Of a stretch of DNA of 64,000 bases, positions 1 to 64,000 are shown in pieces. The notes below the pieces were generated by a model. It ran no database searches, was not told the DNA's origin, and saw nothing but the letters and a program-made list of their open reading frames with translations. Position 1 is the stretch's first letter, and every line of letters starts with the position of its first letter. The stretch is from the NCBI RefSeq assembly GCF_040546595.1, contig NZ_JBEPOB010000001.1, positions 2,419,001 to 2,483,000 of the forward strand. The letters run 5' to 3'. This stretch comes from Bosea sp. OAE506 (lineage in GTDB: Bacteria; Pseudomonadota; Alphaproteobacteria; Rhizobiales; Beijerinckiaceae). A program made the translations under genes and the position numbers.

Positions 1-894
1 ACGGTCAGCGGCGTCTGGGACCCGGCGCCTTCGGCCATGGCGCGCATGGCCACGACATTCCCGCAGGTGCCGCGCCTCGCCGATCCGGCGGCCATCATCG
101 CCGCCAGCGACTGCGTTTACATCGCCTCGCCACCGGCGTTCCATCTCGACCACGCGCGCGCCGCTCTGGCAGCTGGCAAGAGCGTCTTCTGCGAGAAGCC
201 GCTGGCGGTCGATGTCGAGGACGCTCGCGCCTTCGTGGCAGAGGCGGGAAATAGAGGGGCCGTCAATTTTCCCTTCGCCTCTTCGCTGGCCGTTGCGACC
301 TTGATGGACTGGATCGCGCAGGGCGCCGTCGGCACCGCCTCGCGCATCACGATCGAGGTCGCCTTCGCGACCTGGCCCCGGTCGTGGCAGGCCGAGGCCG
401 CCGCCTGGCTGGACGGGCGGCAACAGGGCGGCTTCACCCGAGAGGTGGTGTCGCATTTCCTCTTCCTGAGCCGCAGGTTGTTCGGTCCGCTGCACGGTCT
501 GACCGCGAGCGCGGCCTTTCCCGAGCCCGGACAGTCGGAGCGTTCGATCGAGGCGACGCTGATGGCCGGCGAGATTCCGGTCGCACTCAGGGGCAGCGTC
601 GGGACGACGCCGAAGGACGACCACAACATCTGGATGCTGGAAGGCGACCGGGGCGCGGTGCGGCTTTGCGACTGGTCCTTTGCCGAACGCCGCCGGCCCG
701 ATGGGACATGGGAGCGTGCGGCCGATGCGCTGTCGCAGGTGGAGGCGCGGCCGATCGCGCTCAGGCGCCAGATCGAGGGTGTGGTCAGGCTGACGCGCGG
801 GGAAGCGCACCACCTCGCGACGCTGACTGAAGCCCTGAACGTTCAGGAGATCGTCGAGGCCATTCTCGCCGATGGCGCGAGGGCCGCGGGGTAA
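1..894 (+). CDS. Gfo/Idh/MocA-family oxidoreductase (5' end cut by window)
   Basis: The reading frame is open from base 1, so the first visible ATG (37) is internal and the N-terminal nucleotide-binding glycines are missing. What remains fits the family of NAD(P)-dependent sugar/cyclitol dehydrogenases: the end of the Rossmann fold (VYIASPPAFH), the hallmark EKPLAV motif carrying the catalytic Lys, and the C-terminal alpha/beta domain (FTREVVSHFLFLSRRLFG). The protein should be soluble and cytoplasmic. The substrate cannot be inferred, and the upstream neighbour lies outside the window. The convergent gene on the other strand ends 13 bp away once its frameshift is corrected. Confidence 0.85.
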   Translation, partial: TVSGVWDPAPSAMARMATTFPQVPRLADPAAIIAASDCVYIASPPAFHLDHARAALAAGKSVFCEKPLAVDVEDARAFVAEAGNRGAVNFPFASSLAVATLMDWIAQGAVGTASRITIEVAFATWPRSWQAEAAAWLDGRQQGGFTREVVSHFLFLSRRLFGPLHGLTASAAFPEPGQSERSIEATLMAGEIPVALRGSVGTTPKDDHNIWMLEGDRGAVRLCDWSFAERRRPDGTWERAADALSQVEARPIALRRQIEGVVRLTRGEAHHLATLTEALNVQEIVEAILADGARAAG

Positions 895-907
895 TCAAAG
901 CCTGGCC

Positions 908-1685
908 TCAGACGATCTCCGCCAGACGCGTGTCCTGCGACAGCACCAGGCACCAATGCGGCTCGAAATCGGCGCCCAGCGGCCAGATGAAGTCCCCTGA
1001 AGATCTCCAGCAGGCGGGACTGGTAGCGCTCGAACCAGGCGCGCTGACAGAGCACGAACTTGGTCGCGCCGACGATGGTCTCGCGGTCGATGACGCAGAG
1101 CGGGACGATGTCGGGATTGGCCTCGAGATAGGCCTGCACCGCGACCATCAGCGTCGGGTAGCCAGGGTGGAGCATGTCGTCGAGGACGATCAGCCCGCCC
1201 TCGGCGAGGCAGGCGGTGGCCAGAGCGAGGTCCCGGCCGAGCGCGGCGCGGGAATGCTCGCCGTCGATATGGATGAAGCGTAGGGGCACGCCGCCAGCTT
1301 TGGCGAGGAGGTCTGCGGGCGCCATCGCGCCGGCATCGCCCTTGATCGTGCGGCGGCGCTCGGCCGCGATGCCGTGGCGGGCGCAATTGGCCTCGAAACG
1401 CTGCTCCACGCCGGGGTCCGGCCAGGAGAAGATATCGAGCGCCAGGGCGATTTCGTCCTGCTCGAGCGCGTGGGCGAGCGCAATGAAGAAGCGGCCCTCG
1501 AAGGCGCCGATTTCTGCGATCGGGCCGCGCAGGCCTTCCTCCGTCTGCAGCCGCAGCAGCCGCGCACAGATCGCCGCGGCGAAGCGCGATGACATGCCGA
1601 CCACCTGGTCGTAGCCCGAGGCGAGATAGGCCTCGACCGCGTCATGGCCTGGGGTGGGGAGGGCGGGATTCGCTGGCTTATTCAT
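908..1685 (-). CDS. Class I SAM-dependent methyltransferase, apparent frameshift near the 3' end
   Basis: A Methyltransf_24-type protein: IAEIGAFEGRFFIALAHAL is the SAM-binding motif I region, IHIDGEHS and LIVLDDMLHPGYP follow. I start it at ATG 1685 (MNKPANPAL). As sequenced, the frame runs on to 843 and overlaps the neighbouring dehydrogenase by 52 bp with an unnatural Arg/Ala-rich tail. Dropping one base from the C4 run at 994-997 restores a plausible C-terminus (DFIWPLGADFEPHW, then CLVLSQDTRLAEIV) ending in TGA at 908-910, just clear of the neighbour. It is therefore either a sequencing/assembly indel or a recent frameshift. Substrate unknown. Confidence 0.7.
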
Positions 1686-1745
1686 GGTCCCACTGTGACG
1701 ATGCGGCATGACGCTGTCACGCGGCATCGGGCCGGCAGAGCCCGG

Positions 1746-2102
1746 TCAGGCCTTGGCGTTGAAGATGAAGAAGGCGCCGGCCGCGATCAGCGCGAAGCCG
1801 ATGGCGTGGTTCCAGGTCAGGCTCTCCTTGAGCCAGAACACCGAGAAGCCAGCGAAGACGGTCAGGGTGATGACCTCCTGCATCGTCTTGAGTTCGGCGG
1901 TCGAATAGACGGCCGAGCCGATGCGGTTGGCCGGCACCGCCAGCATGTATTCCGGCAGCGCGATCATCCAGCTTGCGAGGATGGCCAGCCAGAGTGCTGT
2001 GCTCTTGTAGCTGAGATGGCCATACCAGGCGAAGGTCATGAAGACGTTGGAGCCGACCAGCATGGCGACCGGCAGGACATGGGCGGCGGTAATGGAGGGC
2101 AT
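1746..2102 (-). CDS. DMT-family membrane protein, DUF486
   Basis: A 118-residue protein with four predicted hydrophobic segments: VLPVAMLVGSNVFMTFAW, STALWLAILASWMIALPEY, EVITLTVFAGFSVFWL and AIGFALIAAGAFFIF. Length and the motif YMLAVPANRIG are typical of DUF486, small four-helix relatives of the drug/metabolite transporter superfamily. It presumably works as a dimer in the inner membrane. No substrate is known for the family. It is co-oriented with the SemiSWEET-like gene 66 bp upstream on the same strand, so the two may be co-transcribed. Confidence 0.85.
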   Translation of the reverse strand: MPSITAAHVLPVAMLVGSNVFMTFAWYGHLSYKSTALWLAILASWMIALPEYMLAVPANRIGSAVYSTAELKTMQEVITLTVFAGFSVFWLKESLTWNHAIGFALIAAGAFFIFNAKA

Positions 2103-2168
2103 GAAGGTTGTTCCCGTGGCGTGGCCGGGAACGCCCGGCGATCCGGTCTGTTCCTGCCGGCTGTCCGC

Positions 2169-2429
2169 TCAGCCGAAGCGCAGCTTCATCGAGAGGATGA
2201 GCAGCACGAGGCAGAGCGTCAGCGCATTGGCGAAGACGACCGGCCAGGAACCGATATGCAGCCCGTAGGTCAGCCAGAGCGCCGTCCCGGCCGCGAAGAG
2301 CGACTGCGTCCACAGCGAGATCGCCTTTGTGTCGCGGGTGCGGATGGTGCGCCAGGCCTGAGGCAGCCAGCACAGGCTGGTGAGCGCGGCGGCGGCGAAG
2401 CCGAGGATTTCGATGGAGGCGGGCGACAT
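2169..2429 (-). CDS. SemiSWEET-family PQ-loop transporter
   Basis: Only 86 residues with three transmembrane helices and the PQ-loop signature CWLPQAWRTIRTRDTKAISL, which is the layout of bacterial SemiSWEETs. These are half-size homologues of SWEET sugar uniporters that dimerise to form one translocation path. The length matches the family and the gene appears complete. The substrate (sucrose or glucose in studied members) cannot be read from the sequence. It lies upstream of the DUF486 gene on the same strand. Confidence 0.85.
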   Translation of the reverse strand: MSPASIEILGFAAAALTSLCWLPQAWRTIRTRDTKAISLWTQSLFAAGTALWLTYGLHIGSWPVVFANALTLCLVLLILSMKLRFG

Positions 2430-2494
2430 GGCGGGTTCCGGCGGGGGCTCGCGCTCTCATAGCGGGATTCGCCGCCGTGCGCTGCCGGCACGAT

Positions 2495-2512
2495 GGTTAA
2501 CCTCTCTTAACC
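2495..2512. promoter_or_regulatory. GGTTAA-N6-TTAACC palindrome upstream of the transglycosylase
   Basis: A perfect 6+6 inverted repeat lies about 45 bp before the lytic transglycosylase start, in an otherwise GC-rich stretch. It resembles the CtrA half-site pair TTAA-N7-TTAA but with a six-base spacer. Binding by CtrA is an inference only. Confidence 0.3.
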
Positions 2513-2556
2513 GCCACGCCCTAGTTTCGCGTCATTCCTGCGATTCGGTGGAGACC

Positions 2557-3741
2557 ATGCGCGCAACGATCCTGGCCCTGCCCCTTCTGCTCGCCGCCTC
2601 GGCCGTCTCGGCGCAGGGCAGCTTCCAGTCCTGCCTGTCCGGCCTGCGCAGCGATGCTGCGGCAAAGGGTGTCTCGGGGGCCACGTTCGACCGCGCCATG
2701 GCCGGTGTCGAGCCGGACATGAAGATCATCGAGGCGATGAACAACCAGCCGGAGTTCAAGACCCCGATCTGGGATTATCTCGGCACGCTCGTCGACGACG
2801 AGAAGGTCGCGGAAGGCCGCGCCATGATGCGCCAGCACGCCTCGGTGCTCGCGGCGGCCGAACAGCGCTTCGGTGTCGACCGTCACACCATCGCCGCCGT
2901 CTGGGGCGTGGAGAGCGATTTCGGCAAGGCCAAGGGCCGATGGCCGCTGGTGCAGGCGCTCTCCACCGGCGCCTGCCTGGCGCCGCGCCGCAACGCCTTC
3001 TTCAAGGGCGAGCTGTTCGCGACGCTGCAGATCATCCAGCGTGGTGACGTCCGCCCCGAGCGGCTGTTCGGCTCATGGGCCGGCGCCTTCGGCCACACCC
3101 AGTTCATCCCGACGACCTATCTGCGGCTCGCCGTCGACGGCGACGGCGACGGGCGGCGCGACCTCGTCGACTCGATCCCCGATGCGCTGCATTCCACTGC
3201 CAACTTCATGGACAAGGCGGGTTGGGTCACCGGCGCGACCTGGGGTTATGAGGTGCGCGTGCCGGACGGCTATTCCGGCCCGAGCGGGCGCAATCCCAAG
3301 CAGCCTGTCTCGTCCTGGGCGGCGCGGGGCATCGTCAAGTTCGACGGTTCGCCGCTCAACGGCACCGGCAATGCCGGGCTCTTGATGCCGGCGGGGCGCA
3401 ACGGCCCGGCTTTCCTCGTCTTCAAGAACTACGACGCGGCCTACAGCTACAATGGTGCGGATTCCTATGCGCTCGCGATTTCGCTCCTCTCCGACCGGCT
3501 GCGCGGGCGCCCGGGCGTGCAGGGCGAGTGGCCGACCGACGACCTGCCGCTCTCGCGCGAGCAGCGGCGCGAGTTGCAGCGGCTCCTGATCGCGCGCGGC
3601 TACAATGTCGGCGAGCCGGACGGAGCCGTCGGCTCGCTGACTCGAGCCGCGATCAAGGAGGTCGAGGCCAGGCTCGGCCTGCCCCAGACCGGGCGGCCCG
3701 GCGAGAAGGTCCTGCGCGCGCTGAAGAGCGGTCGGGTCTAG
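2557..3741 (+). CDS. Lytic murein transglycosylase (MltB/SLT_2 type) with peptidoglycan-binding domain
   Basis: This enzyme should cleave the MurNAc-GlcNAc bond of peptidoglycan with formation of 1,6-anhydroMurNAc. ATG 2557 follows a GGAG ribosome site and gives a clean signal peptide (MRATILALPLLLAASAVSAQG), so the protein is periplasmic. The SLT_2 domain covers about residues 25-325. Catalytic Glu119 lies in WGVESDFG, and GAFGHTQFIPTTYL is the substrate-groove motif. A PG_binding_1 domain occupies about 330-394 (RRELQRLLIARGYNVGEPDG). Length (394 aa) is typical of alphaproteobacterial members. A TTAACC palindrome sits just upstream. Confidence 0.92.
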   Translation: MRATILALPLLLAASAVSAQGSFQSCLSGLRSDAAAKGVSGATFDRAMAGVEPDMKIIEAMNNQPEFKTPIWDYLGTLVDDEKVAEGRAMMRQHASVLAAAEQRFGVDRHTIAAVWGVESDFGKAKGRWPLVQALSTGACLAPRRNAFFKGELFATLQIIQRGDVRPERLFGSWAGAFGHTQFIPTTYLRLAVDGDGDGRRDLVDSIPDALHSTANFMDKAGWVTGATWGYEVRVPDGYSGPSGRNPKQPVSSWAARGIVKFDGSPLNGTGNAGLLMPAGRNGPAFLVFKNYDAAYSYNGADSYALAISLLSDRLRGRPGVQGEWPTDDLPLSREQRRELQRLLIARGYNVGEPDGAVGSLTRAAIKEVEARLGLPQTGRPGEKVLRALKSGRV

Positions 3742-3751
3742 CCTCGGAGTC

Positions 3752-3831
3752 ATGCTCGGGCTTGACCCGAGCATCTCCTGCACGGGATTCTCGGGTCTGC
3801 GCTTCGCTTCGCCCAAGAATGACGGAATTCC
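3752..3831. repeat. Intergenic palindromic element, copy 1
   Basis: Two adjacent hairpins fill the gap between the transglycosylase and ridA. The first is ATGCTCGGG-cttga-CCCGAGCAT (3752-3774). The second is an imperfect stem, ATTCTCGGG paired with CCCAAGAAT (about 3786-3822). The core tcgggcttgacccga recurs exactly after leuB (7184-7212), so this looks like a dispersed extragenic palindrome that may also end the upstream transcript. Confidence 0.6.
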
Positions 3832-3832
3832 C

Positions 3833-4228
3833 ATGACCCGCCGCCTGATTTCGACCGGCTCGCCCTTCGAGACCGCCTTCGGCTATTCGCGGGCGGTGAT
3901 CGACGGCGATCTCGTCTTCGTCTCCGGCACCACCGGCTACGACTACGTCACCATGACCCTGCCGGAGGATGCGGCCGAGCAGGCACGCAATATCTTCCGG
4001 ACGCTGGAGGCGGTGCTGGAGGAGGCCGGCTCCTCGCTCGCCGGCGTGGTGCGGGCGCAGTATTTCGTCACCGACCGGGCCTATTGCGAGTCGGTGCTGA
4101 CCGTCTGCGGCGAGGTCTTCCGCGAGGTGCGGCCGGCAGCCGGCATCTATGTCGTGACGGGGCTGCTGAAGCCGGAGATGAAGGTCGAGATCGAGGTCAC
4201 GGCGAGGCTGCGCGCCGCCACCGCCTGA
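3833..4228 (+). CDS. RidA-family (YjgF/YER057c/UK114) protein
   Basis: A 131-residue single-domain member of the Rid family, small trimeric cytosolic proteins of which RidA hydrolyses reactive enamine/imine intermediates from PLP enzymes. Visible landmarks are LVFVSGTTGYDY near the N-terminus, QARNIFRTLEAVLEEAG in the central helix, and the C-terminal TGLLKPEMKVEIEVTA. The Arg that binds the carboxylate in true RidA (usually in an RxxV context) is not clearly placed, so this may be a Rid subfamily with another role. I start at ATG 3833; the longer frame upstream is the palindromic repeat. Confidence 0.85.
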   Translation: MTRRLISTGSPFETAFGYSRAVIDGDLVFVSGTTGYDYVTMTLPEDAAEQARNIFRTLEAVLEEAGSSLAGVVRAQYFVTDRAYCESVLTVCGEVFREVRPAAGIYVVTGLLKPEMKVEIEVTARLRAATA

Positions 4229-4324
4229 GGGGGGGCTTTCGGGAGGCCACTGGACATCTGGTATATCTCTTGCTTCGATGCAGGCGGACCGGCCGCCCCT
4301 TGCAACGAGAGAGCAGGAACCCCC

Positions 4325-5914
4325 ATGTCGATCGATCGCCGCACAGCCCTCAAAGGAGCCGGCGCGCTCGCCGCCTCCGCCTTTGTGTCCAAGACGGCCT
4401 TCTCGCAGAGCGCCGCTGCCGCGCTGCGCTTCATCCCCTCGACGCCGCTGCCCTCGCTCGATCCGATCACCGCGACGAGCTATGTGATCCGCAATCATGG
4501 CTATCTGATATATGATACGCTGTTCGCGACGGATGCCCAGTTCGGCATCAAGCCGCAGATGGTCGAGGCCTGGGAGACGGCGCCGGACGGTTTGAAATGG
4601 ACCTTCCGCCTGCGCGACGGCCTCGTCTTCCACGACGACCAGCCGGTCACCTCGAAGGACTGCATCGCCTCGATCGCCCGCTGGTCGAAGCGCGATGCCT
4701 TCGGCCAGACCTTCGCGACCTTCGTCGAGGGCTACCAGGTGGTCGATCAGCGGACTTTCTCGATCGCGCTGAAGAAGCCGTTCCCGATGATGACCGCCGC
4801 GCTCGGCAAGCTCTCGTCGAACGTGCCTTTCATCATGCCAGAGCGGGTGGCACTGACCGACCACCTGAAGAACATCGCCGAGCCGATCGGCTCCGGGCCC
4901 TGGCGCTTCATGGACAAGCAGTGGGTGCCCGGCCAGAACGCGATCTATGAGCGCTTCGCCGCCTACAAGCCGCGCGAGGAGGCGCCGTCCTGGGCCGCTG
5001 GCGGCAAGGTCGCCAAGATCAACCGCATCGAATGGGTGGCGCTCACGGAGCCCGGCGCGGCAGTCGGCGCGCTGACCAAGGGCGAAGTCGACTGGTACGA
5101 GCAGCCGCCGGTCGATCTCCTGCCGGTTCTCAAGGCCAACAAGGACATCACCATCGAGAACGTGCCGCTGGGCCTGTTCCTGCTGATGCGCTTCAACCAG
5201 ATGCAGCCGCCGTTCAACAATCCGGCCATCCGGCGCGCGGTGATGATGGCGGTCAACCAGACCGACTATATGGAGGCCGTCGTCGGCGATGCCGCCTATT
5301 ACAAGGAGGCCAAGACCTTCCTGACGCCGGGCGCGCCGATGTCCACCGGCGCCGGCGGGGCCGAGGCGATGCAGGGCAATCTCGAGAAGGCCAAGGCCAT
5401 GCTCAAGGAGGCCGGCTACAAGGGCGAGAAGGTCGTCCTGCTGGCCCCGGCCGACCAACCGATCGCCTATCAGCAGTGCATGGTGACCGAGGATCTGTTC
5501 AAGAAGCTCGGCATCAATTCCGAACTCGTTGCGACCGACTGGGCGAGCTTCATCGGCCGGCGCGCCAATCGCGGCCTGCCGGAGCAGGGCGGCTGGTCCT
5601 GCTTCCATACGCTGTGGTCCTGCGCCGATACGCTGAACCCGGCGCTGCACCCGCTGATCCGCGCCAATGGCGGCTCCGCCTGGTTCGGCTGGCCCGATGA
5701 TCCGCAGATCGAGGCCCTGCGTGACCAGTGGATCGCCGAGCCGGATCTCGGCAAGCAGAAGGAGATCGCGGCCTCGCTGGAGCGGCGCGCCTTCGAATTC
5801 GTGCCCTATGTCCCGGCCGGCCTCGTCCAGCAGCCGATGGCCTATCGCAAGAGCCTGACCGGCATGGTGCTCTCGCCGGTGCAGTTCTTCTGGAACATGG
5901 AGAAGAAGGTCTGA
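4325..5914 (+). CDS. ABC transporter substrate-binding protein, peptide/nickel class (SBP_bac_5)
   Basis: A 529-residue periplasmic binding protein of the DppA/OppA class. The N-terminus has a Tat-like signal (SIDRRTALKGAGALAASAF). LDPITATSYVIRNHGYLIYD and the core GLKWTFRLRDGLVFHDDQPV are diagnostic of SBP_bac_5 proteins. The start follows an AGGAA ribosome site. No permease or ATPase gene is adjacent, so it either serves a transporter encoded elsewhere or works alone. The ligand (peptide, opine or similar) cannot be predicted. A GC-rich hairpin follows at 5953-5980. Confidence 0.9.
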   Translation: MSIDRRTALKGAGALAASAFVSKTAFSQSAAAALRFIPSTPLPSLDPITATSYVIRNHGYLIYDTLFATDAQFGIKPQMVEAWETAPDGLKWTFRLRDGLVFHDDQPVTSKDCIASIARWSKRDAFGQTFATFVEGYQVVDQRTFSIALKKPFPMMTAALGKLSSNVPFIMPERVALTDHLKNIAEPIGSGPWRFMDKQWVPGQNAIYERFAAYKPREEAPSWAAGGKVAKINRIEWVALTEPGAAVGALTKGEVDWYEQPPVDLLPVLKANKDITIENVPLGLFLLMRFNQMQPPFNNPAIRRAVMMAVNQTDYMEAVVGDAAYYKEAKTFLTPGAPMSTGAGGAEAMQGNLEKAKAMLKEAGYKGEKVVLLAPADQPIAYQQCMVTEDLFKKLGINSELVATDWASFIGRRANRGLPEQGGWSCFHTLWSCADTLNPALHPLIRANGGSAWFGWPDDPQIEALRDQWIAEPDLGKQKEIAASLERRAFEFVPYVPAGLVQQPMAYRKSLTGMVLSPVQFFWNMEKKV

Positions 5915-5952
5915 GCGGGGCGCGGCGGAGCCATCCGTCATGACACCAGGGC

Positions 5953-5980
5953 GGATCGGGCGCGCATCGGCGTCCGATCC
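5953..5980 (+). terminator. Hairpin downstream of the peptide-binding protein
   Basis: GGATCGG (5953-5959) pairs with CCGATCC (5974-5980), and an inner CGC/GCG adds stability. There is no U-tract, so it is only a candidate terminator or mRNA 3' stabiliser between the binding-protein gene and leuB. Confidence 0.35.
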
Positions 5981-6059
5981 CGCGCTTGCCTGCGCCGGCC
6001 CGTCCCCGTAATCAGCCCGGCATCATCCGCAGACAAGAAACCAGCGCGAGGCGACGACC

Positions 6060-7169
6060 ATGGCGACCCACAAGCTCCTGATGCTTCCCGGCGACGGGAT
6101 CGGCCCCGAGGTGATGGGCCAGGTCGAGCAGATCGTCTCCTGGTTCGGCAAGCAGGGGCTCGCCTCCTTCGAGATCGAGAAGGGTCTCGTCGGCGGTGCG
6201 GCCTATGACGCGCACAAGCAGGCGATCTCGGAAGGCGACATGAAGCTCGCCCAGCAGGCGGACGCCGTGCTCTTCGGCGCCGTCGGCGGGCCGAAATGGG
6301 CTGACGTGCCCTATCAGCACCGTCCCGAGGCCGGGCTTTTGCGCCTGCGCAAGGATCTCGGCCTGTTCGCCAATCTGCGGCCGGCGATCTGCTATCCGGC
6401 GCTGGCCTCGGCCTCCTCGCTCAAGCCCGAGGTCGTCGAGGGGCTCGACATCCTGATCGTGCGCGAGCTCACCGGTGGCGTGTATTTCGGCGAGCCGAAG
6501 GAGATCGTGACGCTCGAGGACGGCTCCAAGCGCGGCATCGACACGCAGCTCTACACCACGCCCGAGATCGACCGGATCTGCCGCGTCGCCTTCGAGCTGG
6601 CGCGCACGCGCCGCAACAAGGTCTCCTCGGCCGAGAAGCACAACGTCATGAAGACCGGCGTGCTCTGGAAGCAGACGGTGACCGCGCTGCACGCCAAGGA
6701 CTACGCCGATGTCGAGCTCGAGCATGTGCTGGCCGACAACTGCGCCATGCAGCTGGTGCGCTGGCCCAAGCAGTATGACGTCATCGTCACCGACAACCTC
6801 TTCGGCGACATCCTCTCCGACGTGGCGGCGATGCTGACCGGCTCGCTGGGCATGCTTCCTTCCGCCTCGCTCGGCGCCGAGGATTCGGCGACGGGCAAGC
6901 GCAAGGCGCTCTACGAGCCGGTCCACGGCTCGGCGCCGGACATCGCCGGCAAGGGGCTCGCCAACCCGATCGCGATGATCGGCTCCTTCGCGATGGCTCT
7001 GCGCTACTCCTTCGGCGCGATCGAGGCGGCCGACCGGCTGGAAGGCGCGATCGCCGACGTGCTCGGCTCCGGCACTCGCACCAAGGACATTGCCGCACCC
7101 GGCGCCAACGCCGTCTCGACCGGCGAGATGGGCCAGGCCATCGTCAAGGCGCTGGAGGCGCGCGGCTGA
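6060..7169 (+). CDS. leuB: 3-isopropylmalate dehydrogenase
   Basis: Catalyses NAD-dependent oxidation and decarboxylation of 3-isopropylmalate, the third step of leucine synthesis. At 369 aa it is full length for a proteobacterial LeuB. Landmarks are [10 protein letters not shown] at the N-terminus, GAVGGPKW, the substrate-binding region [16 protein letters not shown], the catalytic Tyr/Lys region ([43 protein letters not shown]), and the NAD-binding [14 protein letters not shown]. Start ATG 6060 has a GCGAGG ribosome site. leuC and leuD are not in the window. A perfect 12-bp hairpin follows the stop. Confidence 0.97.
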
Positions 7170-7183
7170 GAGAGGCGAGCGTC

Positions 7184-7212
7184 GTGATGGTCGGGCTTGA
7201 CCCGACCATCAC
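7184..7212. repeat. Intergenic palindrome, copy 2 (possible leuB terminator)
   Basis: GTGATGGTCGGG (7184-7195), loop cttga, then CCCGACCATCAC (7201-7212): a perfect 12-bp stem 14 bp after leuB. It shares the 15-base core tcgggcttgacccga with the element at 3752. No U-tract follows. Confidence 0.6.
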
Positions 7213-7306
7213 AGGCCGGCGCACTACCTCTCCCCCTCGTGAATTGCGCGCGGCGTCCGGCCATGCGCTAGAGTGGCGGCATCCGAAACGGAGCGATGCC
7301 CGTCCG

Positions 7307-8263
7307 ATGCTGATCAAGAACCGTCCGAGCTGGTCCATTCCCGAGAGCGAGGCGACGCCGGAATCGGTGTTCTTCAACCGCCGCTCCTTCATGGCCGGCG
7401 GGGCCGGGCTGATCGCTGGCGCCGCGCTTCCCGGTGCGGCTGCGGCCCAGGGCGCCGATCCGACGCTCGATCTCTATCCCGCCAAGCGCAACGCCGCCTA
7501 CACGCTCGATCGGGCCGTGACCGACGAGGATCTGGCGTCGAGCTACAACAATTTCTACGAGTTCGGCACGTCCAAGGACATCGTCGCCTCCTCGAAGAGG
7601 CTGGTGAGCCGGCCCTGGACGATCGCGATCGACGGGATGGTCGAGAAGCCCTTCGAGATCGGCTTCGACGACCTTGTGCGCAAGCTGCCGCTGGAAGAGC
7701 GGCTCTACCGCTTCCGCTGCGTCGAGAGCTGGTCGATGGCGGTTCCGTGGACGGGCATCCCGCTCAAGGCCTTCGTCGACTATGCCAAGCCGCTCTCTTC
7801 AGCGAAATACATCCGCTTCGAGACCTTCCTGAATCCGCGCATGGCTCCGGGCCAGTCGCAGCGCTGGTATCCCTGGCCCTATACCGAGGGGCTGACCCTG
7901 GCCGAGGCAGCGAACGAATTGCCGCTGCTCGTGACGGGCATCTACGGCAAGCCGATCCCGAGCCAGCATGGCGCGCCGGTGCGGTTGATCGTGCCGTGGA
8001 AGTACGGGTTCAAGTCGGTGAAATCGATCACCAAGATCAGCTTCGTCGCCGAGCGCCCGAAAACCTTCTGGGAGGGGCTGCAATCCTCCGAATACGGCTT
8101 CTGGGCGAATGTGAACCCCGAGGTGCCGCATCCGCGCTGGAGCCAGGCGAGCGAGCAGCTGCTGGGCTCGCGCGACCGTCGCCCGACGTTGCTCTACAAC
8201 GGCTATGGCGAGCAGGTCGCGGGGCTCTACAAGGGGCTCGAGGGCGAAAAGCTGTTCATGTGA
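7307..8263 (+). CDS. msrP: Protein-methionine-sulfoxide reductase catalytic subunit MsrP (YedY)
   Basis: Periplasmic molybdopterin enzyme that reduces methionine sulfoxide in oxidised envelope proteins. Residues 1-50 contain a Tat signal (NRRSFMAGGAGLIAGAALPG) ending at AAAAQG. The Mo-coordinating Cys is in YRFRCVESWSMAVPW, and the cofactor-binding region PRMAPGQ...RWYPWPYTEGL and VPWKYGFKSVKSI are conserved. At 318 aa it is complete. Its usual partner, the heme-containing membrane subunit MsrQ, is not adjacent; the next gene is ogt. Start ATG 7307 is the first Met that places the signal peptide correctly. Confidence 0.93.
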   Translation: MLIKNRPSWSIPESEATPESVFFNRRSFMAGGAGLIAGAALPGAAAAQGADPTLDLYPAKRNAAYTLDRAVTDEDLASSYNNFYEFGTSKDIVASSKRLVSRPWTIAIDGMVEKPFEIGFDDLVRKLPLEERLYRFRCVESWSMAVPWTGIPLKAFVDYAKPLSSAKYIRFETFLNPRMAPGQSQRWYPWPYTEGLTLAEAANELPLLVTGIYGKPIPSQHGAPVRLIVPWKYGFKSVKSITKISFVAERPKTFWEGLQSSEYGFWANVNPEVPHPRWSQASEQLLGSRDRRPTLLYNGYGEQVAGLYKGLEGEKLFM

Positions 8264-8351
8264 GGGCTGGAGCCCCGCCGCCGCTTGACCGCGGCGGTGG
8301 CGCATGGGGACAATCGACGCCCGGCGCCGGTCGCCGCCCGAGACAGACGGA

Positions 8352-8927
8352 ATGCCGCTCTTCTGCCTGTTCGATACCGCCATCGGCCCCTGCGCGCTGA
8401 TCTGGCAGGATGGGGCAATCATCGGCGCGCAACTGCCCGAATCCGATCCCGAGAGCGCGCGCCGGCGCCTGCTGCGGCGTTTCCCCGGTGCCGAAGAGGC
8501 GCCAGCGCCGGAGGTCGTCGCGGCGGCGATTGCCGACATCCGGGCGCTTCTTGCCGGCGAGCCGCGGGATCTCAGCCATCTCCCGATCACACTCGACGCT
8601 GCGAGCCCCTTCGAGCGCCGGGTCTATGAGGTCGCGCTGTCGATCCCGCCCGGCGAGACTCTGACCTATGGTGACGTGGCCAGGCGCCTCGGCGATCCCG
8701 GTGCGGCGCGCGCGGTCGGCGTCGCGCTCGGCCGCAATCCGGTGCCGATCATCGTGCCCTGCCACCGTGTGCTCGCGGCTGGAGGGCGCACCGGCGGCTT
8801 CTCGGCCGATGGCGGGGTCGATACCAAGCTGCGCCTTCTGACGATTGAGCGGGCGCGCACGGACCCTTCACCCGGCCTGTTCGAGGCGCTGCCGCTGGTG
8901 GCGCGGCCGCGCCGTCCCGGCGCGTGA
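8352..8927 (+). CDS. ogt: Methylated-DNA--protein-cysteine S-methyltransferase
   Basis: Suicide DNA repair protein that removes O6-alkyl groups from guanine. The acceptor cysteine is in the invariant motif PCHRVLAAGGRTGGFS, preceded by the helix-turn-helix YGDVARRLGDPGAARAVGVALGRNPVPIIV. The N-terminal ribonuclease-like domain covers about residues 1-85. The chosen ATG (8352) follows an AGACGG site and gives 191 aa, normal for Ogt; there is no AdaA-type regulator domain. The gene lies 88 bp after msrP on the same strand. Confidence 0.93.
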   Translation: MPLFCLFDTAIGPCALIWQDGAIIGAQLPESDPESARRRLLRRFPGAEEAPAPEVVAAAIADIRALLAGEPRDLSHLPITLDAASPFERRVYEVALSIPPGETLTYGDVARRLGDPGAARAVGVALGRNPVPIIVPCHRVLAAGGRTGGFSADGGVDTKLRLLTIERARTDPSPGLFEALPLVARPRRPGA

Positions 8928-8994
8928 ACCGGACGAGCCGCCGAGACGTTTCACCCCTTTCCGCCATCTCCCTTTCTTCGTGAGGTTTCGTTTC

Positions 8995-9549
8995 ATGGCT
9001 TCGTTCAAGCTCGCCGTCATCGTCGGCAGCAATCGCAAGGCGTCGATCAACCGCAAGCTGGCGCAGGCGCTGGCGAAGCTGGGCGAGGGCGCGTTCACCG
9101 CGAGCTTCGCGTCCATCGACGACCTGCCGATGTACAATCAGGATCTCGAGGCGGACGCCTGGCCGGAGAGCGCGACACGGCTGAAGGCGGCGATCGCGGA
9201 GGCCGATGCCGTGCTGGTGGTGACACCGGAGCACAATCGATCGATCCCCGCCGTGCTGAAGAACGCGATCGACTGGGCCTCGCGCCCCTCTGGAAAGGGC
9301 GTCTGGGGCGGCAAGCCCGCCGCCATCATCGGCACCAGCCCGGGCGGCGTCGGGACGGCCTGCGCCCAGCAGCATCTGCGCGATATTCTCGGCAATCAGG
9401 GCGCACTGGTGATGGGCGGCCAGATGTTCATCACCTGGAAGGACGGGCTGGTCGACGAGGCCGGCACCGTCACCGTGGAGGCCACGCGCGGCTTCCTGCA
9501 GGGCTTCATGGACAAGTTCGCCGGCCTGGTCGGGAAGCTCGCCGCCTGA
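8995..9549 (+). CDS. NADPH-dependent FMN reductase
   Basis: A 184-residue flavodoxin-like flavin reductase. The N-terminal IVGSNRKASINRKLA loop binds FMN phosphate. TPEHNRSIPAVLKNAIDWASRP is the signature of the FMN_red family, which includes chromate/quinone reductases and azoreductases; IGTSPGGVGTACAQQHLRDIL follows. It probably reduces quinones or free flavin with NADPH in the cytoplasm. Physiological substrate unknown. The convergent sRNA candidate ends 32 bp past this stop, and its terminator stem could also act weakly on this transcript. Confidence 0.9.
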   Translation: MASFKLAVIVGSNRKASINRKLAQALAKLGEGAFTASFASIDDLPMYNQDLEADAWPESATRLKAAIAEADAVLVVTPEHNRSIPAVLKNAIDWASRPSGKGVWGGKPAAIIGTSPGGVGTACAQQHLRDILGNQGALVMGGQMFITWKDGLVDEAGTVTVEATRGFLQGFMDKFAGLVGKLAA

Positions 9550-9581
9550 GGCCGCTGCCTGCCGCGACCGGCTCTCCAGCC

Positions 9582-9616
9582 AAAAAAAGGGCCGGCGTCC
9601 CGCGAGGGAGCCGGCC
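9582..9616 (-). terminator. Rho-independent terminator of the sRNA candidate
   Basis: Read on the minus strand: GGCCGGC (9616-9610), a 13-nt loop, GCCGGCC (9596-9590), then seven T residues. The plus strand has only TTTAAA after the stem, so termination is strongest on the minus strand. Confidence 0.85.
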
Positions 9617-9720
9617 TTTAAAGTTTGAAACATCCGGCTCAAACGCCAAACATCTCAGAGGGGAACGGCTGAAACGAACTCGATGCCGGGAGGAGATAGC
9701 AGAGCCCGTTCCGAACAACC
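9582..9720 (-). ncRNA. Candidate AbcR-like trans-acting small RNA
   Basis: On the minus strand a possible -10 TATAGC (9732-9727) and a weak -35 near 9757-9752 precede a segment of about 139 nt ending in a canonical rho-independent terminator. The 5' hairpin pairs GGAACGGGCT with AGCCGTTCC and shows CCTCCC in its loop. TTCCCCTC closes this hairpin and runs on past it, and GTTTGA/TCAAAC forms a second hairpin. Exposed C-rich anti-Shine-Dalgarno motifs and this layout are typical of the AbcR (alpha-r15) family of Hfq-dependent regulators of ABC-transporter mRNAs. Its neighbour is an LsrB/VtlR-type LysR gene. Family assignment is by layout only. Confidence 0.6.
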
Positions 9721-9945
9721 GTGAGTGCTATATCGATCGGCACCTGCCTTTTCGCAATGCAGCATGGGTTGGGTCCGCCATGCGCCAGTTGCATGAAGCG
9801 CGTTCAGATGACGCAATTTAAGTCTAAATCATTGATAAATATGCGCGCAACGCAGTCGCGAGGTCGCGCTGCAGCAAATCCCCAGCCCAGACTTTTTGCG
9901 ACGCAGCACGAAAATGCGCCATGGCGTGGGCCGGATCCCGGCAAC
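9721..9945 (-). promoter_or_regulatory. Upstream region of the sRNA candidate; no coding gene
   Basis: About 225 bp between the sRNA start and the LysR terminator hold no supportable reading frame. It is more AT-rich than its surroundings around 9815-9842. It contains CATGC-N7-GCATG (about 9777-9793), a dyad of the size LysR proteins bind, roughly 50-70 bp upstream of the presumed RNA start. Control by the adjacent LysR is inferred from the VtlR/AbcR relationship in other Rhizobiales. Confidence 0.35.
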
Positions 9946-9979
9946 AAAAGAGCCGACCCCGCGGTTCAGCGGAGTCGGC
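9946..9979 (-). terminator. Rho-independent terminator of the LysR gene
   Basis: On the minus strand GCCGAC...GTCGGC forms a GC-rich stem with inner CC/GG pairs, followed by TCTTTTGT. It lies 30-63 bp beyond the LysR stop codon and separates that transcript from the sRNA. Confidence 0.75.
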
Positions 9980-10008
9980 CCGGACGAATCGACAGCGAAG
10001 CCGCTCGC

Positions 10009-10899
10009 TCAGTAGGTCCAGCGCTGCGCCTTCTGGATCAGGAAGTCGCGGAAGACTTGGACGCGGGCGACCGACTTCATTTCTTCCGGATAGACCAGAT
10101 AGCTCTCGAGCTGCGGCATCTCTGTTTCGCGCATCAGCTGCACCAGCGGCGAGCCCGTCTCGATCAGGTAATCCGGCAGCACAGCGATGCCGGCGCCGGA
10201 ATCGACCGCGCGCTTCATCGCCGTGATGTTGTTGACGGTGAGATGGATCGGGCGGGGGTTGCGCTGGTCGCGGCCGAGAGAGCCGAGCCAGTGCACCGCC
10301 GTCAGATAGGAGGGCGAGGTTCCGCCGAAGGAGAGGATCCGGTGGTTGTCGAGGTCCTCATGGGTCTTGGGTTCGCCGAAGCGCTTCACATAAGCCGGCG
10401 AGCCATAGACGTGGAAATGGACGGTGAAGAGCTTGCGCTGGATCAGGTCGGGCTGCTGCGGCTGGCGCAGGCGAATGGCGATGTCGGCCTCGCGCATCGA
10501 CAGGTCGAGCTCCTCATCGGTGAGGATCAGATCGACCTTGATGTCGGGGTAGAGGTCCATGAACTCGGCCAAACGCGGCGTAAGCCAATGCCCGCCAAGA
10601 CCGCGCGTCGCGGTGACCTTGAGCTCACCGGACGGGTGCTCGCGCGTCTCCGAGAGCTGCGAGCGCGTGCGCTCGAGCCGCTGCGTCATCTCGCGGGCGG
10701 CACGCCACAGCAGCTCGCCCTGCTCCGTCAGGATCAGGCCACGGGTATGCCGGTGGAACAGCGGCGCGCGCAATTCCCGCTCCAGCGCGCCGATCTGGCG
10801 GCTGACGGCCGATTGGCTGAGCCCGAGAACATCCCCTGCCTTGGTGAAGCTGCCGGACTCGGCGACGGTATAAAAAATCCTGATGCGGTCCCAATCCAC
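10009..10899 (-). CDS. lsrB: LysR-family regulator of the LsrB/VtlR type
   Basis: N-terminal winged HTH at about residues 4-63 (DWDRIRIFYTVAESGSFTKAG, LSQSAVSRQIGALERELRAPLFHRH), then the LysR substrate-binding domain (SGELKVTATRGLGGHWLTPRL; NNITAMKRAVDSGAGIAVLPDYLIE). High overall likeness to Sinorhizobium LsrB and Brucella/Agrobacterium VtlR, and the same neighbour (trxB), support the name. In those species it controls redox genes, envelope functions and AbcR small RNAs. I use GTG 10899, 5 nt after a GGGGGAA ribosome site; an in-frame ATG at 10929 has none. The possible target sRNA lies just downstream. Confidence 0.8.
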   Translation of the reverse strand: MDWDRIRIFYTVAESGSFTKAGDVLGLSQSAVSRQIGALERELRAPLFHRHTRGLILTEQGELLWRAAREMTQRLERTRSQLSETREHPSGELKVTATRGLGGHWLTPRLAEFMDLYPDIKVDLILTDEELDLSMREADIAIRLRQPQQPDLIQRKLFTVHFHVYGSPAYVKRFGEPKTHEDLDNHRILSFGGTSPSYLTAVHWLGSLGRDQRNPRPIHLTVNNITAMKRAVDSGAGIAVLPDYLIETGSPLVQLMRETEMPQLESYLVYPEEMKSVARVQVFRDFLIQKAQRWTY

Positions 10900-11043
10900 C
10901 GCGGTTCCCCCGTTATGCGTTTGACGCATGTTGGGGGCTAAAATCCTTGAACGTCAATGCCTGCGTTGCGGTACAGCGCGCTTTTCACACTGAATTTGGT
11001 TACAAAAGTGATCAAATTCAGTGATGTGTTCGAGGAGATCGTT

Positions 11044-13064
<2,021 letters not shown>

Positions 13065-13163
13065 GTCGGCTCCTCGCGCGGGTGGTGCGGCTCGTTGCGG
13101 CACGCGCCTTGTATCGCCAAGACGCTGCGTCTACACCAGCGCAACCTTCTTCCGGGACCCCTC

Positions 13164-13628
13164 GTGCGCTCCAAACTCGACGATATCGACCTGGCGATCC
13201 TGCGCGAATTGCAGGGTGACGGGCGGATGACCAATGTCGAGCTGGCCAGCCGCGTCGGCATCTCGCCGCCGCCCTGTCTCAGGCGCGTACGGGCGCTCGA
13301 GGAGGCGGGGCTGATCACCGGCTACCGCGCGCAGCTCGACGAGCGCAAGCTCGGGCTGGAGGTGGTCTGCTTCGCCTTCGTGCATCTGGCGAGCCAGGCG
13401 GAGGCCGATCTCGAGGTCTTCCAGGCGAGGATCCGGGGCTGGGCTGCGGTGCGCGAGTGCTGGAAGCTCTCCGGCGACATCGACTTCATGCTGAAATGCG
13501 TGGCGCCTGACCTGAAGGCCTTCCAGGACTTCGTCGGCGAGCTGACGGCGCTGCCCAATGTCCGCAATGTCCGTACCGCGCTGGCGCTGGACCGGGTCAA
13601 GGACGAGCCGATCGTTCCGTTCGGGTGA
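13164..13628 (+). CDS. Lrp/AsnC-family transcriptional regulator
   Basis: A 154-residue regulator: N-terminal HTH (KLDDIDLAILRELQGDGRMTN, then VELASRVGISPPPCLRRVRALEEAGLI) and C-terminal RAM effector domain (VCFAFVHLASQAEADLEVF; CWKLSGDIDFMLKCVAPDLKAF). GTG 13164 gives the standard family N-terminus. Members sense amino acids and control their metabolism. The GNAT gene starts 4 bp after its stop, so these two form an operon. The divergent ELM1-like gene may share its control region. Confidence 0.9.
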   Translation: MRSKLDDIDLAILRELQGDGRMTNVELASRVGISPPPCLRRVRALEEAGLITGYRAQLDERKLGLEVVCFAFVHLASQAEADLEVFQARIRGWAAVRECWKLSGDIDFMLKCVAPDLKAFQDFVGELTALPNVRNVRTALALDRVKDEPIVPFG

Positions 13629-13632
13629 GACG

Positions 13633-14088
13633 ATGGTCAGCGCTCGCCTGGCCACGCTCGCCGATCTGCCTGCGATCCTGTCGCTCTATGCACAGCTCAG
13701 CCCGGGCGACCTCCTGCCGGATGCGGCGGCGGCCGATACCACATGGCGGCGGATCCTCGGCAGCGACATGATGAGCGTCCATGTCGCGGACGATGCCGGC
13801 GCCGTGGTCGCGACCTGCGTGCTGATTGTGGTTCCGAACCTGACCCGGGGCCAGCGTCCGTTCGCACTGATCGAAAATGTGGTCAGCGATGCGGCCGTAC
13901 GCTGTCGCGGCTTCGGCAAGGCGGTCGTTCGAGCCGCGACCGGCCATGCGTTCAGCCAGGGCTGCTACAAAGTCATGCTGATGACCGGGCGAAGCGACCC
14001 CGCCGTTCTCAGCTTCTACGAGTCCTGCGGCTTCGAACGCGGCAAGACGGCCTTCCAGATCAGGCGGCCGGCCGAGCCGACAGGCTAG
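13633..14088 (+). CDS. GNAT-family N-acetyltransferase
   Basis: A 151-residue acetyl-CoA-dependent acyltransferase. Motif A is ENVVSDAAVRCRGFGKAVVRAATGHAFSQG, with RCRGFG as the pyrophosphate-binding turn; LSFYESCGFERGKTAFQI is motif B. It starts 4 bp after the Lrp stop, so translational coupling and shared regulation are likely. The acceptor substrate cannot be predicted; an amino acid or small amine is plausible from the Lrp partner. Confidence 0.88.
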   Translation: MVSARLATLADLPAILSLYAQLSPGDLLPDAAAADTTWRRILGSDMMSVHVADDAGAVVATCVLIVVPNLTRGQRPFALIENVVSDAAVRCRGFGKAVVRAATGHAFSQGCYKVMLMTGRSDPAVLSFYESCGFERGKTAFQIRRPAEPTG

Positions 14089-14185
14089 GGCGAGAGCCCG
14101 GGCGCGCAGGATCCGGTCATCAGGGTAGCGGGACGCGGCCCCTCGAACGGCACAAAGGCGGTCCGAGGGAGCTGCCCGATTTCCC

Positions 14186-14662
14186 TCAGCGGAAGACGAC
14201 GCTGACGACTTCGTAGGACTTGCCGCCGCCGGGTGTGTTGACCTGCACGGAATCGCCGACCTTCTTGCCGATCAACGCGCGCGCGATCGGCGAGCCGATC
14301 GAGACCTTGCCGGACTTCACATCCGATTCGGGCTCGCCGACAATCTGGTAGCTCTTCTCTTCCTCGGTATCGTCGTCGATCAGCTTGACGGTGGCGCCGA
14401 ACTTGATCGTGTCGCTGCCGGCGAGCTTCGAGACGTCGATGATGTCGGCCCGGCCGATCAGCGATTCGAGCTCCTGGATGCGGCCTTCATTGAGGGCCTG
14501 CGACTCCTTGGCGGCATGATATTCGGCGTTCTCCGAGAGATCGCCATGGGCGCGGGCCTCCGAGATCGCTGCGATGATGCGCTGGCGCTGAACCTGCTGG
14601 CGATCCTTGAGTTCGGCCTCCAGGGCGGCGAAGCCGCCGGGGGTCATCGGAACCTTTTCCAT
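14186..14662 (-). CDS. greA: Transcription elongation factor GreA
   Basis: Rescues backtracked RNA polymerase by stimulating transcript cleavage. The N-terminal coiled coil (residues 1-75) includes the conserved tip [15 protein letters not shown], whose acidic residues reach into the secondary channel. The C-terminal FKBP-like domain carries [15 protein letters not shown] and [13 protein letters not shown]. At 158 aa it is typical. It lies downstream of carB on the same strand, 100 bp apart. Confidence 0.97.
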
Positions 14663-14762
14663 CGTCTCGTCCCATCATCCGAAAGCGGGTCCTCGCCGGC
14701 GGCATCCCGGCCGCCTGCGCCCCGCTTCCTGTCGTTTGTAAAACTTCGTCGGCGCTCCGCCC

Positions 14763-18125
<3,363 letters not shown>

Positions 18126-18192
18126 GGGGCTCGACTTCGTCTTGGGGCAGGCGCGCGCACTCGCTGCCGTCCGATCACGAGAGCGGGCCGGT

Positions 18193-18224
18193 GCGAGCGC
18201 CTGAGATGAATGCTAGGCGCTCGC
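18193..18224. promoter_or_regulatory. 10-bp hairpin in the carB upstream region
   Basis: GCGAGCGCCT (18193-18202) and AGGCGCTCGC (18215-18224) are perfect inverted repeats with a 12-nt loop, about 70-100 nt upstream of the carB ATG. A TATAGC that could serve as the carB -10 overlaps its outer edge on the minus strand. It may be an operator or a leader hairpin. No T-run follows on either strand. The rest of the 219-bp gap before the GtrA gene holds nothing else I can name. Confidence 0.35.
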
Positions 18225-18344
18225 TATAGAGGGGAGGAGCGGCTCAGGGAAGCGGAAAGCGCGCGAGCAGCCTGTCCGCACACAGGCCACGACGGGCGGG
18301 CGACCGTTCAGGCTTCGTTGGGGCAAAGCCTGTAAGGAGGCGCC

Positions 18345-18749
18345 ATGCCGCTACGCCGCTACCCCCGCCAGACCCGCCAGCTCCTCGCCTATGTCCTTGC
18401 GGGCGGCCTGACGGCCGTCGCGCATTACGGCGTGCTGGTCGGCCTGGTCGAACTCGCCCATGTCGATCCCGTGCCGGCGACCTTGGCGGGGTTCGTGGTC
18501 GGCGCCTTCGTGTCCTATGCGCTCAACCGGTGGATGACCTTCGAGGCCACCCGCAGCCATGCCCAGGCGACCTGGCGCTTTGGGCTGATCGCCGTCGGCG
18601 GGTTCGGCTTGACCTGGGTGCTGATGCACCTGTTCGTGGCACGGCTCGGGCTGCCCTATCTGCCCATGCAGTTCGTCACCACGGGCTTCGTGATGGTGTT
18701 CTCGTTCCTGGGGCACAAGTTCTTCTCGTTCGCCGATCGGGCGGGGTGA
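18345..18749 (+). CDS. GtrA-family membrane protein
   Basis: A 134-residue protein with four transmembrane helices: LLAYVLAGGLTAVAHYGVLV, ATLAGFVVGAFVSYALNRWM, FGLIAVGGFGLTWVLMHL and MQFVTTGFVMVFSFLGHKFF. SYALNRWMTFEATR is the GtrA signature. GtrA proteins are thought to flip polyprenyl-phosphate sugars for surface glycosylation. No GtrB-type glycosyltransferase is adjacent. A strong ribosome site (TAAGGAGG) sets ATG 18345. Confidence 0.88.
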   Translation: MPLRRYPRQTRQLLAYVLAGGLTAVAHYGVLVGLVELAHVDPVPATLAGFVVGAFVSYALNRWMTFEATRSHAQATWRFGLIAVGGFGLTWVLMHLFVARLGLPYLPMQFVTTGFVMVFSFLGHKFFSFADRAG

Positions 18750-18761
18750 CGGTCTCGGGCG

Positions 18762-19457
18762 TCAGGACGCAATGTCGCCCAGGGATCGGCGGCCGGCCGC
18801 CAGATCGGCGAGCAGAGCGACATGGACGTCGAGGGCGTCGATGACAGGATAGCCCGGGTTCTGACCGTCGAACGCCAAATTGAGGTCGGTTCCCGCCAGA
18901 ACGATCGCGTCGGCGCCCGCCGCGATCATGCGTCGCCCGGCATCGAGGAACAACGCACGTTGCGCCGGCGAGCAGGTCCCGGCGACGGCCATGTCCTGGT
19001 AGGTCTGGCCGAGGAGGTCGATCTCGTCGTCCAGCGTGATCGCCCTGGTGTCGACGAGCTGGCCGTAAAGCCGCGTCCGCATCACCACCCGCGTTCCCAG
19101 AAGCCCGATCTGCTCGATGCCCTTGGCGACGAAGAACGCATCGAGCGGTGCGACAGCCGACACGATCGGCAACGGCGAGAGCGCCGCCAGTTCATCGAGG
19201 CAGAAATGCGCACCGAGCGAAGACAGGGCAACGCAATCGCACCCCGCGTGTTTCAGACGTTCCACCAGGGGAAGGAAGGCCTCGGCCTGCTCGGCCTTCC
19301 GATCAGCGAGATTGTTGCGGATCAGCTCCTGGATCTCACCGTGAACGATGGTGAGCTCGAGCTTCGAGACGCCGCGTGCCGCAGCCGCCGCCACAAGGCG
19401 CTGGTAGTAGACGACCGTCGCCGCCACGCCGATGCCGCCGATCAAGCCGATATGCAC
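18762..19457 (-). CDS. Aspartate/glutamate racemase-like protein lacking both catalytic cysteines
   Basis: The fold matches Asp/Glu racemases: N-terminal HIGLIGGIGVAATVVYYQRL, the internal repeat IGLLGTRVVMRTRLY, and 231 aa in total. The two cysteines that act as acid/base in PLP-independent racemases are absent. The first site reads LSSLGAHF, where CNTxH is expected; the second reads VLAGTDLNL, where GCTEL is expected, with Gly189 replacing Cys. Cys73, Cys75 and Cys86 are near site one but not at the motif position. It may be a non-racemase member or a binding protein. It stands alone between convergent and co-oriented genes. Confidence 0.78.
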   Translation of the reverse strand: MHIGLIGGIGVAATVVYYQRLVAAAAARGVSKLELTIVHGEIQELIRNNLADRKAEQAEAFLPLVERLKHAGCDCVALSSLGAHFCLDELAALSPLPIVSAVAPLDAFFVAKGIEQIGLLGTRVVMRTRLYGQLVDTRAITLDDEIDLLGQTYQDMAVAGTCSPAQRALFLDAGRRMIAAGADAIVLAGTDLNLAFDGQNPGYPVIDALDVHVALLADLAAGRRSLGDIAS

Positions 19458-19496
19458 GGGCCGTTTCCTCCTGGCTGAGGCGATGGCGCAGAGCCA

Positions 19497-20189
19497 TTAC
19501 CCCGCCTTGCGCCCCACCAGCGTCAGCCGGTGCGGGTTGTGGCCGAAGTTCTTCGCGGGCGACACCTCCGCGAAGCCTGCCGCCGCGATCAGGCCGGTGA
19601 TGTCGTCGATGCGATAGGTCGAGAGGCCGTATTGCGCCCGCAGCTTGCGGTAGTCCGAGAAGGCGGTTCGGACGAGGCCGGCGAGTGCCGCCGTGAGGAA
19701 CCCGCCGCGCCAGGCGAAGGCGAGCAGCTGCGAGGCATCGGTCAGCGGGCTGACATCGGGCGGGATGATGTCGGCGACGACGAGTTTGCCGCCCGGCTTG
19801 AGCTTGCCGCGCCAGGTGGCGAGCAGGGCGACGAGTTCATCGCGCGAGAGATACTGGATCAGCGAATTGGCGACGACGAGATCCAGCGTCTGGTCGGGCA
19901 GCGCCTCGACCTCCTCGGGCGAGACCACCGCGACATTCGCCTTGCCGCCCAGCATGGCGCGCAGCTTGTCGCGCACGCTGGGTGCGGCCTCGCAGAGAAA
20001 GAGCTTGGCGCAATGGCCGGCGACGCGGCCGGCGTCGAGCGCCTCGCCGCAGCCATGGTCGAGCACGACGGCGTCGGGCGCCGGGATATGGCCGATCAGG
20101 TCGGTCGCGATCTGGCGGTAGTGCAGGGCCTTGTGGCGGGGCGAGACATAGATCGCGTGTTCGCCGTTCCAGAAATCGCGCCAGGACAT
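19497..20189 (-). CDS. Class I SAM-dependent methyltransferase
   Basis: A 230-residue Rossmann-fold methyltransferase: AVVLDHGCGEALDAGRVAG is motif I, LDLVVANSLIQYLSRDELVAL is motif IV, and LKPGGKLVVADIIPP is the post-motif strand. It begins MSWRDFWNGEHAIYVS, as in small-molecule methyltransferases of the Methyltransf_11/25 type. ATG 20189 was chosen over the longer frame, whose first 17 residues are low-complexity. The substrate is unknown. It sits 39 bp upstream of the racemase-like gene on the same strand. Confidence 0.85.
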   Translation of the reverse strand: MSWRDFWNGEHAIYVSPRHKALHYRQIATDLIGHIPAPDAVVLDHGCGEALDAGRVAGHCAKLFLCEAAPSVRDKLRAMLGGKANVAVVSPEEVEALPDQTLDLVVANSLIQYLSRDELVALLATWRGKLKPGGKLVVADIIPPDVSPLTDASQLLAFAWRGGFLTAALAGLVRTAFSDYRKLRAQYGLSTYRIDDITGLIAAAGFAEVSPAKNFGHNPHRLTLVGRKAG

Positions 20190-20279
20190 GCTTCGCCGTT
20201 CCGCAGGATGCGCGGCCGGCGCCGCGCGGGTGGCGAGCACTATGCCGCCGGCGACCGGCTTAGCAAGCGCAGGAGCGCG

Positions 20280-20504
20280 TCAGAGCGGCGCGACGACGCG
20301 CTCCTCATGGGCCTGGATAAAGGTGAGGGCGGCGCCCCGGAACATCGTCCAGGCGGGGACATCGCGGCCGTTGACCTGGCCGCGGACATCGTGGCGCAGG
20401 AGTTCCGGATCGGCGCCTTCGCCCGACAGCAGGCCATCGGGGTCGATCCGGGCCGAGCGGCAAAGCGCGCGTGCGATGCGGTTGATGCGGTCGTCGTCCA
20501 TCAT
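20280..20504 (-). CDS. Small hypothetical protein
   Basis: I do not recognise this gene. From the MM pair at 20504/20501 it encodes about 74 residues (MMDDDRINRIARALCRSARI, ending HEERVVAPL), charged and probably helical, with no signal peptide or membrane segment. Its first 20 residues resemble the recognition helix of many short alphaproteobacterial hypotheticals. It lies between the methyltransferase and PilZ genes on the same strand. Coding status rests on composition and context only. Confidence 0.5.
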   Translation of the reverse strand: MMDDDRINRIARALCRSARIDPDGLLSGEGADPELLRHDVRGQVNGRDVPAWTMFRGAALTFIQAHEERVVAPL

Positions 20505-20619
20505 GGTCCCGTCACGCGGCAGAGGCGTCGTCGAGCCGTGGAACGCGCATGGCCGTCTCAGGTTCCCCGAGCCGTCCCGATCCTGCATTTGCAGCGTGGA
20601 ATTGCTCATGCCGCTGGGC

Positions 20620-20883
20620 TCACATGGCGTCGGCATCGGCCGCGAAGCGGATGCCGATCTCGCCGCGCTGAATCCAGACGATGGTGGCGCGCTTCGAGAC
20701 CTCCATCACCTCGTCCCGCAGATGCAGTTCGAGCGGCAGCGGGCGGTCGCTCTGCGGTTTCAGCCTTGCGCCCGTCGCCGAGAGGTCGAGAATGCGGCAT
20801 TCGACGAGAAAGCGCTGCGAGCGGTCGAACAGCTTCGCCATCCGCAGATGCGAGCGCCAGCGCTTCGAAAACCGCTTGTCCAT
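20620..20883 (-). CDS. PilZ-domain protein
   Basis: An 87-residue single-domain PilZ protein. RFLVECRILDLSATGARL matches the DxSxxGA part of the cyclic-di-GMP motif; ELHLRDEVMEVSKRATIVW and EIGIRFA are later strands. The RxxxR half of the motif would lie in the N-terminal basic stretch (KRFSKRWRSHLRMAKLFDRS), but the exact Args are uncertain, so c-di-GMP binding is likely rather than certain. It is a stand-alone adaptor with no linked catalytic domain. Confidence 0.75.
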   Translation of the reverse strand: MDKRFSKRWRSHLRMAKLFDRSQRFLVECRILDLSATGARLKPQSDRPLPLELHLRDEVMEVSKRATIVWIQRGEIGIRFAADADAM

Positions 20884-21023
20884 CCCGTCCCATCCGCTCC
20901 CTGCTCTCGGCGGCAGCATCGTGCAGCGTCAGGATGGAGCGGGGCTGACGTTGCTGTGTTGTTGCCGGAGGTTTCGCCGAATGCTTCGACATGCTCTAAA
21001 TCGCGGCGGGGTGAGGGCTGCGA

Positions 21024-22277
21024 ATGTTGTTGCTACCGCGTTTGCTGAAGAATTTCGTCAGGATGGGGCGCCTGACGGTGATCACGCCGGATGGACGAAA
21101 CCATGTCTTCGGCCCGGGACCGGGCGAGATCCGCTTCGCCGGGGTGGTCAAGACGGCGCCTGCGGTGACGGTGCGCTTCCATGACGACCGGATCGAGCGC
21201 GAGCTCTTCCTCAATCCGGAGCTCGCTCTGGCCGAAGGCTATATGGATGGGCGGATCGACTTCGAGGAAGGCACGATCCACGACCTGCTGACGCTGTTCT
21301 GGTTGCAGCGGAAGGAGCTGCGCAAGCACCCGATCCAGAAGCTGATCCGCTCGGTGCGCTTCAAGATCCGGCGGTTCCGGATGCACAACCCGCTCGGCGT
21401 CGCCGGCAAGAAGGTCAAGCACCACTACGACATCCCGACCGATTTCTACCGGCTCTGGCTCGACGAGACGATGACCTATTCCTGCGCCTACTGGCACTCG
21501 CCGGAGGTCGGATTGGAAAACGCGCAGCGGGCAAAGCTGCGCCACATCGCCGCCAAGCTGAAGATCGAGCCGGGGATGACGGTCCTCGATATCGGCTCGG
21601 GCTGGGGGGAACTGGCGATCTACCTGGCGAAGGCCTGCGGCGCGAAGGTGACGGGCCTCAACGTCTCGCCCGACCAGATGGCGGCCGCCCAGAAGCGCGC
21701 GGATGCCGCGGGGGTCGGCGACGCCGTGACCTTCGTCAACAAGGACTATCGCGAGCTGACGGGCAGCTTCGACCGCGTCGTCTCCGTCGGCATGATGGAG
21801 CATGTCGGCGTCGCGCATTATCTCGAATACTTCGAAAAGATCCGCGACCTGCTGACACCGGACGGGATCGCGCTGGTCCATTGCATCGGCCGCGTCGGCC
21901 CGCCGGGCTTCACCGGTCCGTTCTTCGACAAGTATATCTTCCCCGGCGGCTATGCGCCGGCGCTGTCGGAGGTGTTCGCGGCGGTGGAGCAGACCGGGCT
22001 CTGGCATTCCGACTGCGAGTTCTGGCGGCGGCACTACCACTGGACGCTTGAAGCGTGGCGCGAGCGCTTCATGGCGCAGCGGCCGCAGGTGGTCGCGATG
22101 ATGGGCGAGCGCTTCGCGCGAATGTGGGAGTTCTATCTCTGCGCCTGCTCGATCTCCTTCGACATCGGCGGCGACATGGTCTTCCAGCTCCTGCTCGGCC
22201 CGCACAAGAGCGCCGTGCCGGTGATCCGGGACTATATCCAGGACGACGAGAAGGCGCTGGCGGCGCGGGGGTTTTAG
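21024..22277 (+). CDS. cfa: Cyclopropane-fatty-acyl-phospholipid synthase family protein
   Basis: Transfers a methylene group from SAM to unsaturated acyl chains of membrane phospholipids. Of 417 aa, the N-terminal domain (to about 125) is lipid-interacting. It is followed by HHYDIPTDFYRLWLDETMTYSCAYW, the SAM site TVLDIGSGWGELAIYLAKACG, and the active-site region SVGMMEHVGVAHYLEYF, then HWTLEAWRERFMAQRP. The start could also be ATG 21063 (MGRLTVITPDG). The gene is followed by a structured repeat. It could alternatively be one of the Cfa-like enzymes making other modified fatty acids. Confidence 0.92.
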   Translation: MLLLPRLLKNFVRMGRLTVITPDGRNHVFGPGPGEIRFAGVVKTAPAVTVRFHDDRIERELFLNPELALAEGYMDGRIDFEEGTIHDLLTLFWLQRKELRKHPIQKLIRSVRFKIRRFRMHNPLGVAGKKVKHHYDIPTDFYRLWLDETMTYSCAYWHSPEVGLENAQRAKLRHIAAKLKIEPGMTVLDIGSGWGELAIYLAKACGAKVTGLNVSPDQMAAAQKRADAAGVGDAVTFVNKDYRELTGSFDRVVSVGMMEHVGVAHYLEYFEKIRDLLTPDGIALVHCIGRVGPPGFTGPFFDKYIFPGGYAPALSEVFAAVEQTGLWHSDCEFWRRHYHWTLEAWRERFMAQRPQVVAMMGERFARMWEFYLCACSISFDIGGDMVFQLLLGPHKSAVPVIRDYIQDDEKALAARGF

Positions 22278-22299
22278 GCTCTTTGGGGCCATCGTCTGG

Positions 22300-22421
22300 G
22301 CCCTCATCCTGAGGAGCGCTCCGCAGGAGCGCGTCTCGAAGGATGCTCCAGATGGTTCCGGAGCCTCCTGGAGCATCCTTCGAGACGCCATTCCTCAAGG
22401 AATGGCTCCTCAGGATGAGGG
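22300..22421. repeat. Cloverleaf-like intergenic repeat, copy 1
   Basis: A 122-bp element: an outer perfect 18-bp stem (22300-22317 with 22404-22421), an inner perfect 21-bp stem (22331-22351 with 22368-22388), and a side hairpin on each flank between them (GCTCC-gca-GGAGC, 22318-22330; CATTCC-tcaa-GGAATG, 22389-22404). The stem sequences are shared with the copy at 58728-58838, but the side hairpins differ in sequence. It fills most of the gap between cfa and the convergent GNAT gene. Confidence 0.85.
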
Positions 22422-22454
22422 CTGAGACCTACCCCGAGCAGGTGGCAACACAGC

Positions 22455-22976
22455 TCAGGCGTCGGCCGCAAAATCCAGCACGATCAGCGCCTCGTCGACG
22501 AAGACGCCGTCGACCCGCAGTGCCTTGTCCTCCCGCCCGTAATGCCGGAAGCCGAGGCTCTCATAGAGCCGCAGCGCCGACGCATTGGCGACGCCCACGG
22601 CGGCCTGCAGCAGCACGACATGGGCCCGCGCATGGTCGATGACGGCCGTGACCAGCGCACGGCCAAGGCCATGGCCGCGATGGGCCGGCGCGACATGAAC
22701 CCCGACGAGCAGACCCTTGTGGCGGGATTTCGCGGAGCGGTCCGGCACGATGAAGCCGGCGGTGCCAACGAGATCGTCTCCGGCAAAGGCGCCGAAGACG
22801 CAGTTCAGCGGGCCGCCATCGAGGCGCTTCGCCGTCATCTCGAGGCTGCGCGCCACCTCATCCTCATAGCTCGCACCGAAAGCCTCCGGATGATCGCGAA
22901 GGGCCTGGAGGCGCAGGGCGCGATAGGCGGCGGCGTCGGCTGCGGTGAGGGGGCGGATGGCGAGGCGCGCGGTCAT
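22455..22976 (-). CDS. GNAT-family N-acetyltransferase
   Basis: A 173-residue acetyltransferase. LAIRPLTAADAAAYRALRLQ is the usual N-terminus, LLVGVHVAPAHRGHGLGRALV carries the acetyl-CoA pyrophosphate loop RGHGLG, and ASALRLYESLGFRHYGRED is motif B. ATG 22976 matches the family start, and the longer frame upstream adds no homology. No substrate can be assigned. It is convergent with cfa across the structured repeat. Confidence 0.88.
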   Translation of the reverse strand: MTARLAIRPLTAADAAAYRALRLQALRDHPEAFGASYEDEVARSLEMTAKRLDGGPLNCVFGAFAGDDLVGTAGFIVPDRSAKSRHKGLLVGVHVAPAHRGHGLGRALVTAVIDHARAHVVLLQAAVGVANASALRLYESLGFRHYGREDKALRVDGVFVDEALIVLDFAADA

Positions 22977-23044
22977 GGTGCGCCAGACCATCATGCCCGT
23001 GTGTGCCGGGCAAGCCAGCATGCCTCCGTGCGGAGGATCCTTCC

Positions 23045-23944
23045 TCAGCGCTTCAGGTTGACGACCACCACACCGCCCAGCGCCATCAGACCGCCGATCA
23101 GGGCGAGTGGCGTTGGAACCTCGCCGAGCCAGAGGAAGCCGATCAGCGTCGCCATCGGCGGAACGCAGTACTGGAAGTTGGCGGCACGGCCGGCCGGCAG
23201 TCGCGACAGCGTCACGGCCCAGGTGGCGTAGCCGATCAGGCTCGGGACGACCGCCAGGTAGACCACCGACCAGAACGAGACGGCAGGGGCGGTGGCCGCC
23301 TGCGCGATCGCTCCCGGCAGGAAGGGCAGCAGGACGAGGCCGCCGATCGCCTGGTTCCAGGCCGCGACCGAAAGCGGCTCGTAGCGTGCAAAGAGCGGCT
23401 TCTGGACGACGGTGGTGACGGCGTTGCAGAGCGCGGCGCCGAGGATCAGCAGCACCGACAGCCCGATCTCGACATTAAGGCCCTTGCCGAGCGCGATCAG
23501 CCCGATGCCGGCGAAGGAGAGGGCGGTGCCCGTCCAGGCCAGCCGGCTGAAGCGCTCGCCCAGCAGCAGCATGGCCAGCAGCGCCGTCATGATCGGATTG
23601 GTGTTGATGATGAAGCTCGCCGGCCCCGCCGGCACGACCTGCTGTCCGATGTTGAGCAGCACGGCATAGGCCGCGATGAAGAAGACGCCGCCGCAGCCGA
23701 AGCGCCAGAGGTCGCCTCTGGCGGGCAGGGGCGCGCGTCGCACCGCAAGGAAGAGCGCCGCCGCGGCGCCGGCCAGGCCAAAGCGCAGCGCGGCCATCTC
23801 GGCCGGGCCGAAGCCCGCCAGCCCGGCCCTGATCGCGGGGAAGGACGAGGCCCAGGCGAGAATGGTGAAGGGCACCGTGAAGAGCAGGACCCCGTCGAGG
23901 CGAACGCCGCCATCACGGGGCAGCGGGTGGCTGGTGGTCGGCAT
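23045..23944 (-). CDS. EamA/DMT-family transporter
   Basis: Inner-membrane transporter of 299 aa with ten predicted helices in two EamA repeats. The first contains LAWASSFPAIRAGLAGFGPAEMAALRFG, the second AALCNAVTTVVQKPLFARYEPLSVAAWNQAIG. Such proteins export amino acids or other metabolites. ATG 23944 follows CCGGAGA; an alternative ATG at 23976 adds 11 residues. It is divergent from a LysR gene 81-87 bp away, which is the likely regulator. Confidence 0.9.
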   Translation of the reverse strand: MPTTSHPLPRDGGVRLDGVLLFTVPFTILAWASSFPAIRAGLAGFGPAEMAALRFGLAGAAAALFLAVRRAPLPARGDLWRFGCGGVFFIAAYAVLLNIGQQVVPAGPASFIINTNPIMTALLAMLLLGERFSRLAWTGTALSFAGIGLIALGKGLNVEIGLSVLLILGAALCNAVTTVVQKPLFARYEPLSVAAWNQAIGGLVLLPFLPGAIAQAATAPAVSFWSVVYLAVVPSLIGYATWAVTLSRLPAGRAANFQYCVPPMATLIGFLWLGEVPTPLALIGGLMALGGVVVVNLKR

Positions 23945-24025
23945 CGGGGTCTCCGGCTGGCGTGCGACCTTCTCCATAGAGACCCGCGGCCGATGATTGA
24001 CAAACCACCAAATCGCACATGAGCT

Positions 24026-24967
24026 GTGAGCATGGATCACAGCTCGACCCTGCCGCCGCTCGAATCCCTGCGGGCTTTCGAGGCGGCCGCCCGCACCGGC
24101 AGCTTCTCGGCCGCCGCGCTGGCGCTGAACCTGACCCATGGCGCGGTCAGCCGGCAGGTCGCCCGGCTGGAGCACTGGCTGGGCCTGCGGGTGTTCCTGC
24201 GCCAGGCGCGCGGCGTCGCGCTGACCCCCGAAGGGCAGCATCTGCTGACGCGCACGCAGGAAGCCTTCGCGCTGATCGCCGACACGTCGGACCGCTGGCG
24301 CGAACAGCGCGGCGCGGCCGTGGTCAGGCTGAGTGCGCCGCCCTCGATCTGTTCGCTCTGGCTGATGCCGCGGCTGGCGGCACTGGAAGGGCCGGCGCCG
24401 GGTCTACGCATCGTGCTGCAGGCGGAGCATCGCCGGATCGATTTCGAGGAGGAGGGGGTCGATCTCGGCATCCGCTGCGGCCGCGGCGGGGCTCCCGGCC
24501 GGATCTCTCTCAAGCTGTTCGAGGAGTGGTGCTTCCCGATCGCCTCGTCTGGGCTCGCCGCTTCGATCGCGACCGGCGAGGACGCGCAGCGCCTGCTGGC
24601 GCATCCGCTGATCCATGACTCCGACGCGGCCGGCTGGCGCGCCTGGTTTGCGGCCTGCGGCCTGGACTACCGGCCGAGGCCGCAGGACCGCCGCTTCGAC
24701 GACTACAACATCGTGCTCGACGCCGCCGCCCATGGCCTCGGCATCGCGCTGGCCCGCCCGCCCCTGGCGCAGGAGCAGCTCGCCGGAGGGCGGCTGCTGC
24801 CGGTGGATGCGCGGACAGTGCTCAACCCTGTCTCCTACTGGCTCGATCGGCCGACGGGAGCGCCGCGCCCGGCCGCCGCGACGCTGGCGCGCCGTATTGC
24901 AGCGGAAGCCGCGCTCGCCGGAGACGAAATCGACGGTTTCCTCGACGTGCAGGCGCGGTTGGGCTGA
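24026..24967 (+). CDS. LysR-family regulator (GcvA-like)
   Basis: A 313-residue regulator: HTH LPPLESLRAFEAAARTGSFS then ALNLTHGAVSRQVARLEHWLG (residues 9-65), and a substrate-binding domain with VRLSAPPSICSLWLMPRL and GVDLGIRCGRGG, as in the GcvA/AmpR branch. The start is GTG 24026 or ATG 24032, two codons apart. Divergent arrangement with the EamA transporter suggests it controls that exporter, in the manner of LysR/effector-exporter pairs. Confidence 0.9.
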   Translation: MSMDHSSTLPPLESLRAFEAAARTGSFSAAALALNLTHGAVSRQVARLEHWLGLRVFLRQARGVALTPEGQHLLTRTQEAFALIADTSDRWREQRGAAVVRLSAPPSICSLWLMPRLAALEGPAPGLRIVLQAEHRRIDFEEEGVDLGIRCGRGGAPGRISLKLFEEWCFPIASSGLAASIATGEDAQRLLAHPLIHDSDAAGWRAWFAACGLDYRPRPQDRRFDDYNIVLDAAAHGLGIALARPPLAQEQLAGGRLLPVDARTVLNPVSYWLDRPTGAPRPAAATLARRIAAEAALAGDEIDGFLDVQARLG

Positions 24968-24970
24968 GGC

Positions 24971-25399
24971 TCAGCCCCGGCTGTGGCGCGGGCGGGCGAT
25001 TTCGCCTGTGACCGAGGCGCGGCCCATCTCGAAGCTGTCGGCGATGCGGCGGGCGCGGATGATGAACTCATTGGCGACGTCCGGCTCACCGCAGATTTCC
25101 GCCGCCGTCTCCTCGAACAGGCTGAGCCAGCGGTCGAAATGCTGCGGCTCCAGCGGCAGGATCAGATGCGGGCGCATCGGCCGGCCGTGATAGCGCCCGG
25201 TGCGCAGCATCACCGAGCTCCAGAAATCGGCGATGTTGGCGATGTGCTCGTCCCAGTCCGCGACGGCGCCCATGAAGATCGGGCCGATCACCGCGTCTTC
25301 GCGGGCCTTTGCGTAGAAGCGCGCGACCAGTGTCGCGATCATCGCCTCGGTGATGGCGGGGTGGGCGGCGCCGGGCCGGGTGAGGGGATTGTCGGTCAT
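24971..25399 (-). CDS. Group III truncated hemoglobin
   Basis: A 142-residue heme protein. Group III signatures are visible: LVARFYAKAREDAVIGPIF, the WDEHIANIADFWSSVMLRTG helix, GRPMRPHLILPLEPQHFDRW with the proximal His in QHF, and LFEETAAE. Related proteins handle oxygen, NO or peroxide in low-oxygen growth. The gene ends 3 bp from the convergent LysR stop. No partner reductase is adjacent. Confidence 0.9.
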   Translation of the reverse strand: MTDNPLTRPGAAHPAITEAMIATLVARFYAKAREDAVIGPIFMGAVADWDEHIANIADFWSSVMLRTGRYHGRPMRPHLILPLEPQHFDRWLSLFEETAAEICGEPDVANEFIIRARRIADSFEMGRASVTGEIARPRHSRG

Positions 25400-25478
25400 G
25401 GGGGGCTCGCGGCTGATCGTCAGGCCGGGTGTCTATCGCGTCGGGCCGGCCCGCCCCTTGATCTGGATCGCGTCGCCG

Positions 25479-27101
25479 CTAGCTCCGCAGGCCCGGCGCT
25501 TCCTGGCCGGTGCGGGCGACGTATTCGGTGTAGCCGCCGCCATAGGCATGGACGCCGTCGGGCGTCAGTTCCAGCGTGCGGTTGGAGAGCGCGGCGAGGA
25601 AATGCCGGTCGTGGCTGACGAACAGCATCGTGCCCTCGTACTGCGCCAGCGCATTGATCAGCATTTCCTTGGTGGCGATGTCCAGATGGTTGGTGGGCTC
25701 GTCGAGGACGAGGAAATTCGGCGGGTCGTAGAGCATCAGCGCCATGACGAGGCGGGCCTTCTCGCCGCCGGAGAGCACGCGGCAACGCTTTTCGACATCG
25801 TCGCCCGAGAAGCCGAAGCAGCCGGCGAGCGCGCGCAGCGAACCCTGGCCGGCCTGGGGGAAGCGGTCCTCCAGCGACTGGAAGATGGTGCGGTCGCCGT
25901 CCAGCACCTCCATGGCGTGCTGGGCGAAATAGCCGAGCTTGATCGAGCCGCCGAGCGCGACGCTGCCGGAATCGGGCTCGGTCGAGCCGGTGACCAGCTT
26001 CAGCAACGTCGACTTGCCGGCGCCGTTGACCCCCATCACGCACCAGCGCTCCCTGCGGCGGATCTGGAAGTCGAGCGCCTCGTAGATGGTGCGGCTGCCA
26101 TAGCGCTTGTCGACGCCCTTGAGCGTGACGACGTCCTCGCCCGAGCGCGGGGCGGGCGGGAAATCGAAGGAGACGGTCTGGCGGCGCTTGGGCGGCTCGA
26201 CCTTCTCGATCTTATCGAGCTTCTTGACGCGGCTCTGGACCTGGGCGGCGTGGGAGGCGCGCGCCTTGAAGCGCTCGATGAAGGCGACCTCCTTGGCGAG
26301 CATGGCCTGCTGACGCTCGAACTGGGCCTGCTGCTGCTTCTCGGCGAGCGCGCGCTGCTGCTGGTAGAATTCGTAATCGCCGGAATAGGACGTCAGCGCG
26401 CCGGCATCGATCTCGACGATCTTGCCGACGATGCGGTTCATGAACTCGCGGTCGTGCGAGGTCATCAGCAGCGCGCCCTCATAGCCCTTGAGGAAGGATT
26501 CCAGCCAGATCAGGCTCTCGAGGTCGAGATGGTTGGAGGGCTCGTCGAGCAGCATCGCGTCGGGGCGCATCAAGAGGATGCGGGCGAGCGCGACGCGCAT
26601 CTTCCAGCCGCCCGAGAGCGCGCCGACATCGCCCTCCATCATCTCCTGGCTGAAGCCGAGGCCGTCGAGAACCTCGCGGGCGCGGCCGTCGAGCGCATAG
26701 CCGTCGAGCTCCTCGAAACGGCCCTGCACCTCGCCATAGCGGGCGATGATCTCGTCCATCTCGTCGGCACGGTCGGGGTCGCCCATCGCCGTCTCGAGCT
26801 CGCGCAGCTCCGCCGCCACGGCGCTGACGGGTCCGGCGCCCTCCATCACGGCGGCGACCGCGCTCATGCCCTGCATCTCGCCGACATCCTGGCTGAAATA
26901 GCCGATGGTGATGCCGCGATCGACCTGGACCATGCCCTCGTCGGGCTGCTCCTGGCCGGTGATCATCCGGAACAGGGTGGTCTTGCCGGCGCCGTTGGGG
27001 CCGACGAGGCCGACCTTCTCGCCCTTCAAGAGCGAGGCGGAGGCCTCGATGAAGACGATCTGCTGGCCGTTCTGCTTACCGATGTTTTCGAGACGGATCA
27101 T
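25479..27101 (-). CDS. ABC-F family ATPase (ribosome-associated type)
   Basis: A 540-residue soluble protein with two ABC domains and no membrane segment. Walker A motifs are GPNGAGKTTL (about 34-43) and GVNGAGKSTL; signatures are LSGGWKMRVALAR and LSGGEKARLVMAL; Walker B motifs are LLDEPSNHLDL and VLDEPTNHLDI. The interdomain linker (YQQQRALAEKQQQAQFERQQ) is the P-site tRNA-interaction motif of ABC-F proteins. YbiT/Uup-type is most likely. Its start overlaps the stop of the prephenate dehydrogenase gene by 4 bp (ATGA), so translation is coupled. Confidence 0.93.
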   Translation of the reverse strand: MIRLENIGKQNGQQIVFIEASASLLKGEKVGLVGPNGAGKTTLFRMITGQEQPDEGMVQVDRGITIGYFSQDVGEMQGMSAVAAVMEGAGPVSAVAAELRELETAMGDPDRADEMDEIIARYGEVQGRFEELDGYALDGRAREVLDGLGFSQEMMEGDVGALSGGWKMRVALARILLMRPDAMLLDEPSNHLDLESLIWLESFLKGYEGALLMTSHDREFMNRIVGKIVEIDAGALTSYSGDYEFYQQQRALAEKQQQAQFERQQAMLAKEVAFIERFKARASHAAQVQSRVKKLDKIEKVEPPKRRQTVSFDFPPAPRSGEDVVTLKGVDKRYGSRTIYEALDFQIRRRERWCVMGVNGAGKSTLLKLVTGSTEPDSGSVALGGSIKLGYFAQHAMEVLDGDRTIFQSLEDRFPQAGQGSLRALAGCFGFSGDDVEKRCRVLSGGEKARLVMALMLYDPPNFLVLDEPTNHLDIATKEMLINALAQYEGTMLFVSHDRHFLAALSNRTLELTPDGVHAYGGGYTEYVARTGQEAPGLRS

Positions 27102-27967
27102 GTTTTCGCGTGACGCTCAGGGATGATATTGCGCTGCAATAGGGCAGGACGGCCCGGTGCGGAAGAGCCGGGTTCCGGTTCCTCGCTGCAGGCGAGGGCC
27201 GGCGCGGGGTGATCGTGTCGCTCCAGCGCGTGGGTCAGTGCCTGCGCATGGGCGAAAAATCGCTCCCGCACGGCGCGCGCATGCGGATTGGCCCGCTCGA
27301 TCGCCAGGAAGACGCCGGGCGTGTCGTGGCGCACCATCTCGGTCGCCTGCATCAGCAGTTCGAAGCTGCGGGTGGTCATCCGGCGCGGCACGGGCTCCAT
27401 ACGGACGAGGATCTTGGCGACGAGATGGGTCAGGCCCTGGACCAGCGCCATGTCGCGGTCATGTGCGTCCGGCGTGGTCAGGATCACGTCGAGGGCAAAG
27501 ATCCGGCGCAGGAAGGCGGCGATGCGCCCGGTGCTGCGGCCGCGGATCGGGCAGAGCGCGATCTTCAAACCGGCCAGCCCGTCGCGCGCGCTCTGCGGGC
27601 CGAAGAGCGGATGCGTGCCGATGATCTCGACATGCTCCGGCAGTCCCTCCAGCAGCAGGCGGGCGGGCTCGATCTTCACCGAGCCGACATCGAGCACGAT
27701 GGTGCCGGCGCGCAGATGCGGGCGCAGGCTCGCGATCGCCTGCGCCATCGCGTCGACCGGGACGGCGAGCACGACGATGTCGCAGGCCGCCACGGCCGCG
27801 ACGTCGCCCGGCACGAGCCCCTTGCCCGCCGGGTCGGGCTGCGGCGGCCGTGAGGGATCGCAGACGACGAGGCGAAGATGCGGCTGGAGATGGCGCGCCA
27901 TCAGCTGCCCGAAGGCGCCGAAGCCGAGCAGGCCGAGAGAGGAGAAGGATTTGCGCTGGCGTGGCAT
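27098..27967 (-). CDS. Prephenate/arogenate dehydrogenase family protein
   Basis: NAD(P)-dependent oxidoreductase of tyrosine synthesis. The N-terminal Rossmann domain has LGLLGFGAFGQLMARHL and VVLAVPVDAM; the substrate region has IGTHPLFGPQSARDGLAG with the conserved His. The helical C-terminal domain follows (MALVQGLTHLVAKILVRMEP; FELLMQATEMV). The 289 aa include a C-terminal tail rich in Pro/Glu/His. No chorismate mutase or ACT domain is fused. Upstream lies a possible tyrosine leader peptide with alternative hairpins, which would suit control by tyrosine supply. Confidence 0.88.
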   Translation of the reverse strand: MPRQRKSFSSLGLLGFGAFGQLMARHLQPHLRLVVCDPSRPPQPDPAGKGLVPGDVAAVAACDIVVLAVPVDAMAQAIASLRPHLRAGTIVLDVGSVKIEPARLLLEGLPEHVEIIGTHPLFGPQSARDGLAGLKIALCPIRGRSTGRIAAFLRRIFALDVILTTPDAHDRDMALVQGLTHLVAKILVRMEPVPRRMTTRSFELLMQATEMVRHDTPGVFLAIERANPHARAVRERFFAHAQALTHALERHDHPAPALACSEEPEPGSSAPGRPALLQRNIIPERHAKT

Positions 27968-28014
27968 CGTTGGGTTCCCTGGAGGGGGGCCGCGATGCCG
28001 GGTGACTGCCTGAG

Positions 28015-28039
28015 TTCAACCGCCAGCGCGGCGGTTGAA
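28015..28039 (-). promoter_or_regulatory. Leader hairpin before prephenate dehydrogenase (attenuator 3:4-like)
   Basis: TTCAACCGCC (minus strand 28039-28030) and GGCGGTTGAA (28024-28015) form a perfect 10-bp stem with a 5-nt loop, 47 nt before the dehydrogenase ATG. The CCGCC in its 5' arm is also complementary to GGCGG immediately after the leader-peptide stop, giving a mutually exclusive pairing. No U-tract follows, so classical intrinsic termination is uncertain. Confidence 0.45.
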
Positions 28040-28059
28040 GCATAAGAATGCGACCCGCC

Positions 28060-28110
28060 TTATGAGGACGGGGCGTAATAGGTCCGGGCGAGGCAGGTCG
28101 CTGGGGTCAT
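28060..28110 (-). CDS. Putative 16-residue tyrosine leader peptide
   Basis: The frame reads MTPATCLARTYYAPSS and stops at TAA. Tandem Tyr codons (TAT TAC) are at positions 11-12, and the gene downstream makes tyrosine. The codons are followed directly by GCCCCG, which can pair with GGCGGG after the stop; that segment can instead pair with the 5' arm of the 28015-28039 hairpin. This is the 1:2 / 2:3 / 3:4 arrangement of a ribosome-stalling attenuator. A consensus -35 upstream would place transcription start at the A of its ATG, like the leaderless trpL of Sinorhizobium. Too short for homology support. Confidence 0.4.
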   Translation of the reverse strand: MTPATCLARTYYAPSS

Positions 28111-28116
28111 GAGCCG

Positions 28117-28145
28117 CTTCAAGCGCAGGCTGTCGGGGCTGTCAA
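28117..28145 (-). promoter_or_regulatory. Promoter for the leader peptide/prephenate dehydrogenase unit
   Basis: Minus strand: perfect -35 TTGACA (28145-28140), 17-bp spacer, and -10-like TTGAAG (28122-28117), followed by six bases and then the ATG at 28110. The -10 matches only 3 of 6 positions of the sigma-70 consensus, common in alphaproteobacteria. It overlaps the distal arm of the carA hairpin. Confidence 0.45.
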
Positions 28146-28175
28146 CCCGGACGCGGCGGAGTGCCGGTCCGGGTT
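28144..28175 (-). terminator. Hairpin after carA
   Basis: AACCCGGAC (28144-28152) and GTCCGGGTT (28167-28175) form a perfect 9-bp stem with a 14-nt loop, 36 bp past the carA stop. There is no strong T-run. It probably ends or protects the carA transcript and separates it from the prephenate dehydrogenase unit. Confidence 0.5.
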
Positions 28176-28210
28176 GATGGCGCAGGTTCAGGAGAGCAAC
28201 GACGGCCGTC

Positions 28211-29419
28211 TCAGGCCGCCGTCTTCGCCTTCTCGGCGTCCATCATCTCGACGAAGCGCTTGAACAGGTAGTGGCTGTCCTGCGGGCCGGGCGAGGCTTC
28301 CGGGTGGTGCTGGACGCTGAAGGCCGGACGGTCGGTGAGGGCAAAGCCGCTGTTGGAGCCGTCGAAGAGCGAGACATGGGTCTCGACTGCGTGCGCGGGC
28401 AGCGAGGCGGGATCGACCGCGAAGCCGTGGTTCATCGAGACGATCTCGACCTTGCCGGTCGTCTTGTCCTGCACCGGGTGGTTGGCGCCGTGATGGCCTT
28501 GCTTCATCTTCATCGTCTGGCCGCCGACGGCGAGCGCCAGCATCTGGTGGCCGAGGCAGATGCCGAAGGTCGGGACCTTCTTCTCCAGCAGTTCCCTGAT
28601 GACGGGGACGGCGTATTCGCCCGTCGCGGCCGGGTCGCCCGGGCCGTTGGAGAGGAAGATGCCGTCCGGCTGCAGCGCCAGGATCTCCTCCGCCGAGGCG
28701 GTCGAAGGCACGACGGTCACGTCGCAGCCGGCCTTGGAGAGCAGTCGCAGGATGTTGCGCTTCACGCCGTAATCGATCGCGACGACCTTGTGGGCGGCGC
28801 CGTCGCGCTTGCCGTAGCCGGCCGGCCACTGCCAGGGTGTTTCGTCCCATTCGTAGCGCTGGGCCGAGGTGACCATCGGCACGAGGTCGAGGCCGGCCAT
28901 ATCCGGCAGTTCGGCTGCCAGTTTCTGCAGGCGCGGAATGTCGAAGACGCCGTCGGGCGAGTGGGCCAGGATCGCGTTCGGCATGCCGTTGTCGCGGATC
29001 AGGGCGGTCAGCGCGCGGGTGTCGACGCCGCAGATGCCGACGATGTTGCGCGCCTTGAGCCAGGCGTCGAAATGGCGGCTGGCGCGCCAGTTCGAGGGCT
29101 CGGTGATGGTGGCGTGGAGCACGACGCCGCGCACGCCGGAGGCGGCAGCGGCGTTGACGGTCTCGGTGTCGTCGTCGTTGACGCCGACATTGCCGATATG
29201 GGGGAAAGTGAAGGTGACGATCTGGCCGGCATAGGACGGGTCGGTCAGGATCTCCTGATAGCCCGTCATCGCCGTGTTGAAGCAGACCTCGCCGGGCGCC
29301 TCGCCGGTGGCGCCGAGGCCGAAGCCCTCCAGCATCGTGCCGTCGGCGAGGACCAGCAAGGCGGTCGCGCGCGGTTCGCTCCAGCCGCCCGTGGCGGGGT
29401 TTCCTTCGTGTGCGGTCAT
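28211..29419 (-). CDS. carA: Carbamoyl-phosphate synthase small subunit
   Basis: Glutaminase subunit that hydrolyses glutamine and passes ammonia to CarB. The N-terminal CPSase domain has VCFNTAMTGYQEILTDPSYAGQ and TFTFPHIGNVGVNDDD. The C-terminal class I glutamine amidotransferase domain has nucleophile Cys in TFGICLGHQMLA and the His/Glu pair in HHPEASPGP. ATG 29419 gives 402 aa, the usual length. It is divergent from the yqeY-dnaG-rpoD group, an order conserved in Rhizobiales. Confidence 0.97.
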   Translation of the reverse strand: MTAHEGNPATGGWSEPRATALLVLADGTMLEGFGLGATGEAPGEVCFNTAMTGYQEILTDPSYAGQIVTFTFPHIGNVGVNDDDTETVNAAAASGVRGVVLHATITEPSNWRASRHFDAWLKARNIVGICGVDTRALTALIRDNGMPNAILAHSPDGVFDIPRLQKLAAELPDMAGLDLVPMVTSAQRYEWDETPWQWPAGYGKRDGAAHKVVAIDYGVKRNILRLLSKAGCDVTVVPSTASAEEILALQPDGIFLSNGPGDPAATGEYAVPVIRELLEKKVPTFGICLGHQMLALAVGGQTMKMKQGHHGANHPVQDKTTGKVEIVSMNHGFAVDPASLPAHAVETHVSLFDGSNSGFALTDRPAFSVQHHPEASPGPQDSHYLFKRFVEMMDAEKAKTAA

Positions 29420-29571
29420 GTCTATGTCTCGGTCCAGGCCGCGAGGGCGCGGCAATGCATGGGCGGCAGCGGTCTCGCTGGCCGTCGTCTGGAGCGCGAG
29501 CCTTAAAGACGCGCTCCCATGCCGTCAATCGACGCGGGCGCAGAGCCCGCTGAACAACGAGGAATACCCGC

Positions 29572-30033
29572 ATGACCAGCCTGCGCGAGCGCTTCACGGC
29601 CGATCTCAAGGAAGCGATGAAGGCCGGGGACAAGGGCAAGGTCTCGACGATCCGGATGATCACCTCGGCGCTGAAGGACAAGGACATCGAGGCGCGCGGC
29701 CTCGGCAAGGGCGAGACCACGCCCGACGAACTGCTCGCCCTGCTGCAGAAGATGATCAAGCAGCGCCAGGAATCGATCGCGATCTACGACGCCAATGGCC
29801 GCCCCGAGCTCGCCGCCGGCGAGAAGGCGGAGGTCGAGGTGATCGCAGGCTACATGCCCAAGCAGATGTCCGACGACGAGGTGCAGGCCGCCATCGCGGC
29901 CGCAGTCACCGAGAGCGGCGCAGCCTCGGTCAAGGACATGGGCAAGGTCATCGCGATTCTTCGCGCGAAGTTCGCCGGCCAGATGGATTTCGGCAAGGCG
30001 AGCGGGCTGGTGAAGGCCGCGCTGGCAGGCTGA
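29572..30033 (+). CDS. GatB/YqeY domain protein
   Basis: A 153-residue helical protein matching the YqeY family, homologous to the C-terminal tRNA-interacting tail of GatB: LRERFTADLKEAMKAGDKGK, ISALK-like region MITSALKDKDIEARG, YMPKQMSDDEVQAAI, and the C-terminal DFGKASGLVKAAL. The exact role is unknown, perhaps in tRNA-dependent amidation. GAGGAA precedes ATG 29572. It lies upstream of dnaG and rpoD, as commonly seen. Confidence 0.92.
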   Translation: MTSLRERFTADLKEAMKAGDKGKVSTIRMITSALKDKDIEARGLGKGETTPDELLALLQKMIKQRQESIAIYDANGRPELAAGEKAEVEVIAGYMPKQMSDDEVQAAIAAAVTESGAASVKDMGKVIAILRAKFAGQMDFGKASGLVKAALAG

Positions 30034-30094
30034 GGCCGGGCCGGCGCGTTTCTGCCACATCGGCGGGTCAGACTCGCGGCAGAGGAGACATCCG

Positions 30095-30592
30095 ATGCCG
30101 TCATCACGAACCTGTCTCGCCGCGGCCCTGCTGCTGCTCTGCGGCGGCGCCGTGCAGGCGCAGCCTGAGCAAACCGGTTGGGGCAGCGGCTACCAGATGG
30201 GGACGTCCTATGCCGGTGTCTCCAGCGGCGGCGTCCGCCTGACCTTCTATTGCGGCGACGCGGCTGCCGCGAAGGCCAATGCCGCGATCAAGGCCGGCCC
30301 CTATCTCATGGCGAGCCTGCCTCGCCGCGATGCGGCGGACGGGCTCCGTTCGCTCGAGATCCTGATCGACGGCAAGGCAACGCGCATCCCTGTCACGGCC
30401 CAAAGCGCCGGCAACATGGTCGAGCTCACATGGGAGCCGGATCGCCGCTTCGGCGTGGACGCGATGAGGCCGGTCGTGCAGGAGCTGCGACGGGCCGGTA
30501 CACTTTCGCTACGCGCGGGTGTCGAGGCCAGGGCGCTGCCGACGGCCGGTGCCGCGGCGGCGCTGGGGGAGGATCCGCTGCGCTGCCGCTAG
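30095..30592 (+). CDS. Hypothetical secreted protein
   Basis: I do not recognise a family. The 165-residue product begins with a signal peptide (TCLAAALLLLCGGAVQAQ), so it is periplasmic. The mature part has two Cys (FYCGD and LRCR at the C-terminus) that could form a disulfide. Beta-type segments such as SSGGVRLTFYCGD and LEILIDGKATRIPVTAQ resemble small periplasmic beta-sandwich domains. The AGAGGAGA ribosome site is strong. It is inserted between yqeY and dnaG on the same strand. Confidence 0.75.
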   Translation: MPSSRTCLAAALLLLCGGAVQAQPEQTGWGSGYQMGTSYAGVSSGGVRLTFYCGDAAAAKANAAIKAGPYLMASLPRRDAADGLRSLEILIDGKATRIPVTAQSAGNMVELTWEPDRRFGVDAMRPVVQELRRAGTLSLRAGVEARALPTAGAAAALGEDPLRCR

Positions 30593-30678
30593 AGGCGGCT
30601 TGTGGATAGCCGGCGCAAGCGAGCCGGGATCACGATCTGTTCTTGGCTTGTGCTGCGGCAGGGTCCACATAGGACGCG

Positions 30679-32583
30679 ATGAAGTTCCCGCCCTCCATTC
30701 TGGAAGAGATCAAGGCGCGGCTGCCGGTCTCGGCGGTGGTGGGCAAGCGCGTGCGCCTCGCCAAGGCGGGGCGCGAATGGAAGGGGCTGTCGCCCTTCAA
30801 CGCCGAGAAGACGCCGTCCTTCTTCGTCAACGACCAGAAGGCCTCGTTCTTCGATTTCTCGTCGGGCAAGAACGGCGACATCTTCAAATTCGTGATGGAA
30901 ACGGAAGGCCTGTCCTTCCCCGAGGCCGTCGAGAAGCTCGCGGCCGAAGCCGGCGTGACGCTGCCGAAGATCACGCAGGAAGCGCAGGTCCAGGAGGAGC
31001 GGCGCAAGGGCCTGCACGAGGTCGTGGAACTGGCGGCGCGCTTCTTCGAGGCCGAGCTGATGGGCGATCGCGGCGGTCAGGCGCGGCGCTATCTCGCCTC
31101 GCGCGGTCTCGACGGGGAGGCGCGCACGCGTTTCCGCCTCGGCTACGGTCCGGCGGACAGGTTCGCGCTGCGCGATCATCTCGCGGGGAAGGGCGTGTCC
31201 GCCGAGCTGATGATGGAGGCGGGACTGCTCGTGCATGGCGAGGAGATCGCCGTGCCCTACGACCGCTTCCGCGACCGCATCATGTTCCCGATCCATGATT
31301 CGCGCGGGCGTCCCGTCGCCTTCGGCGGGCGCGCGATGAGCGCCGAGGTCTCGGCGAAATACCTGAACTCGCCGGAGACGCCGCTCTTCCACAAGGGCTC
31401 GCTGCTGTTCAACCACCACAATGCCCGCAAGGCCGCCCATGACACGGGGCAGGCGATCGTCGTCGAGGGCTATGTCGACGTCATCGCGATGGCGCTCGCC
31501 GGCTTCCCGCAGACCGTCGCCCCGCTCGGCACGGCCCTGACCGAGGACCAGCTCACGCTGCTCTGGCGCATGGCGGACGAGCCGGTGATCTGCCTCGACG
31601 GCGACAAGGCCGGCCGGAAGGCGGCGAGCCGCGCCATCGACATCGCGCTGCCCCTGCTGGAGCCCGGCAAATCGCTGTCCTTCGCGCTGCTCCCCGAGGG
31701 GCAGGACCCCGACGATCTTGCCCGCTCCGGCGGCAAGGCCGCGATCGCCGAGGTTCTGGGCGCGGCGCGGCCGCTGGTCGACATGCTGTGGACGCGCGAA
31801 CTGGAGGCGGGCCCTCTCGACACTCCCGAACGCCGCGCCGCCTTCGAGCGGCGGCTGAAGGAGCCGCTCGGGCAGATCCGCGACGAGACGACGCGCAAGC
31901 ATTATCGCCGCGAGATGGACGAGCGACTGGCGCAGCTCTTCGCCAGCGCGGCTCCGGCGCGGGCCGAGCGACGCGAGGGCGGAAGTTATCCGCGCGGGCG
32001 GGGCCAGGCCGCTGGCGGACGCGGGCGCGGCGGATTCCCGCAGCCCTCGCCCTGGGCGAGCGGGCCTCTCAAGGCATCCAGCCAGCTGACGCGCACCAAG
32101 ATCATGGCGCGGGGCCGCGGCGAGGATACGCGCGAAGCCTTCATCCTGCTGGCGCTGGCGAGCCATCCGGCGCTGATCCTGCGCTGTGCCGACGAAATTG
32201 CCGATCTGGCGCTGGAGGGCGCGGCGGCCGAGCGCTTCCGCCAGGCGCTGCTCGACGCCACGATGGAAGGCGTTCTCGACGAGGCGGCGCTGGCGGCCCG
32301 GCTGGAGCAGCCCCGCGTGCAGGAGGCCCAGGCGCAGCTGATGGCGGTGACGGGCCCCGCGGAGCGCCTGAAACTGGCGCAAGCCGCTGATCCGGAATCG
32401 GTTTTCGACTCGATTCGTCAGGCTATCGTCTTGCATCATCGCGCGCGGACGCTACATAGCGAGTTGAAGGCAGCCGAGCGCGCATTGGCTGACGAAGCGA
32501 CCGAAGCCAATTTCGCCTGGATCAAGGACGTCAAGGCTCGCCTCGAAAGCATCGAGGGGACCGAGGCGATGTCCGAAGACTGA
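30679..32583 (+). CDS. dnaG: DNA primase with a degenerate zinc-binding motif
   Basis: Synthesises RNA primers at the replication fork. The N-terminal domain, RNA polymerase domain and C-terminal DnaB-binding region are in order over 634 aa. The TOPRIM motifs AIVVEGYVDVIAMALAGF and VICLDGDKAGRKAASRA are intact, as is YLNSPETPLFHKGSLLF. The N-terminal zinc motif is kept in outline (SPFNAEKTPSFFVNDQKASF) but all four ligands are changed: Ser38, Asn41, Asp59 and Ser62 stand where Cys/His/Cys/Cys are expected. The gene sits upstream of rpoD as in the classical macromolecular-synthesis operon. Confidence 0.95.
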   Translation: MKFPPSILEEIKARLPVSAVVGKRVRLAKAGREWKGLSPFNAEKTPSFFVNDQKASFFDFSSGKNGDIFKFVMETEGLSFPEAVEKLAAEAGVTLPKITQEAQVQEERRKGLHEVVELAARFFEAELMGDRGGQARRYLASRGLDGEARTRFRLGYGPADRFALRDHLAGKGVSAELMMEAGLLVHGEEIAVPYDRFRDRIMFPIHDSRGRPVAFGGRAMSAEVSAKYLNSPETPLFHKGSLLFNHHNARKAAHDTGQAIVVEGYVDVIAMALAGFPQTVAPLGTALTEDQLTLLWRMADEPVICLDGDKAGRKAASRAIDIALPLLEPGKSLSFALLPEGQDPDDLARSGGKAAIAEVLGAARPLVDMLWTRELEAGPLDTPERRAAFERRLKEPLGQIRDETTRKHYRREMDERLAQLFASAAPARAERREGGSYPRGRGQAAGGRGRGGFPQPSPWASGPLKASSQLTRTKIMARGRGEDTREAFILLALASHPALILRCADEIADLALEGAAAERFRQALLDATMEGVLDEAALAARLEQPRVQEAQAQLMAVTGPAERLKLAQAADPESVFDSIRQAIVLHHRARTLHSELKAAERALADEATEANFAWIKDVKARLESIEGTEAMSED

Positions 32584-32779
32584 GCGGGGCGCGAGGGTCG
32601 TCCGTCGATCCGCGTGTCGGCCGAGCGTGGTTTACGGTTCATCAAGGATGGGCGGTGCCATCTGGCCTGCGTGATTTGGTTGGGGTGAGCGCGCCGGACC
32701 TGCGGCTGCGCCGCCCCTTTATGCGTCCGCATATGGCTTCTTCCGAGCCGTGGCGGCCAGAGAGTGCGGAGCGCTATTG

Positions 32780-34807
<2,028 letters not shown>

Positions 34808-34816
34808 GACTGACGA

Positions 34817-34842
34817 GGCGGGCCGTGAGGCCCGCCTTTTTT
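34817..34842 (+). terminator. Rho-independent terminator of rpoD
   Basis: GGCGGGCC (34817-34824), loop GTGA, GGCCCGCC (34829-34836), then six T residues. It lies just past the rpoD stop and directly before the ribosome site of the DUF4160 gene. Confidence 0.93.
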
Positions 34843-34854
34843 GCGAGGAGCGCT

Positions 34855-35121
34855 GTGCCGACGATTTCGGTGTTTTTCGGCTTCGTCGTGCAGATGTACT
34901 GGCGGGATCATCCGCCTCCCCACATCCACGCCTTCTACCAAGGCCATGAGGCCTTGATAGCAATCGAGAATGGTGACCTCATTGCCGGCGCTATGCCACC
35001 CGCTGCCTTGCGGCTGCTGCGGGGCTGGGTTCGACGGCATCGGAGTGAGTTGCTGTCGAATTGGGAGCGTGGGAGATTGCGGCAGCCGTTCGAGGCCGTG
35101 CCGGGAGCCGATGTCGAATGA
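34855..35121 (+). CDS. DUF4160 protein
   Basis: An 88-residue protein with the DUF4160 core: [18 protein letters not shown] then [20 protein letters not shown], containing the invariant HxPPHxH-like motif. GTG 34855 follows GAGGAG and is preferred to the longer frame, which would start inside the rpoD terminator. The stop overlaps the start of the DUF2442 gene by 4 bp. The DUF4160/DUF2442 pairing recurs across bacteria and has been treated as a toxin-antitoxin-like module; no activity can be read from the sequence. Confidence 0.82.
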
Positions 35122-35393
35122 TCGAGCTGATCAAAATCATTGAGGTCAAGGCGCTCGATTTTCCCCGTTTTTGGGTGAAGTTCTCAAACGGCCGGGAGGG
35201 CGTTCGCGATCTGAACGACGTTCTCGCCGAAGGTGGGCCGATGGTGGAGCCCCTTCGCGATCCGGCGCTCTTCTGCCGGTTGTTCGTCCAATGCGGCGTA
35301 CCGACCTGGCCTAACGGCTTCGATCTCGATGCCATAGCCCTGCATGACGAGATGCTGGCGGCCGGATCGCTTCAGCCGCCTCGGGCGGCCTGA
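35118..35393 (+). CDS. DUF2442 protein
   Basis: A 91-residue protein. [26 protein letters not shown] and the later [16 protein letters not shown] are typical DUF2442 landmarks. The start at ATG 35118 overlaps the DUF4160 stop (ATGA), so the two proteins are made in a coupled way and probably work together. The C-terminus ends in a short Pro/Arg/Ala tail. A hairpin follows at 35430. Confidence 0.85.
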
Positions 35394-35429
35394 ACGAGCG
35401 AAGCGTTTCCGAGCCAGGATAACGTTGCT

Positions 35430-35452
35430 GCCGGGCGAGCGGGACGCCCGGC
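35430..35452 (+). terminator. Hairpin after the DUF4160/DUF2442 pair
   Basis: GCCGGGCG (35430-35437) and CGCCCGGC (35445-35452) form a perfect 8-bp stem. No T-run follows. It lies between two convergent operons and may serve both. Confidence 0.4.
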
Positions 35453-35504
35453 GACGATCGGTTACCTGAGGGGAGCGAGCGCCCGCCGCACGGCGGCCCG
35501 TCCC

Positions 35505-35987
35505 TCACATCCCCTTCATCAGCGCCACCAGCTGATCGAGTGCCGTGCCCCAGCCCTGCTGGAAGCCCATTTCCTCGTGCTGCTTCTTCGCGGCTTCGTC
35601 CTTGTGCAGGGCGCGGGCCGTGTAGAGCGTTCCGGTCGCGGTCGGCTCGATGGCGACCGAGGCGGTCATGAAGCCGGAGCCCAGCGGGCGGTAGCCGGGG
35701 CCGAGCGCGTCGGTGAAGACCAGCAGCGTCCGGGGAATCACGGCGAGAAAGCAGCCGGTGCTGTCGTTCTTTTCGCCGTTGGGACCCTCCATCACGGTGC
35801 GGAATTTGCCGCCCGGGCGCAGGTCGATCTCGCAGTCGGTGGTGCGCCAGGGGATGGGCGTGAACCACTGCTTCAGCAGGGCCGGCTCGGTCCAGGCGCG
35901 CCAGACCAGTTGCGGCGGCACCGCGACCTCGCGCTTGAGTTCGAGATCGAGCGCCGGGTCGAAGGTGGCGGCGGGCAGGGTCGTCAT
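35505..35987 (-). CDS. SRPBCC/AHSA1-family protein
   Basis: A 160-residue START-like domain: LKREVAVPPQLVWRAWTEPALLKQWF is the standard opening of the AHA1/SRPBCC family, with DLRPGGKFRTVMEGPNGEK and GWGTALDQLVALM at the end. Such proteins bind hydrophobic ligands in a deep cavity. Its start overlaps the ArsR stop by 4 bp (ATGA). This ArsR/SRPBCC pairing is widespread in proteobacteria. The ligand is unknown. Confidence 0.9.
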   Translation of the reverse strand: MTTLPAATFDPALDLELKREVAVPPQLVWRAWTEPALLKQWFTPIPWRTTDCEIDLRPGGKFRTVMEGPNGEKNDSTGCFLAVIPRTLLVFTDALGPGYRPLGSGFMTASVAIEPTATGTLYTARALHKDEAAKKQHEEMGFQQGWGTALDQLVALMKGM

Positions 35988-36328
35988 GGGCGTTCCTCGT
36001 CGTTGTTCAGGTGCAGGACGAAGGCGTCGAGCTGGTCGAGGCGCTGCGTCCAGAGGCTGCGCTGGGCCTCCAGCCAGGTTTCGGCGGCGGCGAGAGGTTC
36101 CCGGCGCAGGGAGCAGGTGCGGACGCGCCCGGATTTGGCCGTGGTGACGAGCCCGCTCTCCTCCAGCACCTTGAGGTGCTGGAGGAAGCTCGGAAGCGCC
36201 ATCTCGAAGGGCCGGGCGAGTTCGCTGACCGAGGCCGGCCCTCGCCCCAACGCCTGCACCACCGCGCGCCGGGTCGGATCGGCCAGGGCACGGAAGGTGT
36301 CGTCGAGGGTGGGGAGCGTCGCGGACAT
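35984..36328 (-). CDS. ArsR-family (SdpR-like) transcriptional repressor
   Basis: A 114-residue winged helix protein: FRALADPTRRAVVQALGRGP, SVSELARPFEMALPSFLQHL (recognition helix) and KVLEESGLVTTAKSGRVRTC. It has no ArsR-type metal-binding ELCVC motif, so it is of the non-metal SdpR type. I use ATG 36328; a TTG four codons upstream is possible. A perfect 8+8 palindrome 25-44 bp upstream is the likely autoregulatory operator. It forms a coupled operon with the SRPBCC gene. Confidence 0.9.
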   Translation of the reverse strand: MSATLPTLDDTFRALADPTRRAVVQALGRGPASVSELARPFEMALPSFLQHLKVLEESGLVTTAKSGRVRTCSLRREPLAAAETWLEAQRSLWTQRLDQLDAFVLHLNNDEERP

Positions 36329-36352
36329 GGGGCGATCCAAGCGGAGAAAAAT

Positions 36353-36372
36353 ACTTAGGTCAATACCTAAGT
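36353..36372. promoter_or_regulatory. Operator of the ArsR/SRPBCC operon
   Basis: ACTTAGGT-caat-ACCTAAGT is a perfect inverted repeat. On the minus strand it contains TTGACC, a near-consensus -35, so a bound repressor would block RNA polymerase. The next upstream gene (LysE-type) is divergent with its start 91 bp away and may be affected too. Confidence 0.65.
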
Positions 36373-36462
36373 TTTGTGGTCTGACGCGGATTGCGGGGAG
36401 ACGGGCTTGATCCCGGCGGTGGCTTGCGGCTTGCTGGCCGCTGCTCCGTGGAGGCTGCCGCC

Positions 36463-37074
36463 ATGTCGCCCGAATTCCTGCTGACCTCGCTGATCGTCGT
36501 CGCCTCGCCGGGCACGGGCGCGATCTACACCATCGCGGCGGGGCTCACCCGGGGCTCGCGGGCGAGCCTGCTCGCGGCCTTTGCCTGCACGCTCGGCATC
36601 GTGCCGCATCTCTTGGCGGCGATGCTGGGGCTGGCGGCGCTGCTGCATGCGAGCGCGCTCGCCTTCGCGGTCGTGAAATATGCCGGCGTCGCCTATCTCT
36701 TGTTCATGGCCTGGCAGACGCTGCAGGAGCATGGCGCGCTCAGCGTCGAGACGAAGGCCGATCCGCGCTCGGCCTGGCGGGTTCTGCGCGACGGCGTCGC
36801 GATCAATGTCCTCAACCCCAAGCTCTCGATCTTCTTCGTCGCCTTCCTGCCGCAGTTCATCTCGGCCGGCGAGGCGGCGCCGCTGGCGCGCATGCTCGAA
36901 CTGTCGGGCGTGTTCATGGCGATGACCTTCGTGGTCTTCGCGCTCTACGGCCTGTTCGCGGCGGCGATGCGCGACAAGGTGGTGACGCGGCCGGCGGTGA
37001 TGGCCTGGCTGCGGCGGGGCTTCGCGGCGGCCTTCGTCGCGCTGGGCGCCAAGCTCGCCGTGACCGAGCGCTGA
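36463..37074 (+). CDS. LysE/RhtB-family exporter
   Basis: Inner-membrane amino-acid exporter of 203 aa with about six helices. LTSLIVVASPGTGAIYTIAAGL contains the family's P-G motif, and NVLNPKLSIFFVAFLPQFI is the second diagnostic stretch. GTGGAGG precedes ATG 36463. The substrate is not predictable. YjbQ follows 5 bp after the stop on the same strand. It is divergent from the ArsR operon. Confidence 0.9.
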   Translation: MSPEFLLTSLIVVASPGTGAIYTIAAGLTRGSRASLLAAFACTLGIVPHLLAAMLGLAALLHASALAFAVVKYAGVAYLLFMAWQTLQEHGALSVETKADPRSAWRVLRDGVAINVLNPKLSIFFVAFLPQFISAGEAAPLARMLELSGVFMAMTFVVFALYGLFAAAMRDKVVTRPAVMAWLRRGFAAAFVALGAKLAVTER

Positions 37075-37079
37075 GCGCC

Positions 37080-37502
37080 ATGGCGGTGCAGACGCTGCTG
37101 GCGATCGCCACGCGCGGTCCGGGGCTCTACGAGTTCACGCGCGAGGTGGCCGCCTTCGTCGCCGGGGCCGGAATCGAGACCGGGCTGCTGACGCTCTTCG
37201 TGCGCCATACCTCCTGCTCGCTGCTGATTCAGGAGAATGCCGACCCGGATGTGCGCGTCGATCTCGAGGCCTTCTTCCGCCGGCTCGTGCCCTCCGCCGA
37301 CGATCCGGCAATGGATTATCTCGTCCATCGGGCGGAGGGGCCCGATGACATGCCCGCCCATATCAAGGCGGCGCTGACGCCCGTCTCGCTCTCGATCCCG
37401 GTGATGGGCGGGCGGCTCGCGCTCGGCACCTGGCAGGGTATCTACCTTTTCGAGCACCGCGCCCGGCCGCATCGCCGCGAGGTCGTGCTGCATCTGGCCT
37501 GA
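37080..37502 (+). CDS. YjbQ/UPF0047-family protein
   Basis: A 140-residue protein of the YjbQ family, annotated as secondary thiamine-phosphate synthase enzyme after the weak activity of the E. coli homologue. The diagnostic stretches are LTLFVRHTSCSLLIQENADP, HRAEGPDDMPAHIKAAL and LGTWQGIYLFEHR, with the conserved His/Glu residues intact. It begins 5 bp after the LysE-type exporter and is probably co-transcribed. True function in the cell is uncertain. Confidence 0.9.
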   Translation: MAVQTLLAIATRGPGLYEFTREVAAFVAGAGIETGLLTLFVRHTSCSLLIQENADPDVRVDLEAFFRRLVPSADDPAMDYLVHRAEGPDDMPAHIKAALTPVSLSIPVMGGRLALGTWQGIYLFEHRARPHRREVVLHLA

Positions 37503-37509
37503 GGCGTCC

Positions 37510-37761
37510 TCATCCCGCCAGATCCGCCTTCAGCGCATCGATCCGTTTCGACGCTTCGGCCTTGCTCAGATCCTCGGCGAAGTCTTCGGGCCGCTGCGTC
37601 TGCTCGGACAGGGTCTTGAGATAGGATGTCTGCGCGCCCGTCATCGGGTCGTCGCCTGACACCCAGTCGGCGGGATCCTTCTGCGTGTTGTCCGGCGGGT
37701 TCGGGTCGCGCTTGGGGTTGTCGTCCAGCGGGCTGGCGTGTTCGTCGGTGTGGCTCGTCAT
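37510..37761 (-). CDS. DUF3072 protein
   Basis: An 83-residue hydrophilic protein: DNPKRDPNPPDNTQKDPADW then VSGDDPMTGAQTSYLKTLSE, matching DUF3072. The N-terminal half is Pro/Asp/Asn-rich and likely disordered; the C-terminal half (AEASKRIDALK) is helical. A GGAGA ribosome site precedes ATG 37761. Function unknown. It converges with YjbQ, with stops 7 bp apart. Confidence 0.85.
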   Translation of the reverse strand: MTSHTDEHASPLDDNPKRDPNPPDNTQKDPADWVSGDDPMTGAQTSYLKTLSEQTQRPEDFAEDLSKAEASKRIDALKADLAG

Positions 37762-37876
37762 GATGCGTCTCCGTTCCTATTTTGTTCACTGACAACGAGC
37801 CGCGCGCCGACGGGTTCCCCATCGCGCCGCAATCTGGGAGAAGGGGCGCGGCGCCCGATGGATCAGGAGACAGGCC

Positions 37877-38164
37877 ATGTCGTTTCTCAAGAAGCTCTTC
37901 GGCGGCGGCCAGGCGGCCGAGGCCAAGCCGACGGGCCCGCTCAAGACCATCGAGCACAACGGTTTCACCATCCATGCCACGCCCTATCAGGAGGGTGGCC
38001 AGTGGCAGCTGTGCGGCGTCGTCGAGAAGACGGTCGAGGGGGAGCTGAAGAGCCATCGCTTCGTCCGGGCCGACCGTTTCCCCGGCAAGGACGAGGCCGT
38101 CGATTTTACCCTGATCAAGGGCCAGCAGCTGGTCGATCAGGCGGGCGAGAGCGTCTTCCGCTAG
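37877..38164 (+). CDS. HlyU-family protein
   Basis: A 95-residue protein named after the Vibrio transcriptional activator HlyU as used for this short Rhizobiales family. It begins MSFLKKLFGGG and continues with KTIEHNGFTIHATPYQEGGQ, WQLCGVVEK, and HRFVRADRFPGKDEAVDFTL. No DNA-binding motif is evident, so regulation of a hemolysin should not be assumed. AGGAGA precedes ATG 37877. Confidence 0.85.
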   Translation: MSFLKKLFGGGQAAEAKPTGPLKTIEHNGFTIHATPYQEGGQWQLCGVVEKTVEGELKSHRFVRADRFPGKDEAVDFTLIKGQQLVDQAGESVFR

Positions 38165-38261
38165 GGTCCTCGGCGGGGGAGCGACGCAAGACCGCAGGAA
38201 CGGACGCGCCTGGCGCGGGTTGTCGAGGCATCATCCTCAACCCGAACAAGGAGGGCGCCCC

Positions 38262-38822
38262 ATGAGCGACCTGTCAGGCAAGACCATCCTCATCCTCGCC
38301 ACCAACGGCTTCGAGCAGTCGGAGCTCGACGTCCCGCATGCCAAGCTGAAGGAAGCCGGCGCGACCGTGCACATCGTCGCGCCCGAGGCCGGCGAGATCA
38401 CCGGCTGGGACCAGAAGGACTGGGGCCGGGCCGTGAAGGTCGACAAGACCCTCGCGGAAGTCAGCGCCGATGCGTATGACGCCATCGTCCTGCCCGGCGG
38501 GCAGATGAACCCCGACACGCTGCGCGGCACGCCCGAGGCGCTGACGCTGATCAAACGCTTCTTCGAGCAGGGCAAGGTTGTTGCCGCCGTCTGCCATGCT
38601 CCCTGGCTGCTGATCGACACCGGCATCGCCAAGGGCCGCCGCCTGACGTCGTACAACACGATGAAGCAGGACATGATCAATGCCGGCGCGCTGTGGGAAG
38701 ACAGCGAGGTCGTGACCGACAAGGGCGTCGTCACCTCGCGCAAGCCCGACGATCTGCCGGCCTTCGTCGCCAAGATCATCGAGGAGATCAACGAAGGCCG
38801 CCACGAGCGCCGCGCCGCCTGA
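38262..38822 (+). CDS. DJ-1/PfpI-family protein (type 1 glutamine amidotransferase-like)
   Basis: A 186-residue cytosolic protein of the PfpI/YhbO branch. ILATNGFEQSELDVPHAKLKE has the conserved catalytic Glu, and VVAAVCHAPWLLID has the nucleophile Cys followed by His, completing the triad; IVLPGGQMNPDTLR lies between. Members are annotated as proteases or glyoxalase/deglycase-like stress proteins; which applies here is unclear. AAGGAGGG before ATG 38262 fixes the start. Confidence 0.92.
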   Translation: MSDLSGKTILILATNGFEQSELDVPHAKLKEAGATVHIVAPEAGEITGWDQKDWGRAVKVDKTLAEVSADAYDAIVLPGGQMNPDTLRGTPEALTLIKRFFEQGKVVAAVCHAPWLLIDTGIAKGRRLTSYNTMKQDMINAGALWEDSEVVTDKGVVTSRKPDDLPAFVAKIIEEINEGRHERRAA

Positions 38823-38855
38823 TTTCGCAGGCCGCCTCCGGGTGGCCAGCGATCC

Positions 38856-38878
38856 GGCCCGGGCTCTCGTCCCGGGCC
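38856..38878 (+). terminator. Hairpin after the DJ-1/PfpI gene
   Basis: GGCCCGGG (38856-38863), loop CTCTCGT, CCCGGGCC (38871-38878): a perfect 8-bp GC stem 34 bp after the stop codon, with no T-run. Confidence 0.45.
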
Positions 38879-39016
38879 CCGTTCAGGGCGGAGTCGCGGC
38901 ACGGCTCCGCCTTGAGCGCCGACCGGGTCCGATCTGCGCGAGCTTGCCGCCGCGCGGCGGACTGCCTACTCCTCGGTGAAGAACGTCTGCCCTGCGAGCA
39001 GGCGCGCCGAGGAAAC

Positions 39017-40258
39017 ATGTCCACCGACGAATCCCGCTACGCGCCCGATTCCTCCTATGCCTGGCTGCGGCTGGCCGTGTCGCTTCTGGTCGGCACCGCA
39101 GCCTGTGTCGGCACCTGGTCCGTCGTCGTGGTTCTGCCTTCGGTGCAGACCGAATTCGGCACGCTGCGCGCCGGGGCCTCCCTTCCCTATACCTGCGTGA
39201 TGCTGGGCTTCGGCTTCGGCAACATCGCCATGGGCCGCATCGCCGACCGTTATGGCATCATCGTGCCGATCGTGGGCGGCGCCCTGCTGCTCGGCAGCGG
39301 CTATATCCTCGCCGGGATGGCGCAGTCGCTCTGGCAGTTCGCGCTCGTCCATCTCTTCCTGATTGGCGTCGGTGGCGGGGCCGGCTTCTCGCCGCTGATC
39401 GCGGATCTCTCGCATTGGTTCCGCAAGCATCGCGGGCTCGCCGTAGTCTTCGGAGCCTCGGGCAGCTATCTGGCGGGGGTGATCTGGCCGCAGGTGATCA
39501 CCTGGGGCGTCGCCAGCCATGGCTGGCGCGCGACCCATATCGGCATCGGGCTCGCGGTCATGGCGATCATGCTGCCGCTGGCACCGTTCTTCCGCCGCCG
39601 GCCCTCCGCCGCGACCATCGCGGCGCAGGAGGCGGCGAGCACCAGCGCGCGCGGCGATCTCGGCCTCTCGGCCAGCCAGCTGCAGTGGCTGCTCGCGATC
39701 GCGGGCTTCTCCTGCTGCGTCGCCATGGCGATGCCGCAGGTCCACCTCGTCGCCTATTGCAGCGATCTCGGTTACGGCGTCGCCCGTGGCGCCGAGATGC
39801 TCTCGCTGATGCTGGCGCTCGGCATCATCAGCCGCATCGGCTCCGGCTTCGTCGCCGACCGCATCGGCGGCACGGCGACGCTGGCGATCGGCTCGCTGAT
39901 GCAGGGGCTCGCGCTCTTCCTTTATCTCTGGTTCGACGGGCTGACCTCGCTCTTCATCGTCACCGGCATCTTCGGCCTGTTCCAGGGCGGCATCGTGCCG
40001 ATGTATGCGGTGATCATCCGCGAGTATCTGCCTGCGCGGGAGGCCGGCGTGCGGATCGGCCTGGTCATGTCCTCGACCATCCTGGGCATGGCCTTCGGCG
40101 GCTATGTCTCGGGCGCGATCTTCGACGCCTTCGCCTCCTACCGCGCCGCCTTTCTCAACGGCCTCGCCTGGAACCTCGTCAACCTCGCGGTGGTGTGCTG
40201 GCTGATGATGCGAGCGCGGCGTCGGCCGATCGGGCCTGCGTCGGCGGCGGCCGTCTGA
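39017..40258 (+). CDS. MFS transporter
   Basis: A 413-residue, 12-helix major facilitator. NIAMGRIADRYGIIVPIVGG is the loop 2-3 signature (GxxxDRxG). The second half repeats it (IGSGFVADRIGGTATLAIG). SHWFRKHRGLAVVFGASGSYLAG resembles the oxalate/formate antiporter and monocarboxylate branch. GAGGAAAC precedes ATG 39017; the ORF extends further upstream but without homology. Substrate unknown, an organic acid being most likely. Confidence 0.9.
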   Translation: MSTDESRYAPDSSYAWLRLAVSLLVGTAACVGTWSVVVVLPSVQTEFGTLRAGASLPYTCVMLGFGFGNIAMGRIADRYGIIVPIVGGALLLGSGYILAGMAQSLWQFALVHLFLIGVGGGAGFSPLIADLSHWFRKHRGLAVVFGASGSYLAGVIWPQVITWGVASHGWRATHIGIGLAVMAIMLPLAPFFRRRPSAATIAAQEAASTSARGDLGLSASQLQWLLAIAGFSCCVAMAMPQVHLVAYCSDLGYGVARGAEMLSLMLALGIISRIGSGFVADRIGGTATLAIGSLMQGLALFLYLWFDGLTSLFIVTGIFGLFQGGIVPMYAVIIREYLPAREAGVRIGLVMSSTILGMAFGGYVSGAIFDAFASYRAAFLNGLAWNLVNLAVVCWLMMRARRRPIGPASAAAV

Positions 40259-40343
40259 CGCAGGCTGTCCATCCCCGTCACGCTTGACGCGGATGCCTCC
40301 CGCATCCGATGTCCGCGCAACCATAACCCCAGAGGATACGTCC

Positions 40344-41369
40344 ATGCTTCGCACCACCATCGCCGGCAGCCTGCCCAAGCCGAGCTGGCTCGCCGAGTCC
40401 GAGCGACTCTGGGCGCCGTGGAAGCTGGAAGGGGTGGCGCTGCAGGAGGGCCGGCGCGACGCGACGATCCTGGCGGTGAAGCTGCAGGAGGATGCCGGCA
40501 TCGACATCGTCGGCGATGGCGAGCAGGCGCGGGTGCATTTCGTCCATGGCTTCCTGGCCAATCTCGACGGCATCGACTTCGACAAGAAGACGATCATGGG
40601 CATCCGCAACAACCGCTACGAGGCGGAGGTGCCGACGGTCACCGGCGCGATCCGCCGCAAGGGGCCGGTGCACAGCATGGAGGCGCAGGCCGCCCGCGCG
40701 CACACGACCCGCAAACTGAAGTTCACGCTGCCGGGGCCGATGACGATCGTCGATACCATCGCCGACGAGCACTATGGCCGCCGCGAGGACCTCGCCATGG
40801 CGTTTGCCGCCGTGCTGAACGAAGAGGCGCATGAGCTGCAGGCGCTGGGCGTCGACGTGATCCAGTTCGACGAGCCGGCCTTCAACGTCTACATGAAGGA
40901 GGTTCCGGACTGGGGCATCGCCTGCCTCGAGCGCGCCGCGCAGGGGCTGACCGCCACCACCGCCGTCCACATCTGCTACGGCTACGGCATCAAGGCCAAT
41001 ATCGACTGGAAGGCGACGCTCGGCGAAGAGTGGCGCCATTACGAGCAGACCTTCCCGGCGATCGCCAAGAGCTCGATCCAACAGGTCTCGCTGGAGTGCC
41101 GCAACTCCAAGGTGCCGCTCGACCTGATCAAGCTGCTCGAGGGCAAGGACGTGCTGGCGGGTGCGATCGACGTCGCCTCCAACACCATCGAGACGCCCGA
41201 GGAGGTCGCCGCGACCATCCGCGCGGCGCTGGCCTTCGTCGCGCCCGAGAAGCTCTTCCCCTGCACCAATTGCGGCATGGCGCCGATGACCACCGAGGTC
41301 GCCTATGGCAAGCTCGCGGCGCTGTCGGCCGGTGCGGCGCTGGTGCGCAAGGAACTCGGCGCGGCCTGA
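40344..41369 (+). CDS. Cobalamin-independent methionine synthase, short (core/MesB-like) form
   Basis: At 341 aa it contains only the catalytic C-terminal barrel of MetE. Zinc ligands are visible: His and Cys in VHICYGYG, Glu in VSLECRNS and Cys in FPCTNCGM; FDEPAF is the homocysteine region. The sequence as a whole resembles MesB, the core synthase reported to work with the oxygenase-like MesD (DUF1852) rather than methylfolate. No mesD-like gene is adjacent, so the methyl donor is open. ATG 40344 is the first Met of the homologous region. Confidence 0.85.
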   Translation: MLRTTIAGSLPKPSWLAESERLWAPWKLEGVALQEGRRDATILAVKLQEDAGIDIVGDGEQARVHFVHGFLANLDGIDFDKKTIMGIRNNRYEAEVPTVTGAIRRKGPVHSMEAQAARAHTTRKLKFTLPGPMTIVDTIADEHYGRREDLAMAFAAVLNEEAHELQALGVDVIQFDEPAFNVYMKEVPDWGIACLERAAQGLTATTAVHICYGYGIKANIDWKATLGEEWRHYEQTFPAIAKSSIQQVSLECRNSKVPLDLIKLLEGKDVLAGAIDVASNTIETPEEVAATIRAALAFVAPEKLFPCTNCGMAPMTTEVAYGKLAALSAGAALVRKELGAA

Positions 41370-41459
41370 AGCGGGGCGGCCCCGTCGACGCTCCGATCCA
41401 TCTGGCGCAGGCGCGGTAGTGCGTGCTCCAATGGCCGGGGATTCGACGGGGGTGAGCGC

Positions 41460-41876
41460 ATGACGAAAGAAGCGGGCGTGGCGCAGGACGAGGCGCCGCG
41501 CGGCAACCTGACGGTGCGCATCAATGCGATGCCGGCCGACACCAACGCGAATGGCGACATCTTCGGCGGCTGGGTGATGTCGCGCATGGACGCCGCCGGC
41601 GGCATCGCCGGCGTCGACCGGGCGCAGGGGCGTGTCGTCACCATCGCGGTGGATGCGATGACCTTCATCCGGCCCGTGAAGGTGGGGGACGTGCTCAGCG
41701 TCTATACCGAGGTCGAGTCCGTCGGTCGGACCTCGATGAAGATCCATGTCGAGGCCTGGGCCCGGCGCTTCCGCACCATGATCCATGAGAAGGTCACGGA
41801 CGCGACCTTCACCTTCGTTGCGATCGACGAGGAGGGGCGGCCGCGCCCGGTGCCTCGATCCGTCGAAACGCCCTAG
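41460..41876 (+). CDS. Acyl-CoA thioesterase (YciA type)
   Basis: A 138-residue hotdog-fold thioesterase. MPADTNANGDIFGGWVMSRMDAAGGIAG contains the N...D..GG active-site pattern of the YciA/acyl-CoA hydrolase group, with VDAMTFIRPVKVGDVLSVYTEV after it. It hydrolyses short to long acyl-CoA esters in the cytoplasm. The gene lies 90 bp after the methionine synthase gene, perhaps with its own promoter. Confidence 0.92.
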   Translation: MTKEAGVAQDEAPRGNLTVRINAMPADTNANGDIFGGWVMSRMDAAGGIAGVDRAQGRVVTIAVDAMTFIRPVKVGDVLSVYTEVESVGRTSMKIHVEAWARRFRTMIHEKVTDATFTFVAIDEEGRPRPVPRSVETP

Positions 41877-42050
41877 GGCGCTTCGTCGGTCAGTCCGAAA
41901 CGCAGAGCCTCGTCGCGCCGCGTGGATGGCTGGCAAGCCATGCGAGACCCAGCATTCAATCCGGCGTAACGTAAGGTCTGGATGCCTTTGAGTGGTAATG
42001 GTCCCGGCGCGGACGTGGTTCCGAGGCGCCGAGCCGAAAATACCAAAAAG

Positions 42051-42119
42051 CTAACGAGCGCTTAATCGTCAGAAACACGACTGACTCAGAAGAATCCAGT
42101 CACTTAACCCTTCGTTAGG
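42051..42119 (+). promoter_or_regulatory. Conserved upstream block with CtrA-like box, copy A
   Basis: Within the 321-bp gap before the binding-protein gene, this block aligns with 45969-46037 upstream of the second chemoreceptor. It shares CTAACG at the left and TGAYTCARAAGAATCCA near the middle, and ends with TTAA-N7-TTAG (42104-42118), one base short of the CtrA consensus TTAA-N7-TTAA. The rest of the gap (41877-42050) holds nothing I can name. Confidence 0.55.
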
Positions 42120-42197
42120 TGCGTCCCCCTCATCCTTCCGGTCGGCTGGCCTAACCCGACTGACAACGGAAGAGAAACATTTGGGGGAAACCGTTTC

Positions 42198-43364
42198 ATG
42201 ACCACTCGTCGTGACGTCCTGACTGGTCTTGCCTGCGCCTCCACTGCCTCCCTGCTGCCCGCTCGCTCTTTCGCCGATCCCGGCGTCATGGCCGACAAGA
42301 TCATCCTCGGCCAGGCGGCCGTCTTCGAAGGCCCCGCCAGTGCGCTGGGCCTGGGCATGCGCGATGGCCTGACCGTCGCCTTCGCCGAAGCCAATGCCAA
42401 GGGCGGCGTCGCCGGCCGCAAGATCGAACTTCTGACGCAAGACGATGGGTATGAGCCCGGCAAGTCGATCGAGGCGACCAAGGCGCTGATCGCCAAGGAC
42501 GTCTTTGCGCTGGTCGGCCCCGTCGGCACGCCGACGTCGATGGCCGCCCACCCGATCGCGAAGGAAGCGGGCCTGCCTTTCATCGGAGCGTTCACCGGCG
42601 CCGAGGGCCTGCGCGATCCCTATCTGCCGCATGTCGTCAATGTGCGCGCCTCCTATTTCCAGGAGACCGAGGTCTGGGTCGAGCGCCTCGTCAAGGACAA
42701 GGGCTTCTCCAAGATCGCGATCTTCTATCAGGACGACGCCTTCGGCCGGGCCGGGCTCGCCGGCGTCAAGAAGGCGATGGATGCGCGCAAGATGAGCCTG
42801 GTCGCCGAAGGCACCTTCGAGCGCAACACGGTCGCGGTCCGGTCCGCCCTGCTCGAGATCCGCAAGGCCAATCCGGAAGCCGTGGTGATGGTCGGCCCCT
42901 ACAAGCCCTGCGCCGAGTTCATCAAGCTGTGCAAGCAGGTGAAGTTCGCGCCGGTCTTCATGAACATCTCCTTCGTCGGATCCGATGCATTGGCGGCCGA
43001 ACTCGGCGAAGCGGGGGCGGGCGTCTATGTCACCCAGGTCGTACCGTTGCCGACGGACGCTTCGATCCCCGTGGTCAAGGCCTATCAGGCGGCGCTCGCA
43101 GCCAGCGACGCCAAGGACAAGAAGCCGGGCTTCGTCTCGCTGGAGGGTTATCTCGTCGGGCGCACCGTGCTCGCCGCGCTGGAAAAGGCCGGCAAGGACC
43201 CGACCCGGACCGCATTCATGGCGGCGCTGACCAATGGTTCCTACGATTTCGGGGGCTTCAAGATGACGTTCGGCCCCAATGACAACCGCGGCTCCGATGA
43301 CGTCTATCTGACCGTCATCGGATCGGATGGCAGCTTCAAGTCGGTCAGCTCTCTGTCCGCCTGA
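42198..43364 (+). CDS. Periplasmic branched-chain-amino-acid-type binding protein (Peripla_BP_6)
   Basis: A 388-residue LivK-like binding protein. The N-terminus has a Tat-like signal ([20 protein letters not shown], cleavage near SFA). The mature protein opens [21 protein letters not shown] and contains [20 protein letters not shown] and [21 protein letters not shown], typical of type I folds. No ABC permease or ATPase is nearby. Instead a chemoreceptor gene starts 35 bp downstream, so it may present ligand to that receptor. GGGGGAAA precedes the start. Confidence 0.9.
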
Positions 43365-43398
43365 GTCCCATCCGCCGAGTCGCATTCCGGAGAGTGAC

Positions 43399-45804
43399 AT
43401 GACGAACGCCAAGAAGCCGGCGCGCGCGCGCGCTCCGCTGCGCATCGGTATCGCCGCGCGCATCTATGCCGCGCTCGGCGCATTGACCACGTTGACGCTC
43501 GTCGCCTCCGCGGTGGCCTGGCTGTCCTATGATCGGATCAACCTGACGGTCGGCGAAATGGTCGAGACCAAGATGCCCACCGTGGAACTCGTGCTCGAAC
43601 TCTCCCAGGTGGGTACCCAGTCGACTGCACTGGCGCCGCGTTTCCTGAACGTCCAGACCGTGCAGCAGCGGGCCCGCCTGACCACCGAATTGGATGCGAT
43701 CGAGGCCAAGCAGTTCGAACTGATCCGCGCCGTGGGCAAGATCGGCGGTGTCGACATGAAACCGGTTCAGAAGGCGGTCGACGATCTCTCGCTGCGGATC
43801 AACGACATCAACGACCTGACCGGCACGAGGCTGCGCAACTCCGCGCAGATGGCGGCGGCCCTGGAGCAGCTGAACACGGCGCGCGAGGACTTCGTCAAGG
43901 TCGTCGGCGGGGAGGCGGATGAGCGCCAGTTCAACGTCGTGCTCGGCATCGAGAGCGTCAAGGGACTGGACGGCGCGAAGCTCGACGAGGCCCTGAAAGC
44001 CGTCAACGAGGTGGAGTTTCCCGCCTTCGATCTCACCCGCAAGCTCGAGGCCCAGGTCAACGAGTTGATCGGGCTTCTGCGCGAGGTCGGCCAGATCGCG
44101 GACCAGTCGCTGCTGGGCCTTGCGCGCGAACGCCTCAACGCCGTCGTGCTGCGGATCGAGAAGGACATGGCCGCCGCCGACAAGATCAAGCCGAACGAGG
44201 CCCGAAACCGCGTGATCGACTCGGTCATTGCTATCGGCGAAGGGCCGCGCGGGGTGGTCGCGCTGCGCCAGCGGGACATCGAAACGCAGGACGCGATCAA
44301 TGCCCGCGTCCTCGATATCGATCAGGCCGCGGCGACCATGCGCGCGGAAATCGATAAGCTCGTCACATCGGCCCGGTCCGGCGCCGTCGCCGCGAATGCC
44401 TCGACGTCGAGCCTGATCGAACAGAGCAAGATTTGGCTCGGCGGCATCGGCATCGGCTCGCTGCTGATCGCGCTCGTGCTGGCTCTCCTCTACGTCCGTC
44501 CTGCGATCATCGGCCGGCTGAACCGTCTGTGGGCGGCGACGCGGGCGATTGCGGATGGTGCTCTGGAGACGGTCGTCGACACCAAGGGCAATGACGAGAT
44601 CTCCGACATCTCGAAGAGCGTTCTGCTGTTCCGCGACAATGCGGTGGCGCTGCGCGAGGCGGAGGTCGCCAAGATCGCCGATCAGGCGCGGGCGCAGGAG
44701 CAGCGCCGCGAGATGATGGCGGAGCTGGGTGCGGCCTTCGGCGAGGTCGTGGCTGCCGCCGCTGCCGGCGATTTCAGCCGCCGCGTCCAGGCGAACTTCG
44801 CCGATGCCGAGCTGAACGCGCTGGCGGGTTCCGTCAACGAACTGCTCGAGACGGTGCAGGGCGGTCTCTCCGAGACCTGCGACGTCCTCGCCGAACTCTC
44901 CGCCGGCCATCTCTCGACCCGCATCGAGGGGATGTATCAGGGCGCCTTCGCCGAGCTGAAGAACGGCACCAATGCGCTGGCCGAGGAGTTCGAGAGCACG
45001 CTCGCCAAGCTCTCGGAGACGGTGGCGGCCGTCCGCAGCGCCACGACCGAGATCCTCGATGGCGTCACCGATCTGGCCGAGCGCACGAGCGAGGAGAGCA
45101 ACGCCGTCTCGATGGCGACCAACCAGCTCGGCGCCTTCGCCGGGACAGTCAAGAAGACGGCGAGCGAGGCGGCGCAGGCGACCGGCATGGCCGAGGGCGC
45201 CGAGAGCCAGGCCCAGCAGGGCGAGAAGGTCGTTGCGTCGGCGCTCGAAGCGATGCAGCGCATCCGCACCTCCTCGGACAAGATCTCCGAGGTTATCGCG
45301 ATGATCGACGAGATCGCCTTCCAGACCAATCTGCTGGCGCTGAACGCGGCCGTCGAGGCGGCCCGGGCCGGCGACAGCGGCCGTGGCTTCGCGGTCGTGG
45401 CGACCGAGGTCCGCAGCCTCGCCAAGCGCTCGGCCGACGCCTCCAACGACGTCAAGAAGCTGGTCGAGGCGGCGCATGGCGACGTCAAGGTCGGCGTCGG
45501 GCTCGTCGAGGAGACGGCGCAGATGTTCGAGGCCATCGTCTCTTCGGTCAACGACCTGACCGGGCTGATGAACGGCATCTCGCAGACGGCGAAGAACCAG
45601 GCCAGCGACGTCTCGGCGATCAACACCGAGATCGACGGCATCGGCTCGATGGCGCATCAGAATGCCGCGCTGGTCGAGGAGACCAACGCCGCGCTGGCGC
45701 TGACCGACGAGCAGACCCGCGCGCTGAGCGAACATATCGCCCGCTTCCGCTTCCGCGAGGGGCATGGCGGCGGCAAGGGACACGCCATCGCCGAAGCGGC
45801 CTGA
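43399..45804 (+). CDS. Methyl-accepting chemotaxis protein, copy 1
   Basis: A transmembrane chemoreceptor of 801 aa. TM1 is at about 20-42 ([20 protein letters not shown]), a helical periplasmic domain of about 300 residues follows (size of an HBM-type sensor), and TM2 is at about 348-368 ([20 protein letters not shown]). Then come HAMP segments and the signalling tip [20 protein letters not shown]. The C-terminus lacks a CheR/CheB-binding pentapeptide. The cytoplasmic half is identical to that of copy 2; the sensor halves differ. It is probably co-transcribed with the binding-protein gene. Confidence 0.95.
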
Positions 45805-45830
45805 GCCGCAACGCCGCGGCTACCGACACC

Positions 45831-45867
45831 CGAAGGTCCCGCCATCCCGCAGACGGCGGGGCCTTCG
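45831..45867 (+). terminator. Hairpin after chemoreceptor copy 1
   Basis: CGAAGGTCCCGCC pairs with GGCGGGGCCTTCG across an 11-nt loop (one G-U pair). The same CGAAGG...CCTTCG stem recurs after copy 2, so the duplication probably included the 3' end. No T-run. Confidence 0.6.
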
Positions 45868-45968
45868 CCATCGTGGGGCGGCACCCCGCCTGAGCCGACT
45901 GTCAGATGAAAGGCGTCATCACCGCGGGCCGATGCTGCCTTCAAGAACAAAAATGCGGGATACATGTC

Positions 45969-46037
45969 CTAACGGAAGCTGAATCCGGCATCTGCCGAAG
46001 TGATTCAAAAGAATCCAAGTTTAAACGTTCTTTAAGC
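45969..46037 (+). promoter_or_regulatory. Conserved upstream block with CtrA box, copy B
   Basis: Located in the 430-bp gap between the two chemoreceptor genes. It aligns with 42051-42119 and contains a perfect TTAA-N7-TTAA (46021-46035), the consensus for CtrA. The remainder of the gap (46038-46234) is a long untranslated leader without a recognisable gene. Confidence 0.6.
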
Positions 46038-46234
46038 GCGGCTGGCCAATTCTCCGCATGAACAGGATCCCGCCCAACGACAGTTCGGGGTGCGGAGCGG
46101 TTCGGGGGGCACCGGTCATCGCCTAGGGGGGCGATCGGGGCATATTGTCCATCGGCGCGCCCGGGCAGGGCGGCCGCAGGCCCCGCGCCAGCTTCGTCAT
46201 CCAGATTGTCGCGTTGCCTACCGGAGAGCGACCG

Positions 46235-48640
46235 ATGACGAAGGCCAGCAAGCCAGCCCGACAGCGCCAGAAGGCGCGCATCGGCATCGCCGCGCGGATC
46301 TATGCGGCGCTGGGACTGATGACGGCCCTGACGCTGGTGGCCTCCGCCGTTGCCTGGCTCTCCTTCGGCCGTGTCGGGACGACGGTTCAGGAACTCGCCG
46401 GCCAGAAGATGCCGCTGGTCGAACTCGCCCTCGAGCTTTCGCAGGCCGCGACCCAGTCGACGGCGCTGGCGCCGCGCTTCATGGATGTCGAGAACGTCCA
46501 GCAGCGCGCGGCCCTGACCAACGAGCTCGACCGGATCGAGGCCCGCCAGTTCGACCTGATCCGTCGGATCGCTTCCCTCAGCGGCCTCGACATGAAGGCG
46601 ACCCAGCAGGCGGTCGACGAGCTGTCGCGCACGATCAACGAGATCAACGACCTCACTGGCGCGCGCATGCGCAACGCGGCGGCGATGAACGGCCTGCTCG
46701 ACAATCTCGGCAAGGCGGGCCGTGTCTTCGGCGGCGTCGTCGGGTCCGAGGCGGACGAAGCCCGCTTCAACGTCACCATGGGCATCGAGAGCATCAAGGG
46801 TCTGTCGGGCGAGCAGCTCGACGCCGCGATGAAGACCCTGAACGACCGCGACTTCCCGGTCTTCGACTTCGCCCGCAAGCTCGAGGCGCAGGTCAACGAG
46901 CTCATGGGCATGCTGCGCGAGACCGCGCAGATCCCCGACAAGACGCGGCTCGCCATCGCCCGCGAGCGGTTCAAAGCCACTGCCATGCGCATCCGCATGG
47001 AGCTTCAGGCCGCCGAGGCGGCGTCTTCCAACCCGTTCCGCGGCCAGGTCGTCGAGGCCGTGATCGCCATGGGCGAGGGCCGCAACGGCATCGTCGAGAT
47101 GCGCGAGCGCGATCTGACCACGCTGGGCGAGATCGCCACCACGCTGAAGACGGTCGACAGCGCCGCCGTCACCCTGCGCGGGCAGGTCGAGAAGCTGGTC
47201 GAGAGTGCGCGCGGCCAGGCCGTGGCGGCCAGCCAGTCGAGCGCCGCGCTGATCCATGACAGCGAGCGCTGGCTGGGTGCCATCGGCATCGGCTCGCTGC
47301 TGATCGCGCTGTCGCTCTCGCTCTTCTACGTCCGCCCGGCGATTATCGGCCGCCTGAACCGGCTCTGGGCCGCGACGCGGGCCATCGCCGACGGGGCTCT
47401 GGAGACGGTGGTCGACACGAAGGGCAATGACGAGATCTCCGACATCTCGAAGAGCGTGCTGCTCTTCCGCGACAATGCGGTTGCGCTGCGCGAGGCGGAG
47501 GTCGCCAAGATCGCCGATCAGGCGCGGGCGCAGGAGCAGCGCCGCGAGATGATGGCGGAGCTGGGTGCGGCCTTCGGCGAGGTCGTGGCTGCCGCCGCTG
47601 CCGGCGATTTCAGCCGCCGCGTCCAGGCGAACTTCGCCGATGCCGAGCTGAACGCGCTGGCGGGTTCCGTCAACGAACTGCTCGAGACGGTGCAGGGCGG
47701 TCTCTCCGAGACCTGCGACGTCCTCGCCGAACTCTCCGCCGGCCATCTCTCGACCCGCATCGAGGGGATGTATCAGGGCGCCTTCGCCGAGCTGAAGAAC
47801 GGCACCAATGCGCTGGCCGAGGAGTTCGAGAGCACGCTCGCCAAGCTGTCGGAGACGGTGGCGGCGGTGCGCAGCGCCACGACCGAGATCCTCGATGGCG
47901 TCACCGATCTGGCCGAGCGCACCAGCGAGGAGAGCAACGCCGTCTCGATGGCGACCAACCAGCTCGGCGCCTTCGCCGGGACGGTCAAGAAGACGGCGAG
48001 CGAGGCGGCCCAGGCGACCGGCATGGCCGAGGGGGCCGAGAGCCAGGCCCAGCAGGGCGAGAAGGTCGTGGCATCCGCGCTCGAGGCGATGCAGCGCATC
48101 CGCACCTCCTCGGACAAGATCTCCGAGGTCATCGCGATGATCGACGAGATCGCCTTCCAGACCAATCTGCTGGCGCTGAACGCGGCCGTCGAGGCGGCCC
48201 GCGCCGGCGACAGCGGGCGGGGCTTCGCGGTCGTGGCGACCGAGGTCCGCAGCCTGGCCAAGCGCTCGGCCGATGCCTCCAACGACGTCAAGAAGCTGGT
48301 CGAGGCGGCGCATGGCGACGTCAAGGTCGGTGTCGGGCTGGTCGAGGAGACCGCCCAGATGTTCGAGGCGATCGTCTCCTCGGTGAACGACCTGACCGGG
48401 CTGATGAACGGCATCTCGCAGACGGCGAAGAACCAGGCCAGCGATGTCTCGGCGATCAACACCGAGATCGACGGCATCGGCTCCATGGCGCATCAGAACG
48501 CCGCGCTGGTCGAGGAGACCAACGCCGCGCTGGCGCTGACCGACGAACAGACCCGCGCTTTGAGCGAACATATCGCCCGCTTCCGCTTCCGCGAGGGGCA
48601 TGGCTCCGACAAGGCCCATGCGATGGCTCAGGCCGCCTGA
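46235..48640 (+). CDS. Methyl-accepting chemotaxis protein, copy 2
   Basis: A second 801-aa chemoreceptor, same length and layout as copy 1: TM1 about 20-42, periplasmic helical sensor ([20 protein letters not shown]), TM2 about 349-369 ([20 protein letters not shown]), HAMP and signalling domain. From VRPAIIGR to REGHG, about 420 residues, the protein is identical to copy 1. The periplasmic part is clearly diverged, so ligand specificity may differ. ATG 46235 follows CCGGAGAG; the longer frame upstream has no homology. Confidence 0.95.
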
Positions 48641-48666
48641 TCGGCCCCGCCAAACGGCACGACATG

Positions 48667-48702
48667 CGAAGGCCCCGTCATCACCCGATGGCGGGGCCTT
48701 CG
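48667..48702 (+). terminator. Terminator after chemoreceptor copy 2
   Basis: CGAAGGCCCCGtCATC pairs with GATGgCGGGGCCTTCG around a tiny loop, followed by CCTTTCT. A long, stable hairpin 26 bp past the stop codon, with a weak T-rich tail. Confidence 0.75.
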
Positions 48703-48766
48703 CCTTTCTGTAGACCGCTTCGCATGACGCTTGCGGCCGGCTCGGCCGCGATGCTACGCGGGATAT

Positions 48767-48842
48767 GGGCCGGTAGCTCAATGGTTAGAGCTCGCTGCTC
48801 ATAACAGCGCCGGTGCCGGTTCGAGTCCGGCCCGGCCCACCA
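48767..48842 (+). tRNA. tRNA with anticodon CAU (Met, or Ile2 if lysidine-modified)
   Basis: All cloverleaf parts are present: 7-bp acceptor stem GGGCCGG/CCGGCCC, D arm GCTC...GAGC, anticodon stem CGCTG/CAGCG around CTCATAA, T arm GCCGG-TTCGAGT-CCGGC, and encoded CCA. It lacks the C1-A72 mismatch and three G-C anticodon pairs of the initiator, so it is elongator tRNA-Met or tRNA-Ile2(CAU). Sequence alone does not decide between them. Confidence 0.93.
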
Positions 48843-48900
48843 CATTGTCCATCCGAACCGCGAATCCGGTCTCCGACCGCAGCAAGGGTTCCTTCTGCCG

Positions 48901-49656
48901 ATGGTGTCTCCCGAGCGCGTCCATCTCGTCACCGGTGCTGCCAGCGGTATCGGCCGGGCGACGGCGCTGAGGCTGGCGGGGCCCGGCGTCGGGCTCGTGC
49001 TGCATACGGGCTCGAACGAGGCCGGGCTGGCGGCGGTCGCGGCCGCTGCGGGGGAGGCGGGTGCCGTCGTCGTCACCCTGCTGGGCGACATCGCCGAGGC
49101 TGCGACTGCGGAGCGCGCGGTGGCGCTGGCCGCTGAGCGCTTCGGCCGCCTCGATGCGATTGCGGCCGTGGCTGGGCATGCCCGCAAGGGTGCCATCATG
49201 GATCTGGCGGAGGCGGAGCTGCGCGGTGCCGTCGAGGATTCCGTCGTGGCCCTCCTGCGGCTGGCCCGACTGGCGCGGCCCCTGCTCAAGGCAAGCGGCA
49301 GCGGGCGCATCGTCGCGACGTCGTCCTTCACCGCCCATGCGCTGCGCACCGACATGCAGCCCTTCGCCGCCACCGCAGCCAGCCGCGCCGCGCTTGAGAC
49401 GACGGTCCGGCTCATGGCGCATGAGCTGGCGCCGGACGGCATCACGGTGAACGCGGTCGCGCCCGGGCTGATCCGCAAGGACGAGGGCAAGGGCAGCAAG
49501 CTTGCGGCCGAGGCGATTGCGCGGATGGAAGCGATCATCCCGATGGGGCGGCGCGGATTACCGGAAGAGGTCGCCGCCGCGATAGCGTTCCTCGCCTCCA
49601 CGGAAGCCTCCTACATCACGGGCCAGACGCTGCATGTCGATGGCGGGCTGGTCTGA
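48901..49656 (+). CDS. SDR-family protein lacking the catalytic Tyr and Lys
   Basis: A 251-residue Rossmann-fold short-chain dehydrogenase/reductase: cofactor motif VTGAASGIGRA (TGxxxGIG), IVATSSFTAHAL with the conserved Ser, and the C-terminal PGLIRKDEG and SYITGQTLHVDGGLV. The active-site YxxSK is replaced: Thr158-Ala-Ala-Ser161-Arg162. NNAG is also altered (AVAGHA). It probably binds NAD(P) but may not act as a normal reductase. The tRNA gene lies 58 bp upstream. Confidence 0.87.
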   Translation: MVSPERVHLVTGAASGIGRATALRLAGPGVGLVLHTGSNEAGLAAVAAAAGEAGAVVVTLLGDIAEAATAERAVALAAERFGRLDAIAAVAGHARKGAIMDLAEAELRGAVEDSVVALLRLARLARPLLKASGSGRIVATSSFTAHALRTDMQPFAATAASRAALETTVRLMAHELAPDGITVNAVAPGLIRKDEGKGSKLAAEAIARMEAIIPMGRRGLPEEVAAAIAFLASTEASYITGQTLHVDGGLV

Positions 49657-49742
49657 GCCGCAGACGGGGCGCCGCGACTTGCTCTAGCGCAAAGACGGGC
49701 GCGGCAGCTTGCCTATGATTTTCCGCCGAGCCGGTCGAACCG

Positions 49743-51110
49743 GTGCAGGGGGAAGCGGCCGTGCAAGCGCCTGGAACGACCTATCTCGACGAGCGCCTGC
49801 CGCGTTACACGAGCTATCCGACGGCGCCGCATTTTGCGGCTGATGTCGACGGCGATTGCTATGGCGACTGGCTTGGGGCGCTTTCGCCGGACACCAAGGG
49901 CTCGCTCTATCTGCACATCCCCTTCTGCCGGTCGATGTGCTGGTATTGCGGCTGCCACACCACGGTGGCGCTGCGCGACCCGCCGGTCGGCGCCTATCTG
50001 GGCATCCTGCGTCAGGAGATCGAGGCGGTCGCGGCGCGTCTGACGACGCCGCTCGATGTGCGCCATGTCCATTTCGGCGGCGGCACGCCGACGATACTGG
50101 CTCCCGACGATTTCGTCGAGCTCGTCGTGCTGCTGCGCCAGCGCTTTGCGCTGCACGCTGAAGCCGAGATCGCCGTCGAGATCGACCCGCGCCATCTCTC
50201 ACCGGCGATGGTCGAAGCCCTGCGCGAGGCCGGGGTCAACCGCGCCAGCCTCGGCGTGCAGAGCTTCGATCCGGAGGTCCAGCGCGCGATCAACCGCGTC
50301 CAGGGCGTCAGGCAGACGGCGGCCGTGATCGCGCAGCTGCGCGAGGCCGGCATCGCCGGGGTCAATCTCGATCTGATCTACGGGCTGCCGCGGCAGAGCA
50401 CGGCCTCCTGCGTCGAGACGGTCGAGCAATGCCTCGAGATGGAGCCCGACCGGTTCTCGATCTTCGGCTATGCCCATGTGCCGGACTTCAAGAAGCACCA
50501 GCAGCGGATCGCGCTGGCGGATCTACCCGATGGCGGGGCGCGGCACGAGCAGGCGGAGGCGATGGCCCAGCGCCTCGTCGATGCCGGCTATGTCCGCATC
50601 GGGCTCGATCATTTCGCGCGGCCGCAGGACGAGATGGCGCAGGCGCTCGGCAGCGGGCGGCTGCGGCGCAACTTCCAGGGCTACACCACCGATGGCTGCG
50701 AGGCGCTGATCGGGTTCGGCGCTTCCGCGATCGGGCGGCTGCCGCAGGGCTATGTCCAGAACGAGGTCGTCACCGGCCGCTATGCCGAGCGTATCCGCGA
50801 GGGCGGGCTGGCAACGGTGCGTGGCTACCGGCTCAGCGACGACGACCGGCTGCGGGCGGATCTGATCGAGCGGCTGATGTGCGACCTTTCGGTCGATGTC
50901 GAGGCGGTTTGCGCGCGCCATGGCGCCGATCCGGAGGAGCTGGCGCCGTCGCTCGCTCGGCTTGCGCCGCTGGTTCAGGACGGGATGGTGCAGCGAGAGG
51001 GCGCGCAAATCCGGATGCAGGAGCGGGCGCGACTCATGGTGCGCAAGGTCGCCTCGGCCTTCGACGCGCATATCGACCAGCCGGCGCGGCGCTACAGCCG
51101 CGCCGTGTAA
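49743..51110 (+). CDS. hemN: Oxygen-independent coproporphyrinogen III oxidase
   Basis: Radical-SAM enzyme that converts coproporphyrinogen III to protoporphyrinogen IX when oxygen is low. The 4Fe-4S cluster motif is CRSMCWYCGC (CxxxCxxC). Preceding it is YTSYPTAPHF, typical of true HemN; FGGGTPTIL and VNLDLIYGLPRQS bind SAM, and the C-terminal HemN domain is present. At about 455 aa it is full length. The start is GTG 49743 or the in-frame GTG at 49761. An FNR-like site upstream is too weak to call. Confidence 0.95.
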   Translation: MQGEAAVQAPGTTYLDERLPRYTSYPTAPHFAADVDGDCYGDWLGALSPDTKGSLYLHIPFCRSMCWYCGCHTTVALRDPPVGAYLGILRQEIEAVAARLTTPLDVRHVHFGGGTPTILAPDDFVELVVLLRQRFALHAEAEIAVEIDPRHLSPAMVEALREAGVNRASLGVQSFDPEVQRAINRVQGVRQTAAVIAQLREAGIAGVNLDLIYGLPRQSTASCVETVEQCLEMEPDRFSIFGYAHVPDFKKHQQRIALADLPDGGARHEQAEAMAQRLVDAGYVRIGLDHFARPQDEMAQALGSGRLRRNFQGYTTDGCEALIGFGASAIGRLPQGYVQNEVVTGRYAERIREGGLATVRGYRLSDDDRLRADLIERLMCDLSVDVEAVCARHGADPEELAPSLARLAPLVQDGMVQREGAQIRMQERARLMVRKVASAFDAHIDQPARRYSRAV

Positions 51111-51200
51111 GGCAGGATCGAAAAGATAGTGCAATCCCGCGAGCCCGGATTGCCTTAGCGGCTGGACGCTCCGAAACGACAGCGACGGACCGCCCCGCCC

Positions 51201-51920
51201 ATGACGACTCCCGCCCTCGTGATGCTCCACCGCGCAACGTCCGCGCCGCCCGCCACCACCTCGGGTCAGGGGCTCGGCCCGGCCGACCCCTTCGCCGCGG
51301 GCCGCGAGATGACCTGGCGGTCGGAAGCCGCGGCTGCCGGTCGAGGCGCCTTCGCCGGCGCCGTCGAGATCGCCGCCTTTCCGCATACGGAGACGCTCGT
51401 GGTGCTTGCCGGCGCACTGACGCTGTCGGTCGATGGCGGGCCTGCGCTTACCGTTGGGCCTCATACGGCGGTGGTGATCGGGCGCGGCACAAAGCTTCGG
51501 ATCGAGGCGGCGCCGGGCACCTTTTTCAGCTTCTATGCGCAGACGGCAGGCACCAGCGCGATGCCGGGTGCCACGCTGATCGCCCGTGATCTGGCGCTGT
51601 CGCCCTCGACGCCGCCGGCCCCGGAGGTCCTGCTCGGCCCGTCGCCGCAATGCCGCAGCCACAATGTCTTCACCGACGAGGCCGTACAGCTGCGCTCAGG
51701 CCTGTGGGATTCGACGCCCTATGCCCGGATTTCGCGTCCGCATCGCCTGTCCGAGCTGATGCACATCATCGAGGGTTCGGTCGATCTCACCATGGGCGAC
51801 GGCACCGTCGTCACCGTGGCGACGGGCGAGACCGTCTTCGTGCCGCAGGGCGCGCCCTGCGCCTGGACCAGCCGCGTCCATGTCGCGAAGTACTACGTCG
51901 TTCAGGAGAACGTCGGCTGA
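51201..51920 (+). CDS. Bicupin protein
   Basis: A 239-residue protein of two cupin barrels. The first is degenerate (IAAFPHTETLVVLAGALTLSV). The second is of Cupin_3/DUF861 type, with RPHRLSELMHIIEGSVDLTMGDG and TGETVFVPQGAPCAWTS. His/Glu residues that could hold a metal are in the second barrel. Its stop shares a base with the ATG of the following GNAT gene (TGATG), so the two are translationally coupled. Function unknown; it starts the amine-catabolism block. Confidence 0.85.
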   Translation: MTTPALVMLHRATSAPPATTSGQGLGPADPFAAGREMTWRSEAAAAGRGAFAGAVEIAAFPHTETLVVLAGALTLSVDGGPALTVGPHTAVVIGRGTKLRIEAAPGTFFSFYAQTAGTSAMPGATLIARDLALSPSTPPAPEVLLGPSPQCRSHNVFTDEAVQLRSGLWDSTPYARISRPHRLSELMHIIEGSVDLTMGDGTVVTVATGETVFVPQGAPCAWTSRVHVAKYYVVQENVG

Positions 51921-52780
51921 TGGGCGACACGCTGATCCGGGACGCGGCCATGCTGCGCGACATCGCGCCGGCCGACGCCGCGTCCTGCGCCGGTCTCGCC
52001 CGCGCGGTCGGCTGGCCGCACCGCGCCGAAGACTGGGAGATGGCGATCGGACTCGGCCATGGCGTGGTCGCGACGCTGGGCGAAGAGGTCGTGGCGACCG
52101 CGCTCTGGTGGCCCTATGGCGCGTATCACGCGACGCTGGGCATGATCATCGTCTCGCCGGAGCATCAGGGGGCCGGGCTCGGCCGGCGGCTGATGCAGGC
52201 CCTTCTCTCGCAGACCGAGGGGCGTTCGCTGCTGCTGAACGCCACCGTTGCCGGCCAGCCGCTCTACGAGAAGCTCGGCTTCGTCCTCTGTGGCGCCATC
52301 CGCCAGTATCAGGGCCAGGCCGGCGCCATCGCGGGCCCGGTGCTCGCCGAGGGCACGACGCTGCGCCCGGCTACGCTGGCCGATCTGCCGGTGCTGGACA
52401 AGCTCGACGAAGCGGCCACCGGCCTGCCGCGCGGGCCGCTGCTGCGCGCGGTTTTGAGTGAAGGCGAGGGCACGGTGCTGATGCGCGGCGGCGAGGCTGC
52501 GGGCTTCAGCATGATGCGCCGCTTTGGGCGCGGCCTCGTGATCGGGCCCGTGGTGGCTGCGGATCTTGCGGATGCGCAGGCGTTGCTGGCGCATGGTTTG
52601 CAGGCGCGGCAGGGGCAGTTCGTGCGGGTGGATATCGAGGACGGTTCGCCGCTCGTCGATCTGCTGACCGGGGCCGGTCTCAAGCCGGTCGATCGCGTCA
52701 ACAGCATGGTTCGCGGCACATTGCCGACGCCGACGGGCTCGCTCCGCCGCTACACGCTCGCCAGCCAGGCGCTGGGCTGA
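51920..52780 (+). CDS. Tandem-GNAT acetyltransferase (paralogue 1)
   Basis: A 286-residue protein with an N-terminal GNAT domain (MIIVSPEHQGAGLGRRLM is the acetyl-CoA loop; LYEKLGFVLCGAIRQYQG is motif B) and a second, more diverged domain with an Acetyltransf_18-like segment. It is clearly paralogous to the product of 56371-57270, with shared VGWPHRxEDW and IGLGHGxVA. It overlaps the bicupin gene by 1 bp and is followed 10 bp later by the hydroxyacid dehydrogenase. Substrate unknown. Confidence 0.87.
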   Translation: MGDTLIRDAAMLRDIAPADAASCAGLARAVGWPHRAEDWEMAIGLGHGVVATLGEEVVATALWWPYGAYHATLGMIIVSPEHQGAGLGRRLMQALLSQTEGRSLLLNATVAGQPLYEKLGFVLCGAIRQYQGQAGAIAGPVLAEGTTLRPATLADLPVLDKLDEAATGLPRGPLLRAVLSEGEGTVLMRGGEAAGFSMMRRFGRGLVIGPVVAADLADAQALLAHGLQARQGQFVRVDIEDGSPLVDLLTGAGLKPVDRVNSMVRGTLPTPTGSLRRYTLASQALG

Positions 52781-52790
52781 AGGGAAGACG

Positions 52791-53717
52791 ATGGCACTGC
52801 TCTACAAGTCGGATCCGGTCCGCGGCGCCGAATGGGCGAAGATCCTCGCGGAGAAGGCGCCGGAGCTCTCCTTCCGGATCTGGCCCGATATCGGCGACCC
52901 CACGGAGATCCGCTATTTCGTCGCCTGGATGCCGCCGGACGATCTCGCCGAGCGCTTTCCCAATCTCGAACTGCTGATGTCCTCGGGGGCCGGCGTCGAT
53001 CATCTCGATCTGTCGAAGCTGCCGCCGGACCTGCCGGTGGCGCGCATGATCGAGACCGGCATCGTCGACGGCATGGTCGAATACGTCTCGATGGCCGTGC
53101 TCAGCCTGCATCGCGACCTGATCGATTATGTCGGCCAGCAGCGCGCCGAGATCTGGCAGCAGATTCGCGTGCGCCCCGCTTCGACCCGGCGGGTCGGGGT
53201 GCTCGGGCTCGGCATGCTCGGCGAGGCCTGCTGCCGGATGCTGCGCACGCTCGGCTTCCAGGTCGCGGGGTGGAGCCGCTCCGGCCGCGACATCGAGGGC
53301 GTGACCTGTTTTGCGGGCACGGAGAGCCTGCCGGATTTCCTGGGCCGGACCGATATCCTCGTCTGCCTGCTGCCGCTGACGGAGGAGACGCGCGGCATGC
53401 TCGGCGCCGCGCTCTTCGCGCAACTGCCGAAGGGCGCGCGGCTGGTCAATGTCGGCCGGGGCGGGCATCTCGACCAGGAGGCGCTGCTGTCGGCGCTCGA
53501 CAGCGGCCAGATCTCGGCCGCGGTGCTCGACGTCTGCACGCCCGAGCCGCTGACACCCGGCCACCGGCTCTGGAGCCATCCGCGCGTGCTGCTGACTCCG
53601 CATATCGCCAGCATGACCCAGCCGGAGACCGCCGTGGACCTCGTGCTGGAAAACCTGCGCCGCCACAAGGCAGGCGAACCGCTCCTGGGGGCGGTCGACC
53701 GACAGCGCGGCTACTGA
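52791..53717 (+). CDS. 2-hydroxyacid dehydrogenase (GhrA-like glyoxylate/hydroxypyruvate reductase)
   Basis: A 308-residue D-2-hydroxyacid dehydrogenase. The NAD(P) motif VGVLGLGMLGEACCRML is central. The catalytic Arg is in LVNVGRGGHLD, the Glu follows in CTPEPL, and the His is in LLTPHIASMTQPETA. The length and the lack of a canonical N-terminal ACT or extension match GhrA. It probably reduces glyoxylate or a related 2-oxoacid. It starts 10 bp after the GNAT gene in the same operon. Confidence 0.9.
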   Translation: MALLYKSDPVRGAEWAKILAEKAPELSFRIWPDIGDPTEIRYFVAWMPPDDLAERFPNLELLMSSGAGVDHLDLSKLPPDLPVARMIETGIVDGMVEYVSMAVLSLHRDLIDYVGQQRAEIWQQIRVRPASTRRVGVLGLGMLGEACCRMLRTLGFQVAGWSRSGRDIEGVTCFAGTESLPDFLGRTDILVCLLPLTEETRGMLGAALFAQLPKGARLVNVGRGGHLDQEALLSALDSGQISAAVLDVCTPEPLTPGHRLWSHPRVLLTPHIASMTQPETAVDLVLENLRRHKAGEPLLGAVDRQRGY

Positions 53718-53881
53718 GGCCTTCAGCCGCCTTCCCAAAGGCAAAGCACGATCTGCTGCGCGGGGCGGCGAAATGGGCAGGTCGTGTCGCGAGCGGCGCC
53801 GAAGGCCGTGCCGAAGCCTCACAAGGCCGTTCTAACCTCTTCGCAGGATGGTTGATCCATCCGCGGAGGTCGAAGAGGTCC

Positions 53882-54316
53882 ATGCACGAGCCAGCCCCGG
53901 TCGAGCCCGCCCTGCACGAGAGCGGGATGACGATGTCCGCGCTGCCCGCCAGCCACGGGATCCGGCGCGCGCTCGGTCATATCGAACGCCATTTCACCGA
54001 TGCGATCTATCTCGAGGACCTCGCGGCGCTGGCGGGCCTGAGCGTCTGCCGCTTCGTGACGGTGTTCCGCCGCCAGGTCGGGCTGACGCCGCACCGCTAC
54101 ATCTGCCATCGCCGGATCGGCTATGCGAAGCGGCTGCTGCGCGACGGCGTGCCGATGGCGCAGGCGGCGTCCGAGGCCGGGTTCTTCGACCAGAGCCATT
54201 TCTCGCGCCATTTCAAGAATATCTGCGGCATCACGCCCGGGCGCTATCTGCGCGAGATGGGCGGCATGCCGCGCCGGCGAGCCGGGGCCGAAGCCTCGCT
54301 CCAGAGCGCCGCCTGA
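53882..54316 (+). CDS. AraC-family regulator, HTH domain only
   Basis: A 144-residue protein that is essentially the double-HTH DNA-binding domain: IRRALGHIERHFTDAIYLED, LAALAGLSVCRFVTVFRRQVG, then MAQAASEAGFFDQSHFSRHFKNICGI. There is no sensor domain, as in MarA/SoxS-type regulators. ATG 53882 is the natural start. It lies directly upstream of the aminotransferase gene and is likely a local activator. Confidence 0.88.
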   Translation: MHEPAPVEPALHESGMTMSALPASHGIRRALGHIERHFTDAIYLEDLAALAGLSVCRFVTVFRRQVGLTPHRYICHRRIGYAKRLLRDGVPMAQAASEAGFFDQSHFSRHFKNICGITPGRYLREMGGMPRRRAGAEASLQSAA

Positions 54317-54358
54317 ACTTCACGAAGCCACCACCGATCTGCGCCGCAGGAGCCCGCC

Positions 54359-55753
54359 ATGTCCGTCAATTCGCTCGAAGCGCTCGACCGCCTCCATTGG
54401 GTCCACCCGGTCGCCAACTGGGCCGGGCATGAGAAGCGCGGCGTCACCATCATGAAGTCGGCCAAGGGCGCCTTCATCACGGATTCGGAAGGGCATGAGC
54501 TGATCGACGGCTTCGCCGGGCTGTGGTGCGTCAATGTCGGCTACGGGCATGAGAGCATCGTCGAGGCCGCCGCTGCGCAGATGCGCGAGCTGCCCTATGC
54601 CACAGGCTATTTCTCGTTCGGCAGCGAACCCGCGATCCGGCTGGCCGCCAAGCTCGCCGAACTCCTGCCCGGAGACCTCAACCACATCTATTTCTCGCTC
54701 GGCGGCTCGGATGCCATCGACGGGGCGCTGCGGCTGATCCAGTTCTACTACAACGTCACCGGCCGGCCGACGAAGAAGGCGATCCTTTCGCTGGAGCGCG
54801 GCTATCACGGCTCGAGCTCGACCGGGGCCGGCGTCACCGCGCTGCCGGCCTTCCATGCGAATTTCGATTTCCCGGCGCATGTCCGGCACTATGTCGCCGC
54901 GCCTTACGCCTATCGCAATCCGACCGGCTCCGACGACGCCTCGGTGATCGTGGCCAGCGTCGCCTCGCTGCGGGCCAAGGTCGCGGAGCTGGGTGCTGAG
55001 AATGTCGCCGCCTTCTTCTGCGAGCCGGTGGTCGGCTCGGGTGGCGTCATCGTGCCGCCGAAGGGCTGGCTCAAGGCGATGCGCGACACGGCTGCCGAAC
55101 TCGATATCCTGTTCCTCGCCGACGAGGTCATCACCGGCTTCGGCCGGACGGGGCCGATGTTCGCCTGCGAGGGGGAGGGCGTCGTGCCCGATCTGATGAC
55201 GATGGCCAAGGGGCTGACCTCGGGCTACGCGCCGCTGGGCGCGCTGGCGATCGGCGAGAAAATCTACCGCGGCATCAAGGACAATGCGCCTGAGGGCGGC
55301 CCCATCGGTCATGGCCAGACCTATTCCGGCCATCCGGTCTCGGCGGCCGTCGCGCTCGAAGTGCTCCGGCTCTATGACGAGGGCGGCATCCTCGCCAATG
55401 GCCAGCGCGTCGGCGCCTATTTCGAGAAGAAGCTCGCCACCCTGGCCGATCATCCGCTGGTCGGCGAGGTGCGGGCGCGCGGCCTGCTCGCCGGCATCGA
55501 ACTCGTCGCCGACAAGGCGAGCAAGGACAAGCTGCCGCGCAGCATCAAGCTGGCCGACCATCTCTTCGCCCGCGGCTATGCCAATGGCGTGATCTTCCGC
55601 GCCTTCGCCGACGACATCATCGGGCTTGCGCCACCGCTCTGCTGCAGCGAGAGCGAGATCGACCTGATCGTCTCGCGCCTGCGCCAGACGCTCGACGACA
55701 TGCTCGATCTGCCCGAGGTGCAGGCGGCCATGGCGCCCGCTAAGGCGGCCTGA
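54359..55753 (+). CDS. Class III (omega) aminotransferase
   Basis: A 464-residue PLP enzyme. PLP Lys284 is in TMAKGLTSGYAPLGA; FFCEPVVGSGGVIVPP and FLADEVITGFGRTG carry the PLP ring-stacking and Asp residues. It opens HWVHPVANWAGHEKRG like polyamine and beta-alanine/taurine aminotransferases. Likely substrates are primary amines or omega-amino acids, with pyruvate as acceptor. GCAGGAG precedes the start. Lrp and GNAT genes follow; oxidases and ALDH nearby would handle the aldehydes. Confidence 0.9.
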   Translation: MSVNSLEALDRLHWVHPVANWAGHEKRGVTIMKSAKGAFITDSEGHELIDGFAGLWCVNVGYGHESIVEAAAAQMRELPYATGYFSFGSEPAIRLAAKLAELLPGDLNHIYFSLGGSDAIDGALRLIQFYYNVTGRPTKKAILSLERGYHGSSSTGAGVTALPAFHANFDFPAHVRHYVAAPYAYRNPTGSDDASVIVASVASLRAKVAELGAENVAAFFCEPVVGSGGVIVPPKGWLKAMRDTAAELDILFLADEVITGFGRTGPMFACEGEGVVPDLMTMAKGLTSGYAPLGALAIGEKIYRGIKDNAPEGGPIGHGQTYSGHPVSAAVALEVLRLYDEGGILANGQRVGAYFEKKLATLADHPLVGEVRARGLLAGIELVADKASKDKLPRSIKLADHLFARGYANGVIFRAFADDIIGLAPPLCCSESEIDLIVSRLRQTLDDMLDLPEVQAAMAPAKAA

Positions 55754-55859
55754 GGCGGCGCGATCCTTGCTTTGCCCGGAGGCGCCGACGGTCTAGGTTG
55801 ACGCGACGGCGGCGTCTCCGTGAGGGGCTGCGCGCCGGGGTTGGGGTGAGGCTTTCGTC

Positions 55860-56348
55860 GTGACACCGGGTGTGCGGCTCGACCGCATCGACATGAAGAT
55901 CCTGATCGAGCTGCAGAACAACAGCCGGATCACCAACGTCAATCTGGCCGATGCGGTCGGCCTTTCGCCGAGTCCCTGCCTGCTGCGCGTCAAGCGGCTG
56001 GAGCAGGCGGGGTTCATCTCCGGCTATGGCGCGACGATCAACCTGCAGAAGCTCGGCGAGACGATCACCGTCTTCACCGAGGTGACTCTGGCCGACCATA
56101 CCAAGGAGTATTTCATCCGCTTCGAGACGGCCCTGCGCCGGGTCGACGAAGTGGTGGAGTGCCACATGGTGAGCGGCGGCTACGACTATCTCGTCAAGTT
56201 CGTCACGCGCGGGCTGACGCATTACCAGTCGCTGATCGAGACCCTGCTCGACCGCAACATCGGCATCTCCAAGTATTTCAGCTACGTCGTGATCAAGTCG
56301 CCGATCCAGAAGCCGGGTTACCCGCTGCCGGTGTTGTTCGACGTTTGA
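55860..56348 (+). CDS. Lrp/AsnC-family regulator
   Basis: A 162-residue regulator: HTH VRLDRIDMKILIELQNNSRI, VNLADAVGLSPSPCLLRVKR, and RAM domain VFTEVTLADHTKEYFIRF, CHMVSGGYDYLVKFVTRGL. Start GTG 55860. Located just downstream of the aminotransferase gene, it probably responds to an amino-acid effector and controls this catabolic block. It is convergent with the second GNAT gene. Confidence 0.9.
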   Translation: MTPGVRLDRIDMKILIELQNNSRITNVNLADAVGLSPSPCLLRVKRLEQAGFISGYGATINLQKLGETITVFTEVTLADHTKEYFIRFETALRRVDEVVECHMVSGGYDYLVKFVTRGLTHYQSLIETLLDRNIGISKYFSYVVIKSPIQKPGYPLPVLFDV

Positions 56349-56370
56349 GCAATGCGGGTCCCTGCTGGGC

Positions 56371-57270
56371 TTATCCGAGCGCCTGGTTGACCAGCCCGAA
56401 GATGCGCGCAGGACCGGTGGGGCCGTGGCTGCGGCCGCGGATCATCGGGGTGACCGTGTCGAAGATCGTCAGGCCGCAGGATTCGAGGAAAGCGCCGAAG
56501 GCGCCCTGTTCCTGCGCGGTATCGACGCGCAGGAATTCGCCCTGATGGGCCTCGACATGCGGCGTGAGCAGAGCGATCGCCATCTCGTCATCCTCAGCCA
56601 CGATGGGCCCGACGACATGGCCCCGGCCGAAGGGGCGGCATAGCGCAAAGCCGACGACCGCGCCGTCACGCTCCAGCAGCGTGCCCACCGAGGTCGAGAG
56701 CAGGGCAGCGAGTGCGGTGCGGCGATCGGCGCCATAAGCGCTCGCGTCGAGGGCGGCGAGCGCGTCGAGATCGGCCGGGACGACCGGGCGCAGGCCGGGC
56801 GGGGCGGCGAACGGGGCAGGGGCCGGCAGCGTCTTGCCCTGATGCTGGAAGACTCGGCCGATCGGCTCGAATCCGAGCGAGCGGTAGAGCCTGTAGCCGG
56901 CCTTGGTGGAGTTGAGGCGCAAATCGCGCGTACCCGACTGCGCGAAAATCATGTCCATCAGTTCGCGGCCGGCGCCCTGCGCCTGCAGTCGCGGCGAGGT
57001 GATAACCATGCCCACCGTCGCGAAGCTCTCGCCGAAGGGCCACCACATCGCCGAGCCGAGCGCCCGGCCGATCGCGTCGCAGGCGACGATGCCGTGGCCG
57101 AGCCCGATGACGAGCCGCCAATCCTCGGGGCGATGCGGCCAGCCGACGCCGATCGAGAGTTGATGCAGCTGGTCGAGATCGGATTCCGCCATCGGCCTGA
57201 TGGCGATCTCGTAGCCAAGCCGGCGCTTTGCCGTTTTGTAAGCCAAGGCCTGTGCCTCACGGGAAGTCAC
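56371..57270 (-). CDS. Tandem-GNAT acetyltransferase (paralogue 2)
   Basis: A 299-residue two-domain GNAT protein. N-terminal IAIRPMAESDLDQLHQLSIG, acetyl-CoA loop MVITSPRLQAQGAGRELMD, motif B YRLYRSLGFEPIGRVFQHQG; the second domain has LRPVVPADLDALAALDASAYG. It is a paralogue of the gene at 51920-52780. I start at GTG 57270. It is divergent from the FAD oxidoreductase across an AT-rich promoter region. The acceptor is unknown; an amine or amino acid would fit the block. Confidence 0.86.
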   Translation of the reverse strand: MTSREAQALAYKTAKRRLGYEIAIRPMAESDLDQLHQLSIGVGWPHRPEDWRLVIGLGHGIVACDAIGRALGSAMWWPFGESFATVGMVITSPRLQAQGAGRELMDMIFAQSGTRDLRLNSTKAGYRLYRSLGFEPIGRVFQHQGKTLPAPAPFAAPPGLRPVVPADLDALAALDASAYGADRRTALAALLSTSVGTLLERDGAVVGFALCRPFGRGHVVGPIVAEDDEMAIALLTPHVEAHQGEFLRVDTAQEQGAFGAFLESCGLTIFDTVTPMIRGRSHGPTGPARIFGLVNQALG

Positions 57271-57299
57271 CGATCATAGGGCCGCGGAGGCTGCTCGGG

Positions 57300-57335
57300 A
57301 ATAGCATAATTCATACAATACAGCAGGTTAGGGTC
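57300..57335. promoter_or_regulatory. AT-rich divergent promoter region
   Basis: GAATAGCATAATTCATACAATACAG is the most AT-rich stretch of the region and lies between the divergent GNAT and FAD oxidoreductase genes. It could hold promoters for both and an Lrp site. No individual box is clear enough to call. Confidence 0.3.
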
Positions 57336-57427
57336 GTGCAAGCTGCGTGTTCCCCGCCCGGCGCGGCTGCCTCGCGCCTGCGCGCGAGCGCTGGCCGGGC
57401 CCTGCTCCCGATCGAGGCCGATTCACG

Positions 57428-58705
57428 ATGAAGCTCGAACCCTATTGGCTGGCCTCCGCGCCGCGCTTCACGTCCGGTTCGACGGAACCCGTCGAGGGGC
57501 AGGTCGACGTCGCGGTGATCGGCGGTGGCTTCACCGGGCTGTCGGCGGCCCGCAGCCTCGCGAAGGCCGGTGCGCGCGTCGCCGTGCTGGAAGCCGGGCG
57601 CGTCGTCGGCGAGGCGTCGGGTCGCAATGGCGGCCATTGCAACAACGGCCTGGCGCATGACCTTGCAGGGCTGGCGGCGCAGATCGGCATCGAGCGGGCG
57701 AGCGCGCTTTACCGCGTCTTCGACGATGGCGTCGATACGGTCGAGTCTCTCGTCAAGGAGGAGGCGATCGACTGCGACTTCATCCGCACCGGCAAGATCA
57801 AGCTCGCGGCCAAGCCGGGGCATTTTGCCAAGCTGCAGAAGACCGCCGAGCTGCTCAAGGCCACGGTGGAGCCCGATCTCGAGGTGGTGGCGCCAGGCGA
57901 CGTGCAGCGCGAGATCGGATCCTCGGGTTTCCATGGCGGGCTCGTCTTGCCGCGCAGTGCCCATATGCATATGGGCCGCTTCGGCGTCGGTCTGGCGGAG
58001 GCCGCGGCACGCGCCGGTGCCCATATCCATGAAGGCGCCGCGGTGACGGGGCTGCAGCGCATCGCTGGGCAGGCGCACCGCGTCGTGACGACGCGCGGAA
58101 CGATCGAAGCCAAGCAGGTGCTGCTCGCGACCGGCGCCTCGCGCCAGGGGCCTTTCGCCTGGTTGCGCCGCCGGATCGTGCCCGTCGGCAGCTTCATCAT
58201 CGCGACCGAGCCGCTCTCGGACAATCTCGCGGCCTCGATCATGCCGACGCGCCGCACGGCGACGACGACGATGAACATCGGCAACTACTTCCGCCTGACG
58301 CCCGACAACCGCCTGATCTTCGGTGGGCGAGCCCGGTTCGCCCTGTCGAGCCCGGCATCGGACGCCAAGAGCGGTGGTATCCTGAAGGCGCGGATGCTGG
58401 AGCTGTTCCCGCAGCTCGCGCAGACGCGGATCGATTATTGCTGGGGCGGCCTCGTCGACATGACCGCCGACCGGCTGCCGCGCGCCGGCGAGCGCGATGG
58501 CGTGTTCTACGCCACCGGCTATAGCGGCCACGGCACGCAGATGTCGGTGCATATGGGGAAGATCATGGCCCGGGTGATGGGCGGCGATGCGGCGGCCAAC
58601 CCGCTTGCCGGGCTCGACTGGCCGGTGGTTCCCGGCCATTTCGGCCCGCCTTGGTTCCTGCCCTTCGTCGGGATGTATTACAAATATCAGGACTGGCGGC
58701 ACTGA
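57428..58705 (+). CDS. FAD-dependent oxidoreductase (PuuB/DAO family)
   Basis: A 425-residue flavoenzyme. FAD motif VAVIGGGFTGLSAARSLAKAG (about 29-49) is followed by VLEAGRVVGEASGRNGGHC, the GRNGG pattern of gamma-glutamylputrescine oxidase-like enzymes; the C-terminal GVFYATGYSGHGTQM closes the FAD site. It probably oxidises a secondary or gamma-glutamyl amine to an aldehyde with H2O2 release. ATG 57428 starts the homologous region. The ALDH gene downstream on the other strand could use its product. Confidence 0.88.
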   Translation: MKLEPYWLASAPRFTSGSTEPVEGQVDVAVIGGGFTGLSAARSLAKAGARVAVLEAGRVVGEASGRNGGHCNNGLAHDLAGLAAQIGIERASALYRVFDDGVDTVESLVKEEAIDCDFIRTGKIKLAAKPGHFAKLQKTAELLKATVEPDLEVVAPGDVQREIGSSGFHGGLVLPRSAHMHMGRFGVGLAEAAARAGAHIHEGAAVTGLQRIAGQAHRVVTTRGTIEAKQVLLATGASRQGPFAWLRRRIVPVGSFIIATEPLSDNLAASIMPTRRTATTTMNIGNYFRLTPDNRLIFGGRARFALSSPASDAKSGGILKARMLELFPQLAQTRIDYCWGGLVDMTADRLPRAGERDGVFYATGYSGHGTQMSVHMGKIMARVMGGDAAANPLAGLDWPVVPGHFGPPWFLPFVGMYYKYQDWRH

Positions 58706-58727
58706 GGCGATCCTGCCGACTCTCAGC

Positions 58728-58838
58728 CCTCATCCTGAGGAGCGGGCGAAAGCCCGCGTCTCGAAGGATGTTTCAGGAGGCTTGCGGACCCTCTGGACCA
58801 TCCTTCGAGACGCCGCTGCGCGGCTCCTCAGGATGAGG
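58728..58838. repeat. Cloverleaf-like intergenic repeat, copy 2
   Basis: Same plan as 22300-22421: outer 16-bp perfect stem (58728-58743 with 58823-58838), inner 15-bp perfect stem (58756-58770 with 58799-58813), and side hairpins GGGC-gaaa-GCCC (58744-58755) and CGC-tgc-GCG (58814-58822). Stems match copy 1 in sequence; side hairpins do not, yet pair. It lies between convergent genes. Confidence 0.85.
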
Positions 58839-58861
58839 TCCGCAGAAGCTTGAACGGTGGC

Positions 58862-60331
58862 TCACCCGCCGATGTCGATTAGCACCGTCTTGTGGCGCAG
58901 ATTGGCCTCCACCGCCTGGCGGCCGAGGTCCTTGCCGATGCCGGAGCTCTTGTAGCCGCCCGTCGGCAGGATGAAATCGAGCGTGCGGCTGTAGCGGTTG
59001 ATCCAGACGGTGCCGGCCTTGAGCGCCCGCATCGCGCGCAGGCCGCGGCCGAGATCGGCGGTGTAGACGCCGGCCGCGAGCCCGTATTCGGGGTGGTCGG
59101 CGAGGCTCAGCCCCTCCGCCTCGTCGTCGAAGGGCTGGATCGTCAGCACCGGGCCGAAGATCTCCTCGCGCACGGCCGCCGTCTGCGCCGTCACGCCGGC
59201 GAGCAGGGTCGGCTGGTAGAAGGCGCCGCCAAACCCCTCGATGCGCGCCCCGCCGAGCAGGCATTCCGCACCCTGCAGGCGGCTGCGTTCGAGAATGTCA
59301 TCGATGCGCCTGGCCTGCGTCTCCGAGATGATCGGCGCGTAGCCCGTCGCGGCCTTCCAGGTCGGGCCGGGCGTGACCGTGGCGAGCCGCGCCTGCAGCC
59401 GCGCCACCAGTTCGGCCGTCACGGAACGCTGGACGATCAGCCGCGAGCCGGCGACGCAGGCTTGGCCGGCATTGGCGAGCAGGGAGCCCGCGATGCAGGC
59501 GGCAGCCTTGTCCAGATCGGCATCGGCGAATACGAGCTGCGGGCTCTTGCCGCCGAGTTCGAGTGTCACCGGCTTGATGCCGCTTTCGGCGGCCGCCTTC
59601 ATTACGGCGATGCCGGTTCGCGTCGAGCCGGTGAAGGAGAGCTTGGCAAGGCCGGGATGGCGCGACAGCGCATCGCCGGTGACGATACCGTTGCCTTGGA
59701 CGACATTGAAGATGCCGGCGGGGATGCCGGCTTCGACGGCGAGTTCCGCCAGCCGCACGGTCGAAAACGGCGTCAGCTCCGAGGGCTTTAGCACGATGGC
59801 GTTGCCCGCCGCGAGCGCCGGGCCGACCTTCCAGGAGGCCATGCTGAGCGGGAAGTTCCAGGGCGTGATCGCGCCGACGACGCCATAGGGCTCCGAGACG
59901 ATCAGCCCGAGATGGTCCTGGCGGGTGGCAGCGACCTCGCCGCCGAGCTTGTCGGCCCATTCCGAGAAGAAGCGGATGCCCTCGGCGACGCTGGCGACGT
60001 CCCCCGTGACGGCCTGCGCGATCGGCCGGGTCGAGCCGACAGCCTCGAGCCGTCCGAGTTCGACCGCGCGCTCCTCGATCAGGTCGGCCCAGCGGCGCAG
60101 GACGCGGGCGCGTTCGCGCGGCGGCTGCGTCGCCCAGCCGCTGGCCGCGACCGCCTTCGTCGCATTGGTCACGGCGCGGTCGACGATGTCGGCGCCGGCA
60201 ATCGGCAGATCGGCGTAAGTCGCGCCGTCCGAGGGCCGGGCGACGGCGATCCGCTCGCCCGCCTGGACGACCTCGCCGCCGATATAGTGGCCGGTCGAAA
60301 AGGCGACCGAATCCGGCGCGAAATCGGTCAT
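58862..60331 (-). CDS. Aldehyde dehydrogenase family protein
   Basis: A 489-residue NAD(P)-dependent aldehyde dehydrogenase. Catalytic Cys292 is in NAGQACVAGSRLIVQ, general-base Glu in VTLELGGKSPQ, cofactor motif FTGSTRTG, and the oxyanion Asn in ITPWNFPLSMASWK. ATG 60331 matches the family N-terminus. It starts 4 bp after the HAD gene, so they form one operon. Likely oxidises the aldehyde from amine oxidation in this block (PuuC-like role); the substrate is inferred only. Confidence 0.92.
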   Translation of the reverse strand: MTDFAPDSVAFSTGHYIGGEVVQAGERIAVARPSDGATYADLPIAGADIVDRAVTNATKAVAASGWATQPPRERARVLRRWADLIEERAVELGRLEAVGSTRPIAQAVTGDVASVAEGIRFFSEWADKLGGEVAATRQDHLGLIVSEPYGVVGAITPWNFPLSMASWKVGPALAAGNAIVLKPSELTPFSTVRLAELAVEAGIPAGIFNVVQGNGIVTGDALSRHPGLAKLSFTGSTRTGIAVMKAAAESGIKPVTLELGGKSPQLVFADADLDKAAACIAGSLLANAGQACVAGSRLIVQRSVTAELVARLQARLATVTPGPTWKAATGYAPIISETQARRIDDILERSRLQGAECLLGGARIEGFGGAFYQPTLLAGVTAQTAAVREEIFGPVLTIQPFDDEAEGLSLADHPEYGLAAGVYTADLGRGLRAMRALKAGTVWINRYSRTLDFILPTGGYKSSGIGKDLGRQAVEANLRHKTVLIDIGG

Positions 60332-60335
60332 CGAC

Positions 60336-61004
60336 TCAGAGCCCGACGAGGCCGGGCAGGCCGCCGATGTCCTTGATTTCGTTGTAGCCGTAATAGGGAT
60401 TGGGCGGCTCATGGCCGCGATTGACGAAGACGCGCTGGCGGATCTTCATGTCATGGGCCGTCATCAGGTCGTAGCGGAAGCTGGACGAGCAGTGCATCAC
60501 GTCCTGCGGCCCGCAGCCGAGCTGGTCGAACATGTATTCGAAAGCCTGCATGCGGGGCTTGTAGGCCTGGGCCTCCTGCGCCGTGTAGGCGGCATGGAAG
60601 GGCGCGCCGAGCCGGGCGACCGAATGCGGGATCAGGTCCGTCATCGAGTTCGAGAGGATGACAAGGGGGATTTCCTTGGCGACCTTGGCGAGGCCGGCCG
60701 GCACGTCGGGATGGGGACCCCAGCCCGGGATCTCGTCGATGATTTTTTGCGCATCGGCCGGGTCATAGGCGAAGCCGTGGAGCTTGCAGGTGCGCGCGAC
60801 GGCGTTGCGCACGACGTCCTGATAGGGCTTCCAGGGGCCCAGCACCTCGTCGAGGCGATAGCTGCTGAAGTCCTCGACGAAGGCGTCCATCTGCGCAGGC
60901 GACAGGCGCGCCCCGTAGACCCGGCGTGCCGCGGGACCCATCTCGAAATAGATCAGGGTGCCGTAGCAGTCGAAGGTGATGAATTTCGGCCGCCAGGTGG
61001 TCAT
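60336..61004 (-). CDS. Haloacid dehalogenase type II-like hydrolase
   Basis: A 222-residue HAD-fold enzyme. Nucleophile Asp12 is in ITFDCYGTLI, motif II Ser is in VILSNSMTDL, and motif III Lys is in AQAYKPRMQAF; HCSSSFRYDLM replaces the usual motif IV. The length and the DxYGT motif fit type II L-2-haloacid dehalogenases, but its place in an amine-catabolism operon suggests another 2-substituted acid or a phosphatase role. ATG 61004 fits the family start. Confidence 0.85.
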   Translation of the reverse strand: MTTWRPKFITFDCYGTLIYFEMGPAARRVYGARLSPAQMDAFVEDFSSYRLDEVLGPWKPYQDVVRNAVARTCKLHGFAYDPADAQKIIDEIPGWGPHPDVPAGLAKVAKEIPLVILSNSMTDLIPHSVARLGAPFHAAYTAQEAQAYKPRMQAFEYMFDQLGCGPQDVMHCSSSFRYDLMTAHDMKIRQRVFVNRGHEPPNPYYGYNEIKDIGGLPGLVGL

Positions 61005-61163
61005 GGTCCGCGCTCGCTCTGTCGAAGGGGCGGACATCGCCGCCGATGAGCCGAGACTAGCGGCAGGTGGCAGGGTCGGGCGCGGATTTGCGGGCGGGCC
61101 GCCCAAGATTCTGCCGATCACTCCGGCATCGGCAGCATGGATTGCCACGCCGCCGGTGGCGCC

Positions 61164-62486
61164 TCAGAACTCGCCGACCTCGCCCTGCGACCCGTCGAGG
61201 AGGCGGGCATGGCGGAAGGGGCGGGGGTCGACGATCGGGGTGTCGCCGGTGGCGAGGTCGGCGGCGAGATGGCCCGCGCCGGGGCCCAGCCCGAAGCCGT
61301 GGCCGCTGAGGCCGGCGGCCAGGACGAGGCCTTTCAAACCTACGGTCGGCGAGATCACCGGCACGGCATCGGGCGTCGAGTCGATGTAAGCACCCCAGCT
61401 TTCCCGCACCGCGACGCTGCGCAGAGCCGGAACCAAGGCATGGGCGCGCTCCAGCAGTGTCGTGATGGCCTTGCGGCTGGGAGCCGGGTCGAGGGTGCGG
61501 ATGCGCTCGAAGGGCGTCTCCTGGTCCAGCGTCCAGCTGCCCAGCGCCTCCGGCCCGCTGAAGAAGGAGGAGCCGATGCCGAACTCCACCGCCTTCAGAC
61601 GCTTGACGAACATCGGCATGAATTGGCGGGCGAAGCGGATGCCCTGCGGGGTCAGCTCGAGCGTGCCCTTCCCGCTGATCGCGATGGTGTAGCTGCCGTC
61701 GAGCCGGCGCGTCAGGGCGATCTCCGGGGTGTAGAAGGCTTCCAGCCAGGCGGGTGCAACTTCGGTCCGCAGGCTGGTGACGCGGACGCTCGCCTGCGGG
61801 AAGACGACGCCGTGATGGCGGCAGAAGCCCGAGGCCCAGGCGCCGCCGGCCAGGATGACCGACTGGGTGCGGATCGTGCCCTTCTCGGTCACGACGCCGG
61901 TGACGGTGCCGTTGGTCACGTCGAGCCCGCGCGCGGCGCAGCCCTGGTGGATCGTCGCGCCATGCTTGCGGGCGCCCAGAGCCAGAACCGGCGCAGCCAG
62001 GGCCGGTTCGGCCTTGCCGTCTGTGGTGGAATGCACGCCGCCGAGCCAGTTGCGTCCCGTGCCCGCCGTCATGGCGGAGGCTTCCGGCCCCGTCAGCATC
62101 CGCGTTTCGACGCCGAACTCCTTGGCCGTCTCCCGCCAGCGCTCCCATTGCGCGATCTGCGCGGGATCGTTGCTGGCATAGACCAGCCCGCAGCGGCGGA
62201 AGCCCGGATCCTCGCCGATCTCGCTGGCGAAGCTGTCCCACAGCTCCATGGAGCGCATGGCCAGCGGCAATTCGCGGGCATCGCGGTTCTGCTGCCGGCA
62301 CCAGCCCCAGTTGCGGCTGGATTGCTCGCCGCCGACGACGCCCTTCTCGACGAGCGCCACCGAGCGGCCGCGCCTGGCCAGGAAATAGGCCGCGGCCGCA
62401 CCGACGATGCCGCCGCCGATGATCACGACATCGGCCTGCGCGGGCAGGGCGGCGTCGCTGGCAATAGGCTTGATCGTGGGGCTCAT
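61164..62486 (-). CDS. FAD-dependent oxidoreductase (DAO family)
   Basis: A 440-residue flavoenzyme of the D-amino-acid/sarcosine oxidase superfamily. FAD motif VVIIGGGIVGAAAAYFLARRG (about 20-40), then VVGGEQSSRNWGWCRQQNRD, GGAWASGF and the C-terminal GLVLAAGLSGHGFGLGPGAG. It probably oxidises a secondary amine or N-methyl amino acid. It lies 71 bp downstream of the amidase on the same strand and upstream of the HAD/ALDH pair, so the four genes may form one operon. Confidence 0.88.
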   Translation of the reverse strand: MSPTIKPIASDAALPAQADVVIIGGGIVGAAAAYFLARRGRSVALVEKGVVGGEQSSRNWGWCRQQNRDARELPLAMRSMELWDSFASEIGEDPGFRRCGLVYASNDPAQIAQWERWRETAKEFGVETRMLTGPEASAMTAGTGRNWLGGVHSTTDGKAEPALAAPVLALGARKHGATIHQGCAARGLDVTNGTVTGVVTEKGTIRTQSVILAGGAWASGFCRHHGVVFPQASVRVTSLRTEVAPAWLEAFYTPEIALTRRLDGSYTIAISGKGTLELTPQGIRFARQFMPMFVKRLKAVEFGIGSSFFSGPEALGSWTLDQETPFERIRTLDPAPSRKAITTLLERAHALVPALRSVAVRESWGAYIDSTPDAVPVISPTVGLKGLVLAAGLSGHGFGLGPGAGHLAADLATGDTPIVDPRPFRHARLLDGSQGEVGEF

Positions 62487-62557
62487 GGCGTCTCTCCGGC
62501 AGATCCTGGCCGGACCTCTAGCGGCGTTCCGCGCGCCTGCCTTGGATCATTTTCGCA

Positions 62558-63901
62558 TCAGGCGGCCAAAGCCACCTCGACACTGGCTGCGACCGCAAAA
62601 AGCGACGCGTCGCCACCGGTCTCGCCCATCAGCATCAGGCCGACGGGAGCCTCGCCGGGGCGGTTGCAGGGCAGGCTGATGGCGCAGCGGTCGAGGAAGT
62701 TGCCGAGGCTCGGATTGCGCAGCAGAAGCGCGTTCAGGCGGTAGTATTCGGCATCCTCGGCCAGTTCTGCGATCCGCGGGGGGACGATCGGGCAGGTCGG
62801 CATCAGCAGCGCGTCGAAGGGTGCTGTCAGCGCGTCCATCGCCGCGACGATGCGACGGCGTGCCGCGGTCAGGGCAACGTAATCGGCGGCCGTCATCATC
62901 GCACCGGCCTCGATACGGCTGCGCACGCGCTGATCGTAGAGATCGCCCTTTGCGGCCAGCAGATCGCGATGCCAGTTATAGGATTCCGGGCCGGTGAAGC
63001 CGCCGCGGCTCATCGCGGGTGCGATGTCGAGAAGCGGCGAGAACGGGACCTCCGTGATCCGGGCGCCCTGCGCCGCCAGCGTCGCGACCGCCCGCTCGAA
63101 GGCGGCGGCGACGGCTGCGTCCATGCCGTCGCGCATGATCTCGCGGGGAATCGCCAGGCGCAGGCCCGCGAGCGGGCGGGGCGTAGGCAGGGCCGGGACC
63201 TCTCCGGCGAGGATCGCATCGACGATCGCGCAGCAGGATACGCTGGCGCCGAGCGGCCCGAGCGAATCGAGGCTGCCCGAGAGGGGCACGACACCGTCGA
63301 GCGGCACGCGGCGGGCGGTCGGCTTGTAGCCGACGATGCCGCAGAGCGCGGCGGGGATGCGGCAGGAGCCACCGGTGTCGCTGCCGAGCGCGACGACCGC
63401 CATGCCGTCCGCTACGGCCACCGCCGAGCCGGAGGAGGAACCGCCGGGGATGCGGGCAGAGGCGCGGTCCCAGGGGCTGAGCGGCGTGCCGTAATGCGGG
63501 TTGGCGCCGATGCCGGAATAGGCGAATTCGGTCATGTTGGTGCGGCCGACGGGAATGAAGCCCGCCGCCAGCATGCGCGCGATCGTCGGGGCATGGGTTT
63601 GTGCCGGGGGAGCGTCGGCAAGCGCGCGCGAGCCTGCCGTCGTGACCTCGCCTGCGACATCGAACAGATCCTTCACCGCGAAGGGGATGCCGGCATAGGG
63701 CGATGGCGCGCGCCCTGCCTTGCGCAGGGCGTCATGGGCATCGGCGCAGGCACGCGCTGCGTCTGCCGCAACGGCGACAAAGGCACGGGCGCCTTCACCC
63801 GAAGGATCGGCGATCGCCGCCAGAGACTCCTCGACCAGGGCGCGCGCCGTGATGGCGCCGCTCGCGAGGGCATCGGCGCAGCCTTGCACGGTCCGCAGCA
63901 T
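62558..63901 (-). CDS. Amidase (amidase signature family)
   Basis: A 447-residue amide hydrolase. The Ser-cisSer-Lys triad is visible: Lys in PFAVKDLFDVAG, cis-Ser in the glycine/serine loop IPGGSSSGSAVAVA, and nucleophile Ser in GSDTGGSCRIPA. It may release an amine or amino acid from its amide for the downstream oxidases. CAGGAGAG lies 7 nt before the ATG. The upstream gene stops 20 bp away, suggesting an operon. Confidence 0.92.
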   Translation of the reverse strand: MLRTVQGCADALASGAITARALVEESLAAIADPSGEGARAFVAVAADAARACADAHDALRKAGRAPSPYAGIPFAVKDLFDVAGEVTTAGSRALADAPPAQTHAPTIARMLAAGFIPVGRTNMTEFAYSGIGANPHYGTPLSPWDRASARIPGGSSSGSAVAVADGMAVVALGSDTGGSCRIPAALCGIVGYKPTARRVPLDGVVPLSGSLDSLGPLGASVSCCAIVDAILAGEVPALPTPRPLAGLRLAIPREIMRDGMDAAVAAAFERAVATLAAQGARITEVPFSPLLDIAPAMSRGGFTGPESYNWHRDLLAAKGDLYDQRVRSRIEAGAMMTAADYVALTAARRRIVAAMDALTAPFDALLMPTCPIVPPRIAELAEDAEYYRLNALLLRNPSLGNFLDRCAISLPCNRPGEAPVGLMLMGETGGDASLFAVAASVEVALAA

Positions 63902-63921
63902 GATCGTCTCTCCTGATGCAG

Positions 63922-64000
63922 TCAGGCGTCCGGCTTATCGCTGCGCGCGAGCGAAATCCATGCCGCGCCGACGGTCGTCGCCGCCCCGCTCACATCAGCC
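63922..64000 (-). CDS. C-terminal end of an unidentified protein (cut by window)
   Basis: Only the last 25 codons are visible (ADVSGAATTVGAAWISLARS then DKPDA and TGA). The codon use is normal for the region, and the stop lies 20 bp before the amidase start, so it is probably the preceding gene of the same operon. Too little sequence to name a family. Confidence 0.5.
   Translation of the reverse strand, partial: ADVSGAATTVGAAWISLARSDKPDA

Follow-up and report, generated by a model that had tools for sequence, protein, structure and literature searches.

The window analysed here, a stretch of 64,000 nucleotides within a 5.0-Mb single-contig genome of the genus Bosea, contains a short gap between carA and a gene for a TyrA-family dehydrogenase. 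The earlier note had placed a Tyr-Tyr leader frame before a tyrosine-biosynthesis gene here, and all of the features that it claimed for a tyrosine leader element are found in the sequence, on the minus strand. The frame is MTPATCLARTYYAPSS, at 28110-28060, and the gene downstream is the TyrA-family gene. The features of the locus are as follows, in the order in which they would be transcribed:

29455-28211, minus strand: carA, the upstream neighbour
27968-28210, minus strand: gap of 243 bases from carA to the TyrA-family gene, which holds the promoter, leader and hairpins
28140..28145, minus strand: -35 box, TTGACA
28117..28122, minus strand: -10 box, TTGAAG, after a 17-nt spacer, with the leader ATG six bases on
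28060..28110, minus strand: leader ORF MTPATCLARTYYAPSS* (ATG at 28110, stop ending at 28060), with translation predicted from the RNA 5' end
28075..28080, minus strand: tandem Tyr codons TAT TAC, the first of them six codons before the stop
28065..28071, minus strand: segment 1 (CCGTCCT), which pairs with segment 2
28054..28060, minus strand: segment 2 (AGGCGGG), partner of segment 1 or segment 3
28030..28039, minus strand: segment 3 (TTCAACCGCC), partner of segment 2 or segment 4
28015..28024, minus strand: segment 4 (GGCGGTTGAA), which forms the 3:4 hairpin or, with its loop, is the partner of segment 5
27993..28001, minus strand: segment 5 (CCGGCATCG), with GGCATCG directed to the gene start and CCGGC to GCTGG
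27963..27980, minus strand: segment 6, a Shine-Dalgarno-like AGGGA and the gene start CGATGCC
27098-27967, minus strand: TyrA-family dehydrogenase gene, with PDH_N and PDH_C above the Pfam cut-offs
27101-25479, minus strand: ABC-F ATPase gene, the 3' neighbour of the TyrA-family gene

The segments can pair in alternative ways. Segment 1 can pair with segment 2 (28071-28065 with 28060-28055) to give six base pairs with one bulge, and GGCGG of segment 2 (28059-28055) can instead pair with CCGCC of segment 3 (28034-28030). Segments 3 and 4, TTCAACCGCC and GGCGGTTGAA, form a perfect 10-bp hairpin with the loop GCGCT. Both the two alternatives for segment 2 and this hairpin had been pointed out before and can be read directly in the sequence. 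Further downstream, CCGGC of segment 5 can pair with GCTGG, which is made up of the 3:4 loop and segment 4, and GGCATCG of segment 5 pairs with CGATGCC at the start of the TyrA-family gene. The 4:5 pairing is weak in the window, where it is interrupted and has a 5-bp core (GCUGG/CCGGC), and it is weaker still in the Bosea loci with CCGAC. The CGATGCC/GGCATCG helix has GC to AU exchanges at one pair. A search of Rfam over 27000-29000 of the window, with E values up to 5, gave three weak matches, none of them above the gathering score and none over the element on its strand, and the Rfam covariance models, which include the T-box and the trp and phe leaders, gave no matches on 12 other loci.

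Two other structures were seen in the gap. Many Bosea loci have a further small frame (ATG TTC AAC ... TGA, MFNRRAGG*) that spans the 3:4 hairpin (28015-28043, minus strand); it was dropped as a candidate given that an extra base breaks the copy in the window. The inverted repeat AACCCGGAC...GTCCGGGTT, at 28144-28176, lies between carA and the leader promoter, and its 3' arm on the minus strand reaches into TTGACA. The repeat has no U-tract, and the two closest relatives, L004 and L005, share it with a different loop. A sub-threshold Rfam match to P4 falls at the same repeat, but on the opposite strand.

The TyrA-family gene is a second TyrA homologue; a scripted search upstream of the other PDH_N gene (G000:C1:4899835) found no short Tyr-containing ORF. 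The best NCBIfam matches of the TyrA-family protein are prephenate dehydrogenase models, with scores below their cut-offs, and its nearest solved structures in the PDB are soybean prephenate dehydrogenase 1 and variants of it. Its residue D215 aligns with soybean position 222 and is Asp in all 12 proteins of alignment A2. Given that an acidic residue at position 222 of plant TyrA proteins goes with arogenate over prephenate, as described in PMC5681985, the alignment suggests that the enzyme is an arogenate rather than a prephenate dehydrogenase and that its annotated name may err in the substrate.

Promoter and leader frame

The arrangement TTGACA-N17-TTGAAG-N6-ATG agrees with the earlier claim of a TTGACA box at a suitable distance from the leader. 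The -10 box is weak, as the earlier note conceded: a pattern scan of 27900-28300 found no consensus sigma-70 promoter, and across 30 Bosea loci the box is TTTAAG in 16 and the TTGAAG of the window in three. In all but three of the 101 leaders (98), TTGA[CT] begins 34-39 nt 5' of the start codon, the commonest distance being 35 nt (53 leaders). This fixed spacing supports the proposal that transcription starts at the ATG, with a leaderless or nearly leaderless 5' end, and the leader RNA would be expected to begin at the ATG or only a few bases away. The leader is probably translated in leaderless fashion, with no Shine-Dalgarno sequence of its own, because the spacing leaves no room for one if transcription starts at the usual distance. 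Within Bosea, the upstream neighbour differs, being carA in some genomes and other sequence elsewhere, and conservation begins at TTGACA, which argues that the leader has its own promoter.

The geometry of the leader was compared by a scripted scan of 114 loci, which yielded 101 leaders, 73 of them with a distinct core sequence; the 101 are not independent, since some family genomes duplicate named genomes. The scripted scoring left out L097 and missed L165, whose single-Tyr leader was seen separately. Despite the divergence in sequence, the frame, start codon, stop codon and position of Tyr are retained in all 101 leaders. The first Tyr codon lies six codons before the stop in every one of them (73/73 of the distinct sequences), where four to eight codons were allowed. 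The Tyr codons are TATTAC in 77 leaders, TATTAT in six and TACTAC in five, with a single Tyr in 13. Because the second codon may be either TAT or TAC, tyrosine itself is what is kept. The stop is TAG in 65 leaders and TAA in 36, the length is 15-17 residues in 96, and the N-terminal half of the peptide varies freely across loci.

Conservation in Bosea and spread beyond it

A protein search of 61 Bosea genomes found a strong TyrA orthologue in 48. The upstream regions of the best 30 of these 48 were read, and a tandem-Tyr leader is present in all 30, ending in ..YYAPSS*, ..YYTPSS* or ..YYALFS*. The earlier note had proposed a check upstream of orthologues for tandem Tyr codons and alternative pairings, and had named relatives lacking the codons or the frame as evidence against the element. 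Both the codons and the pairings are kept in the 30 Bosea loci and in many other alphaproteobacterial genera, and each of the 30 has both the Tyr codons and the frame. An RNA model, R1, was built from the 30 Bosea loci and run on 299 relatives; 53 of 67 Bosea genomes contain one match each. Of the 61 Bosea genomes that were under both the protein and the R1 search, 48 have the element as well as the gene, and the other 13 have neither.

The leader is also found outside the genus. A scan of 248 genomes of the family gave an orthologue with an E value of up to 1e-25 in 47 genomes, 34 of them outside Bosea. These 34 loci comprise 19 with tandem-Tyr leaders, four with single-Tyr leaders and 11 with none. 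The 11 leader-free loci are all from genus g33 (L082-L085, L087, L088, L090, L091, L094-L096), and because all 11 g33 orthologues that were fetched have no leader, the TyrA-family gene can exist without one. Named genomes were scanned as well, and out of at least 571 relatives the best 80 loci were taken. In 69 of these best 80, a TTGAC box is followed by a tandem-Tyr leader; in 10 the leader has a single Tyr, and one locus, from Caulobacter sp. S45, has no leader. The genera with tandem-Tyr leaders among the best 80 include Chelatococcus, Pseudochelatococcus, Methylobacterium, Thalassospira, Hyphomicrobium and Mesorhizobium, as well as Ochrobactrum-type Brucella, Roseomonas, Roseococcus and Jhaorihella. 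Leader sequences differ outside Bosea while the frame, the Tyr codons and the alternative pairings persist. A chance origin of the leader was rejected: an ORF ending in YY-x(2-5)-stop with a correctly spaced TTGAC, within about 300 nt upstream, was found for 69 of the best 80 named orthologues as compared to 0 of 1722 control windows of equal length, taken from both strands of the same loci.

Single-Tyr leaders, such as SYRAPLP, SYPAPHP and SYSTPLP, are mostly of Methylobacterium type and have an otherwise unchanged geometry; they are found at L152, L153, L159, L161, L165, L171, L184, L185 and other loci. Eight of the 10 single-Tyr loci among the best 80 named loci are titled Methylobacterium, Methylorubrum or Beijerinckiaceae, and the other two are Acetobacteraceae. 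These leaders are possibly a series in decay or retuning.

At the level of the class, a thin sample of 385 genomes gave an orthologue with an E value of up to 1e-35 in 13, with a tandem-Tyr leader in five (G000, G074, G683, G440 and G746) and no such leader in eight. In three of these eight (L197, L198 and L200), the gene lies directly 3' of an aminotransferase-like frame, as judged by eye. The leader-free loci of the class sample, including those with the gene behind an aminotransferase-like frame, indicate that the leader is tied to the stand-alone TyrA-family gene and is not universal. The RNA model R2 gave 10 matches on the same 385 genomes, four of which (G000, G074, G683 and G746) precede an orthologue; the other six, at 24-29 bits, are in genomes with no strong orthologue. 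Two of the six, L189 and L190, were taken as chance matches, given that the ORFs there are unrelated genes. The orthologue at L097 (G074) aligns only from about residue 44-50, as if there were an insertion after the gene start.

Pairing of the segments and its putative output

Covariation was scored in A3, an alignment of 29 divergent sequences from which L101 was left out. Helices 1:2 and 3:4 together have 89.7% standard pairs and 13 two-sided changes, compared to a shuffle mean of 3.4, and none of 500 shuffles had as many. Their covariation score of 0.148 was likewise reached in none of 500 shuffles, and helix 1:2 has two-sided changes at four of its seven pairs. The number of further pair types for the two helices was not above that of the shuffles (297/500). 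Some slid versions of the structure also show two-sided changes, at up to seven pairs, but none scores above 0.101. By columns, helix 2:3 has no two-sided change, partly through its shifting register.

The segments were also compared by a swap test, in which duplex energies were calculated for segments of the same locus and for segments of other loci. From the 101 leaders, 97 were kept after L075, L081, L099 and L102 were left out (no start codon found), and L098, L100, L104 and L164 were also left out to give 93, from which 30 representatives with less than 80% identity were taken. A segment pairs better with the partner of its own locus for 2:3 (p 0.0002), 4:5 (p 0.0026) and 5:6 (p <0.0002), in a set of 11 tests with uncorrected values. 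The result for 3:4 (p <0.0002) is circular, given that 3:4 was chosen by pairing, and that for 1:2 is not significant (p 0.09). Segments that are not neighbours are unmatched, with values of 0.50 for 4:6, 0.975 for 1:5, 0.93 for 2:5, 0.20 for 1:4 and 0.48 for 2:4. A complementarity between 3b and 5 (GCUGCG:CGCAGC) was set aside as weaker (swap p 0.035).

The pairing segments differ by lineage, for example CCGCUGGC with GCCAGCGG in Roseococcus (L157) and CCGCCAG with CUGGCGG in Roseomonas (L150). The helix that hides the ribosome-binding site is GGCATCG/CGATGCC in the window and in Bosea, GACCTC/GAGGTC in Chelatococcus and CCTCT/AGAGG in Brucella loci of the Ochrobactrum type. When segment 5 and the site are folded alone, the site is more paired than with a dinucleotide-shuffled segment 5 in 24 of 30 loci (p 5e-5), and the folding energy is below that of the shuffled version in 27 of 30 (p 2.6e-7). 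At the level of sequence comparison, mutually exclusive pairings 1:2, 2:3 and 3:4 are present, of which 1:2 and 3:4 covary and 2:3 is matched by energy within lineages. The same comparison supports the leader, the position of its codons, the promoter spacing and the lineage-matched 4:5 and 5:6.

The element is very probably a tyrosine leader-peptide attenuator of some kind. For its action, we infer a ribosome stall, an order of folding and a direction of response. Transcription would start at the leader ATG or a few bases from it. When charged tRNA-Tyr is ample, the ribosome would reach the stop codon and cover segment 2, such that 3:4 forms and segment 5 is left for the Shine-Dalgarno sequence and AUG of the gene. 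With 5:6 formed, the TyrA-family enzyme would be made poorly. When charged tRNA-Tyr is scarce, the ribosome would stall at the two adjacent Tyr codons, covering segment 1, and 2:3 would form ahead of the transcription of segment 4. Segment 4, thus freed, would capture segment 5 before segment 6 is made, and with 4:5 formed the ribosome-binding site would stay open.

The earlier reading as a tyrosine attenuator is supported, with an amendment to its output, which it had as transcription read-through past 3:4. A U-tract after 3:4 is lacking from the window and from nearly all of the Bosea loci read, and 4:5 and 5:6 extend as far as the ribosome-binding site, such that translational control is the likelier output. 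That the element is a ribosome-sensing tyrosine attenuator that acts mainly on translation of the downstream TyrA-family gene is a probable reading, and it is reasonably likely that translation is the main output in Bosea. In the best reading, translation is the chief output, and a minority of lineages would have a terminator-like one.

Equilibrium folding was rejected as proof of the switch and counts against the mechanism, as does the short 4:5 pairing in Bosea: no switch was seen when the ribosome footprint was masked, and forcing 2:3 was only a half success. With the mask, the mean unpaired probability of the site is 0.353 for the stalled ribosome and 0.367 for the ribosome at the stop; accessibility of the site is higher for the stalled ribosome in only nine of 30 loci, a small difference opposite to prediction (p 0.03). 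With 2:3 forced, 4:5 forms in the nascent RNA in 30 of 30 loci (11.2 versus 0.1 expected pairs), and at full length 5:6 mostly regains the site, with equal accessibility (0.35 versus 0.36). Because 5:6 mostly wins at full-length equilibrium, the switch needs kinetic trapping in the order of transcription. Folding trapped in this order is a general assumption for attenuators.

The 1-2-3-4 architecture is that of trp-type attenuators, and the element might be a classical transcription attenuator, in which 3:4 terminates at ample tyrosine, as a weak intrinsic or Rho-assisted terminator, and 5:6 is secondary. T-rich tails after 3:4 are in keeping with this: three loci of genus g32 (L101, L103 and L105) have the tail GTTTTCATTT, with a GC-rich 3:4 stem and then TTCATTT, two Thalassospira loci have TTTTTT (L177) and TTTT (L154), and Bosea sp. 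Root381 (L113) has TTTT. Such tails are possibly a conversion of the hairpin to an intrinsic terminator in a few lineages. However, the tail in the window is CTCAGGCAGT, which has no U-tract, and a pattern scan of 27900-28300 found no terminator-like site with a U-run, as the earlier note itself allowed. A four-T run follows 3:4 in one of 30 Bosea loci, and only 11 of 97 loci have five or more T among the next 10 nt, the three g32 loci and the Thalassospira locus with TTTTTT among them. Transcription attenuation also leaves the lineage-matched 4:5 and 5:6 unexplained, and we regard it as an unlikely account of the element.

A mainly trans-acting role of the leader RNA or peptide, like that of rnTrpL and peTrpL of Sinorhizobium, with the hairpins marking a small RNA, is much less probable. 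The layout of a leaderless small mRNA is shared with S. meliloti trpL as described in PMC10117765, and the leader is of nearly constant length, 15-17 residues in almost all loci. However, the element stays with one gene, in one copy per genome where it is found, it pairs with the ribosome-binding site of that gene, and the peptide varies freely over its N-terminal half. The Tyr codons could also be incidental, in a protein- or ligand-binding element that happens to encode YY. Although some stretches, such as CAACCGC, are nearly invariant across genera, the frame, start, stop and Tyr position are kept in every leader, with exchange of TAT and TAC, and no Rfam family match was found for the element in the window or for the 12 other loci; this explanation is the least credible of all. 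An attenuator that responds to tyrosine and acts mainly on translation is the preferred reading.

Relation to known attenuators and significance

Leader-peptide attenuators are textbook examples of regulation for Trp, His, Phe, Leu, Ile/Val and Thr, and the known controls for tyrosine are TyrR and T-boxes. Proteobacterial attenuators were reportedly surveyed by Vitreschak and colleagues in 2004. No Tyr-specific attenuator was found in Rfam or in the literature searched, which covers few subscription journals.

The S. meliloti trpL leader, the source of rnTrpL, is similar in layout in its description in PMC10117765: it is an alphaproteobacterial leader ORF of ~15 codons at the RNA 5' end, with cognate codons near the leader end, alternative hairpins and a biosynthetic gene downstream. 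It differs in that it has Trp codons before trpE and that its attenuator releases an sRNA, whereas the Bosea element has Tyr codons, a TyrA-family gene, no U-tract in the window and a chain of pairings to the ribosome-binding site. AroR of Corynebacterium glutamicum (Phe-Tyr-Phe), as reviewed in PMC11802643, also has a Tyr codon in a leader before an aromatic gene, aroF, and is the nearest case found for tyrosine; it is from another phylum, precedes another gene and is described there as responding to Phe and unaffected by tyrosine availability. The uORFC-8-2 before cysS in Rhodobacterales is an alphaproteobacterial uORF with two tandem cognate codons and an attenuator-like structure, but its codons are for Cys (positions 14-15) and it is presented in PMC8632094 as transcriptional. 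In the LEU element of Actinobacteria, as in Bosea, a leader with cognate codons is joined to a pairing that reaches the Shine-Dalgarno box of the gene, with no terminator. As PMC1262725 describes it, the Leu codons themselves pair with that box in a pseudoknot, and its authors doubt that translation of the leader matters. Fig. 6b of PMC6429828 gives two candidate uORFs that contain F and Y and precede shikimate (aromatic amino acid) genes; compared through text that names neither gene nor organism, they may be a partial prior notice of the element.

The element may belong to an alphaproteobacterial family of Tyr-specific attenuators. In such a family, a ribosome stall at two Tyr codons would be relayed via the alternative helices 1:2, 2:3, 3:4, 4:5 and 5:6 until the ribosome-binding site of a plant-like TyrA gene opens, and some lineages would have converted the element to a transcription terminator, such that one sensor has two outputs; on this wider proposal we are evenly balanced. 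A Tyr attenuator across several alphaproteobacterial orders would, if true, fill a gap for tyrosine. The leaders are a natural series, in which Tyr is tandem or single and a T-rich tail is present or absent, and this series could serve to test how attenuators shift from translational to transcriptional control or back. The element could also find use as a ready sensor of tyrosine starvation for non-pathogenic hosts such as Methylobacterium.
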